Assembly (NCBI GenBank): GCA_029557535.1
Contig: JAKQII010000249.1
Location: forward strand, 1 to 44,743
DNA: 44,743 bases
Reading direction: 5' to 3'
Source: Acidobacteriota bacterium
GTDB taxonomy: Bacteria > Acidobacteriota > Blastocatellia > Pyrinomonadales > Pyrinomonadaceae
How positions within the stretch are numbered: the stretch's first letter is position 1; each line of letters begins with the position of its first letter. Position numbers and translations under genes: made by a program. The notes beneath the pieces were generated by a model. That model was not told the DNA's origin and made no database searches. It saw nothing but the letters and a program-made list of their open reading frames with translations. Below are positions 1 to 44,743 of this stretch, piece after piece.

Positions 1-236
1 AATTCGCGCGACATATCGTGCGCCGACTTGACCTGATTTCCGAACGGCGGGCGGCGGAGGACGTACTCGGGGCCGCCGAGACGAATGCAGTACGTCAGAT
101 TCGAGCTGCCGGCAGGGAACTGGGTGATCTCGAGCTCGTCAGCGGCGGCTCCGAGTTCGTTCCTCAGGAATTCGGCCAATGGTCCGACATCCAGTTCTTC
201 GCCTTTGCGGATCGATTGCGTGTCATCAAGTTTCAT
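1..236 (-). CDS. ACAD10/11-type phosphotransferase family protein (partial, 3' end outside window)
   Basis: Only the first 78 or so codons lie in the window; the gene runs off the left edge. The N-terminus reads [15 protein letters not shown], then [17 protein letters not shown] and AHDMSREF. These match the nucleotide-binding start of the APH-like kinase domain of human ACAD10/ACAD11 and bacterial LvaA-type kinases (glycine/serine loop, then the Y-V-L-R-(K/R) beta strand that carries the ATP-contacting basic residue). Known members of that group phosphorylate the hydroxyl of 4-hydroxyacyl-CoA; assigning that substrate here is inference. The ATG overlaps the stop of the DUF4177 gene (ATGA), so the two are translationally coupled. 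The divergent acyl-CoA dehydrogenase at 553-1740 is the expected partner. A general aminoglycoside-phosphotransferase-like kinase of other specificity is the alternative. Confidence 0.82.
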
Positions 237-445
237 TTCTCAAGAAGCGGTCGTTTGAAGAACAATATGAAAAGCACAGCCGGTGCGAAAACATCGCGCG
301 AAGGCGATTGGGAAACTGCGACAAGTTCCCAGCCGCGCGCACCGAACTGATTGATGAACTCATCGAGCTCAGGCAGTTCAAAGCCCGGGCCCGATACCAA
401 GGCCCAGGAAAATTTAACAGTTTTGTATTCCCATTGATCGGACAA
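233..445 (-). CDS. DUF4177 domain-containing small protein
   Basis: This is a 70-residue protein. It shows the DUF4177 pattern: an opening W-E-Y-K-T-V strand, an acidic helix ([13 protein letters not shown]) and the hallmark [13 protein letters not shown]4177 has no defined biochemical function. The only in-frame start is TTG at 445, because an in-frame TAA lies 30 bases upstream. A perfect TATAAT on the same strand at 472-477 would give a roughly 20-nt leader, which supports this start even though the ribosome binding site is weak. The end overlaps the downstream kinase start by four bases, so it may act with the kinase. A longer open frame at 226-486 in another phase has no family signature and is ignored. 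Confidence 0.72.
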
Positions 446-471
446 TTGTTTTTCAGGACGGAAACAGCTCG

Positions 472-477
472 ATTATA
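472..477 (-). promoter_or_regulatory. Candidate -10 element for the DUF4177-kinase operon
   Basis: The minus strand reads TATAAT exactly, with the expected start of transcription about 20 bases before the TTG start codon at 445. I see no good TTGACA-like element at 16-18 bases spacing, so only the -10 element is supported. The site lies in the 107-bp divergent gap shared with the acyl-CoA dehydrogenase. Confidence 0.4.
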
Positions 478-552
478 CAGATTCAACTACCGAAATCACC
501 TGGTGTCATCGCGCCGCATTGAATCTCGCCGGATTCGGGAACAAAATGAACC

Positions 553-1740
553 ATGAACTTCGAATACTCGCCGCAATCGATCGAACTTCAGGAACGGCTC
601 GCCGCGTTCATGGACGAACACGTTTATCCCAACGAATCCGCCTATCACGACGAGATCGCTGCCGGCGATCGCTGGGCGACGCTTCGCTTGATCGAGGATC
701 TGAAGGTGAAAGCGCGCGAAGCGGGATTGTGGAATCTCTTCCTGCCCGAAGTTTCGGGATTGACGAACCTCGAATACGCGCCGCTGGCCGAGATCATGGG
801 CCGTGTCTTTTGGGCGTCCGAGGTCTTCAATTGTTCCGCACCCGATACGGGGAACATGGAAGTGATCGAACGCTACGGCACGCCGGAACAAAAAGAAACG
901 TGGCTGCGACCGCTGCTCGAGGGCCGGATCCGGTCGTGTTTCGCGATGACCGAACCCGAAGTCGCGTCCTCGGACGCGACGAACATCTGCGCGTCGATCA
1001 AGCGTGACGGCGATGAATATGTCGTCAACGGCCGGAAATGGTGGTCGACGGGTGCCGGCGACAGCCGCTGCAAGCTCGCGATCATCATGGGCAAGACCGA
1101 CCCGGACGCGCCGAAACATCTCCAGCAGTCGATGATCCTCGTGCCGATGGACGTGCCCGGCGTCAAGGTCGAGCGCAATCTGATCGTTTTCGGTTTCGAC
1201 GACGCGCCGAACGGTCACTCCGAGGTGACGTTCACCGATGTCCGTGTTCCGGCGTCGAATCTGATTTTGGGCGAGGGGCGCGGGTTCGAGATCGCGCAGG
1301 GAAGGCTCGGACCGGGACGCGTCCATCACTGCATGCGCCTGATCGGCGTCGCCGAGCGCGCGCTCGAGCTGATGTGCGCGCGGGCGAAGGCGCGAGTCGC
1401 GTTCGGAAAAACGCTCGCCGAACAGGGCGTTATCCGGCAATGGATCGCCGAGGCGCGCCTCGCGATCGACCAAGCGCGGCTGCTCGTTTTGAAAACGGCG
1501 TGGATGATGGACGCCGTCGGCAACAAGGCGGCGCGGCGCGAGATCGCGATGATCAAAGCGGCGGTTCCGTCGATGGCGATCAAGGTGATCGATCGCGCGA
1601 TCCAGGCGCACGGCGGCGCCGGGGTCTGCGAGGATTTTCCGCTGGCGAACTTCTGGATCACGGCGCGGATGCTGCGGATCGCCGACGGCCCGGACGAAGT
1701 TCACCTTGAATCGATCGCGAAAATGGAACTGAAGAAATGA
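553..1740 (+). CDS. Acyl-CoA dehydrogenase family protein, ACAD10/11-like
   Basis: The protein has 395 residues, the usual length for a stand-alone acyl-CoA dehydrogenase (FAD flavoprotein). Visible family motifs are [13 protein letters not shown], the FAD-binding [16 protein letters not shown] around residues 137-152, NGRKWWSTG, and near the C-terminus [15 protein letters not shown] followed by [10 protein letters not shown]. The A-D-G-P-D-E-V-H segment occupies the place where classical enzymes carry the catalytic Glu in Y-E-G-T; an Asp there is typical of the ACAD10/11 branch. In that branch the dehydrogenase fold acts on 4-phosphoacyl-CoA to release phosphate; that role here is inferred from the divergent kinase gene. 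The start ATG is preceded by only a weak purine stretch. The stop overlaps the next ATG (ATGA). Confidence 0.93.
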
Positions 1741-2057
1741 AAGGGAGGGCCGGAAATCTGATCGAGTTTTTGTTCACGCCGATTCCGGTCGCGGTGACGA
1801 TCATCCATTGGCTGATCTTCGGTTTCGCATTTTTCGGTTCTGATCGCGCGGCCGACGCAAACGTTCCGAGCGACATTGTTCCAATGATGGTCGCTGCGAC
1901 GATCGCATGGCCGTTCATCGCAGAACTTCAGGGTTGGCTGGCCGAAGGGCTGGCGAGGTTGCTCTATTTTGCGTTGATCTCGCTTCAATGGCTGCTCATC
2001 GGAAAATTGATCGAATCGGTCGTCCGCCCTCGTTTTTGTAATCTCCGCAGGAATTAA
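1737..2057 (+). CDS. Small hydrophobic membrane protein of unknown function
   Basis: This 106-residue protein is coupled to the acyl-CoA dehydrogenase gene by an ATGA overlap. It shows three hydrophobic stretches: roughly residues 15-35 ([17 protein letters not shown]), 46-62 ([17 protein letters not shown]) and 72-90 ([17 protein letters not shown]). It ends with a basic tail ([10 protein letters not shown]). I recognise no family. It is probably an inner-membrane protein expressed with the dehydrogenase. Its coding nature rests on the overlap and the membrane-like composition. Confidence 0.55.
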
Positions 2058-2080
2058 ATAGAATTTGATTTTTCAAAGCG

Positions 2081-2584
2081 ATGACAATGAACATTCGTCC
2101 GGCGCGTCCCGAAGACGCGGAACAGATCGCGGACATTTACAACTACTACATCCAAAACACACACCATACGTTCGAGACCGAGCCGCTCAGCCCGGATGAA
2201 ATGCAGATGCGCGTGGAGATGGTGACCCAGGATTTTCCTTTCCTGGTCGCGGAAGAATACGGCGCGATCCACGGTTACGCATACGCGACGCAGTTCCGAC
2301 TGCGGCAGGAGTTCGAGTTCACGGCCGAGGTCGCGATCTATGTTCACAACGAGGCAAAGCAAAAGGGGATCGGCACGGCGCTCTACTCCCAACTTTTTGA
2401 TCTGCTTGCCGAAACCGACATTCACGCGATCGTCGCGGGTATCGCGTTTCCGAACGATGCGAGCATTCACTTCCACGAGAAACTCGGATTCGAGAAAGCC
2501 GCTCACTTTCGCGAGGTCGGCTACAAGCTCGGCCGCTGGGTTGACGTCGGTTACTGGGAATTGCTCAACCGCATAAACGATTGA
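2081..2584 (+). CDS. GNAT family N-acetyltransferase (phosphinothricin/arsinothricin acetyltransferase-like)
   Basis: The 167-residue protein has a full GNAT fold signature. It opens with IRPARPEDAEQIADIYNYYI, followed by the THHTFETEPLS segment typical of the Pat/Bar/ArsN branch. The acetyl-CoA-binding motif A is near residues 98-108 (Q-K-G-I-G-T-A-L, the R/Q-x-x-G-x-G/A pattern). Motif B reads FPNDASIHFHEKLGFEKAAHFREVGYKLGRW. Known members acetylate phosphinothricin, methionine sulfoximine or arsinothricin; the substrate cannot be set from sequence. Two in-frame ATGs lie two codons apart (2081 and 2087). A hairpin terminator follows about 80 bases downstream. Confidence 0.9.
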   Translation: MTMNIRPARPEDAEQIADIYNYYIQNTHHTFETEPLSPDEMQMRVEMVTQDFPFLVAEEYGAIHGYAYATQFRLRQEFEFTAEVAIYVHNEAKQKGIGTALYSQLFDLLAETDIHAIVAGIAFPNDASIHFHEKLGFEKAAHFREVGYKLGRWVDVGYWELLNRIND

Positions 2585-2661
2585 TCCGTTAAGCATATTT
2601 TCGCCATCGCGCTTTTCCGGCATTCGCTTCCAATTCGAAACCCGCCAATTATCGTCACTGT

Positions 2662-2693
2662 AAAAGCCCGATTCCATTGCGGATCGGGCTTTT
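2662..2693 (+). terminator. Rho-independent terminator after the GNAT gene
   Basis: An 11-bp perfect stem (AAAAGCCCGAT paired with ATCGGGCTTTT) encloses a 10-nt loop and ends in its own T run. It closes the 553-2584 transcription unit. The arms are A-rich on one side and T-rich on the other, so it could work in both directions. Confidence 0.8.
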
Positions 2694-2769
2694 CTACTCA
2701 TTCTGACCGAAATTCGGTCAACGTGCCGGAGTCAATCTGTCAAAAAGCGTTAAACAATGTAAATAATTG

Positions 2770-2798
2770 TTGACAATAATTTGTAAGTCCTGTAGTTT
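2770..2798 (+). promoter_or_regulatory. Sigma70-like promoter of the pilMNOPQ operon
   Basis: A perfect TTGACA at 2770-2775 is followed by a 17-base spacer and TAGTTT at 2793-2798. It lies in an AT-rich patch (2750-2800) that contrasts with the surrounding GC-rich DNA. Transcription would begin near 2805, leaving about 284 nt of untranslated leader before pilM. A 15-nt palindrome (GACCGAA-A-TTCGGTC, 2704-2718) lies 50 bases upstream and could be an operator. Confidence 0.6.
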
Positions 2799-2804
2799 TG
2801 AAAT

Positions 2805-3088
2805 GTATCGACCAACCATAAGGTCGAGTCCTATCGCCACCTTAGAGCAAAAATTCGAGTGAGAGCGGTTTTGAGTCCATCGAAATCGAGTCCACAGATC
2901 AAGGATGAAAAAACGATACAGGTGTTTTGGCCCTTCCGTCAGTTAAGACCTACCCGAATTGTCCCGTCTTTGCTGTTAGTCCTGCAAGGTGGCAAATGGT
3001 TCCGCTAGAAAGCTAAACGCCTGGGTCGTTTTTGTCCCCAAAAATTCCAAATATGTGTGCCGCGTGAGCGGCTCGAGGAGTAGAGAGA
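2805..3088 (+). other. Long 5' leader of pilM, candidate structured regulatory RNA
   Basis: About 284 nt lie between the predicted transcription start and the pilM start codon, with no open reading frame I can support. The second half carries stretches that look like RNA elements rather than coding DNA: GCAAGGTGGCAAATGG around 2986-3001, CCGCTAGAAAGCTAAACGCC around 3002-3021, and a GCCGC-GTGA-GCGGC hairpin with a GNRA-type loop at 3059-3072. That hairpin ends only two bases before the GAGGAG ribosome binding site (3075-3080). I could not match the leader to a riboswitch class I know. Confidence 0.4.
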
Positions 3089-4150
3089 ATGCTATTCGGT
3101 AAGAAGAAAGGCGTTGCCGGTTTGGATGTCGGTTCAAGCTCCGTCAAGGTCGTCGAGCTCGACGGAAAGCTGAGCAACCTGAGTCTCGTCGGTCTCGGAT
3201 TCGAGAACCTTCCGGACGACTCGATCGTCGACGGGCAGATCATGGAAATGAACGCCGTCAGCGAGACGATCCAGGACGTCTGCCGCAATCATCAGATCAA
3301 CGCACCGAACGTCGTGACGGGAGTCAGCGGACATTCGGTCATCGTCAAGAATATCGTTCTTCCGCCGATGAGCCGTGACGAGCTCGAGGAATCGATCGAC
3401 TGGCACGCCGAGGAACATATCCCGTTCGACCTTTCGGACGTCAGCCTCGATTATCACATCACCGACCAGAACACCAACGCGACGAGCGTTGTCATTGCTG
3501 CCTGCAAACGCGAACGCATCGACAGTCTGAAGCAGGCCGTCCAGCTCGCCGGCAAGGCGCCCGTGGTCATCGATATCGATACGTTCGCCCTTCAGAACTG
3601 CTACGAGATCAACTATCAGCCGGATGCCTCGCAGGTCGTGGCGCTGCTGAACATCGGTGCTTCGACGATGAACGTCAATATCGTTCAGGGCATAAATTCG
3701 GTTTTCACCCGCGACATCACCGTCGGTGGCAGCCAGTTCACCGACATTCTCCAGCGCAACCTCGGACTCAGCTATCAGCAGGCCGAAGCGATCAAACGCG
3801 GTGTTTCCGAGGCCAAGGCCGAAATGGACGAGAAGGCGATCGAACCGCTGATGAACAACGTGACCGAAATGGTCGCGATGGAGATCCAGAAAACATTCGA
3901 TTTTTACCGCGCGACGGCGGAGGATTCCGGCGTCCAGGTGCAGAAGATCCTGATCAGCGGCGGCGGATCGAAACTCGCCGGCCTCGCCGAGGATATTTCA
4001 CGGAAACTTGAACTTCCGGTCGAGGTTCTCGATCCGTTCCGTCAGATCAAGGTCGATACCCGTAAATTTGACCCCGATTACTTGAGTGAGATCATGCCCG
4101 AGATGGCAGTCGCCGTCGGATTGGCCGTGAGGGGAGTTGAACTAAGATGA
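3089..4150 (+). CDS. pilM: Type IV pilus assembly protein PilM
   Basis: The 353-residue PilM is a cytoplasmic actin/FtsA-like ATPase. It binds the cytoplasmic tail of PilN and anchors the pilus alignment complex. The first nucleotide-binding loop is GLDVGSSSVKVVEL at residues 11-24. The second phosphate loop is LNIGASTMNVNIV near residues 187-199, followed by TRDITVGGSQFTDIL. The adenosine motif ISGGGSKLAGLAEDI is at about residues 289-303. The length is normal for the family. The ATG has a strong GAGGAG site nine bases upstream. The stop overlaps the pilN start (ATGA). It is the first gene of the pilMNOPQ operon. Confidence 0.97.
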   Translation: MLFGKKKGVAGLDVGSSSVKVVELDGKLSNLSLVGLGFENLPDDSIVDGQIMEMNAVSETIQDVCRNHQINAPNVVTGVSGHSVIVKNIVLPPMSRDELEESIDWHAEEHIPFDLSDVSLDYHITDQNTNATSVVIAACKRERIDSLKQAVQLAGKAPVVIDIDTFALQNCYEINYQPDASQVVALLNIGASTMNVNIVQGINSVFTRDITVGGSQFTDILQRNLGLSYQQAEAIKRGVSEAKAEMDEKAIEPLMNNVTEMVAMEIQKTFDFYRATAEDSGVQVQKILISGGGSKLAGLAEDISRKLELPVEVLDPFRQIKVDTRKFDPDYLSEIMPEMAVAVGLAVRGVELR

Positions 4151-4866
4151 TTAGAGTAAACCTGTTAAATTCAGTAACCGAAAGACATAGCGGTGCGGCT
4201 GCGGCCGTCGAACGCAAAGTCGGAAGTCCTGTTTCCCGGCTTCTCCTCATGTCCATCGCCGTCGTCTTTCTGACGATCGCGCTGATCGGATGGGACGTCA
4301 TCAGCACTCAGATGGCCAAGGCGGACGCCCAGTCTCGGCTCGAAGAACAGCAGCGGATCGCGACTGAGCTCGAAGCTGTGATGAAAGAGCAGAAAGAGCT
4401 CGAAGCGAAGATCTCGCTGATCGACGCCCGCATCACGGCCATCAAGAAACTGCGCGATGAGCAGTCCGGCCCGAGCGCCGTTCTCGAAGCCCTGCGCGAG
4501 CGCATTTCGATGGTCTCCGGTCTTTATCTCGACACCGTCGAACAGAAGGGTGACCAACTCGAGATCAAGGGAACCTCGAACGACGAGACGGCACCGACGC
4601 GATTCGGCCAGAGCCTCGAATTCTCGGGAGGTCTTTTCTCGAACCTCGGGATCGAGACGACCCGCAGGGAAGAGACGGCTCCGGGCGCAACGCCCGCGGC
4701 GACAAATTCGCCCGACGCACCGAAGGTGGTCTCGTTCGACTTCGTGATCCGCTGCGCGTATTCGCCGAAGGCCGCGCAGGGAACGAATCCGACGACGGCC
4801 GCGGCCCAGCCCGGACCGGCCGGTCCGCAGGCCAATCCGACTCCGCAGCAAGTCGCGAAGAATTAA
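4147..4866 (+). CDS. pilN: Type IV pilus assembly protein PilN
   Basis: The 239-residue PilN is a bitopic inner-membrane protein. It starts with the conserved cytoplasmic tail M-I-R-V-N-L-L-N, the known PilM-docking motif. One transmembrane helix follows (about residues 31-55, RLLLMSIAVVFLTIALIGWDVI). Next come a periplasmic coiled coil (about 58-105, rich in E, K and L) and a ferredoxin-like domain that contains LYLDTVEQKGDQLEIKGTS. The end is a low-complexity Ala/Pro/Gln tail. It pairs with PilO to link PilM to PilP and PilQ. Translation is coupled to pilM. Confidence 0.94.
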   Translation: MIRVNLLNSVTERHSGAAAAVERKVGSPVSRLLLMSIAVVFLTIALIGWDVISTQMAKADAQSRLEEQQRIATELEAVMKEQKELEAKISLIDARITAIKKLRDEQSGPSAVLEALRERISMVSGLYLDTVEQKGDQLEIKGTSNDETAPTRFGQSLEFSGGLFSNLGIETTRREETAPGATPAATNSPDAPKVVSFDFVIRCAYSPKAAQGTNPTTAAAQPGPAGPQANPTPQQVAKN

Positions 4867-4921
4867 CGACTCAATGAAGTCTTGAATCGGTTGAAAAACA
4901 CCAGAGAAGAAGGAAACCGAG

Positions 4922-5587
4922 ATGTTAGATAAATTCAAAGCCCTTTCGTGGTACTTACAGTTAATCGTGCTGGTCGCCATCGGCGCTCTGCTTTACCTTG
5001 CCGTCTGGTATTCAGTGACAAGCGGCACGCGTACGGAGATCCAGGCCCTCGAGGATCAGGTCGCGCAGAAAACGTCCCAGAACGAGACGGCACGCGTCGC
5101 GACGCAGCGGATCAACGAGTTCCGTTCGGTCTACGCGAGCAAAACGCAGGAATACGACGAACTCAAGGTCCTATTGCCCGAACAACGCGAGATCACAAAC
5201 GTTCTGCAAGGACTTCAGGATACCGCCAGCGAAAGCCGGCTCGTCATGATGCGCTTCAATCCGCGTGAAGACACCTCCAAGGACGGAGTGATGGCCAAGC
5301 CGGTCGAAGTCGAGGTGGACAGCAACTTCGCCAATCTCAGGGTGTTCTACGAAAAGATGGCCAAGCTTCAGCGGATCGTCTCGATCAGCGACTTCAAGCT
5401 TACGAGCCTACCGGCACAATCGGGCAACCGCACGCTTCACTCGCGGTTTCTTCTGACGGCCTACTATGCCTCGCCCGAGGATCTGTCGCCGAAACCGGCC
5501 GCGCCCCAGAAGCCAGGTGCGCCGAACGCCCAGCCGAACGGTCAGCCTAATCCGCAGCAGCCCGCACCGCAACAACCCGCCAAGTGA
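4922..5587 (+). CDS. pilO: Type IV pilus assembly protein PilO
   Basis: The 221-residue PilO is an inner-membrane protein that heterodimerises with PilN. A short cytoplasmic segment is followed by a transmembrane helix (about residues 11-32, LQLIVLVAIGALLYLAVWYSV), a coiled coil (about 38-85) and the PilO periplasmic domain. That domain shows LLPEQREITNVLQGLQDTA near 83-101 and VEVEVDSNFANLRVFYEKMAKLQRIV near 125-150. The C-terminus is a Pro/Gln/Ala-rich extension ending QQPAPQQPAK. The start has an AAGGA site. The gap from pilN is 55 bases. Confidence 0.94.
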   Translation: MLDKFKALSWYLQLIVLVAIGALLYLAVWYSVTSGTRTEIQALEDQVAQKTSQNETARVATQRINEFRSVYASKTQEYDELKVLLPEQREITNVLQGLQDTASESRLVMMRFNPREDTSKDGVMAKPVEVEVDSNFANLRVFYEKMAKLQRIVSISDFKLTSLPAQSGNRTLHSRFLLTAYYASPEDLSPKPAAPQKPGAPNAQPNGQPNPQQPAPQQPAK

Positions 5588-5628
5588 CCGTGGGTCCACC
5601 GATGAATTACTTGAAGAGAGACAATGTC

Positions 5629-6423
5629 ATGAGAAACAAATCTATCGTCAAACGTTACCTTTGGACCGGATTCGCGTTGGCCGGGATCATGCTGATCGCC
5701 GGGAGTCTCGTCGAGATCAACGCCCAGTGCAACGGAGACCCGTTCTGCACCCCGAGCTGGCGCCAGAAGAACCAGCCGAAGCCCAGCAACGGCAAGACGC
5801 CGACGACGAAGCAGGCACCGCAAGGTCCGGTTCCGGTCGCAGCGCCGCCGATCGAGCAGCGCATCGCCTACTTCAAGCAGCAGCGCGAGTATGCGGTGGC
5901 GAACAACCTGCCCCTGCCGAAAGTCACCAGCGTTCTGACGCTCGAAGAAATGGCGATCACCGGCATCTTCAAGACGCCGCGCGGGTACGCCGCGATGGTC
6001 GAGGCGACGCCGATCAAGCTCTCCTACACGATCTATCCGGGCGAGAAATTCTTTGATGGCCAACTCGTCGCGATCGAGGACAACCGGGTCGTTTTCAGAC
6101 GTGTCACGAAGATGAGCAACAACAAGTTCATCACCGCCGTCGAGAACAAGTCGCTCCGCGAATACTCGGTCCAGCAGGAGGTTCAGGGGACGACCCCGAC
6201 GCAGAGCACTCCGCAGCAGCAGTCGGGCCAGACCGAGGTCGCGAACAACCAGACCACGACTCAGCAGCCAGCCGAGTCGAAGCCCAACGAGAAGCCCGCG
6301 ACGCCGGCGGTGATCATATCGCCCGTCGACGAAATGAATCGTCAGACCGAAGAAAAGCCCAAGGATTCGGTCAAGGACAAGAAAAGTTCGAAGAAGCCGG
6401 TAAAGACGGCAAAGAAGTCCTAA
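5629..6423 (+). CDS. pilP: PilP-like periplasmic pilus assembly protein
   Basis: The position between pilO and pilQ and the domain plan identify PilP, the periplasmic adaptor between PilNO and the PilQ secretin. I start at ATG 5629 (264 residues), which has GAAGAGAG about eight bases upstream; upstream GTG 5584 and ATG 5602 are alternatives. A signal sequence spans about residues 8-32 and ends EINAQC. The Cys lacks a proper lipobox, so a lipoprotein is not supported. A Pro/Lys-rich linker leads to the PilP beta domain at about residues 85-170 (LTLEEMAITGIFKTPRGYAAMV, TIYPGEKFFDGQLVAIEDN, VVFRRVT). The C-terminal 80 residues are low-complexity Gln/Thr/Pro then Lys-rich, longer than in model PilP. 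Confidence 0.85.
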   Translation: MRNKSIVKRYLWTGFALAGIMLIAGSLVEINAQCNGDPFCTPSWRQKNQPKPSNGKTPTTKQAPQGPVPVAAPPIEQRIAYFKQQREYAVANNLPLPKVTSVLTLEEMAITGIFKTPRGYAAMVEATPIKLSYTIYPGEKFFDGQLVAIEDNRVVFRRVTKMSNNKFITAVENKSLREYSVQQEVQGTTPTQSTPQQQSGQTEVANNQTTTQQPAESKPNEKPATPAVIISPVDEMNRQTEEKPKDSVKDKKSSKKPVKTAKKS

Positions 6424-6532
6424 CATTCGAAGAGTCTTTTACGGGTCCGGCGCCATCGTTCGGGACCCGATCTCCACTGAAAATGTAAAATCCGCGGTCT
6501 CCGGTTAACGAGGCCAATTTTGGGAGGAAGCA

Positions 6533-8164
6533 ATGAATTTTCTTCAGAAAACCAGCGACGGCTGCCGCAAGGCGATCTTCGCAATGATCTTGGTCAGTTC
6601 CTTTGCCGTCGCGGCCAATGCCCAACGCGATTGCAAAACGTATGGCTGCGCCGGTTTCGTCGGCGAGCCGATCAACCTGAAAGTCGTCAATGCCGACATT
6701 CGGGACATCCTCAACTACATCACCGAGCAGTACGGCATCAACTTTGTCATCGACAACTCGGTCAAACAGGTTCCGGTAACCGTCAACGTGAACGAAGTTC
6801 CGTGGAACGTCGCGCTCGACTCGGTGCTCCAGTCGCAGGATCTTTCGGTCCAGGTCAACGGTCCGATCCTTCGTGTCGCCGAAGCCAAGAAACTCAATGA
6901 GGAGTACGAGGTCGCCCGCAAGAACAACGAGGGCAAACTCGACAACTCGCCGCTTTACACCGAATTTATCCGGCTCAACTACGCAAACGCGGGCGGAAGC
7001 CAGCAAACCGGTTTCACGACCGGTACGTCCGGCGGCGGCGCCGGCGGCGGGGCCGACCAGGGCATCCTGGGCGTCGTCAAGAAGCGCATTTCGCGCCGCG
7101 GCGCGGTCGAGGTCGATTCGCGCAGCAATACGCTGATCGTCACCGACGTCCGCGAGAACATCGACGCGATCCGTCAGCTGGTGTTCCTTCTCGACCAGCC
7201 CGAACCGCAGGTCGAGATCGAAGCCCGCATCGTCATCGCTTCGCGCAACTTCAGTCGCGACCTCGGTATCCAACTCTCCGGCATGGTGCTCGGAAAGAAC
7301 GGTCGTGCAGCCGGCGGCGGAACGCTGCCGTATCCACAGCAACAGCAAGGCACCGGCGGTTCAGGCGGTAGCGGCGGCAACCAGTCGTCGAACCCGCTTC
7401 CGATCCCGATCAACCAGGATCCGAACAACAACTTGGCTTCCCAGATCGCGAACACCGTCATCGGTCTTACGACGGGCGTCTTCGGAACGGCTCAGATCAA
7501 CTTGCTGCTTACTGCCGGTGAACAGAAAGGTCAGGCGAAGATCGTTGCCACGCCGCGTGTGACGACTCTCAACAAGCAGAAAGCCCAGATCGAGAGCGGT
7601 ACCCAAATCCCGGTCGTGACGACGCAGAATAGCGGAAACAACTCAGGCGGCGTGGTTTTCACGACGACATTCGTCTCCGTCCCGCTGCGGCTTGAGGTGA
7701 TTCCGCAGGTAACGGACGCGGGTACCGTGGTCCTCGATGTCGTCGCGGAAAACAGCTCGATCAACTCCGCCGTTGCGGTCGGCGGTACACCGGCGATCAA
7801 CACGCAACGCATGCAGACGAAGGTCACGGTTCCGGACGGCGGCACGACCGTTGTTGGCGGTGCGTTGCTCGATTCCGAAAGCGACGACACCTTCCGCACT
7901 CCGGGTCTGTCACGAATTCCGCTTCTCGGAAACCTCTTCAAGCGCAAGGCTGTCGGCCGCACGACGAACGAGATCCTGTTCTTCATCACGCCGCGTATCC
8001 AAAGCCAGGCGAAGCCGGACACTCAGCGTCCGACGACGATCCTTCAGCCGGTTCCGCTCGGAAATCCGCAGTCGAACTCGACGAAGGAAGAGCCGACGAC
8101 CAGCGTTCAGCCGAACCCGGTACAAATGCCGGTCAAACCGGTCGAATCGAATCCGAAACCGTAA
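6533..8164 (+). CDS. pilQ: Type IV pilus secretin PilQ
   Basis: The 543-residue protein forms the outer-membrane channel through which the pilus exits. A signal peptide covers about residues 1-32 (ending ANA). An STN domain follows (about 45-115, LKVVNADIRDILNYITEQYGI). An N1/secretin_N region lies around 140-225, with a Gly-rich break and VDSRSNTLIVTDVRENIDAI. The secretin beta domain (about 225-490) carries VEIEARIVIASRNFSRDLGI, the gate region and the C-terminal signature VVGGALLD, PLLGNLFKR and LFFITPRI. The AMIN domains of many PilQ proteins are missing, so it is a short secretin. A Pro/Asn-rich tail follows. It is the last gene of the operon, with a perfect terminator about 120 bases downstream. 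Confidence 0.96.
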   Translation: MNFLQKTSDGCRKAIFAMILVSSFAVAANAQRDCKTYGCAGFVGEPINLKVVNADIRDILNYITEQYGINFVIDNSVKQVPVTVNVNEVPWNVALDSVLQSQDLSVQVNGPILRVAEAKKLNEEYEVARKNNEGKLDNSPLYTEFIRLNYANAGGSQQTGFTTGTSGGGAGGGADQGILGVVKKRISRRGAVEVDSRSNTLIVTDVRENIDAIRQLVFLLDQPEPQVEIEARIVIASRNFSRDLGIQLSGMVLGKNGRAAGGGTLPYPQQQQGTGGSGGSGGNQSSNPLPIPINQDPNNNLASQIANTVIGLTTGVFGTAQINLLLTAGEQKGQAKIVATPRVTTLNKQKAQIESGTQIPVVTTQNSGNNSGGVVFTTTFVSVPLRLEVIPQVTDAGTVVLDVVAENSSINSAVAVGGTPAINTQRMQTKVTVPDGGTTVVGGALLDSESDDTFRTPGLSRIPLLGNLFKRKAVGRTTNEILFFITPRIQSQAKPDTQRPTTILQPVPLGNPQSNSTKEEPTTSVQPNPVQMPVKPVESNPKP

Positions 8165-8286
8165 CGGATCGGATCCGGCAATCGCGGCGGTGACACCGTC
8201 CGGCGAACCGTCGCGTTGCTAAACGTACCTCGGCGTATCCGAGAAGCACCCATCCGGTGTTGAAAATCGCATAGGTTCCTTCCTCT

Positions 8287-8320
8287 CCCGTCAGACGTTT
8301 CGGCGTCTGACGGGGTTTTT
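8287..8320 (+). terminator. Terminator of the pilMNOPQ operon
   Basis: A perfect 11-bp stem (CCCGTCAGACG with CGTCTGACGGG), a 6-nt loop (TTTCGG) and a T run (GTTTTT) give a textbook intrinsic terminator. It separates the assembly operon from the minor-pilin operon. Confidence 0.92.
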
Positions 8321-8411
8321 CGCTCTACCCGCCTTCATCCCGCCCGGTACATCCCCAAATTAACAATCGAGTTTTTTCTGAAACAACATTGTTATTCAAA
8401 GTTTGATAAAG

Positions 8412-8425
8412 CAGGAATTTTCCTG
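8412..8425 (+). promoter_or_regulatory. Palindrome in front of the minor-pilin operon
   Basis: CAGGAA-TT-TTCCTG is a perfect inverted repeat 20 bases before the first minor-pilin start codon. A second one, AACAA-CA-TTGTT, sits about 30 bases further upstream in the AT-rich stretch 8355-8410. Either could be a repressor or activator site. I see no convincing sigma70 or sigma54 promoter pair here. Confidence 0.3.
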
Positions 8426-8445
8426 ATCCCGCTAAAGGAACTGCA

Positions 8446-9057
8446 ATGAATAGAAAGGTTTTTCATCACAGGAACGGTATTTCCGGTCAACGCGGCTTCA
8501 GCCTGCCGGAATTGGTCGTGGTCCTCCTGGTTGCCGCGATCATCCTCGTTCTTGCTCTGCCCCAGATTATTTCTTCGCGCCGGCTGTTCCGCTTTTCAGG
8601 TGTTCAGAGACAAGTCTCTACGGGCCTTCGTGAAGCGCGGCAGGAGGCGATGAGCCAGCGTCGGCCGATAACGATACGCTACGACAACGCCAACAAGCGT
8701 CTTGTTACCTTCGGCGGCGATTTCGGCCCCATCGGCGACGCAAAGAACCGGATCGCGACGCTCGCCGACTCCGGACTCGACACCGCGGATCTGATCTACG
8801 GACGTCCGCCGGGTGCGTCGGTGGCGGCGCTCGCGGATACGACCAACATGACGGCACTGACATCGGGGGCGGTCGAGATAACTTTCCAGCCGGACGGCTC
8901 GGTACTCGACGGCAGCGGCAATCCGCAAGACCGTGCGCTGTTCTTCTATCACGATAAGTATCGACTGGAAACGGCGTTTGCCGTCTCAGTGCTCGGCGCT
9001 GGCGGCCGGATCAAGATCTGGCGATACAGCGAAGGCGCCAACGCCTATATCGAATAA
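8446..9057 (+). CDS. GspH/FimT-like minor pseudopilin
   Basis: This 203-residue protein has a class III prepilin leader. A basic start is followed by R-G-F-S-L-P-E-L, with processing by the prepilin peptidase expected between Gly17 and Phe18 and Glu at +5 (Glu22). A 20-residue hydrophobic stalk follows (VVVLLVAAIILVLALPQII). The body has the GspH/FimT layout (GLREARQEAMSQRRPITIRYD), where SQR-P-I-T is typical. The product is an inner-membrane protein that would join the pilus tip-initiation complex. It has an AAGGA site. It opens a four-gene minor-pilin operon and its stop lies one base before the next start. Confidence 0.9.
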   Translation: MNRKVFHHRNGISGQRGFSLPELVVVLLVAAIILVLALPQIISSRRLFRFSGVQRQVSTGLREARQEAMSQRRPITIRYDNANKRLVTFGGDFGPIGDAKNRIATLADSGLDTADLIYGRPPGASVAALADTTNMTALTSGAVEITFQPDGSVLDGSGNPQDRALFFYHDKYRLETAFAVSVLGAGGRIKIWRYSEGANAYIE

Positions 9058-9058
9058 C

Positions 9059-9631
9059 ATGCGAAGTATCCACAAACCTCAGAATCCAGAAGCGGGCTTT
9101 TCGATGCTCGAAGCAATTGTCGCCGTGTTCGTGCTCACGATCGGATTGATCGGGACCGCCGCGGCGCTGAGCTATGCAGTGCATTTCGGAGCGATCAGCC
9201 GGAATGTGACGATCGCGAAGGGAATGGTCGTCTCGTCGATCGAAGACATCGAGACGCTCCGCAATTCCCGGCGACTTTCGTTCGCTCAAATCGCCAATGT
9301 CGGAAACGTCGTAAACACGGGCTCATCGGTCGTCTTCACCGGATACGTGACGGACTTCCAGGATATTTCGCTCGGCCCCGGACCCGACGGAGTGGCGGGA
9401 ACTGCGGATGATCTTACCGATCCCGGTCCGGACGGAGTTTTCGGGACGCCGGACGATTTCGTCAATCCGGCCTTGGTCCGGAGCGGTTACCGCCGGCGGG
9501 TCATCATCACGGACCTGAGTTCGTCGATGAAGAAGGTCGAGGTGACGGTTCAGTATTTCGGGAGCGGCGGGCGCGTCGGCGAGATCAGCGGCGTGGCCTA
9601 CCTGAACGACGAGTCGCGGACGACTCATTAA
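9059..9631 (+). CDS. PilV-like minor pilin with prepilin leader
   Basis: The start at 9059 gives 190 residues and puts the prepilin motif A-G-F-S-M-L-E-A at the correct distance (cleavage Gly13|Phe14, Glu at +5). A hydrophobic stalk spans about residues 19-40. The longer open frame back to 8933 lacks any sense in its first 42 residues and overlaps the previous gene. The globular part contains a duplicated acidic motif at residues about 106-133 (GPGPDGVAGTADD, then DPGPDGVFGTPDD). Such Asp/Gly-rich loops often bind calcium in surface proteins. The gene follows the GspH-like gene by one base. PilV is named from position and the general layout of minor-pilin operons. Confidence 0.82.
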   Translation: MRSIHKPQNPEAGFSMLEAIVAVFVLTIGLIGTAAALSYAVHFGAISRNVTIAKGMVVSSIEDIETLRNSRRLSFAQIANVGNVVNTGSSVVFTGYVTDFQDISLGPGPDGVAGTADDLTDPGPDGVFGTPDDFVNPALVRSGYRRRVIITDLSSSMKKVEVTVQYFGSGGRVGEISGVAYLNDESRTTH

Positions 9632-9651
9632 TCGAAAATGCGGGAGCTGAC

Positions 9652-12591
9652 GTGACTACATACAGAAGTAAATTATCGATGAAATGCGATTCGGAACGCG
9701 GCGCCGCTTTGGCGATCGCGGTCATCGTCGTTGCCATCCTCTCGATCATCGGGCTGACGGCATTGGCGTTCGCCTCGAGCGAGGCCAGAATCGCCGGAAG
9801 TGACCTTCATCGGACGCAGGCGTTCTACGCCGCCTCTTCAGGCCTAGAAAAGATGACGAACGATTTCGGCAATTTGTTTCGGATCAAACTCAATCCGACG
9901 ACTGCCGACCTTCAGGCAATCGCGGCCAATCCGCCCGCCCCGCTGTTGAGCGAAGGTTACACGTTTGATCAGCACCTTGAAGAAGACTCTGCGCGTCTGT
10001 CGGACCTTCGGGCGATGCAGGGGATTGCAGACAACCTGTATCCCCGCGTCAACATTCCCGATGGGCCGTATTCAGGTTTGTATGCGAGCCTCATCCCGTA
10101 CAAGATGACGTCGACAGCGACGCGCGATGCGACTCGCTCGGAAGTGAAACTCGAACGCGATTTCAACAACTATCTTGTGCCGCTATTTCAGTTCGGTATC
10201 TTCAGCAATGAAGATCTTGAAATTCACCCCGGACCGCTAATGACCATCAACGGGCGCGTCCACAGTAACGGCAACATCTATGCGCTGAGCAGTACCGTTT
10301 TCCAGGAACGCGTAACTGCGGCCGGCGAATTCGTACGGGATTCGATGCGCGGTGGCGAACCGAACAATCAAGGCGGCCGTGACGATGTCAGCTTGCAGGT
10401 CAATGGCATAACGATCCGCAGCACTATGGGTTACGGAAGTGTCAAATCGGGTTCTGGCTTCGTCGGCGGTCCGAACCTGTCGGGAAGCACGCCGGGATCG
10501 CGCGGCTACTTTCCCGGAAGTCCGAACGGCGTTGTCAATCCGGAATGGGAATCCGAGTCGGTCAAACCCGTCGTCGCCGGAGTTCCGAATCGCTTCGGCG
10601 GTCAACTCCTGACAAGAACCACAGGCGCAATGCCGATTCGACTTCCGCTCGAGATGAAAGGCAACTCGACCGCCGAGATCATCAAACGCGCGCTGCCGGC
10701 TGATGATGAAATTTTGGCGCCGTCGCGGTTTCACTCAAAGTCACAACTGCGGATTCTGATCGATGACGAAACTGCCGGGAGCGGCGTCGCGAATGTCGCC
10801 GGAATTCCGGCCGGGAAGGGAGTCGTGCTTTCGCAGTTCACGCCCTCGGTTTTGAATGGCGGCAACGTTTTGAAGCGAATTGACAACTCCGGAACAATCA
10901 GCGGCTCGGCGATCTCACAAAGGTTGCCCGACGGAACTCTAGTCTCGAACACACCGGTCGTCCGCGGAGTCAAATCGGCCGCTGAAACGGTCGACGGTAA
11001 TTATATCCCTCCCGGATCCGGAATTACGGGGAGGATCCTGATTGAGATTGTCCGGCCCGACGGAACTGCAGTCGATGTCACTCAGACAATACTGAGTATG
11101 GGCTTGACCGAAGGGGAACCGAACGCGATCGTCAACCTCCAGCGTCCGCTTTGGGCGGCATACACTCAAGGAAGCCGCGACCGCCTCGGCAACTCTTTTG
11201 ACCTACAGAGTCTGACTCGAAACTACCAGTCCATCGCCGACGGTGAGATCGCCGATCCGACGTCCGCCTTTCGAGCGAACCGAGGGTTCATTGGGATGAC
11301 CGAATCCTCTGCCAACGAAGATGGCGGGGTGATCGTACGAGAGGCCAGCCCGTCCGGTTACAACACGGTGGTACCGATTAACGTTTACAATGTTCGCGAA
11401 GGCTGGGTCCGCAGCGAGCTCAACGAATACGACATCTACGAACGAGGGATCACGAGCGTGGTCGAGTTGAACATGCGGAACCTCGCGCGTTGGTTCGACG
11501 GCGTTTACGATACAAACCTTTTAGCGGGAACGAATGCCCGAAGTACGGAGATCAACGGCGAATCGGGTTACATCGTCTACGTTTCGGATCGGCGCGGTGA
11601 TAAGGTTAAAGCTGAATATCTTGCCGACGGGACATCATATGCGAGCACGAATGGAATCGTTGATAACGAAGACATCTACGGTCCAAATGACGAGCTCGAC
11701 GCCGGTGAGGACGTGATAGATTTCGGCTGGAGCCTCGGCGGTTTGGCAAAAAAGGGCCGGCTTCAGAAAGACATCACCGAGTTGCCGGACACCGGAAACA
11801 TTTGGAGCGGTCCGTTTCCGTCGAATGCGCCTGTGGCGAGCCGATTGACGCGAGCCAACGCGGTTCTTGGATGGCGTAATCCAAACGGGTACTTCCGACG
11901 CGCGGTCAGACTTTTTGACGCGGCGACACTTACAACCACGGGAGCGGCCGGAAAGCTTTCGTCGACAAAGGGAATCACCATTGCATCCGAAAACATGGTT
12001 TACGTCTGGGGCAATTTCAATGCGACTGGAATAACCGGCATACCGGCCAACGGCTCCACATTGAACAACGGTGGCTACACCGGATCGGAAATTCCGGCTT
12101 CGGTAATCTGTGACGCTTTGATCCCGCTATCCAAGACTTGGTTCGACGCCAATAGCGCGCTCTACCCTGAAGGTACTGGAAGCGGCGAAACGTACAGAAT
12201 GGCTGACGAGGCATTGCCTTCGACGTCCCAGAGCACGACTTTCCGCGGCGCAGTAATCGCCGGAATGACGCTTTCAAGCCTAACGGCAACGCCCGGTCGC
12301 GACGTGGCCGGTCAGCGCCGTAGCGGCGGGATTCACAATTTTCCGCGCTTCCTTGAAATGTGGACATGCAATTCAGGACTTTGCCCATGGAACTACACCG
12401 GCTCGTTTGTGCCGCTGTATCATTCAACCCAAGCCGTTTCGCAGCACGAAGATTTCCGGGGGGTGAATTATTCGCCACCGCGACGAAATTGGAGTTTCAA
12501 TTCATCCTACTTGAATCCGCTAAAACTGCCGCCGGGTACCCCTTACTTTCAGTATATCCAGGCGACCGGTTTTCGCCAGAGTCTTCGTTAA
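9652..12591 (+). CDS. Very large PilX-like pilus protein
   Basis: The N-terminus (SERGAALAIAVIVVAILSIIG, residues about 15-35) is the PilX/GspK type of pilin stalk. It has Gly before a small residue and lacks the Glu5 of ordinary pilins, and is followed by RIAGSDLHRTQAFYAASSGLEK, which is diagnostic of the PilX N-terminal domain. PilX proteins are usually about 200 residues; this one has 979. The remaining 900 residues are beta-rich, Gly/Asn/Ser/Thr-rich and uncharacterised (for example GPLMTINGRVHSNGNIYAL near residue 195). Start is GTG at 9652 with GGGAG six bases upstream. It is third in the minor-pilin operon. It would sit at the pilus tip. Confidence 0.8.
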   Translation: MTTYRSKLSMKCDSERGAALAIAVIVVAILSIIGLTALAFASSEARIAGSDLHRTQAFYAASSGLEKMTNDFGNLFRIKLNPTTADLQAIAANPPAPLLSEGYTFDQHLEEDSARLSDLRAMQGIADNLYPRVNIPDGPYSGLYASLIPYKMTSTATRDATRSEVKLERDFNNYLVPLFQFGIFSNEDLEIHPGPLMTINGRVHSNGNIYALSSTVFQERVTAAGEFVRDSMRGGEPNNQGGRDDVSLQVNGITIRSTMGYGSVKSGSGFVGGPNLSGSTPGSRGYFPGSPNGVVNPEWESESVKPVVAGVPNRFGGQLLTRTTGAMPIRLPLEMKGNSTAEIIKRALPADDEILAPSRFHSKSQLRILIDDETAGSGVANVAGIPAGKGVVLSQFTPSVLNGGNVLKRIDNSGTISGSAISQRLPDGTLVSNTPVVRGVKSAAETVDGNYIPPGSGITGRILIEIVRPDGTAVDVTQTILSMGLTEGEPNAIVNLQRPLWAAYTQGSRDRLGNSFDLQSLTRNYQSIADGEIADPTSAFRANRGFIGMTESSANEDGGVIVREASPSGYNTVVPINVYNVREGWVRSELNEYDIYERGITSVVELNMRNLARWFDGVYDTNLLAGTNARSTEINGESGYIVYVSDRRGDKVKAEYLADGTSYASTNGIVDNEDIYGPNDELDAGEDVIDFGWSLGGLAKKGRLQKDITELPDTGNIWSGPFPSNAPVASRLTRANAVLGWRNPNGYFRRAVRLFDAATLTTTGAAGKLSSTKGITIASENMVYVWGNFNATGITGIPANGSTLNNGGYTGSEIPASVICDALIPLSKTWFDANSALYPEGTGSGETYRMADEALPSTSQSTTFRGAVIAGMTLSSLTATPGRDVAGQRRSGGIHNFPRFLEMWTCNSGLCPWNYTGSFVPLYHSTQAVSQHEDFRGVNYSPPRRNWSFNSSYLNPLKLPPGTPYFQYIQATGFRQSLR

Positions 12592-12636
12592 CCTAAAACG
12601 GGATGCCGTTTCAGAGATCCGAATCCAGGGAGCAAT

Positions 12637-13890
12637 ATGAGTCAGCCTCAATTTTCAAATCGTCAGAATGGATTCTCGTTGATGGAGCTGGTCGTCACCA
12701 TGGCGGTCACGCTTATCATACTTTCGGGCGTCTTCACACTAATGCGGGGCGCGATAATAACGTCGAACGCGAATTTCGAGATGACTTCGGCGACCCAGTC
12801 GATGCGAAATGCCCAGGAATTCCTTACACGTGACATCCTCATGACCGCAAACGGAATGAAAGGGCTTTCAAATGTTTGGTTGCCGACGCGCTTCGTCACA
12901 CGTTTTCTTACTTTTCAGAGCGCGTCCGCGATTGACCCTGCATCGAATGGATATGTCAGCGTCGGGACGATGATCACCGACAACAACGTCACGCCCGGGA
13001 TTCCCGTTCCCAACTCAAACCCGCCGACGACATATCTTCCGCTCTCCGATCGCATAACGCTCTTGACCGTCGACCCGACCTTCACGGCAATTCCGCTGAC
13101 ATCCGGGGACGTGACGTCGGCAACCGGCGAGATTCGGGTCCCGGCGTCGAGAATCGACGAATTCAGCGTGGGTGAGATCTATTTCATTTCCAACGGGGGC
13201 TCCGCGACCTTTGGGACCGTCACCGCTGTCGACACTGCCGGCTTACGGATCGTTTGGGCGGCGGGAGATACTTTCGGGTTGAATCAAACGGGGTTGATGG
13301 GGGCGCTCAACGCCGTGAGTTCGGTCGGGAGTGCGATGAACCTGACTCGCGCGAACATCGTGCAGTATTTTGTAGACGGCGACGGCAAGTTGGTTCGCCG
13401 TGCGTTCGGGGTCCGCAGCGAAGGTCTGATCGATAGCGTCGTCAGCGAACACTTCGTAACGCTTCAGTTCAGATATGTTCTCAAGCCCCCGAATACTTCG
13501 ACGATTCTCGAACAGCCGATCGATACACTGGCCTGGGGCGATTCGGCGCTGGTCCGGACAGTGGAAATCAGTATAAGAGTTGAATCGGCATACCCGCTCC
13601 AAGACGGGGAAAAACACCAGGTCGACAGCGTGACCGCGATCGGCGTTCGCAACTTACATTTTTTGGAGGCGATTGATCCGCGCGACGCAAACGGCAATAC
13701 TGATCTGCCGAATCCCGGACCAACCCCGAGAATCATACCGACACCGACACCGTCGACGCCGACACCGACGCCGACCGTTATTACGCCGACTCCGACACCG
13801 TCCGGTACACCGACGCCGACCCCGACGCCAACGCCGACGCAAACTCCGACTCCGACGCCGACTCCAACGCCGGCAACCGGAAAAGGATAG
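12637..13890 (+). CDS. PilW-like minor pilin with Thr-Pro repeat tail
   Basis: This 417-residue protein has the prepilin motif N-G-F-S-L-M-E-L (cleavage Gly12|Phe13, Glu at +5) and a hydrophobic stalk to about residue 36. The helix region NAQEFLTRDILMTANGM is common in PilW-like proteins. The beta-rich body runs to about residue 350. The last 60 residues are almost pure Thr-Pro (PTPTPT units with a few Ser, Ala, Val, Ile). A Thr-Pro tail is a plausible extended linker and O-glycosylation site, though that is inference. It has a GGGAG ribosome binding site. It is the last gene of the minor-pilin operon, with a terminator 16 bases after the stop. Confidence 0.85.
   Translation: MSQPQFSNRQNGFSLMELVVTMAVTLIILSGVFTLMRGAIITSNANFEMTSATQSMRNAQEFLTRDILMTANGMKGLSNVWLPTRFVTRFLTFQSASAIDPASNGYVSVGTMITDNNVTPGIPVPNSNPPTTYLPLSDRITLLTVDPTFTAIPLTSGDVTSATGEIRVPASRIDEFSVGEIYFISNGGSATFGTVTAVDTAGLRIVWAAGDTFGLNQTGLMGALNAVSSVGSAMNLTRANIVQYFVDGDGKLVRRAFGVRSEGLIDSVVSEHFVTLQFRYVLKPPNTSTILEQPIDTLAWGDSALVRTVEISIRVESAYPLQDGEKHQVDSVTAIGVRNLHFLEAIDPRDANGNTDLPNPGPTPRIIPTPTPSTPTPTPTVITPTPTPSGTPTPTPTPTPTQTPTPTPTPTPATGKG
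13737..13875 (+). repeat. Hexameric microsatellite encoding the Thr-Pro tail
   Basis: The DNA is a degenerate run of ACG-CCG, ACA-CCG and ACT-CCG type units with a few interruptions. The period is 3 or 6 bases, so gain or loss of units keeps the reading frame and changes only tail length. The third-position variation shows it is not a recent perfect expansion. Confidence 0.85.
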
Positions 13891-13905
13891 ACTCAACGCC
13901 AACGA

Positions 13906-13938
13906 GAAAGGGCCGCCAGATCGCGGCCCTTTCGATTT
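13906..13938 (+). terminator. Terminator after the minor-pilin operon
   Basis: An 11-bp perfect stem (GAAAGGGCCGC with GCGGCCCTTTC) with a 6-nt loop is followed by GATTTTG. It lies between the convergent PilW-like gene and the choice-anchor V gene and probably serves mainly the plus strand, since only that side has a T run. Confidence 0.8.
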
Positions 13939-13957
13939 TGAACAGAGTTTGATGGGA

Positions 13958-15394
13958 TCAGTGTGAAATATAACCGGAAGGAACCGGATCGTCGCCGGCG
14001 AGGCCGAAGTTGACGATGATCGTGCCGCTGTTGTCGCTCTTTTGTGCGTACCACGTGCCGTTGCGATAAACCGCTATGTCGGTCAGCCCGTCGCCGTCAA
14101 AATCCGCCGGTGCGAGGATGTCCGTCGCGAAACCGAACTGCGTCGCCGTGAAACCCGCGGTGCTGCGGAGAAGGTACCAGACATTATTCGAAGGCCGGAA
14201 GATCCCGAGATCGCTCTTGCCGTCACCATCGTAATCGCCCTGAACCGGCTTGTCTCCGTTCAGGCCGAATTGCTCGATCGTGTATCCGTTGTCGCCGGTG
14301 CGCCAGATGTACCAAACGCCGGTCGAAGGTCTCCAGACAGCAAGATCGGTCTTGCCGTCGCCGTCGTAATCCGCCTGTGTGACGAGATCCGTGGAAATTC
14401 CGAACTGGCGGATGTCGTACGATTGATCCGAACTTCTTTGGATATACCAGACGCCGGTCGATGGCCGCCAGACCGCAAGATCGTATTTCAGGTCGCCATC
14501 GTAGTCGCCGACCACCGGAACGTCGCCGGCAATACCAAATTGCGTGATGATGTATCCGCTTTGGTCGCTCTTGCGGACGTACCACGTGCCGGACGAAGGA
14601 CGGAAAATAGCCTGATCGGTGATACCGTCGCCGTCATAATCGCCGGGCGCGATCACGTCACCGGCGGACCCGAACTGCGATGCCTGGAATCCGCTGTTGG
14701 TAGTGTTCAGCGAGTACCAGACACCGGTTGAAGGCCGCCAAACGGCAATGTCACTGATGCCGTCGGCATCGAAATTGGAGATCGCCGATCCAGAGAACGT
14801 CGCTTTGTCGGCCGTGTAAATGTAGTCGCCGCCGGGCGAGCCGTCGCTGTTCGCGCCGTTCCCGGCGACATAGAAACGTATCTTACCGGCCCGCCGGCTC
14901 GGTGCCGTCCAGGTGAAGTTCCAAGTTTTTGAGCCGAATTGCGTCGGAATGACTCCGTCAACGGTGTGGCTCACGTAACGCCGCTGATTGACGTCAATGA
15001 TCGTCGAAGTGATCTGCATCTGCGGCGGCACCTGGCTCGGCAGCGTGAACGTCCCGACCTCACGGCCGAGACTGTCGATCGCGGTCATTTCAAATCCGTA
15101 AATGACCGCATCCGCCTGCGCGGTCGTGACCGAGATCGGGATCTGCTGCCCGGGCAGGTAATTCGGCGGGATCGTGCCGAGCGCGACGCTGCCGGTTCCG
15201 GTATTGACAACAAAATCCGAATGACAGGCCGTGCAGTTTGCTTCGCCTGGCGCGCCGGTCACGCCGGGCGTCGGGCCCGACGCCGACGCCCCGACGCGGT
15301 CACCGATAATTCCGCCGAAACCGGCCGCCGCGACGATCGCGAAAACCGTCAGCACAATGATCTTCGCAAAAACAAACCTTTCTTGAATTCTCAT
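13958..15394 (-). CDS. Choice-anchor V / Reeler-like protein with CxxCH and six FG-GAP repeats
   Basis: I start at ATG 15394 (478 residues), which gives a clean signal peptide (MRIQERF, then a hydrophobic stretch to about residue 32); ATG 15412 is possible. The first domain is choice-anchor V-like. It has GAPGEANCTACHSD at residues 48-60, a C-x-x-C-H c-type heme motif (Cys54, Cys57, His58). A beta-sandwich with LPGQQIPISVT and YVAGNGANSDGSPGGDYIY follows. From about residue 205 there are six repeats of 44-48 residues, each with a D-x-D-x-D calcium loop followed by DxAV(W/F)RPS and (T/V)WY. The protein ends GDDPVPSGYISH. It is probably exported and surface-bound. Whether heme is attached is unknown. 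The C-terminal module matches those of the two M36 proteins. Confidence 0.87.
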   Translation of the reverse strand: MRIQERFVFAKIIVLTVFAIVAAAGFGGIIGDRVGASASGPTPGVTGAPGEANCTACHSDFVVNTGTGSVALGTIPPNYLPGQQIPISVTTAQADAVIYGFEMTAIDSLGREVGTFTLPSQVPPQMQITSTIIDVNQRRYVSHTVDGVIPTQFGSKTWNFTWTAPSRRAGKIRFYVAGNGANSDGSPGGDYIYTADKATFSGSAISNFDADGISDIAVWRPSTGVWYSLNTTNSGFQASQFGSAGDVIAPGDYDGDGITDQAIFRPSSGTWYVRKSDQSGYIITQFGIAGDVPVVGDYDGDLKYDLAVWRPSTGVWYIQRSSDQSYDIRQFGISTDLVTQADYDGDGKTDLAVWRPSTGVWYIWRTGDNGYTIEQFGLNGDKPVQGDYDGDGKSDLGIFRPSNNVWYLLRSTAGFTATQFGFATDILAPADFDGDGLTDIAVYRNGTWYAQKSDNSGTIIVNFGLAGDDPVPSGYISH

Positions 15395-15505
15395 GTCGAT
15401 TGGTAACTCCATTGAAGATACTACACTAAGACGCCGAGCAGGCGGCGAAAGTCTGAAGGGTTTTCTGATCTCGTTCTTCGGCGGCGACGGTGGTGCCGCT
15501 GCGTC

Positions 15506-17623
15506 TCAGACGTCCTTTTCGACGAACCAGAGTTGCGAATCGAAACCCGGATCACCGTTCTGCACGCGCTCGTACTCGCCGTTCGAGAGAAGCCGGCCGG
15601 AATTGACGTTGTCCTTAAGGTATGCAGGAAGCAGCTTGTCGATGATGTAACGGCGAATGGACACGTCGCGGATCGGGACAACGGCTTCGACCCGCCGATC
15701 GAGGTTTCGGTGCATCCAGTCCGCGCTCCCGATGTAAAGGTCTTCCTTGCCGTCGTTAAGGAAGTAGAACACACGACTGTGTTCGAGAAATCTCCCGACG
15801 ATCGAGATGACGCGAATATTTTCGGAAAGGCCGGGGACACCGGGACGCAACATGCAGATGCCGCGAATGATCAGGTCAATCCGGACACCCGCCTGCGATG
15901 CCCGGTAAAGTTCGGTAATGATGCGGTCGTCGGTCAGGCTATTGGCCTTTGCGATGATCCGTGACGTCTTTCCGTCTATCGCGTTCTGGGTCTCGCGACG
16001 GATCATCTCTATCAGCCGTTCCCTGAGATTGATCGGAGCGACGAGCAATTGCCGGAACTCGGTTTGGTACGAATATCCGGTCAGGAAGTTGAAAAGATCC
16101 GTCGCGTCGGCGCCGATCTCGGGATCGCACGTCAGGATGCCGGCGTCGGTGTAGATCTTCGAAGTAAACGGATTGTAGTTTCCGGTCGCGATATGGACGT
16201 ATCGGCGAAGCGCGTCGTCCTCGTTGCGGATCACAAGGGTCACCTTCGAATGCGTTTTGAGGCCGCGCATCCCGTAAATCACGTGAACGCCCTCATTTTC
16301 AAGCAGCCTCGCCCATTCGATGTTGTTCTCTTCATCGAACCGCGCTTTTAGCTCAACAAGCGCCGCGACCTGCTTGCCGTTCTGACTCGCTTTCATCAGC
16401 GACTTGATGACCGGTGAGTTCTTGCCGGTCCGATAAAGGCAGATCTTGATCGCCTGAACTTTGTCGTCCTCGGCGGCAGCGTCGATAAAATCCGTGACGG
16501 TCGTGTACGCCGTGTACGGATGATGGAGGAAAATGTCGCTTTTCCTGATAGCGTCGAAGCAGTTCGGGAACGCCGCGATCGCGGACGGGATCGAGTACGT
16601 GATCGGCGTGTCCTTCAGTTCCGGCCGATCGAGCGAGTAGAGGCCCATCAGATCGGGTATGTTCAGAAATCCTTTGACGCGGAAAACGTCCTGTTCCGTA
16701 AGTCCGATCGAGCCCGCCAGGAGCTGCAGCATATCGTCCGGCATATGATCGGCGATCTCCATCCGGACCGGGAAACTGAAGCGCTTCTGGTGGCGCAGTT
16801 CGCGCTCCATCGTTCGCAGAATGTCGCCCGCCTCGTCCTCCCGGATCTCGATATCGGCGTCGCGGGTGATTCGGAAAAGGTGCGGATTCTGCGACCGCAT
16901 GTTCGGGAAGAGCGATCCGATATTCGATGCGACGAGCTCGTCGAGCAATACAAACCGAGTGTCCGATTCATCGACCGGCACCAATCTCGCGACGTTCGGC
17001 GGGAGCTTGACGCGTACGAACCGGCGCCCTTCAAAGATGTGCTTCGCCGGGTACTTGGCCGGGATCCGCGGAGGCTCGACCATCAGGCCGAAATTGAGGC
17101 ACAGGTTCGAGATGAAAGGGAACGGATGGCTGATATCGACCGCCTGCGGCGTCAGGACCGGGAAAATATGGGTTGCGAAGTAATCATTCAGTCGTTGGCG
17201 CTCCTTGTCGCCGATCGAGCTGAAACCACAAATCCGAATGCCCTCGGCCGCGAGTCCGGGCATAACCTCTTCTTCGAGGCACCGCATCTGCTCGACCAGC
17301 ATTGGTCTGACACGTTCCCGGATCGCCCGCAACTGTTCTCCCGCCGACATTCCGTCCGGCGACAATTTCGCGACATTCTCGGCGATCTGTTCCTTAAGTC
17401 CGGAAACACGGATCATAAAGAACTCATCGAGATTCGTCGAAAATATGGAAAGGAACTTGAGTCGTTCGAGGAGCGGATTCGACGGATCGAGCGCCTCATT
17501 CAGCACCCGACGGTTGAATTCAAGCCAGCTCAGTTCGCGGTTGAAAAACAGCGCACCCGGTTCGCGGCCAAATCGGGCCTGAACAATTCGGGTAGCATTT
17601 GATTTCAATCCGAGGTCGTTCAC
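15506..17623 (-). CDS. ppk1: Polyphosphate kinase 1
   Basis: The 705-residue enzyme polymerises inorganic polyphosphate from ATP, reversibly. Length and motifs are those of PPK1. The N domain opens FFNRELSWLEFNRRVL (residues 26-41). The phosphorylated histidine lies in Y-V-H-I-A-T-G-N-Y-N, and the second catalytic histidine in SADWMHRNLDRRVE near the C-terminus. The start is GTG with a GGAG about 13 bases upstream; no ATG lies in a better position. It stands alone between the choice-anchor V gene and the first M36 peptidase gene. No phosphate-regulation genes adjoin it. Confidence 0.96.
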   Translation of the reverse strand: MNDLGLKSNATRIVQARFGREPGALFFNRELSWLEFNRRVLNEALDPSNPLLERLKFLSIFSTNLDEFFMIRVSGLKEQIAENVAKLSPDGMSAGEQLRAIRERVRPMLVEQMRCLEEEVMPGLAAEGIRICGFSSIGDKERQRLNDYFATHIFPVLTPQAVDISHPFPFISNLCLNFGLMVEPPRIPAKYPAKHIFEGRRFVRVKLPPNVARLVPVDESDTRFVLLDELVASNIGSLFPNMRSQNPHLFRITRDADIEIREDEAGDILRTMERELRHQKRFSFPVRMEIADHMPDDMLQLLAGSIGLTEQDVFRVKGFLNIPDLMGLYSLDRPELKDTPITYSIPSAIAAFPNCFDAIRKSDIFLHHPYTAYTTVTDFIDAAAEDDKVQAIKICLYRTGKNSPVIKSLMKASQNGKQVAALVELKARFDEENNIEWARLLENEGVHVIYGMRGLKTHSKVTLVIRNEDDALRRYVHIATGNYNPFTSKIYTDAGILTCDPEIGADATDLFNFLTGYSYQTEFRQLLVAPINLRERLIEMIRRETQNAIDGKTSRIIAKANSLTDDRIITELYRASQAGVRIDLIIRGICMLRPGVPGLSENIRVISIVGRFLEHSRVFYFLNDGKEDLYIGSADWMHRNLDRRVEAVVPIRDVSIRRYIIDKLLPAYLKDNVNSGRLLSNGEYERVQNGDPGFDSQLWFVEKDV

Positions 17624-17711
17624 GTTGCTTTAGAAACTCCGAATGTACGCGCAATTGTACTGTTCTGGGGCGGCAAAGGGCAATTTTGGCGAAGTTAATT
17701 CTCTAAGCGAG

Positions 17712-17747
17712 GCAAAATCGGCCGGCGACAAGAGTGCCGCCGGCCGA
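17712..17747 (-). terminator. Terminator of the first M36 gene
   Basis: A perfect 10-bp GC-rich stem (TCGGCCGGCG with CGCCGGCCGA) with a 10-nt loop is followed on the minus strand by TTTTGCCTC. It lies 26 bases after the M36 stop codon and before ppk1. Confidence 0.8.
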
Positions 17748-17772
17748 AGTCCTAAGGGTTGGTTAACGTCGA

Positions 17773-20700
17773 TTACGGGACATACGACCGCGGGATCGGC
17801 TTGTCGGTCGCGATACCGAAGTTCGTTACCGAAACACCCGAAGTCGAGGCGTTGATCCACCATTGACCGTTGCGGTAAATGGCGAAGTCATCCTTGCCGT
17901 CACCGTCATAGTCGCCCGGTACCGGAACGTCGCCGCTGGTGCCGAACGGCACAACCAGCGTCGATGCATCGGTGCTCTTGACGACATACCACGTGCCGGT
18001 GCTCGGACGGAAGACCGCGACGTCGTCCTTGTTGTCGCCGTCGTAATCCGCCGGTACCAGAACGTCGCCAGCCGCTCCGAGCGCTGTGCTCGAGGTGCCG
18101 CCGCCCGAAAGCTGGCTAAGCCAGGTTCCGCTGCGGTACACGCTCAGGTCGCCCTTGCCGTCGCCGTCAAAGTCGCCGGCGACCGGAACATCGCCCGCCT
18201 GGCCGTACACCGTGATGGACGATGCCGGAGCGCCGCCGCTGTTGATGACGTACCAGGTGTTGTTCGACGGCCGGAAGACCGCGACGTCGTCCTTGCCGTC
18301 GCCGTCGTAGTCAGCGACGACCGGAGTATCTCCCGGAAGGCCCCATGACGCACCGGTCACGGTGAATCCGTTGCTGTTCAGGATGTAGAAGTCCGGTTGT
18401 GCGCTGTCGGCATTGGCACGGAAGACCGCGGTGTCGGCTTTGCCGTCATCGTCATAGTCGCCCGGCGTCAGTGCGTCGCTCGCAAGACCCCAGTTAAGGA
18501 CCTGGAACCCGTCCGTCGAACGGTTCAGGTACCAGTTGCCCTCGGAGCCGCGGAAGACCGAAACGTCCGTCTTGCCGTCACCGTCGAAGTCAGCGCGCGA
18601 ATCGGCCGGAACGAAATTGCAGGTCCCGCCGCCGGTCGTACATTGTCCCGGAGGCAGCGTGCCCGTCAACTTCATGCCAGGTGTAATGACCGACTGGTTG
18701 AACGAGTACTGCGTAAAATCAGTTCCTGTGGTCGCCTTCTGAACGCCGACCGTCGCCGACGAACCGTTCGTGTTGGCGGTTGCCCCGACCGTGGTGTAGA
18801 TGTAATCGATCTGGCTCGTTCCTTCCGTCAGAACCGCGGCGAAATTGAATGTAATTCCGGTTTCCGCTGTTCCGCCGTTGAAGTGCTGAGCTCTCCATTC
18901 GACTACCAGCTGGCGATTCGGAGCCGTGCCGATCGTATTCGTAAAGATACCGGCGTCGACGCTTCTCGCGGTGGTCAGGATCATGTCATCCCAGTACGGG
19001 AACATGGTCTGACCGCCCGTGCCGACAGCCGCCGGGAGAACGGCGTTGGTAAAGGTCGTCGATGCGGTGGCGTTTGCCGTCAGCATACCGTTGGTGCTGG
19101 CGCTGAGCGATGAAACCGGCACATCGTAGATCATCGAGGACCAACCGGACGGAAGCGGGATTGAGACCTGTCCATCGTCCGCCTGGCTGCCCGCAACAAG
19201 CGTTCCGCCGGCCGGGATCGTTCCCGTTCCGGCCGTAAACGTATACGCGTTGCCCGGAATGCCGATCGGCAGCGAGAAGTTCTTGACGATCGGCGAACCG
19301 CCGCCGCCGCCGGTGAACGAAACCGTCAACGTGAAACTTGCCGACGTGTAGCATGCCACCGTGTTGTCAACCGAGACCTGGAACGGCGTGATGTTGTTGA
19401 CAGGTCCGCCGCCGCCGGGAATGTCCGGATATGCGGAGTTTCCTTGATTGACCGTGATACCCGGCGTGTTCGACGTCAGGACCGCGGTGATTCCGGTAGC
19501 GGTGTTCGCCGAGTTGTTCACGACCGGGACATTCAGCGTGTTGCACTCGTTCGGCTCGAGCAGGCCGTTGCCTGAAGTAACCGTACCGTTGTTCGCTGCC
19601 ACGTCGGCCGAGTCGAATGCCTCGGTAACCGCTGTGTTGTTCGCGCCGGTTCCGGCATTCTGGATGCTGGCCGAGTAACCCATGCCGCGGACGCGGAAGC
19701 CCTCGCGGACGTCAAGCACGTCGGCCGGCGCTTCCGGGGTCAATGACAGGGCCGAGGCGGCCGAAATGATCGCGTCGCGCTCCTGAAGGAACGTCGGGCC
19801 GATCGGTGCAAGCTTCATGCCGTCGGTTACGACCTGGAGCACGCGCTGCGTTCCGGCCGTGTGGCCGAGGCGCGTCACCATGCGGTTTCGGACCTCCCAC
19901 AGCGCCGACGACCAGACTTCGCCGAGGTTGTGCACCTGGTCGCAGGTCGTGACGCCGATCGGACCGCGCGGGAAAGCGCTGTTCGGCGGCGGGTTGGACG
20001 TCGTCGTTCCGATCAGCGTGTTGCAGTCGGAGTTGACGTATCTGAACGTGAACGGATTGTGCGGCTTGCCGTTGGCGCCGACGAACGTGATCGGGGCGCG
20101 CGGGAAGCGGCGGATGCCGTAGTAGTAGTTGCCGGTAAACCCGGCCGCGATCAGGTACGTCGCGTAGCCGCCCGTCGTGTAAACGCCGTCGACCGGGTCG
20201 GTCGGCTCGGAAAGCATCGCTTCGGCGTACCAGTCGGACCAGCCTTCACCCATGCCGCGCGCCATGTTCGTCGAGAGACCCGACGAGTTGCCGTGCAGGC
20301 GGTTCGAAGTGCCGTGCGTCACTTCGTGGTAGATGACCTCGGCGTCGCCGGTGCCGTCGTAATCGGGCGTCGGACCGGTCCAGACATACATCTGCATGCG
20401 TCCGCGTCCGCCGTCCGCCGGCGTCGAGAAGTTGGCGTTGTTCGTTCCCGACGAGTCCTGGCCTTCAGCCGAGACGCGGTCCGCACCGGCTCCGCCGCGG
20501 CCGAAGTTGTCGGTCTGGAAGTTGAACGCCTGCTCGGTGAAGCCGCGTTTGTAAAGCTCGTCGTGGTAGCGGTTCATCGCGTAGAACATCTGGATGACCG
20601 CACCGCGTTGCGCCTGCGTCGTCAGCGGATCGTCTCCGGGAGCCGGGTTGCCCGGGCCCGGGTTCCACGTCGAGTCGAACACGCGGCTCGGACTGCCGGT

Positions 20701-21933
20701 CTGCGGCGCGTCGACGCCGTTCGTGCCGTCGCGGTCGATACCCGCTTCGACGGCGTTGCCGTCCGTCGTGTTGCCGCCGTCCGTGATCCAGCCGTTGTTG
20801 TTGAACGAGTTCGAACCCTCGTTGCCGATCAGCGTCATGTTGGTCCGCGTCAGCAACGCACCCTGCGTTCCGGTTGTCGGATCGACCGGTCCCGGCGAGA
20901 GCGGTGCCGGGCTGTCGGCGAGGTCGACATAAGCGTTTGCGTTCCGGTAAACCTCATAGGTCGACGACTGCGTCTGGTCTTCCGTGATGTTCTTGCGCCA
21001 CAGCATCCGGCCTTCGTTGTCAACGATCACGTAGTAAGCATTGACCGGTTGCCAGATCAGGACGCGCCAGGCGGGAACGGCCACGCCCGGTTCGGTCGGA
21101 AAATACATCTTCTCGGCCGTCGTCGCCCAGTCGCCGTTTCCGAAGACCGCCCTGAGGTCGGTCGACGCGGTCGGATTGAACTCACGGTCGAGTTTTGTCG
21201 GTTCGGCGTTGATGTTGCGGAACGCCGCCAGCACCGCATCCGCAGGATTGCGGAAGTCGGCCGAAACCGATTCGTAATCGATGCCCGGGGCCAGATTGTT
21301 GATCACCCGGATCATTTCACCCGATTTCGTGAAACCGGCCTTGATCTCGCCGCGGAACACCGGTACGCCGTTGATCCGCTGCTCGAGGTGCGCGAACGAC
21401 AGGTTGCCGTCCGGATTCGTGTAATCGGCGGTCACCTTGAGCTGGTCCGCCTGATCGTCGTTGACCCCGACGAGGTCGTTGTATTCCTTGACGAAGTCAC
21501 GGAGGATCTCGGAACGCCGTGCCGTTGATGGCGACGAAAGCCGTTCGATCCTGCCCTTCCAGACGTCAGGCGTGATGACTTCCGGAATCCGGATGTCCGT
21601 GTTGTATTCCGTCTTGACGGTCGGGACGCGCAGACGGAGGCGCTCTTCACCGCGGACGAAATTGCCGCGGATGTCGGCAACCGACGCCGAATCCTTGCCG
21701 GCGCCGTTCCGGTACTTGGCCAGCGCCTGGTCGATCTCCTCACCCTTGTCGGTGCGGATGTCGTAATTCTCTAATCCTGGTTGATGGCTCTCGGTCCTCA
21801 AAAAGAGTCCCTTGCGGCCACCTGCTTCGGTCCGGAACTGAAGCGGCAAAATCACCAGAGCCGCCATCACGCCCAGAACAAAGACGCATAGCAGAAGCGG
21901 ATTGCGCGCGTCTGCAACTGAAGTTTTCTGCAT
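17773..21933 (-). CDS. Secreted M36 (fungalysin) metallopeptidase with six FG-GAP repeats, paralog A
   Basis: Start ATG 21933 has a strong GAGGAGGG eight bases upstream, giving 1386 residues; the open frame extends 17 codons further but lacks a site. A signal-anchor segment lies near residues 10-33. An FTP-type propeptide follows to about residue 330 (GNLSFAHLEQRINGVPVFRGEIKAGFTKSGEMIRVINNLAPG). The M36 catalytic domain has HEVTH at about 536-540 and the third zinc ligand in GEGWSD (Glu near 563). After it come beta-sandwich domains (residues about 780-1105) and then six D-x-D-G-D repeats to the end, closing with TDKPIPRSYVP. It is a zinc endopeptidase that would be exported and self-processed. 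A close paralog lies directly upstream. Confidence 0.93.
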   Translation of the reverse strand: MQKTSVADARNPLLLCVFVLGVMAALVILPLQFRTEAGGRKGLFLRTESHQPGLENYDIRTDKGEEIDQALAKYRNGAGKDSASVADIRGNFVRGEERLRLRVPTVKTEYNTDIRIPEVITPDVWKGRIERLSSPSTARRSEILRDFVKEYNDLVGVNDDQADQLKVTADYTNPDGNLSFAHLEQRINGVPVFRGEIKAGFTKSGEMIRVINNLAPGIDYESVSADFRNPADAVLAAFRNINAEPTKLDREFNPTASTDLRAVFGNGDWATTAEKMYFPTEPGVAVPAWRVLIWQPVNAYYVIVDNEGRMLWRKNITEDQTQSSTYEVYRNANAYVDLADSPAPLSPGPVDPTTGTQGALLTRTNMTLIGNEGSNSFNNNGWITDGGNTTDGNAVEAGIDRDGTNGVDAPQTGSPSRVFDSTWNPGPGNPAPGDDPLTTQAQRGAVIQMFYAMNRYHDELYKRGFTEQAFNFQTDNFGRGGAGADRVSAEGQDSSGTNNANFSTPADGGRGRMQMYVWTGPTPDYDGTGDAEVIYHEVTHGTSNRLHGNSSGLSTNMARGMGEGWSDWYAEAMLSEPTDPVDGVYTTGGYATYLIAAGFTGNYYYGIRRFPRAPITFVGANGKPHNPFTFRYVNSDCNTLIGTTTSNPPPNSAFPRGPIGVTTCDQVHNLGEVWSSALWEVRNRMVTRLGHTAGTQRVLQVVTDGMKLAPIGPTFLQERDAIISAASALSLTPEAPADVLDVREGFRVRGMGYSASIQNAGTGANNTAVTEAFDSADVAANNGTVTSGNGLLEPNECNTLNVPVVNNSANTATGITAVLTSNTPGITVNQGNSAYPDIPGGGGPVNNITPFQVSVDNTVACYTSASFTLTVSFTGGGGGSPIVKNFSLPIGIPGNAYTFTAGTGTIPAGGTLVAGSQADDGQVSIPLPSGWSSMIYDVPVSSLSASTNGMLTANATASTTFTNAVLPAAVGTGGQTMFPYWDDMILTTARSVDAGIFTNTIGTAPNRQLVVEWRAQHFNGGTAETGITFNFAAVLTEGTSQIDYIYTTVGATANTNGSSATVGVQKATTGTDFTQYSFNQSVITPGMKLTGTLPPGQCTTGGGTCNFVPADSRADFDGDGKTDVSVFRGSEGNWYLNRSTDGFQVLNWGLASDALTPGDYDDDGKADTAVFRANADSAQPDFYILNSNGFTVTGASWGLPGDTPVVADYDGDGKDDVAVFRPSNNTWYVINSGGAPASSITVYGQAGDVPVAGDFDGDGKGDLSVYRSGTWLSQLSGGGTSSTALGAAGDVLVPADYDGDNKDDVAVFRPSTGTWYVVKSTDASTLVVPFGTSGDVPVPGDYDGDGKDDFAIYRNGQWWINASTSGVSVTNFGIATDKPIPRSYVP

Positions 21934-22274
21934 TTGTAAGCCCTCCTCAAAGCTAAAACGGGAAATGCGGCGTGCATGCCGCACATAATAATCTGCAACA
22001 CCTTAAAATAAGGGCGAAAGAAATAACTGCAACGCAAATAGGTGAAACGACGGAGTGGACCGCCAGTCCGACCCGCCGTTTACTCCTCAAAGTACGGCAC
22101 GGAATGGACTGGAAATCCGAAACACAAAAACACGAAACATCGATCTCTCAATTCATTATGAACGGACGAATGATAGGACAGAATCCATCGATAGTCAATC
22201 AACTCGCAAGGAACTAAAACCGGCCGGGGCACCAACGCCGCCGGTCGCGTCCTCGCAGAGTGTCGGCAAACCGT
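21934..22274 (-). other. Intergenic region between the two M36 paralogs
   Basis: These 341 bases hold the leader of paralog A and the 3' end of paralog B. I see no gene. A hairpin TGCGGC-GTGCAT-GCCGCA lies at 21966-21983 in the probable leader of paralog A, about 33 bases before its start codon. On the minus strand a TATTAT at about 21986-21991 could be a -10 box, but no -35 partner fits. The segment 22085-22200 is AT-richer and featureless. Confidence 0.4.
22212..22245 (-). terminator. Probable terminator of the second M36 gene
   Basis: On the minus strand ACCGGC and GCCGGT pair around a 15-nt loop and are followed directly by TTTTAG. The stem is only 6 bp, so it is weaker than the terminator of the paralog. 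It lies 30 bases after the stop codon. Confidence 0.5.
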
Positions 22275-25200
22275 CTACGGGAGGTAAGCGGTCGGCGTCG
22301 GAGTGTCGGTCGAGATGCCGAACGTGATCGCCAAGACGCCCGAAGTCGAACGGTTGAGCCACCATTGGCCGTTCGACGAGCGGTAGATCGCGAGATCGTC
22401 ACTGCCGTCCCCGTCGTAGTCTCCCGGGACAGGCGTATCGGTTGCCAGGCCGAATGTTGTCGCAGTCGCAGACGAGGTTGAGCTGTTGAGGACCCACCAC
22501 TGTCCGGTCGACGGCCTGAAGATCGCCAGATCGTCCTTGTTGTCGCCGTCATAGTCCGCCGGGACGAGTTTGTCCCCGGCGGCTCCGAAGGTTTGGGCCG
22601 TGACGCCGCCGCTCGAATATGAGATCCACCATTGGTTATTCGAAGGACGGAAGATCGCGATGTCGGTCTTGCCGTCACCGTCGTAGTCGGCGCGTACCGG
22701 TACGTCCCCTGCGGCGCCGAAGCCAGTGATGAACGACCCGCCGGCCGAATAAAGTACGAACCAAGTGTTCGACGACGGGCGGAATACCGCCGCATCCGCC
22801 TTTCCGTCGCCGTCGTAGTCACCGACCTGCGGGATATCACCGGTCGTGCCCCATTCACGGGTCGAGATCGTCGAATCGCTCGATTGGAAGATCCAGAGAT
22901 CCGGATTTCCCGCCGCCGCCACCGGACGGAAGACCGCAAGGTCCGTTTTGCCGTCCCCGTCGAAATCCGCCGGCGTCAGAGTGTCGGACACGAGTCCGAA
23001 GTTGAGCACCTGGAATCCCGCGGTTGAGCGGAGCATGTACCAGTTTCCTTCGCTTCCGCGGAAAACTGACACGTCAGATTTTCCGTCACCGTCAAAATCC
23101 GCACGTGACCTCACGGTCGGAACGGTCGAGCATGTGTAGTTCCCGACAACCGTCACGTCATCGATGTACCAGCCCGGGAACGGCCCTTGACCGGTCGTGT
23201 TGTCGTCCGCTCCCGACCGCCACCGCAACTGCACGCTCTGACCGGCGGCCGAAGGCGGCAGCCGGAGCGTCGTCGCAAGGAACCCGCCCGAATTTCCTGT
23301 CCATGCACTGCGTCCGGCAAGCGGATTGTTCACGCCGTTGCTTCCGAGGTTGCCGTTGTACCCGTTCTCAAGAACGGACCCGCCGGCGGCAAGAATGTCC
23401 TGATAAACTCCGCCGGCAATGCTGATCTCGAGCACGCCGCCGTCCCATCCGGGCTCGGTGTCGTAACGGTTCCGGAACGACACGGTCGCGGCCGGAGCCG
23501 TGATCAGGATCGACGGCGACGTCAGGTTCGAGCCCCCGCCGACCGTTGCCGGGTCCGCCGCCGCCGCGGAATTCGGCGCCGAGTACGCATAGTCGGTCGA
23601 AGCCGCGAAGATCGGTCCGCTTTGAACGACCGCGGCCGTCCATCCGGCCGGGAGATCCGGCGCTGTCGGCCCGTCGAAATTCTCGCTGAGCGTGACGCTC
23701 GGCACGCCGACAGAGAAGGCACGGCTGAACGGAACCGACCCCAGACTGCTTGTGACCGTGAAGTTCAGCGGGACGAGCGCGCCGCAGGAAGTCCCGCCCG
23801 AAACGACCATCGGGACCGTTCGGGAAACGGTTTGTCCGCTTTCGATCGTTCCGTAGTCGGCGGTTCCGCCACCGGTGATCTGCAGACTGACGTTCGTCGC
23901 GGTGTTTCCGGTGTTGTTCGAGATCGGGATCGTAACGGTAACGGATTCACCCGGTTCGGGAAAGCCGTCGTTGTCGCCCGGAGCGTCTGAGATCGTGAAC
24001 GACGGCGTCTGAACGAGGTTCGGAAGATCGAACGCTTCGGTGACGCGGGTCGTGCCGCTGCCGGTGCCCGGAATAACGACAACGGCGCTGGCGCCCATTC
24101 CGCGTGTCGCGAAACCCGCCCATACATCGCTGACGTCCGCGGCGGCTTCAGGCGCGAGCGAACTTGCCGCGGCGGCGGCCAGGATCGCGTCGCGTTCCTG
24201 GAGGAACGTCGGACCGAGCGGAGCCAGCTTCATGCCGTCGGTGACGTGCTGCAGCGCGCGGCGGTTTCCGGTCGCCCAGCCGAGTCGCGCGACGTAGTTG
24301 CAGCGCATCTCCCAAAGTGCCGAACTCCAGATCTCACCAAGATTGTGGACCTGATCGGCGGTCGAGGTTCCGACCGGGCCGCGCACGAAGGCGCCGTCGG
24401 ACAGGTTGATCTGCGTCGCGTCGGTGTCGGCGAATGTCAGCGGATTGTGCGGAAGGTTCAGATTGCCGCCGGTGAAGGCTCTGACCGCCTTCGGGAAACG
24501 CCTGATCCCATAATAGAAATTGTTCGTGAATCCAAGCTGGATCTGATACGTGTCGTAGCCGCCCGCCGTGTAGATGCCGTTGATCGGATCGGTCGGTTCC
24601 GACAAAAGCGCGTGGGCATAGAAGTCCGACCAGCCTTCGCCCATCCCTCGCGACATATTTGTCGAGAGACCGCTGGCGTTTCCATGGAGACGGTTCGAAA
24701 GGCCGTGCGTGTGCTCGTGGATGATGACCTCAGCGTCGAAGTCGCCGTCAATGTCCGGAGCCGGGCCGGTCCAGAGATACATCTGCATGCGGCCGCGGCC
24801 GCCGTCCGCCGGCGTCGAGAAGTTCGCATTGTTCGTTCCCGAACAGTCCTGAGCTTCGGCGGATACGCGGTCGGCCCCGGCGCCGCCGCGGCCGAAGTTG
24901 TCGTTCTGGAAATTGAACGCCTGTTCGGTGAATCCGAGCCGGTACAATTCGTCGTGATACCAATTGTTGATGTAAAAGAGCTGAGTCACCGCGGCGCGCT
25001 GGGCGTCGTTCATCGCGTGCGGCTGGACGATCGACGAACAGGGCGTGACGACCTCGCCCGCCGGCGTCGGAGAATCGCCGGTATTGGTGCTCGGGTTGAG
25101 AGGGTTGACGGGATAATCGAAGATTCGGTTCGAGCCGATCGCTCGCCCGTTCGAGGCATCGACGCCGTTGTTCGTATCCCGGTCGAGGCCGGCCTCGTTC

Positions 25201-26369
25201 GCATTGCCGTCGGTCTCGTTCCCGCCGTCGTTGATCCAGCCGTTGTTGTTGAACGAGTACGGAGCCTCGTTGCCGATGCGGGTAACCAGTGTCCGGCTCA
25301 GCGCCGCGCCCTGCTGGCCGTTGGGCGACGTCGGGCCGGGCGTCAGCGGGAACGGGTTGTCCGCGACGTTGATCATCGCGTTCGGATTCGCGTAGACATT
25401 AAACGTCGCCGGCTGGGTCTGGTCCTCGGTGATGTTCTTGCGCCAGAGCATCTTCCCGGATTCCGCGTCGACGATTACGTAATATGCGTTCACCGGCTGC
25501 CAGATCAAAACGCGCCATGACGCGCGGACGACTCCGGGTTCGGTCGGAAAATAGATCTTCTCGGCCGTTGTCGCCCAGTTCCCGGCGCCGAAGGTGGTCT
25601 CGAGCGGCCCCGTCGCGCCGATGCGTAGATCGAGCTTCGCCGGATCGAGATGGATAAAGCCGGCCGCCGTCTTGACGGCATCGAGCGGATCACCGAAGTT
25701 CTTTGAAACCGCCGAATAGTCGACTCCGGGAGCGAGGTTGTTGATGACCCGGACGATTTCGCCGGATCTCGTGAAACCGGCCTTGATCTCGCCGCGGAAG
25801 ACCGGGACGCCGCCGATCCGCTGTTCGAGCAACGCGAACCCGAGCTTGCCGTCCGGATTTACGTAGTCGGCGGAGACGACAAGGTCGTCAGCCTGCGAAC
25901 CGCTGATGCCGACCAACTGTCCGTTGTCCTTCGCGAATGAGCGAAGGATCTCGGCTCGCTTGCCGCTTTTCGGTCCCGCCAGAAAATTGCGCCCCATCCG
26001 GACATCCGGGCCGATCACTTCGGGGATCCGCAGATCGCCGTTGTATTCCACTTTCAGCGTCGGCACCCGCGAGCGGAGCCGTTCCTCGCCGGCAACGAAT
26101 CCGGACCGCAGATCGGCGATCGCGACCGAATCCCGCCCCGACCCGGTGCGCATCCCGACAATCGCGGGGTAAGCGCTTTTGTCGGTACGGATGTCATAAT
26201 TCCCAATCGCCGGATCGTGGCTTTCGGTCCGTTCGACCAGCCCGGATCCGGGTTGTGCCGCCGCCGATCCGATCCGTTCGGGTATCGCGGAAATCAAGAA
26301 CAAAACGACGACGACGGCGAACGTCAGGATCATTGGGTTGCGACCGTACCTCGGCAAAGCGGAATTCAT
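22275..26369 (-). CDS. Secreted M36 (fungalysin) metallopeptidase with six FG-GAP repeats, paralog B
   Basis: ATG 26369 (1364 residues) has AAAGGAGC nine bases upstream; the 36 extra upstream codons are ignored. The layout mirrors paralog A. A hydrophobic export segment lies near residues 12-35, then an FTP propeptide (GKLGFALLEQRIGGVPVFRGEIKAGFTRSGEIV). The M36 domain has HEHTH at about 551-555 and GEGWSDFYAHALL. The last 280 residues carry six D-x-D-G-D repeats ending TDTPTPTAYLP. The segment before the repeats differs: here it resembles a choice-anchor J/MAM-like jelly roll (LSENFDGPTAPDLPAGW, RNRYDTEPGWDGGVLEIS, PGWYIDDVTV), absent from paralog A. It is a zinc endopeptidase, probably cell-surface or secreted. 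The start is divergent from the helicase gene. Confidence 0.93.
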   Translation of the reverse strand: MNSALPRYGRNPMILTFAVVVVLFLISAIPERIGSAAAQPGSGLVERTESHDPAIGNYDIRTDKSAYPAIVGMRTGSGRDSVAIADLRSGFVAGEERLRSRVPTLKVEYNGDLRIPEVIGPDVRMGRNFLAGPKSGKRAEILRSFAKDNGQLVGISGSQADDLVVSADYVNPDGKLGFALLEQRIGGVPVFRGEIKAGFTRSGEIVRVINNLAPGVDYSAVSKNFGDPLDAVKTAAGFIHLDPAKLDLRIGATGPLETTFGAGNWATTAEKIYFPTEPGVVRASWRVLIWQPVNAYYVIVDAESGKMLWRKNITEDQTQPATFNVYANPNAMINVADNPFPLTPGPTSPNGQQGAALSRTLVTRIGNEAPYSFNNNGWINDGGNETDGNANEAGLDRDTNNGVDASNGRAIGSNRIFDYPVNPLNPSTNTGDSPTPAGEVVTPCSSIVQPHAMNDAQRAAVTQLFYINNWYHDELYRLGFTEQAFNFQNDNFGRGGAGADRVSAEAQDCSGTNNANFSTPADGGRGRMQMYLWTGPAPDIDGDFDAEVIIHEHTHGLSNRLHGNASGLSTNMSRGMGEGWSDFYAHALLSEPTDPINGIYTAGGYDTYQIQLGFTNNFYYGIRRFPKAVRAFTGGNLNLPHNPLTFADTDATQINLSDGAFVRGPVGTSTADQVHNLGEIWSSALWEMRCNYVARLGWATGNRRALQHVTDGMKLAPLGPTFLQERDAILAAAAASSLAPEAAADVSDVWAGFATRGMGASAVVVIPGTGSGTTRVTEAFDLPNLVQTPSFTISDAPGDNDGFPEPGESVTVTIPISNNTGNTATNVSLQITGGGTADYGTIESGQTVSRTVPMVVSGGTSCGALVPLNFTVTSSLGSVPFSRAFSVGVPSVTLSENFDGPTAPDLPAGWTAAVVQSGPIFAASTDYAYSAPNSAAAADPATVGGGSNLTSPSILITAPAATVSFRNRYDTEPGWDGGVLEISIAGGVYQDILAAGGSVLENGYNGNLGSNGVNNPLAGRSAWTGNSGGFLATTLRLPPSAAGQSVQLRWRSGADDNTTGQGPFPGWYIDDVTVVGNYTCSTVPTVRSRADFDGDGKSDVSVFRGSEGNWYMLRSTAGFQVLNFGLVSDTLTPADFDGDGKTDLAVFRPVAAAGNPDLWIFQSSDSTISTREWGTTGDIPQVGDYDGDGKADAAVFRPSSNTWFVLYSAGGSFITGFGAAGDVPVRADYDGDGKTDIAIFRPSNNQWWISYSSGGVTAQTFGAAGDKLVPADYDGDNKDDLAIFRPSTGQWWVLNSSTSSATATTFGLATDTPVPGDYDGDGSDDLAIYRSSNGQWWLNRSTSGVLAITFGISTDTPTPTAYLP

Positions 26370-26545
26370 CTGGGAAGCTCCTTTTGTAATTCGATAAATA
26401 TGAATCTGGTAGTCTTTTTTGCTACGATTAGAGGCGTCCCGTGCGACATCGAAACGGATTTGAGCCGGTCGGAACATCGACCATGTTCACAGGAATGCCC
26501 GGTCGTGTCAATCGCGGTAGCACGGCGTCCAAGCCTCTGAAATCA

Positions 26546-28546
26546 ATGGAAACAGACTTCATTCAGAAGATCTTCGGCCCTGACGGCCTAATTTCGAAGA
26601 ATCACCGGCAATATGAATACCGCGAAGGCCAGATACGCATGGCCGAGGCGGTGACGCGTGCGTTCAACGATCGCCGGCACCTCATCGTCGAGGCAGGTAC
26701 CGGGACCGGAAAGACCTTGGCGTATCTTGTGCCCGCGATCGCCGCCGCGCTCGGCAAGAACGAACGGATAATAGTCTCGACCGGAACGAAGAACCTCCAG
26801 GAACAGCTCATGGAAAAGGATATTCCGTTCCTGCAGAAGATCCTGCCGAAGAAATTCACTGCCGCATACATGAAAGGCCGGGCGAACTATGCCTGCCTGA
26901 ACAAGATCAAAAGGGCCGAGAGCCAGCCGATCCTTGACGGATTGGACGAGGTCGATCACTTTGAACGCGTCCGTGAATGGTCAATGGAATCAGAGTTCGG
27001 CGATCGCGCGGAGCTCTACGATCTGCCCGAAAACCTGTCCTTCTGGAACCGCATCAACGCGCGCGGCGAAACGTGCCTCGGCCAGCAATGCGCTGACTTC
27101 GAGCCGTGTTTCATTACGCGGATGCGGCAGCGCGCCGAAGACGCGGGAATCGTGATCGTGAATCATCACCTGTTCTTTGCGGACCTCAACATCCGCGGCA
27201 ACCAGTACGGAAGGGTATTGCCCGATTATTCGGCGGTGATCTTCGACGAGGCACATCTGATCGAGGACATCGCGGCCGACTATTTCGGTTTTCAGGTATC
27301 TAATTTCCAGACCGACGAACTGGTCCGAGACACCGATGCGCTGCCGATCCCGGATGCCGTCGCGGCTCGTGAGATGACGAAAATCGCGGCCAAGATTTCG
27401 ACGTTCGCCGATCAGTTCTGGATCCGTTTCTCCCAAACGCGGGCGGTGGAAGGACGTTTTCCGCTGGCGCCGGAGATGTTCGCGCAGCCGATGCGCGACG
27501 GCGATATCGAGCCGACGCCGCTTGGCGAGGCGTATTTTTCGTTTGAATCCGCGCTGAAGCGGCTCGAATCGGCGATCGACGTGTTCTCTGAATCCGTTCA
27601 GGAAGCCGAGAATCTGCTGCGCAGGGTCCGCCAGGCTCGGTTCGACCTTGAGTTCATCGTCTCCCAGAGCGAGAAGAACTACGTTTACTGGATCGAAAAG
27701 CGCGGACGCGGGATGTACCTCCGGGCGTCGCCGATCGACGTCTCGGCGCTGCTACAGGAAAAGCTGTTCGACAAGACCGAAACCGTGATCTTGACGAGCG
27801 CGACGCTCTCGACGAACGGCCGGTTCGATTTCATACGCGAGCGGCTCGGACTCGAAGGCGGCGGCACCGAGACACTGCTCGCACCGTCGTCGTTTGATTT
27901 TGAGAAACAGGCGATAATTTACATTCCGCGGGCAATGCCCGATCCGCGCGCTCCGGAATTCAACGAAATGGCCGCGGCCGAGATCGTCAAACTGCTCGCG
28001 ATCACGCGCGGTCACGCGTTCGTTTTGTGCACGAGCAATTACGCGATGAACGCGCTGTACGAGCTTGTCTCGACGCGCATCAACTTCCCGTGTTTCGTGC
28101 AGGGGTCGATGTCGAAAACAGCGATCCTCGAACGATTCCGGGCGACGCCGAACGCCGTGCTGTTCGCGACCTCGAGTTTCTGGCAGGGAGTCGACGTCCA
28201 GGGCGACCAGCTGTCGTGTGTTATTATCGACAAACTTCCATTCGCCGTTCCGACTGACCCGATCGTCGCCGCGCGGACGCGTTTTATCGACGAGAACGGC
28301 GGAAAATCGTTCTTCGATTATTCGGTTCCGCAGGCGGTTATTTCATTGAAACAGGGAATCGGCAGGCTGATCCGCAGCCGGACCGACCGCGGCGTGATCG
28401 CGTTGCTCGACACCCGTCTGAGGACGAAGTCTTACGGCCGCGATTTCCTCAATTCGCTGCCGCGGATGCGGATCACCGGAAGTCTCACGGACGTTGGCGA
28501 GATGTTCGACCCCGATTTCGGTATGGATCAGCGAGTAGATCAATGA
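26546..28546 (+). CDS. dinG: DinG/XPD-family ATP-dependent DNA helicase
   Basis: From ATG 26546 the protein has 666 residues and begins METDFIQKIFGP, the usual family start; the open frame extends upstream into the divergent promoter region. Walker A is VEAGTGTGKTLAYL at about 45-58. Four Cys suited to a 4Fe-4S cluster lie in N-Y-A-C, then GETCLGQQCADFEPC. Walker B is FDEAH (about 237-241). The C-terminal motor half shows TSATLS, SFWQGVDVQGDQL and the arginine-finger motif QGIGRLIRSRTDRG. The enzyme would be a 5'-3' superfamily 2 helicase that unwinds R-loops, D-loops or G4 DNA. The call is firm at family level; DinG versus YoaA is not resolved. Confidence 0.93.
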   Translation: METDFIQKIFGPDGLISKNHRQYEYREGQIRMAEAVTRAFNDRRHLIVEAGTGTGKTLAYLVPAIAAALGKNERIIVSTGTKNLQEQLMEKDIPFLQKILPKKFTAAYMKGRANYACLNKIKRAESQPILDGLDEVDHFERVREWSMESEFGDRAELYDLPENLSFWNRINARGETCLGQQCADFEPCFITRMRQRAEDAGIVIVNHHLFFADLNIRGNQYGRVLPDYSAVIFDEAHLIEDIAADYFGFQVSNFQTDELVRDTDALPIPDAVAAREMTKIAAKISTFADQFWIRFSQTRAVEGRFPLAPEMFAQPMRDGDIEPTPLGEAYFSFESALKRLESAIDVFSESVQEAENLLRRVRQARFDLEFIVSQSEKNYVYWIEKRGRGMYLRASPIDVSALLQEKLFDKTETVILTSATLSTNGRFDFIRERLGLEGGGTETLLAPSSFDFEKQAIIYIPRAMPDPRAPEFNEMAAAEIVKLLAITRGHAFVLCTSNYAMNALYELVSTRINFPCFVQGSMSKTAILERFRATPNAVLFATSSFWQGVDVQGDQLSCVIIDKLPFAVPTDPIVAARTRFIDENGGKSFFDYSVPQAVISLKQGIGRLIRSRTDRGVIALLDTRLRTKSYGRDFLNSLPRMRITGSLTDVGEMFDPDFGMDQRVDQ

Positions 28547-28687
28547 TGAGCGAGCGGCGGCGGTGATCCCGGCCCCGGGGGCGACGAGCGCCGTCAAGCG
28601 GATCGGGATTGTTCCGGCAAGGCAGTTGGAAAGAACGTGTTGGTCGACAAACAAGTGGCGTACGCGTTCAATTCCGGATAATAGGCT

Positions 28688-29095
28688 ATGGCGTCCTTTT
28701 ACGAAGTAATGATCGAGCGAAACTTCTCGTCGGCGCACCAACTGCGCGGATACAAAGGGAAGTGCGAGAATCTGCACGGCCATAATTATAAGGTCGAGAT
28801 CTTCGCGCGCGGCGCGGAACTGAACAATATCGGATTGCTGATCGATTTCGGCGATCTTAAGGACGCGGCCGACGAACTTGTCCGTTACCTCGATCACAGG
28901 AATCTCAACGAACTGCCGCCGTTTGATGAGGAACTCAACCCGTCGGCCGAGAACCTCGCTGCGTTTGTCTGCGAATACATGAACTCGCGCGTCGGCGACG
29001 ACCGTGTTTCGGTCTACAAAGTCCGGTGCTACGAGACACCGACCAGCGTCGCGACCTTCCGGAGGGATGAAGGATGTCTGAAGGATGAAGGATGA
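28688..29095 (+). CDS. queD: 6-pyruvoyl-tetrahydropterin synthase / QueD-like enzyme
   Basis: The 135-residue protein is of PTPS/QueD type. Zinc ligands are His17 (FSSAHQL), His30 and His32 (NLHGHNY), with the catalytic Cys26 (GKCENLHGH). LIDFGDLK, LDHRNLNE and the substrate-binding Glu in CYETPTSVATF are also present. QueD makes 6-carboxytetrahydropterin for queuosine and 7-deazaguanine synthesis; PTPS makes a pterin. The Cys-x3-His-x-His pattern favours QueD, but no other queuosine gene is nearby. The last 11 residues (RRDEGCLKDEG) are encoded by a low-complexity GGATGAAGG-type repeat that runs through the stop codon, so the C-terminus looks extended by the repeat. Confidence 0.88.
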   Translation: MASFYEVMIERNFSSAHQLRGYKGKCENLHGHNYKVEIFARGAELNNIGLLIDFGDLKDAADELVRYLDHRNLNELPPFDEELNPSAENLAAFVCEYMNSRVGDDRVSVYKVRCYETPTSVATFRRDEGCLKDEG

Positions 29096-29096
29096 G
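29064..29096 (+). repeat. Short GGATGAAGGATG-type repeat over the queD stop codon
   Basis: Three to four copies of a GGATGAAG/GGATG unit occupy the last codons and stop codon of queD. It belongs to a set of similar low-complexity tracts at gene ends in this window (35640, 39531, 44260). Confidence 0.7.
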
Positions 29097-29337
29097 GGCG
29101 GTTCGTCCATTCCGTTTTTCTTGATCTCAACCCCATCCTTCAGTTGTCCGTCCGTACCGACCGCGTATTAATCCACACCTTTTTTGAATCTGTTTGCGGG
29201 AAACTCCGCGCCGGGGCTTGGGAAGATTCAGTAATTACGGGACTTTCGGCTTTGGAACGGCCATTGCATCTGTTGATGGCAGCGAGAAAGCAGAATCATC
29301 GCTTCAAAGTTTGATAAAAACGGGAGTCCTTTTTGGA

Positions 29338-29583
29338 ATGGTTAAAGCTTACGAAATGATTTGGGCACTGATCGCCGTGGTTGCGACGGCATTCTTTGTC
29401 ACCGGCAGCATGACGCTGTTTGCGGGTGTGGTTTTCGGTTTCATCGCCGCAGGCATGATCTTCGCAGGAATGATGATGATCTTGCCGGCGACGGTGGCCC
29501 ATCGAAACCATCCGGAATCGCCGAAGGCTGAACCGGCCAAGAACAACCATTTCGTACCGGCAGGAGCCGTTCACGCAAGATAA
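29338..29583 (+). CDS. Small membrane protein of unknown function
   Basis: ATG 29338 gives 81 residues beginning MVKAYEMIWALIAVVATAFF. A GGGAG lies about 12 bases upstream. The open frame reaches back to 29194, but those 48 residues look non-coding. Two hydrophobic segments are likely (about residues 6-26 and 28-50, the second Gly/Met-rich: AGVVFGFIAAGMIFAGMMMIL), followed by a soluble tail (PESPKAEPAKNNHFVPAG). I recognise no family. A strong terminator follows at 29619. The 242 bases upstream (29096-29337) hold nothing else I can support. Confidence 0.6.
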   Translation: MVKAYEMIWALIAVVATAFFVTGSMTLFAGVVFGFIAAGMIFAGMMMILPATVAHRNHPESPKAEPAKNNHFVPAGAVHAR

Positions 29584-29618
29584 TCTCCAATCCCTAAACT
29601 GGCAATCCTCCTCATGTC

Positions 29619-29656
29619 GCCGTAACACATTGCGCTCGCAATGTGTTACGGCATTT
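29619..29656. terminator. Bidirectional terminator between convergent genes
   Basis: A perfect 15-bp stem (GCCGTAACACATTGC with GCAATGTGTTACGGC) with a 4-nt loop is followed by ATTTTG on the plus strand. It lies between the small membrane protein and the histidine kinase gene, which converge, so it probably serves both. Confidence 0.85.
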
Positions 29657-29669
29657 TGATGGGCGGTGG

Positions 29670-31227
<1,558 letters not shown>

Positions 31228-31238
<11 letters not shown>

Positions 31239-32658
31239 CGGACCGCGATTCTCCTTCCAAGGCACCGTCGGGACGGTAGCTTCCGTATTTTTTCAGTTTG
31301 TAACGCAGTTGATCGCGCGAGATTCGGAGCAGTCTTGCGGCCCGGGTCAAATTATGGTTCGTCGATTCATATGCCTGCGTGACGAGCATCTCCTCGACGT
31401 CATCGAGCGCGATTCCGCCGGCCGGCAAGCGGACCGGGAAGTGAGACGGTGTTTCGGCACCGCCTCCAAGGTCCTTGAGCAGATCGGCCGGCAGGTGGGC
31501 CGTCGATACCTGATCGGAATCCTCGAGGATCGACGCGCGCTCGATCACGTTCCGGAGTTCGCGGACGTTCCCTTTCCACTGATGCCGCCGGAAAATCTCC
31601 GACGTCTTCGCTGAAAGTCCCTTCAGTTTTTCGCCCCGCCGCTTTGGGTTATTGCGTTCGATGAAGTGATCCGCCAGAAGAAGACAATCGTCTTCGCGCT
31701 CGCGGAGCGGCGGAATGTCGATCTGAATCACGGACAGCCGGTAAAAAAGATCGAGCCTGAAGTTTCCGGCTTCGCTTTCGTCCTTCAGATTCTTGTTCGA
31801 AGCCGCGATGATCCTCGCGTCGAAAGTGATGTCTTTGAGGCCTCCGACACGGCGGAAGGTGTTTTCCTCAAGCACGCGAAGGAGTTTCGCCTGCAGTCCC
31901 AACTCCATCTCACCGATCTCGTCAAGAAATATGGTTCCGCCCTGCGCCTGCTCGAAGAGCCCTTCTTTGCGTTGTTTGGCGTCGGTGAATGCTCCTTTTT
32001 CGTATCCGAACAGCTCGGACTCGATCAGATTGGCGGGAAGCGCGGCGCAGTTAATGGCGAGATAAGGCGCATCGGAGCGTACACTGGCGAAGTGGATCGC
32101 GCGGGCGAAAAGGTCCTTTCCGGTACCGGTCTCGCCCTGCAGCAGGATCGCGTTGACATCGGAAAGCGCGACTTTCTCCGCCAGGTCTTTTGCGCGTTTG
32201 ATCGAGCCTGACTCCCCGATGATCTGGTCGAACGAGAAGGCGGACTTGCGTTCGTGACGAACCTGCGTCACTTCGCGCCGGAGACGTTTGATCTCGATCG
32301 CGTTCCGGAGCGTGACCCGAAGCTCCTCAAGCCGCACGGGCTTTCCGATGAAGTCGTGCGCGCCTCCGCGAAGCGCGGCGATCGTGTTCGGAACGCTGAT
32401 GTTGCCGGTGATCATGATGACCACCGTTTCGGGCGCCGTTTCCTTTATTTCCTCGAGGAGATCGAGGCCGGAACCGTCCGGGAGGTCGATATCGAGCAGG
32501 ACGACGTCCGGCTCCTCGTTGTTGACAACGTCGCGCGCGGACTCGATATTGTCGGCCTCAAGAGGCGAATAGTTCCACGAACGAACCGCTTCGGCAAGCG
32601 TCATACGGATATAGCGCTCGTCATCGACGATCAAGATTCTCTCTCTTTTGCTTCCCAA
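31228..32658 (-). CDS. Sigma54-dependent NtrC-family response regulator
   Basis: The 476-residue protein has the three NtrC modules. The receiver spans residues 6-120, with phospho-acceptor Asp56 in [13 protein letters not shown] and Lys in GKPVRL. The AAA+ sigma54-interaction domain (about 142-380) has Walker [15 protein letters not shown] in place of the usual GAFTGA, Walker [13 protein letters not shown], and the arginine-finger region. A Fis-type helix-turn-helix is at the end ([23 protein letters not shown]). It should activate RNA polymerase-sigma54 promoters when phosphorylated by the coupled downstream kinase. The Thr of the loop contacting sigma54 is kept. No sigma54 promoter is evident in the window, so targets are elsewhere. 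Confidence 0.95.
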
Positions 32659-32718
32659 ACTGTTCTCTCGCGGCGCGCGGGGCGCAAAGCCAGTTTACTA
32701 CAAACTTCATCCCGCCCG

Positions 32719-32754
32719 AAAAATCAAAAGCGGCCGCCGAATACGACAGCCGCT
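32719..32754 (-). terminator. Terminator after tRNA-Pro
   Basis: On the minus strand AGCGGCTG pairs with CGGCCGCT (8 bp with one G-U pair) around a 10-nt loop, followed by TTTGATTTTTC. It lies 11 bases after the tRNA 3' end and separates it from the regulator gene. Confidence 0.75.
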
Positions 32755-32764
32755 CTTTCGAAAA

Positions 32765-32841
32765 TGGTCGGGGCGAGATGATTTGAACATCCGACCTCAC
32801 GGTCCCGAACCGTGCGCTCTACCAGGCTGAGCCACGCCCCG
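32765..32841 (-). tRNA. tRNA-Pro (anticodon CGG)
   Basis: The minus strand folds into a full tRNA. The acceptor stem CGGGGCG pairs with CGCCCCG. The D arm contains GCTCAGCCTGGTAGAGC. The anticodon loop TTCGGGA gives anticodon CGG for codon CCG. The T arm contains TTCAAAT. The 3' end is ACCA, so CCA is encoded. The C1-G72 first pair and the overall sequence are those of bacterial tRNA-Pro. It has its own promoter and terminator. Confidence 0.97.
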
Positions 32842-32857
32842 CTGAATCAAGTTCTAG

Positions 32858-32886
32858 ATTCTAAGCTACCGGGTGACCGAAGTCAA
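32858..32886 (-). promoter_or_regulatory. Sigma70 promoter of tRNA-Pro
   Basis: The minus strand carries TTGACT (32881-32886), a 17-base spacer and TAGAAT (32858-32863). The -10 box ends 16 bases before the mature tRNA 5' end. Both boxes match the consensus at five of six positions. The rest of the gap to the DedA gene (32887-33039) holds nothing I recognise. Confidence 0.8.
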
Positions 32887-33039
32887 CCGCGAGGCCGACG
32901 ACGAATCACGATCCGGAACCCGCGGGCCGCGTGCAGAATCGCACCCAAGCGGACGGCCCCGAAACGACGCGCCGGAACGGTCCGGACGCGATCGCAAAGC
33001 CGTCCCGGACGCCGGAAGCAATCGGTGGCAGTCCGCTGA

Positions 33040-33753
33040 TCAGTGATCTCCGGCCTTCTCTCCGCGGTTCGAAAAGCGATGTTTCAGGTACTCGATCATC
33101 GGCGGCAATAGCGAAAGAAAGACGACGAGAATGACCACTTTTTCGATATGCTGCTCGAGCTTGATGCCGAACGCGTTCTCGATCGCGGTTCCGAGAAAAT
33201 ATCCCGCAAGCACCATGCTCAGGATCCAAAGCAGTCCGCCCAAGACGCTGTAAAAGACGAACGTCGCGTAGCGCATTTCGGCGGCGCCGATGACGAGGGG
33301 CGCGAAGGTGCGGACGATTGGCACGAAGCGCGCGAGAAGGACCGTCTTCGGACCGTATTTTTCGAAAAACGCGTGCGCCTTTTCGACCCGCGACGGCTTG
33401 AAGATCCGGGAGTTCTCGCGGTTAAAGAGACGTTTTCCCATGATCCGGCCGGTCCAGTAACCGGTCGAGTCGCCGATCACCGATCCGAGGAAGAACGAGA
33501 TCAGGACCAAGATGACATTCAGTTTCTCGGGATACGTCCGCGCGAAAAGTCCGGTGACGACGAGCAGGGAATCGCCCGGAAGAAAAAAACCGACGGCGAG
33601 GCCGGTTTCGGCGAAGACGATGAAAAACAGCGCGAAATAGGTGTAAACGCCGAAAAGATCGAGAAGCGTGTTGATCAGCAGATTCGGATCAAGAAACCAA
33701 AAGGTCCGCTTGAGATCTTCGAAAACTCCGAAAATGAACGCGAGCAAAGTCAT
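33040..33753 (-). CDS. DedA/SNARE-associated family membrane protein
   Basis: From ATG 33753 the protein has 237 residues; an in-frame TTG at 33762 is the alternative. It is a polytopic inner-membrane protein of the DedA family (undecaprenyl-phosphate and phospholipid flippase group). Diagnostic segments are FAETGLAVGFFLPGDSLL, the re-entrant loop SFFLGSVIGDSTGYWTGRIMG, KAHAFFEKYGPKTVLLARFVPIVRTFAPLVIG (the essential Arg residues of the R-F-x-P-x-x-R-T-F motif are present), and terminal helices. It follows pcm by nine bases and ends the surE-pcm-dedA operon. The substrate is not determined. Confidence 0.92.
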   Translation of the reverse strand: MTLLAFIFGVFEDLKRTFWFLDPNLLINTLLDLFGVYTYFALFFIVFAETGLAVGFFLPGDSLLVVTGLFARTYPEKLNVILVLISFFLGSVIGDSTGYWTGRIMGKRLFNRENSRIFKPSRVEKAHAFFEKYGPKTVLLARFVPIVRTFAPLVIGAAEMRYATFVFYSVLGGLLWILSMVLAGYFLGTAIENAFGIKLEQHIEKVVILVVFLSLLPPMIEYLKHRFSNRGEKAGDH

Positions 33754-33762
33754 ATAAATCAA

Positions 33763-34425
33763 CTATTTCCAGCCATGAGCACCGATCAGCGGTACAAATG
33801 AACAGGGTCCGAATTCCTCATTTACAAACCGGTTCGGAGTCCGCGTCACGCGCACCAGCGACTGGCTTTTCTGATCGGCTCCGATCGGAATGACCAGCTT
33901 TCCGCCGACTTTCAGCTGATCAAGCAGCGGCCGCGGGACTTCCGGGCCGCCGGCCGCGACGAGTATTTTGTCGAAAGGCGCATACATTTCCCAACCGTTC
34001 GTGCCATCGGCGCAATTGACCGAGACGTTTGCGATCCCCAGCGCGCGCAGACGCTCATTTGCTTCAGCCGCAAGTGCCGGGATCCGTTCGATCGCGAAAA
34101 CCGCCGACACGAGCTTCGCCAGAACGGCCGACTGGTATCCCGAACCGGCGCCGACCTCGAGCACGCGGTCGGACGGCTTTAGTTCGAGAAGCTCGGTCAT
34201 TTTCGCGACGATGTACGGCTGCGAGATCGTCTGGTTCGCCGAGATCGGCAGCGCGTTGTCGCGGTAAGCCTGCGATTTGAGTGCCGTCGGGACGAAGAAG
34301 TCGCGCGGCACCGAATCCATCGCCGTGAGCACGCTTTCGTCCGCGATCTTATAGTCATCGCGGAGCTTGCGGATCATCTGACCGCGGAGAATCTCATATT
34401 CTTTCAGGAGTCGCGTTCCGTTCAC
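33763..34425 (-). CDS. pcm: Protein-L-isoaspartate O-methyltransferase
   Basis: The 220-residue enzyme methylates isoaspartyl residues in damaged proteins so that they can be repaired. SAM motif I is V-L-E-V-G-A-G-S-G-Y-Q-S-A. The family pattern VPRDFFV, NQTISQPYIVAKMTELLEL and the GGKLVIPIG end region are all present. I keep the GTG start at 34425. The residues YEILRGQMIRKL after it match the usual N-terminus, although no strong ribosome site is visible in the 12-base gap after surE. ATG 34377 is the alternative. The surE-pcm pairing is common in bacteria and suggests a stress or stationary-phase role. Confidence 0.95.
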   Translation of the reverse strand: MNGTRLLKEYEILRGQMIRKLRDDYKIADESVLTAMDSVPRDFFVPTALKSQAYRDNALPISANQTISQPYIVAKMTELLELKPSDRVLEVGAGSGYQSAVLAKLVSAVFAIERIPALAAEANERLRALGIANVSVNCADGTNGWEMYAPFDKILVAAGGPEVPRPLLDQLKVGGKLVIPIGADQKSQSLVRVTRTPNRFVNEEFGPCSFVPLIGAHGWK

Positions 34426-34437
34426 AGATAAAAAAGC

Positions 34438-35196
34438 CTAAGCTTCGCAGTTCCAACCGCGCAGATGCTCGATCGCGGAGTGATTCGTCAGATCGCTCCG
34501 CATTGGAGTGATCGAAACATAGCCCGCGTCAATGGCTTCGAAATCGGTCCCGCCCCCGGCGTGAAATCCCTCTCGCAGCTCACCGATCCAATAATACGGT
34601 TTGCCGCGCGGGTCGATATGTTCGGTGATGATCGGGCGGGCGTTTTTGAACCCCTGTTTGGTCACCCGAAGTCCATTCGGAACGCCCTTCGGGATATTGA
34701 CGTTCAGGAGCGTGCTCGGCGGCAGTCCGTCCGCGATGGCCCTTTCGGTAATCGCTCTGGCGATGCGGACCGATTCGGCAAAGTCCGGATCACGGCTCGC
34801 CGTCAGGCTGAAGGCGAGACCGGGAACGCCGAGGATCGTCGCCTCGAGCGCTCCCGCAACCGTTCCTGAGTACGTCGCGTCATCTCCGAGATTCGGGCCG
34901 TGATTGATTCCGGAAGCGCAGATATGCGGCAATTTTTCGGGCGGCAGGATCTTGTTGACGGCGAGCGTGACGCAATCGGTCGGCGTGCCGTCAACCGTCC
35001 AGTGACGTTCGTCGATCTGCCTGATACGGAGCGGCCGCGTAAGCGTCAGGCTGTGCGATGCTCCCGACATTTCCGATGCCGGAGCGACGACGTAAACGTC
35101 ACCGAGATCATGCAGAGCGGCCTCGAGGGCGATTATTCCGTCGGAATGATAGCCGTCGTCGTTCGTGATCAGGATCCTTGGTTTTTCAGTCGGCAT
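34438..35196 (-). CDS. surE: 5'/3'-nucleotidase SurE
   Basis: The 252-residue protein is a metal-dependent nucleoside monophosphate phosphatase. The SurE start motif ILITNDDGYHSDGI provides the two metal-binding Asp residues (about 13-14). SGASHSLTL, VDGTPTDCV and SGINHGPNLGDDATYSGTVAGA complete the active site. I start at ATG 35196 (MPTEKPRILIT). The open frame begins six codons upstream at TTG, but the family starts close to the ILITNDDG strand. It is first in the surE-pcm-dedA operon. Confidence 0.96.
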   Translation of the reverse strand: MPTEKPRILITNDDGYHSDGIIALEAALHDLGDVYVVAPASEMSGASHSLTLTRPLRIRQIDERHWTVDGTPTDCVTLAVNKILPPEKLPHICASGINHGPNLGDDATYSGTVAGALEATILGVPGLAFSLTASRDPDFAESVRIARAITERAIADGLPPSTLLNVNIPKGVPNGLRVTKQGFKNARPIITEHIDPRGKPYYWIGELREGFHAGGGTDFEAIDAGYVSITPMRSDLTNHSAIEHLRGWNCEA

Positions 35197-35222
35197 CGGT
35201 CGTTCGGAAAGCAAAACAGTTA

Positions 35223-35270
35223 ATGCGTGAAACGAGTTCAGGCGATCTACCGGAAACTCGTCTCACGCAT
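35223..35270 (-). terminator. Long hairpin between rpsU and surE
   Basis: The arms ATGCGTGA-x-ACGAGTT and AACTCGT-x-TCACGCAT pair over 15 of 16 positions around a 16-nt loop. On the minus strand it lies 28 bases after the rpsU stop and ends about 27 bases before surE. The T run after it is poor (TTAACTGTTTTGCTTT), so it may be an attenuator, terminator or processing site between S21 and SurE. Confidence 0.55.
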
Positions 35271-35298
35271 CAATATCAAGCGCGGGCGGCGAAGGCGA

Positions 35299-35520
35299 TT
35301 AGCCGTTCGACGGAGCCATGCTCTGTGTGCGCATCGAGCGCATCCGTTTCTTGTTGCGCTTGCGGGCGTTTTGCGATTTCAGCTTCGCTTTTTGGCCCGG
35401 CGGGATGAAATGAGCGTGCTTTTTGAGATCCTTGATGATCTCCTCCGTCATCACTTTCCGTTTGAACCGGCGCAGCGCGTTCTCGATCGATTCGTTCGAA
35501 TTCACTACGATATAAGCCAT
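35299..35520 (-). CDS. rpsU: 30S ribosomal protein S21
   Basis: ATG 35520 has a GGGGGTGAG site and gives 73 residues starting MAYIVVNSNESIENALRRFKR. This is the S21 hallmark of an acidic helix followed by a basic helix. The tail (KAKLKSQNARKRNKKRMRSM) is the usual Arg/Lys-rich rRNA-binding end. S21 binds the 30S platform near the anti-Shine-Dalgarno and helps initiation. An open frame reaching back to 35574 adds 18 unlikely residues. The gene has its own promoter. Confidence 0.96.
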   Translation of the reverse strand: MAYIVVNSNESIENALRRFKRKVMTEEIIKDLKKHAHFIPPGQKAKLKSQNARKRNKKRMRSMRTQSMAPSNG

Positions 35521-35573
35521 TTTTCGTCTCACCCCCTCTTCGGCGCAGAATATTGCTCTCGGAGCAAACACCA

Positions 35574-35602
35574 ATTAAACCATTTTACGCGGATCGCCGC
35601 AA
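35574..35602 (-). promoter_or_regulatory. Sigma70 promoter of rpsU
   Basis: The minus strand shows TTGCGG (35597-35602), a 17-base spacer and TTTAAT (35574-35579). A TG one base before the -10 box makes it an extended -10 (TGGTTTAAT). The leader to the rpsU ATG would be about 45 nt. Confidence 0.6.
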
Positions 35603-35639
35603 GCCGAATCACCGTGCGAACGGTCGGGAGGGTCCCACC

Positions 35640-35679
35640 GATCCAAAATCCAAAATCGAAATTCCAAAATCGAAAATCA
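35640..35679. repeat. Degenerate heptamer-type repeat (CCAAAAT / GATTTTG) over a stop codon
   Basis: The plus strand reads as tandem CCAAAATC/CGAAAATC-like units. On the minus strand the run begins inside the TGA stop codon of the HEAT-repeat gene (35677-35679). It resembles the short tandem heptamer repeats described from cyanobacterial genomes in form, though not necessarily in origin. Confidence 0.7.
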
Positions 35680-38600
35680 CTTCAGCGGCACGCTGAGCAA
35701 ATGGCCCTCATAGGCGAAATAGGCTTTGTTTTCGAGTTCATCGACCCACATCCGGACGCTGGTGAACTCGATTTTCGGGAGTTTCAGCATCGGGCGGAAC
35801 GTGAGCGTGCGCAGCGTGTACGTGCCGATCTCGGTGTATTCGCCGTCCGCGTTTGGAACTGCCGCCCAAAATTCGTCAGGTTTGCCCGTGACCGGTTGCA
35901 GCGGACGGTACGATTGCTGGGCGAGCGGTGCGAGATCGTTCTTCATTTCGACGAATGCGCCGGTTTCAGCATCGAGGAAATAGTATTTTTCAAACGTCGG
36001 TTCGGGGATCGCGAAGCCATCGTTCTCGAATTCCTCGTCCTCGTACGTATAGGCCGTTCCAAGCAGGATCTTGTTCTGGGCAGGCACGAACGCGATCGGG
36101 ACGAGCGGCGGATAGCCCGAATAGTTGATCGGGAACTCCTTATTCGTCAACAGGTTGACGCGGACGACACGCGGACCGTATCCATCCTGATCGCCATCGC
36201 CGAATTTTTGCGCGACGACCCATCGTCCGTTCGGCGTTACCACGGGCGATGCGTAGAAGCCCGTTCTGATCCGCGTCATCTGACCGCGGACGACCTTGTA
36301 CAGGCCTTCCGGGTCGGATCGGATCTCGACCGTCGCCGTACGGGCTTTCCACTGTTCGCTGTCGGGCTGAACGGCCGCCCGGTCACGATCGGGTATGAAA
36401 CTGAAGCCCGGTGGCTGCGGCGCCGCCGCGATCGGCCGTCCGTTCCCGAACCGGAACCAGCCCAATCCCTCGTACTCACGCGCGACACGCCGTTTTTTGC
36501 TCCGTCTCTCAAATTCCTCGTAGTTAAGGTTTTCGGCCTCCTGTTCCGATTCGTCTTGGGCGTTGAGCTCGGCCTCGACCTGCTTTCTCCTGACTGTGTT
36601 GTCGGTCAGGACCCGGAGATCAGCTCCGTTCTTCCACACCGTCACGGCGCTCAGGTTCTTGTCTTCAAAGATGATCTCGAGGCCCTTAATCGAATCCTGC
36701 ATGTAGTAGCGAAGCTTCGCCGACGGACGCTTCATCTCGTCGAAGATCGCGCCAAGCTTTTCGAAAAAGGGCGGAAGCGGGTAGCCGTTCGTGAAAACGC
36801 GCCGGCCCCCGGCCCGTCCGAGCATCAGAAGTTCCGCGTCGTTGGCGCAATACTCGCCGCAGTTTGATAGGAACGGCGGAAGATCATCGACATGTGCATC
36901 GGCCAGGTATCCCTTGAGCCGCTCGAATTCGTTCGTCTCGAGCGTTCGTTCGCGATAGCGCGCCGGATCTTCTTCCCAACTGAAGACCGCACGGTCGCTG
37001 TAGATGCGAACGAAATTCTTGTGGTATGAATAGACGCCGAGCAGTTCCGGCTTCTCGATCACCTCCTTCTGAAGCCTTTTCTCGATCTTGTCGAGCTCTT
37101 CGTAGTCACGGTCACCGTAGGCTTCGGGAACGCCCGGAATGCTCTGGAACAGCTCGTAAAGCGGATATTCGGTCTCACCCTTTCCGGCAAACGTCGCCCG
37201 CGCTCCGAGAACCATCGCTTCGTTCGGATGACGTGCCAGGACGATCGATCGCGCCTCGGCCGAATCTTCCGAAATCAGGTAATTTTCGGCAGTGGCCGCC
37301 AGCATTTTGTCCGGACTGTTAAGCAATTGCGCGACGTTGCGGACCGGGAGTTTCGCCCTGATCATGCGGGCGCAGGCGAGCATCGCGGACTTGGTCTCGT
37401 TGTTGTCCCCGCCGATGATCGCGTCGTATTCGCCGTTCTGTTCGATCACGCAGGCCGACAGGCCGACGGCGAACGGCACGCCGCCGCGCATGTCGTAAAC
37501 GTCATTGATCTGTTTTTCGCGGATCTCGGCCCGCCGTGTCAGGATCTTGAGAACGTCGTCGAGTTCTCCGGTTCCGTTCTTTATCCCGTGCATTAGCACC
37601 GCGTTGACCGCCGGTCCCTTCCAAATGCGGAGGACGTCGCGCATTTTGACGGCAACGTCCGGTTCGCGTTTCTCAATGACCTCGATCCGATCGATCAGCG
37701 CCGCAACGAGATCGTTGGTCGGCTCCTCGATCTGAAGCAAAGCGTTGCCGAGAAGCGATCTGAGTTCCTCGGGATCGACGACACCGGGCCGGGCCGGGGT
37801 CGTTTGGAACACCGTGACCGACGATCTGTTGACGGCCATCATATTGACATTCGCGATCGAAATATCGTCGGTATCGACATCCTTGGTCGCTGCGTTGACG
37901 GCGGCATTCGATTGGCGCTCAAGCTCTTCCCGTTTCGAGTTGTTCCGGGCCATGTGCTCGATCGCGTCGACCTCTTCCGATGCCGAAAACCCGCCGCAAT
38001 CGACCATCGCCTTGACGACCTGCTGCCGCTGCCACGATTCGAATTCGGGTAGAACCTCGCGAAGCACGGGGACCGCGCGCGGATCGCGCTGTGCACCGAG
38101 CGACTCGACAGCGGCGAGCACGAACGACCGGAATTCGTATGAATTACGGAACTCGGCAACATCGGGAACGGCCGTATTGACATTCGACCTCGAAGTCGGC
38201 GTCTGGGTCGGCGCGAGCAGCGCCCGGTTGTTGATGACTGAAATCAGTCCGGGCACCGCTTCGGGGATTCGATAGTCCTTGATCGCGGTGATCAGCGCCC
38301 GGCGGGAACCGGCGACGTCGTTCGCCCAACTCGGATCCTCAAGCCACGGCAGCATCGCCCGAACTATCTCTTCCTTTTTTATCGATCCGCTAGTCGTCAG
38401 ATTCCTGATCGCCGCACTCCTGACGGTTTTGCTGCTGCTTCCGAGCAGTTCGATCATCCGGTCGGTGTACTTGCCTTCGGGCGAATATCTGATGATCGTC
38501 GTCAGGCCGGTATAGGTCTGACCGTTGACCTGGAGATTGTGGAGCGTTTCGTCGCCGAGCAACGTCATGTACCACTCGTCGCGGCCGGGGAAATCACCGC

Positions 38601-39399
38601 CCTGAACGAGAGCGTCCATGGCGAGGTCGCGATTGCCCGGCTTCTGACTTTTGTCTTCGACGATCGCTTTCAATTCGTCGCGCCATTTCGACGCCTCGAG
38701 CTGATCGTTCGTGTCGATCGCATGCTGGTAATACGCCCATCGGGCCAGTGTCTGCGAGACCGGCTGCGACGTCGCGTTGACCATCCGATTGAGAAGCGGT
38801 TCGGCGCGGTCCCAGTCGACCTTCGCGAGCGCGAGAAGTTCGGTCTGGTTCGTGACGTAATTGTTCTCGTCGCGGACGGTCTGGGCGACACGCACGAGGT
38901 CGGTGCTGAAGTAAGGACTGTTGTACGTCAGCCACTTTTTTACTGACTCGCGCCAGTCGCGTTCGAGCTTGCGGTTGGCCAGCTCGTCGTCGTAAAGGCG
39001 CTTGACGAAGTCGATCGCGTCCTTGTTTCCCTTGAACGTATCGAGAAATTCGGTAAGTCGCGACGGATCATCGGCGATCGCCGACATCAGTCGCTCAACC
39101 GTCCGTTCCGACGGTTTCGGGATGTAGTTCTGTGTCTGATCGGTCTGGCTCTGGCGGAGCCAGTAAGCCATCAGGTCCTCGATCGGCGCGTCGTCGGGCG
39201 GCGGTTTGGTCGGGTCGTAGAATTCGGGCGGCCGGTTCTCGGAAGTGACCTTGAAATAGGGATTCGGCGGCGCCGGGGCTGGAAGTTTGCTGAGCTTTTC
39301 GAGCAGGTTCTCGCCGGCCTTTGACCGCGGCGAGAACGCGATGAGTCCAACGACCAGGAGCAACGCACAGAACGCGACCGACGTCAGGAACCGTTTCAT
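35677..39399 (-). CDS. Large secreted HEAT-repeat-like protein with C-terminal beta region
   Basis: ATG 39399 (GAGGA nine bases upstream) gives 1240 residues. A signal peptide covers about residues 1-29 (MKRFLTSVAFCALLLVVGLIAF, then SKAGEN). A Pro-rich segment follows, then a long alpha-helical region (residues about 60-800) with paired-helix units typical of HEAT/armadillo solenoids (RTVRSAAIRNLTTSG, DYRIPEAVPGLISVINN, QRDPRAVPVLREVLPEFESWQRQQVVKAM). The last 200 residues look beta-propeller-like (FYASPVVTPNGRWVVAQKFGDGDQDGY, LTNKEFPINYSGYPPLVPIAFVPAQNKILLG). I do not recognise a named family and see no catalytic motif. A periplasmic or outer-membrane scaffold is a guess. It stands alone, about 295 bases from the radical SAM gene. 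Confidence 0.8.
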   Translation of the reverse strand: MKRFLTSVAFCALLLVVGLIAFSPRSKAGENLLEKLSKLPAPAPPNPYFKVTSENRPPEFYDPTKPPPDDAPIEDLMAYWLRQSQTDQTQNYIPKPSERTVERLMSAIADDPSRLTEFLDTFKGNKDAIDFVKRLYDDELANRKLERDWRESVKKWLTYNSPYFSTDLVRVAQTVRDENNYVTNQTELLALAKVDWDRAEPLLNRMVNATSQPVSQTLARWAYYQHAIDTNDQLEASKWRDELKAIVEDKSQKPGNRDLAMDALVQGGDFPGRDEWYMTLLGDETLHNLQVNGQTYTGLTTIIRYSPEGKYTDRMIELLGSSSKTVRSAAIRNLTTSGSIKKEEIVRAMLPWLEDPSWANDVAGSRRALITAIKDYRIPEAVPGLISVINNRALLAPTQTPTSRSNVNTAVPDVAEFRNSYEFRSFVLAAVESLGAQRDPRAVPVLREVLPEFESWQRQQVVKAMVDCGGFSASEEVDAIEHMARNNSKREELERQSNAAVNAATKDVDTDDISIANVNMMAVNRSSVTVFQTTPARPGVVDPEELRSLLGNALLQIEEPTNDLVAALIDRIEVIEKREPDVAVKMRDVLRIWKGPAVNAVLMHGIKNGTGELDDVLKILTRRAEIREKQINDVYDMRGGVPFAVGLSACVIEQNGEYDAIIGGDNNETKSAMLACARMIRAKLPVRNVAQLLNSPDKMLAATAENYLISEDSAEARSIVLARHPNEAMVLGARATFAGKGETEYPLYELFQSIPGVPEAYGDRDYEELDKIEKRLQKEVIEKPELLGVYSYHKNFVRIYSDRAVFSWEEDPARYRERTLETNEFERLKGYLADAHVDDLPPFLSNCGEYCANDAELLMLGRAGGRRVFTNGYPLPPFFEKLGAIFDEMKRPSAKLRYYMQDSIKGLEIIFEDKNLSAVTVWKNGADLRVLTDNTVRRKQVEAELNAQDESEQEAENLNYEEFERRSKKRRVAREYEGLGWFRFGNGRPIAAAPQPPGFSFIPDRDRAAVQPDSEQWKARTATVEIRSDPEGLYKVVRGQMTRIRTGFYASPVVTPNGRWVVAQKFGDGDQDGYGPRVVRVNLLTNKEFPINYSGYPPLVPIAFVPAQNKILLGTAYTYEDEEFENDGFAIPEPTFEKYYFLDAETGAFVEMKNDLAPLAQQSYRPLQPVTGKPDEFWAAVPNADGEYTEIGTYTLRTLTFRPMLKLPKIEFTSVRMWVDELENKAYFAYEGHLLSVPLK

Positions 39400-39480
39400 A
39401 AAGACCAATCCTCGATGGCGGAATTATCCGACTTATAGAACGAAAAGGCAAAGAATTATTTTGGTTACGGCTTGCCGGCA

Positions 39481-39490
39481 TTTTTTTTTT
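39481..39490. repeat. T10 homopolymer in the leader of the HEAT-repeat gene
   Basis: Ten consecutive T bases (poly-A on the coding strand) lie about 82 bases upstream of the HEAT-repeat gene start. Long homopolymers are rare in this GC-rich DNA. It is close to a possible promoter zone, so slippage could alter expression, but I see no clear promoter boxes. Confidence 0.5.
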
Positions 39491-39530
39491 GATTTGCGAT
39501 CGGAAGAACATCGGGTCGCATTGGATCTTC

Positions 39531-39563
39531 GACAAATCCGCAATCCAAATCCGCAATCCCAAA
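39531..39563. repeat. Short AATCC-type repeat downstream of the radical SAM gene
   Basis: AAATCCGCAATCC-like units are repeated about three times. The tract lies between the radical SAM terminator and the HEAT-repeat gene and resembles the tracts at 35640 and 44260. Confidence 0.6.
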
Positions 39564-39639
39564 TGCGTTGGCTCCGCAACCGTCGCGGCAGATGCAACCC
39601 GCGATCAGAAATCCCGATTCCCAGTGCAGTGTCCCGACC

Positions 39640-39668
39640 AAAAAAAGGCCGTCCCGAAGGACAGCCTT
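39640..39668 (-). terminator. Terminator of the radical SAM gene
   Basis: The minus strand reads AAGGCTGTCC-TTCG-GGACGGCCTT followed by a run of seven T. A 10-bp stem (one G-U pair) is capped by a UUCG tetraloop. It lies about 26 bases after the stop codon. Confidence 0.93.
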
Positions 39669-39694
39669 GAGTGTCATTAATTGGAGCAGGGAAC

Positions 39695-41722
39695 TTACGC
39701 GGAAGCAGCTTCCTTTTTCTTCTCGCGCTTGATGCCGCCGATCTGGACGAGGTTGTCGCCCTTGATGTTGTTCTTGTCGAGCACCATCTGCTGATAAAGC
39801 TTGCGCATCATCTGCATTTCCTCGGCGGCCGTTTTCGGACCTTCCATGTCCGGCTTGTTCGGACGCGCCAGGTCGACCTCGTTGAGCTTCAATCCGTGCG
39901 ACTTGTCCTCGAGCGGGACTTCCTTGCCGCGGGCAAAGATCTCGTGACGGCCGTGGTCCTTGTACCACTGCGCAACCGTCGCGTTCTGGTGCATGTGCTC
40001 GATGATGTTTCTCCAGCCAATGCCCGTGTTGTAAGCGCAGAACGAAATTTCGCCTTCCTGCGTGCCGTACGGGATGATGCACATCTCGGTGCGGCGGAAG
40101 TCGTAGTTGAACAGATCCTGGAACCACATTCCGGCGATGAACAGGAAGTTCCAAGGATCGGACCGGCGTTTTTCGATGTCTTCCATCGTCCGCGACCCGT
40201 CGACCTTTCCGTAGCTCTTGCCCGAAAGTCCGAATGATTTGTCGAACTTTTTGAAGATGCCCGCGAGCGTCAGGCTCTGCGGAGCGCCGTACGGGTTGTA
40301 GTTCTTGAGCAGCGCGAGGCCCATCATGATGTTCGAGAACCATTTGCCGCGGTTCGTGTCCGTGATGTGCTGCATGTCGGTAACGAGTCCCTGGATGTTC
40401 AGGAACTGCGGAACCGGCGCCATCTCGTTCGTTTCCTTATTGATCATCATCGCCGTTCCGACGCCGCAGTTCGGGTGGCAGCCGCACGAAACCTGGCCCC
40501 ATTCGGCGTCCGGTCCGTGAACAACGTCCGCGAAATCGGCGAAAGCGCCCATCAGCGACAGCGGGAACCAGTCGCGCGTCGGTTCGGTGATCCCGACCTG
40601 TTTCTGAACGTCCAGCGCCAGATGCGACAGCGTGTAGCGCTGCTGCAGACGGCGCTGTTCGGTGATGTGCTCGTCGCGACCGGTGAACGAAACCGGCTGG
40701 AACGCGATGAACGAAATTTTCTTCGGGTTCTCGAGCGCGAACCTGACGATCGTGCCGACCTGGTCGTTGTTGACGCCGTTGACGAGCGTCGTCACGAGAA
40801 TGATGTCGACGCCGGCTTCGTGCAGGTTGTTGATCGCGCGGAGCTTGACGTCGAACAGATTGCCGATCTGCCGGTGCGAGTTGGCGTCGTTGCCGATGCC
40901 GTCGAACTGGAGATAAACGAAACGGAGACCTGCGTCGGCCGCTTCACGGCAGAATTCCTTTGATTTCGCGAACTCGATGCCGTTGGTCGCGGCCTGGACC
41001 GAGTTGTAGCCGACCTTGCGCGCATAGCGGACCGCCTCGATGAAGTACGGCGAGAGCGTCGGCTCGCCGCCCGAGTACTGCACCGACATCTGGCGGCGCG
41101 GTTTGATCGAGATCGCGTTGTCGAGGATTTCCTTGACGTCCTCAAAGCTCAGCTCGTGGACGAATCCTACCTGGTTGGCGTCCATGAAGCAGGGGTCGCA
41201 CATCATGTTGCAGCGGTTTGTCAGGTCGACCGTCAAAACGGCGCCGCGGCCGTACTTGATCGACGAACTGCCGTGATTGTGGAGCTGCTCGTCGTTGTGC
41301 GAGCGCATGTCGCGTCCGGGGAAGAGCGATTCGATGTGCTTCAGGAATTCAGAGTCGATCGCCATCAGATCTTCGAAATGGCCGTGTTCCGGACAATCCT
41401 TGATCATCCAGATCTGGCCGTCGCGTTCGACGATCTGCGCCTTCACTTCGCCGACCTTTTCATTGATCAGCGTCGAAACATCGCGTTTGCCGCTCAGGAT
41501 CTCCTCGCGTGCCTCAATGACACAGTTCGGACAGAGCGAATCGGTGGTGCGCGGAAATCCGAGCGTCGGCTTCGATTTTTCCCACGATTTCTGGATCGGC
41601 TTGTCAGCCCACTTCGGTGTGAACGACGGGTTCGGTTTGTACTGGTTAACGGCCTTAACTGCATTGAATAATCCACTTGCAACGTAGGTCAGACCTTTTT
41701 CAAAGTGTTTTACGGGTCTCAT
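39695..41722 (-). CDS. Radical SAM protein of the COG1964 / tetraether-synthase (Tes/Mss)-like family
   Basis: ATG 41722, after a GGAGAAGAG site, gives 675 residues. Several Cys groups are visible. C-P-N-C (64, 67) and C-P-E-H-G (110) form the rubredoxin-like metal site typical of COG1964. CNMMCDPC (171, 175, 178) is the radical SAM Cx3Cx2C motif, followed by the SAM-binding YSGGEPTL. CGCHPNC (413, 415, 419) and Cys548/Cys562 could bind auxiliary clusters. This set matches the plan of archaeal tetraether synthase (three 4Fe-4S clusters plus a rubredoxin-like iron), which couples lipid tails. Bacterial relatives are proposed to make membrane-spanning diabolic-type lipids. The lipid function here is inferred; another C-C-coupling radical SAM role is possible. 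The C-terminal 110 residues end in a Lys/Ala-rich tail. Confidence 0.8.
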   Translation of the reverse strand: MRPVKHFEKGLTYVASGLFNAVKAVNQYKPNPSFTPKWADKPIQKSWEKSKPTLGFPRTTDSLCPNCVIEAREEILSGKRDVSTLINEKVGEVKAQIVERDGQIWMIKDCPEHGHFEDLMAIDSEFLKHIESLFPGRDMRSHNDEQLHNHGSSSIKYGRGAVLTVDLTNRCNMMCDPCFMDANQVGFVHELSFEDVKEILDNAISIKPRRQMSVQYSGGEPTLSPYFIEAVRYARKVGYNSVQAATNGIEFAKSKEFCREAADAGLRFVYLQFDGIGNDANSHRQIGNLFDVKLRAINNLHEAGVDIILVTTLVNGVNNDQVGTIVRFALENPKKISFIAFQPVSFTGRDEHITEQRRLQQRYTLSHLALDVQKQVGITEPTRDWFPLSLMGAFADFADVVHGPDAEWGQVSCGCHPNCGVGTAMMINKETNEMAPVPQFLNIQGLVTDMQHITDTNRGKWFSNIMMGLALLKNYNPYGAPQSLTLAGIFKKFDKSFGLSGKSYGKVDGSRTMEDIEKRRSDPWNFLFIAGMWFQDLFNYDFRRTEMCIIPYGTQEGEISFCAYNTGIGWRNIIEHMHQNATVAQWYKDHGRHEIFARGKEVPLEDKSHGLKLNEVDLARPNKPDMEGPKTAAEEMQMMRKLYQQMVLDKNNIKGDNLVQIGGIKREKKKEAASA

Positions 41723-41950
41723 ATAAGTTCTCTTCTCCAAACAATGACTGGAAACTGTTAAGCATCGGGCGCAACTTCGGTGATTCTCGCGCGTGCGCTC
41801 CATATAGAGTTCATGACTGCATAGCAAGGACTGTGCCATTCGGTAGCGCTTCGTATAAATCGTTGCCGCAGCACGAGTTACGGTGTGAATCGCGGAGCAT
41901 CGGCGGTAGGTTCCGGGCGGGTCAATATGACACTGATTGCCTCAAATCCA

Positions 41951-41979
41951 ACTATTGCGGCGGATTTGACACACGTCAA
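41951..41979 (-). promoter_or_regulatory. Candidate promoter of the radical SAM gene
   Basis: The minus strand has TTGACG (41974-41979), a 17-base spacer and AATAGT (41951-41956). The -35 box overlaps a palindrome TTGAC-ACAC-GTCAA (41966-41979), which could be a regulator site. Transcription would start near 41944. Confidence 0.45.
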
Positions 41980-42187
41980 GATTGCGTTTGAAGGGACACT
42001 GGACGCCGAAATGAATATTCGCCGAGCCGGCGATTAAACTGATGCTTAAAGCCCGATCTTTGATTCCCACAGGGGCGAAGGCGCGTCGCGTTTGCAAAAC
42101 ATCGAGAGAATCGGGCCTTCGCGACAATCGCGAAACCATTTCGGAATAGCGTTCACCTTTCGTTCGATTTTAAGCAGTTGACTTATA

Positions 42188-42204
42188 TCTTACTTGAGGT
42201 AAGA
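42188..42204. promoter_or_regulatory. Inverted repeat TCTTAC-N5-GTAAGA, possible operator
   Basis: A perfect 6+6-bp inverted repeat with a 5-bp centre lies in an AT-rich stretch, preceded by TTGACT at about 42178-42183. It lies 47 bases upstream of the phosphomutase promoter and could serve either divergent gene. Confidence 0.35.
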
Positions 42205-42250
42205 AACGTAACTCGCACTAAACAAGAGAGTTAACGTTCGAGCGGGGTTC

Positions 42251-42279
42251 TTTACATGGATAAGTGGTTATGCTAAATT
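42251..42279 (+). promoter_or_regulatory. Extended -10 promoter of the phosphomutase gene
   Basis: TTTACA (42251-42256), a 17-base spacer and TAAATT (42274-42279) are present, with TGC directly before the -10 box (extended -10). The leader to the ATG at 42392 would be about 106 nt. Confidence 0.55.
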
Positions 42280-42337
42280 TTTTCCACCTTCACGGGATTT
42301 CGGTCAAAACGCATTATCCAGAGTACATCGTGTCCGG

Positions 42338-42366
42338 CTTTTTCGGGCACTGGAAATCCGAAAAAG
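42338..42366 (+). other. Hairpin in the leader of the phosphomutase gene
   Basis: CTTTTTCGG (42338-42346) pairs perfectly with CCGAAAAAG (42358-42366) around an 11-nt loop. It lies 25 bases before the start codon and could influence translation or RNA stability. The T run is inside the stem, so it is not a normal terminator. Confidence 0.45.
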
Positions 42367-42391
42367 GGAATCGCGGTTCAGCCAAGTTTTT

Positions 42392-43783
42392 ATGCCAATT
42401 CGATTCGGAACGTCGGGCTGGAGGGCGATCATAGCCGACGAGTTTACCTACAGAAACGTCCGGCGGGTCACCGAAGCGATTTGCAGCTATTTGAAAGAAG
42501 GTTCACAGAACGATCGGAAAACGCTGATCGTCGGTTACGATTCGCGGTTTATGGGGGAGAAATTCTCCGAAGTTGCCGCGGATATCGCGAGCCGAAGGGG
42601 CCATCGGGTCCTGCTTTGCAATCACCCGACGCCAACCCCGACGATCGCACATGCGATTCGGTACGAAAACGCGCTCGGCGCAATCAATTTCACCGCTTCG
42701 CACAATCCGCCGGAGTATCAGGGGATTAAGTTTTCGACCGCCGACGGCGCCCCGGCATTGCCCGAAATCACGAAGCGGATCGAAGATCTTTTTGAACTGA
42801 ACCTGGATGGCGACGACGTTTCGGGCGGAACAGTCGAGGAGTTTGACGCCCGGCCCGCGTATCTTGCCGATCTCGAGACGAAGATTCGTTTCGACGCCAT
42901 TGCGGCGGCCAAGGGCCGATATGGCTCCGACCCGCTGTGGGGAACGGGACGCGGATATCTTGACAAGATCCTTCGCGGTCACGGGCTTGAGGTCGAAACG
43001 TTTCACGACTGGCGTGACGTGACATTCGGCGGAATGTCGCCGGAACCGGGCGAGAGGCAGATGGCCGAGCTGATTGCGGCAGTGAAGTCGAAAACGCTGA
43101 CGCTCGGACTTGCGACCGACGGTGACGGTGACCGGTTCGGCGTCGTCGATTCGGACGGAACGCTTATCCAGCCGAACCACCTGATCGCCGTTTTGACAGA
43201 TTATTTGGCGGAGTCCAGAGGATGGACGCTGGGGGTCGCGCGAAGCGTCGCGACGTCCCACCTGGTTGACAGGGTCGCGGCCAGCCGCGGACTAAAGCTC
43301 TATGAAACGCCGGTCGGTTTCAAGTACATCGGCGAATTGATAATAAGGGACGAGATCATTCTCGGCGGCGAAGAGTCGGCAGGCCTTTCGATCCGCGGAC
43401 ATTATCCCGAAAAAGACGGCATACTCGCCTGTCTTCTTGCGGCCGAAGCGGTCGCGGTTCGCGGAAAGAGCATCTCAGCGCAACTCGATGAGATCTATTC
43501 TCGGGTCGGGAAGCTTGAATCCGGCAGGATCGGCGTGAAACTGACCGATGAAGTTGCGAAGGTCTTGAAAGAGAAGCTGGCGCGCGAACCGGATTCGATC
43601 GCGGGCCGGAAAGTTGAAAAGATAAACCGGCTGGACGGTGTGAAGTTTTTCTTTGCAGACGGCAGTTGGATGCTGATGAGGCCGTCAGGGACCGAGCCGT
43701 TGGTTCGGATCTATGCCGAATCTGAAGATCAGCGGGATTTGGAGGTGCTGCTTGAGCAAGGTCGGAAATACTTACTGGACTAA
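42392..43783 (+). CDS. Phosphoglucomutase/phosphomannomutase family protein
   Basis: The 463-residue alpha-D-phosphohexomutase has all four active-site motifs. The phosphoserine loop is T-A-S-H-N-P (about residues 101-106). The magnesium loop is D-G-D-G-D-R-F. The sugar-binding loop is G-G-E-E-S-A-G. The phosphate-binding loop is RPSGTEPLVRIYAES near the C-terminus. The N-terminus IRFGTSGWRAIIADEFT is also typical. It interconverts hexose 1- and 6-phosphates in the cytoplasm for glycan or storage-polymer precursors. Glucose versus mannose preference cannot be set; the GEES loop is seen in both. The end overlaps the FtsB-like gene. Confidence 0.95.
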   Translation: MPIRFGTSGWRAIIADEFTYRNVRRVTEAICSYLKEGSQNDRKTLIVGYDSRFMGEKFSEVAADIASRRGHRVLLCNHPTPTPTIAHAIRYENALGAINFTASHNPPEYQGIKFSTADGAPALPEITKRIEDLFELNLDGDDVSGGTVEEFDARPAYLADLETKIRFDAIAAAKGRYGSDPLWGTGRGYLDKILRGHGLEVETFHDWRDVTFGGMSPEPGERQMAELIAAVKSKTLTLGLATDGDGDRFGVVDSDGTLIQPNHLIAVLTDYLAESRGWTLGVARSVATSHLVDRVAASRGLKLYETPVGFKYIGELIIRDEIILGGEESAGLSIRGHYPEKDGILACLLAAEAVAVRGKSISAQLDEIYSRVGKLESGRIGVKLTDEVAKVLKEKLAREPDSIAGRKVEKINRLDGVKFFFADGSWMLMRPSGTEPLVRIYAESEDQRDLEVLLEQGRKYLLD

Positions 43784-44105
43784 GCCGCGCGTTTCCAAGT
43801 CGTTGAAAAAGAAAGGGAAACGGGCGAATCCCGCGACCCGGCAGAAATGGTTCGCATTCGCTCTGGTCTTTACACTGGGATTTATGCTCTGCCTCGCGAC
43901 TAATCTCCGCGCGCTTTCGGAGATGAGCGAGGGGGCCGCGCTGAACACCGAGCTGAACAGCGAAGTTGAAAAAATGTCGTCTGAGAATCTCTCCATGCAG
44001 GAGGAGATTCACAGTTTGAAGAACGACTCGAAAACGATCGAGCGCGAAGCGCGGAAAATCGGAATGAGTCGTCCGAACGAAAAGATTCTTGTGACAGCGA
44101 AATAA
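43752..44105 (+). CDS. FtsB/DivIC-like septum formation initiator
   Basis: I choose TTG 43752, which has a perfect GGAGGT five bases upstream inside the phosphomutase gene; it gives 117 residues. The longer frame from ATG 43713 lacks a ribosome site. A basic cytoplasmic segment (SKSLKKKGKRANPATRQK) is followed by one transmembrane helix (WFAFALVFTLGFMLCLATN). Then comes a coiled coil (about residues 62-100, ALNTELNSEVEKMSSENLSMQEEIHSLKND) and REARKIGMSRPNEKIL, the R-x-x-x-G-x-x-x-x-x-E pattern of DivIC/FtsB. In the division complex such proteins pair with FtsL and FtsQ. It overlaps the phosphomutase by 32 bases and is cotranscribed with it. The call is good at family level. Confidence 0.85.
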   Translation: MSKVGNTYWTKPRVSKSLKKKGKRANPATRQKWFAFALVFTLGFMLCLATNLRALSEMSEGAALNTELNSEVEKMSSENLSMQEEIHSLKNDSKTIEREARKIGMSRPNEKILVTAK

Positions 44106-44216
44106 GCTAACTTGCGGAGAGCTTCTTCGTTGAATCTAGATAGCCCTGCCCGTTAATAATCCGCCTTTTGCCTGTCCGCTCCGCTGTGCCTTCAGGAATG
44201 CCTTCCGCTAGAAATT

Positions 44217-44248
44217 GCGGCCCTGAGTTACCCGAAACTCAGGGCCGC
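44217..44248 (+). terminator. Probable terminator after the FtsB-like gene
   Basis: A perfect 13-bp stem (GCGGCCCTGAGTT with AACTCAGGGCCGC) with a 6-nt loop is followed by TTCTCC. The T tract is weak. It lies 111 bases after the stop codon. Confidence 0.65.
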
Positions 44249-44259
44249 TTCTCCATTAA

Positions 44260-44331
44260 GATTCCAAATTTCAGATTCCACGATTCCAAGATTTCAGCCT
44301 TCATGATTTCAGGATTCAGTCTTAAGATTTT
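44260..44331. repeat. Low-complexity GATTCCA / GATTTCAG repeat tract
   Basis: Seven or eight degenerate copies of a 9-10-base unit (AGATTCCA, AGATTTCAG, TGATTTCAG, GGATTCAG) follow the terminator. The tract is AT-rich and non-coding. It belongs to the same type of gene-end tract as those at 29064, 35640 and 39531. Confidence 0.7.
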
Positions 44332-44368
44332 ACACTCGGGTCTTTGGGAAATGCCGCAGCCTGAAGTT

Positions 44369-44743
44369 TGGAATGCCAACGGCCTGGAATGCCAGCGGCC
44401 TGCAATGCCGGCGGCCTGGAATGCCAGCGGCTTGGAATGCCAGCGGCCCGGAACGCCGGCGGCCTGCAATGCCAGCGGCCTGGAATGCCAGCGGCCTGGA
44501 ATGCCGGCGGCCTGGAATGCCAGCGGCCTGCAATGCCAACGGCCTGCAATGCCAGCGGCCTGGAATGCCAACCGCCTGGAACGCCGGCGGCCCGGAACGC
44601 CGGCGGCCTGGAATGCCAACCGCCTGCAATGCCGGCGGCCTGGAATGCCGGCGGCCTGCAATCCAGCGGCCTGGAACGTCGGCGGCCTTGGAACGCCAGC
44701 GGCCTGCAATGCCAGCGGCCTGGAATGCCAGCGGCCTTGGAAC
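44369..44743. repeat. 16-bp minisatellite, 23 full copies, cut by the window end
   Basis: The unit TGGAATGCCAGCGGCC repeats head to tail from 44369 to the last base. I count 23 full units plus a partial. Variation is confined to a few positions: base 3 (G/C), base 6 (T/C), bases 10-11 (AG/GG/AA), base 13 (G/C), and rarely base 1 or 16. One unit is a base short (44657-44671) and extra T bases lie at 44688 and about 44737. All three minus-strand frames stay open over much of it, because 16 is not a multiple of 3 and the unit lacks stops; I do not take these as genes. There is no spacer, so it is not a CRISPR array. Its true length is unknown. Confidence 0.95.

Follow-up and report, generated by a model that had tools for sequence, protein, structure and literature searches.

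A Widespread Acidobacterial Branch of the Tetraether Lipid Synthase Family Lacks One Iron–Sulfur Cluster Site and Is a Candidate Iso-Diabolic Acid Synthase

Introduction

Branched tetraether lipids are widely used paleothermometers, and acidobacteria are their best-known makers; to our knowledge, the tail-coupling enzyme of acidobacteria is unproven. A bacterial membrane-spanning lipid synthase, Mss of Thermotoga maritima, was reportedly described by Sahonero-Canavesi in 2022.

The closest described system is archaeal tetraether lipid synthase (Tes, or GDGT-MAS; MJ0619, PDB 7TOL and 7TOM), in which the C-terminal cluster, a methionine, and a tyrosine form the site that joins saturated tails, with an intermediate on the cluster sulfur, whereas the role of the N-terminal cluster was left open by the structure paper (PMC9433317). 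Mss reportedly has the same catalytic architecture as Tes (PMC13274423), and papers citing the work on it state that it was shown to work for T. maritima (PMC11604127). Acidobacterial Tes homologs have already been proposed for iso-diabolic acid (PMC8941075, PMC10087280), but according to PMC11868695, the coupling activity of bacterial Tes homologs is not confirmed.

Here, we describe the fold, metal ligands, active-site residues, phylogeny, and distribution of a Tes-like protein family, designated family F, starting from a gene in a 44,743-nt window (the entire contig JAKQII010000249.1). The host genome (4.77 Mb, 98% complete) belongs to the Pyrinomonadaceae, subdivision 4. What we add to the earlier proposals is the loss of a cluster, the split between canonical and widespread groups, and a sole-candidate argument, none of which was found in the literature searched, a body that did not include the original Mss study.

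Gene, domains, and predicted fold

The gene runs from an ATG at 41722 to a stop at 39695–39697 on the minus strand. The original prediction, made from the DNA letters, was of a 675-residue Tes-like radical SAM protein rich in cysteine motifs, and the ORF, its length, and every listed motif were found as described (C64-PN-C67, C110-PE-H113-G, C171-NMM-C175-DP-C178, C413-G-C415-HPN-C419, C548, and C562). Another ATG lies upstream in the same open frame, at 41839; this start was rejected in favor of the 675-aa form because the alignment of homologs begins at residue 1 of the latter and a GGAG motif precedes it (Table 1).

The protein matched the Pfam Radical_SAM domain (PF04055; E-value 4.6e−20, 72.9 bits against a cut-off of 29.5) and an N-terminal zinc ribbon (PF23545; E-value 2.2e−14). 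The best curated model was that of tetraether lipid synthase Tes (NCBIfam NF045702), with a score of 322 bits, below the curated cut-off of 450 bits; most of family F scored about 300–350 bits. Its closest solved relative was the GDGT-MAS of M. jannaschii (7TOL, E-value 1.1e−62), and orthologs with 57–90% identity occurred across the phylum. Because of these Pfam, Tes-model, and 7TOL matches and the phylum-wide orthologs, the ORF cannot be ascribed to chance.

An AlphaFold model of the 675-aa protein, built from 71 family sequences, had a mean pLDDT of 89.5 and a pTM of 0.89, with the last 19 residues disordered. When this model was used as a Foldseek query, 7TOM and 7TOL were returned first (E-value about 1e−37; next match, 6e−9), and VIA-align superposed it on 7TOM with a Z-score of 43.4 at 2.5 Å over 476 of 498 residues, the next fold being MoaA (Z 20.1). 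The overall fold is thus predicted to be that of Tes, with the Cx3Cx2C motif and partial TIM barrel typical of the radical SAM superfamily, and the overlay on the Tes structure that had been suggested as a check came out in favor of the original prediction.

Table 1. Features of the family F gene, with positions in the 44,743-nt window
Feature	Position	Strand	Basis or remark
Complete gene, Tes-like radical SAM protein (family F), 675 aa	39695..41722	−	
Putative ribosome-binding site (GGAG) of the 675-aa form	41735..41738	−	12 nt before the 41722 ATG, by eye
N-terminal amphipathic helix, residues 3–26, candidate membrane anchor	41645..41716	−	predicted helix
Rubredoxin-like iron domain, C64-x2-C67-x42-C110-x2-H113	41384..41533	−	four ligands 54/54
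Former N-terminal [4Fe-4S] cluster site, now HxHG(S/T)S (residues 148–156) instead of Cx3Cx2Cx2H	41255..41281	−	
Radical SAM cluster motif, C171-x3-C175-x2-C178	41189..41212	−	Pfam match 40736–41224
SAM-closing loop QPVSFTGR, residues 342–349 (Tes Gln268, Ser271, Arg275; PMC9433317)	40676..40699	−	
C413-G-C415-H-P-N-C419	40466..40486	−	C419 corresponds to a Tes C-terminal-cluster ligand
Active-site and C-terminal-cluster region: M532 (labile Met439 in Tes), C548, Y552 (Tyr459 in Tes), C562	40037..40129	−	numbering of PMC9433317
C-terminal extension, residues 563–675	39698..40036	−	alignment

Metal sites and active-site residues

Residues were mapped in an alignment of 54 family F proteins, 6 sister paralogs (designated Q), 30 canonical acidobacterial Tes (>450 bits), and MJ0619; the PDB chain numbering of Tes equals the paper numbering plus 20 (PMC9433317). 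The original prediction had proposed that the cysteine groups are the cluster ligands of Tes. This held for the rubredoxin-like Cys3His site (C64, C67, C110, and H113), for the SAM cluster (C171, C175, and C178), and for the C-terminal [4Fe-4S] site with its three cysteines and labile methionine (C419, C548, C562, and M532), all of which were present in 54/54 family F members. The counterpart of the active-site Tyr459 of Tes, Y552, was likewise invariant (54/54), and the SAM-closing Gln, Ser, and Arg are shared with Tes.

The proposal failed at the N-terminal [4Fe-4S] cluster. None of its ligands (C73, C77, C80, and a His in the paper numbering) remained in any of the 60 aligned F and Q proteins; their positions are occupied by a gap, H150, S153 (A in one family F member), and, usually, K156. 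The complete Tes cofactor set implied earlier, a rubredoxin iron with three [4Fe-4S] clusters, is therefore not encoded, and family F has three predicted metal sites instead of the four in Tes. The metal content is read from the ligands, since the AlphaFold model was built without cofactors. All 30 canonical acidobacterial Tes and nearly all TrsS-like relatives keep the N-terminal ligands, indicating that the loss is a derived trait of F and Q.

Family F also differs from archaeal Tes, with which the 675-aa protein shares 28–30% identity, in several gained elements. The rubredoxin loop contains 42 residues (48 in three members) compared with 20 in canonical Tes, an insert of 22 residues. An additional cysteine, C413, was found in 54/54 family F members and 6/6 Q proteins and is specific to them against nearly all canonical Tes; the neighboring C415 and C419 were present in 53/54 and 54/54 family F members, respectively. 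An N-terminal amphipathic helix, absent in canonical Tes, occurs in family F, and in 96% of 52 members its hydrophobic moment exceeded that of shuffled sequences (p<0.05). The larger size and extra C-terminal region predicted at the outset were borne out, as the tail after C562 measures 74–152 aa in family F but 20–56 aa in canonical Tes. Q shares both the enlarged loop and the lengthened tail.

Phylogenetic position

In a maximum-likelihood tree of 63 proteins (rooted at the midpoint only, with some long branches), F and Q together fell inside the Tes group with 100/100 support on a branch of length 1.06, and their nearest neighbors were two canonical acidobacterial Tes. The original prediction would have been undermined by placement in a radical SAM clade with a non-lipid function; instead, F and Q lie on the Tes branch, outside such clades. 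Family F is thus a derived offshoot of Tes. The canonical acidobacterial proteins belong to the same superfamily and occupy the closest branch, but they share 29–36% identity with family F, are 459–648 aa long, and retain the N-terminal cluster.

TrsS-like proteins (NF045646) resemble family F in their rubredoxin and SAM motifs and general layout; however, they mostly keep the N-terminal cluster, their C-terminal cluster, Met, or Tyr is varied or lost, and they were separated from F and Q with 100/99 support. Five of them (L261, L262, L263, L275, and L276) retain the rubredoxin motif and those of the N-terminal and SAM clusters but have lost the cysteines of the C-terminal cluster. As for Q, this second paralog is about 53% identical to family F, shows the same cluster loss, and was found at L046, L047, L048, L049, L054, and L096; the host genome has no copy.

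Distribution among acidobacteria

F or Q was detected in about 143 of the 297 sampled acidobacterial genomes, or about half (counted by hand from listed E-values), compared with 34/297 for canonical Tes (>450 bits). Family F was present in every one of the 32 genomes sampled from the host's family and class (19 from the same family and 13 more from the class). Among genomes from named records, 33/35 had F or Q; these had been gathered through an acidobacterial 16S pattern scan and are mostly of subdivisions 1 and 4, with no named Holophagae. Acidobacterial Tes homologs therefore divide into canonical proteins and a second group that lacks one cluster, is far more widespread, and is single-copy in many strains. 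In the phyla of the Paracoccus and Flaviramulus records, family F was found in 0/595 genomes at 1e−60, in a search run without a positive control. Two records with titles naming Verrucomicrobia and Acidimicrobiia (L140 and L146) show the 16S signature of acidobacteria, and their F genes are at 65–68% identity; we rejected them as non-acidobacterial carriers, since they are probably mislabeled MAGs, and in the case of L146 the F copy has the place and score of the copy in the acidobacterial genome G183.

The host genome contains no second Tes-like gene (next match 63 bits, against 321 for the target). Family F was also found in Edaphobacter lichenicola, Granulicella mallensis, Terriglobus albidus, and Occallatibacter savannae, with no other gene of the Tes or TrsS type turning up at 1e−30 in G. 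mallensis X5P3 or T. albidus. Some other carriers do have canonical Tes or TrsS-like genes.

This distribution bears out the expectation that the gene occurs in groups that make iso-diabolic acid. Within the host's own family and class, the acid is made by cultured Pyrinomonas, which contains more than 40% membrane-spanning and ether lipids together (PMC4644332), and by Chloracidobacterium (PMC12816986), a presumed carrier by genus match. Outside that class, it amounts to 27–49% in the Occallatibacter clade (PMC12935467) and 12–30% in Edaphobacter (PMC11354219). A survey cited in PMC13274423 places iso-diabolic acid in subdivisions 1, 3, 4, and 6 of the seven tested. The match between gene carriage and producers is a correlation.

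Proposed reaction and alternatives

These results suggest that family F is a Tes-branch enzyme that links two saturated lipid tails through their ends, a reading we regard as likely, the tails being most likely iso-C15 acyl chains of phospholipids and the product membrane-spanning iso-diabolic acid. This is the same reaction as that proposed for Mss. By analogy with Tes, from which the cluster-bound intermediate is taken, the SAM cluster would generate a 5′-deoxyadenosyl radical that abstracts hydrogen from one tail at its terminal carbon. A sulfur of the C-terminal [4Fe-4S] cluster (C419/C548/C562, with labile Met532) would hold this carbon. A second SAM cleavage would create a radical on the other tail, which would attack the held carbon to form the C–C bond. 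The new N-terminal helix may dock the enzyme to the membrane, and the reaction would proceed without the N-terminal [4Fe-4S] cluster. No gene for a DUF2229 (PlsA/Ger-type) protein was found in the host genome; an ester-bound product is therefore the simplest expectation.

Coupling is supported by the overlay on 7TOM, by the position of F and Q inside the Tes branch, and by the invariance of the SAM, rubredoxin, and C-cluster ligands, M532, and Y552 in family F, whereas the C-cluster, Met, or Tyr is variable or missing in TrsS-like relatives. It is further supported by the lack of a second Tes-like gene in the host and of any other Tes/TrsS-like match in G. mallensis X5P3 and T. albidus, by the presence of the gene in iso-diabolic acid producers, and by its closeness to canonical tes in three genomes. 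Because the M439A variant of Tes stays active (PMC9433317), conservation of the methionine is evidence for a shared site but not for an essential step. Against coupling are the missing Tes cofactor site, the score of 322 versus 450 bits, and the position of the gene outside a lipid operon. The score below the cut-off, together with the branch length of 1.06 from canonical acidobacterial Tes and the absence of N-cluster ligands in 60/60, make it highly improbable that family F is a true Tes equivalog performing the archaeal-type reaction with the full cofactor set, even though its fold and most ligands match. An assignment to TrsS-like radical SAM proteins with a non-lipid function, for which a match to NF045646 at 209 bits could be cited, is also very unlikely: this score is far under the 490-bit cut-off and below the Tes score, TrsS-like proteins branch elsewhere, and they differ at the active-site Met and Tyr. 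We rejected that assignment on score and tree.

A more serious, though still unlikely, possibility is that family F acts on lipids without coupling them, carrying out another tail modification (cross-linking, methylation, or ring formation), while iso-diabolic acid comes from a distinct enzyme of the Mss type. Such modifications are carried out by other radical SAM enzymes that act on lipids; loss of the N-terminal cluster, the additional C413, and the lengthened tail point to altered biochemistry; and the presence of F alongside canonical Tes in some genomes means that their jobs may differ. Some Acidobacteriota reportedly contain homologs of Mss (PMC11868695). T. maritima, a known Mss owner, gave no match to the Tes model at 1e−40 or the TrsS model at 1e−30, so a distant Mss-type enzyme could be missed in the genomes scanned. 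In addition, the canonical Tes or TrsS-like genes of some carriers could make the acid instead. However, the C-cluster with Met and Tyr that Tes uses for C–C coupling is retained throughout family F, and F is the sole Tes/TrsS-like gene found in two cultured subdivision 1 strains.

We favor coupling, and family F, the best candidate in many acidobacteria, is probably their iso-diabolic acid synthase. We also lean, with less assurance, toward the broader proposition of a phylum-wide acidobacterial branch of Tes that shed one of three [4Fe-4S] clusters, gained a membrane-docking helix, and serves as the iso-diabolic acid synthase of soil acidobacteria. If this is true, C(sp3)–C(sp3) lipid coupling can occur independently of the N-terminal cluster, and family F provides a natural experiment on the purpose of that cluster in Tes. 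Strains such as G. mallensis and T. albidus, with no confusing second Tes- or TrsS-like gene found, offer a clear knockout target.

Genomic neighborhood

No lipid operon was found around the target gene in the neighborhoods inspected, where initial gene predictions at GC-rich loci could not be relied on. The only recurrent neighbors were SurE, PCMT, and DedA/VTT, which form a local run in some members of the host's family, and canonical tes, which is paired with F in a few cases. The pairs came from three genomes, presumably of Acidobacteriaceae, in which canonical tes lies 0.2, 3.4, or 5.7 kb from the F gene on the same strand (L088, 6817–11000, 245 bp apart; L089, 6261–13491; and L090, 5990–15480). 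In several relatives within the host's family, surE directly follows the target gene; in the window, a 1,243-aa HEAT-repeat protein (35677–39408, minus strand) lies between the target gene and surE-PCMT-VTT(DedA). At the other end, a 16-bp unit (TGGAATGCCAGCGGCC, 85% matches) is repeated about 23 times at positions 44369–44742, in an array that extends up to the contig end.
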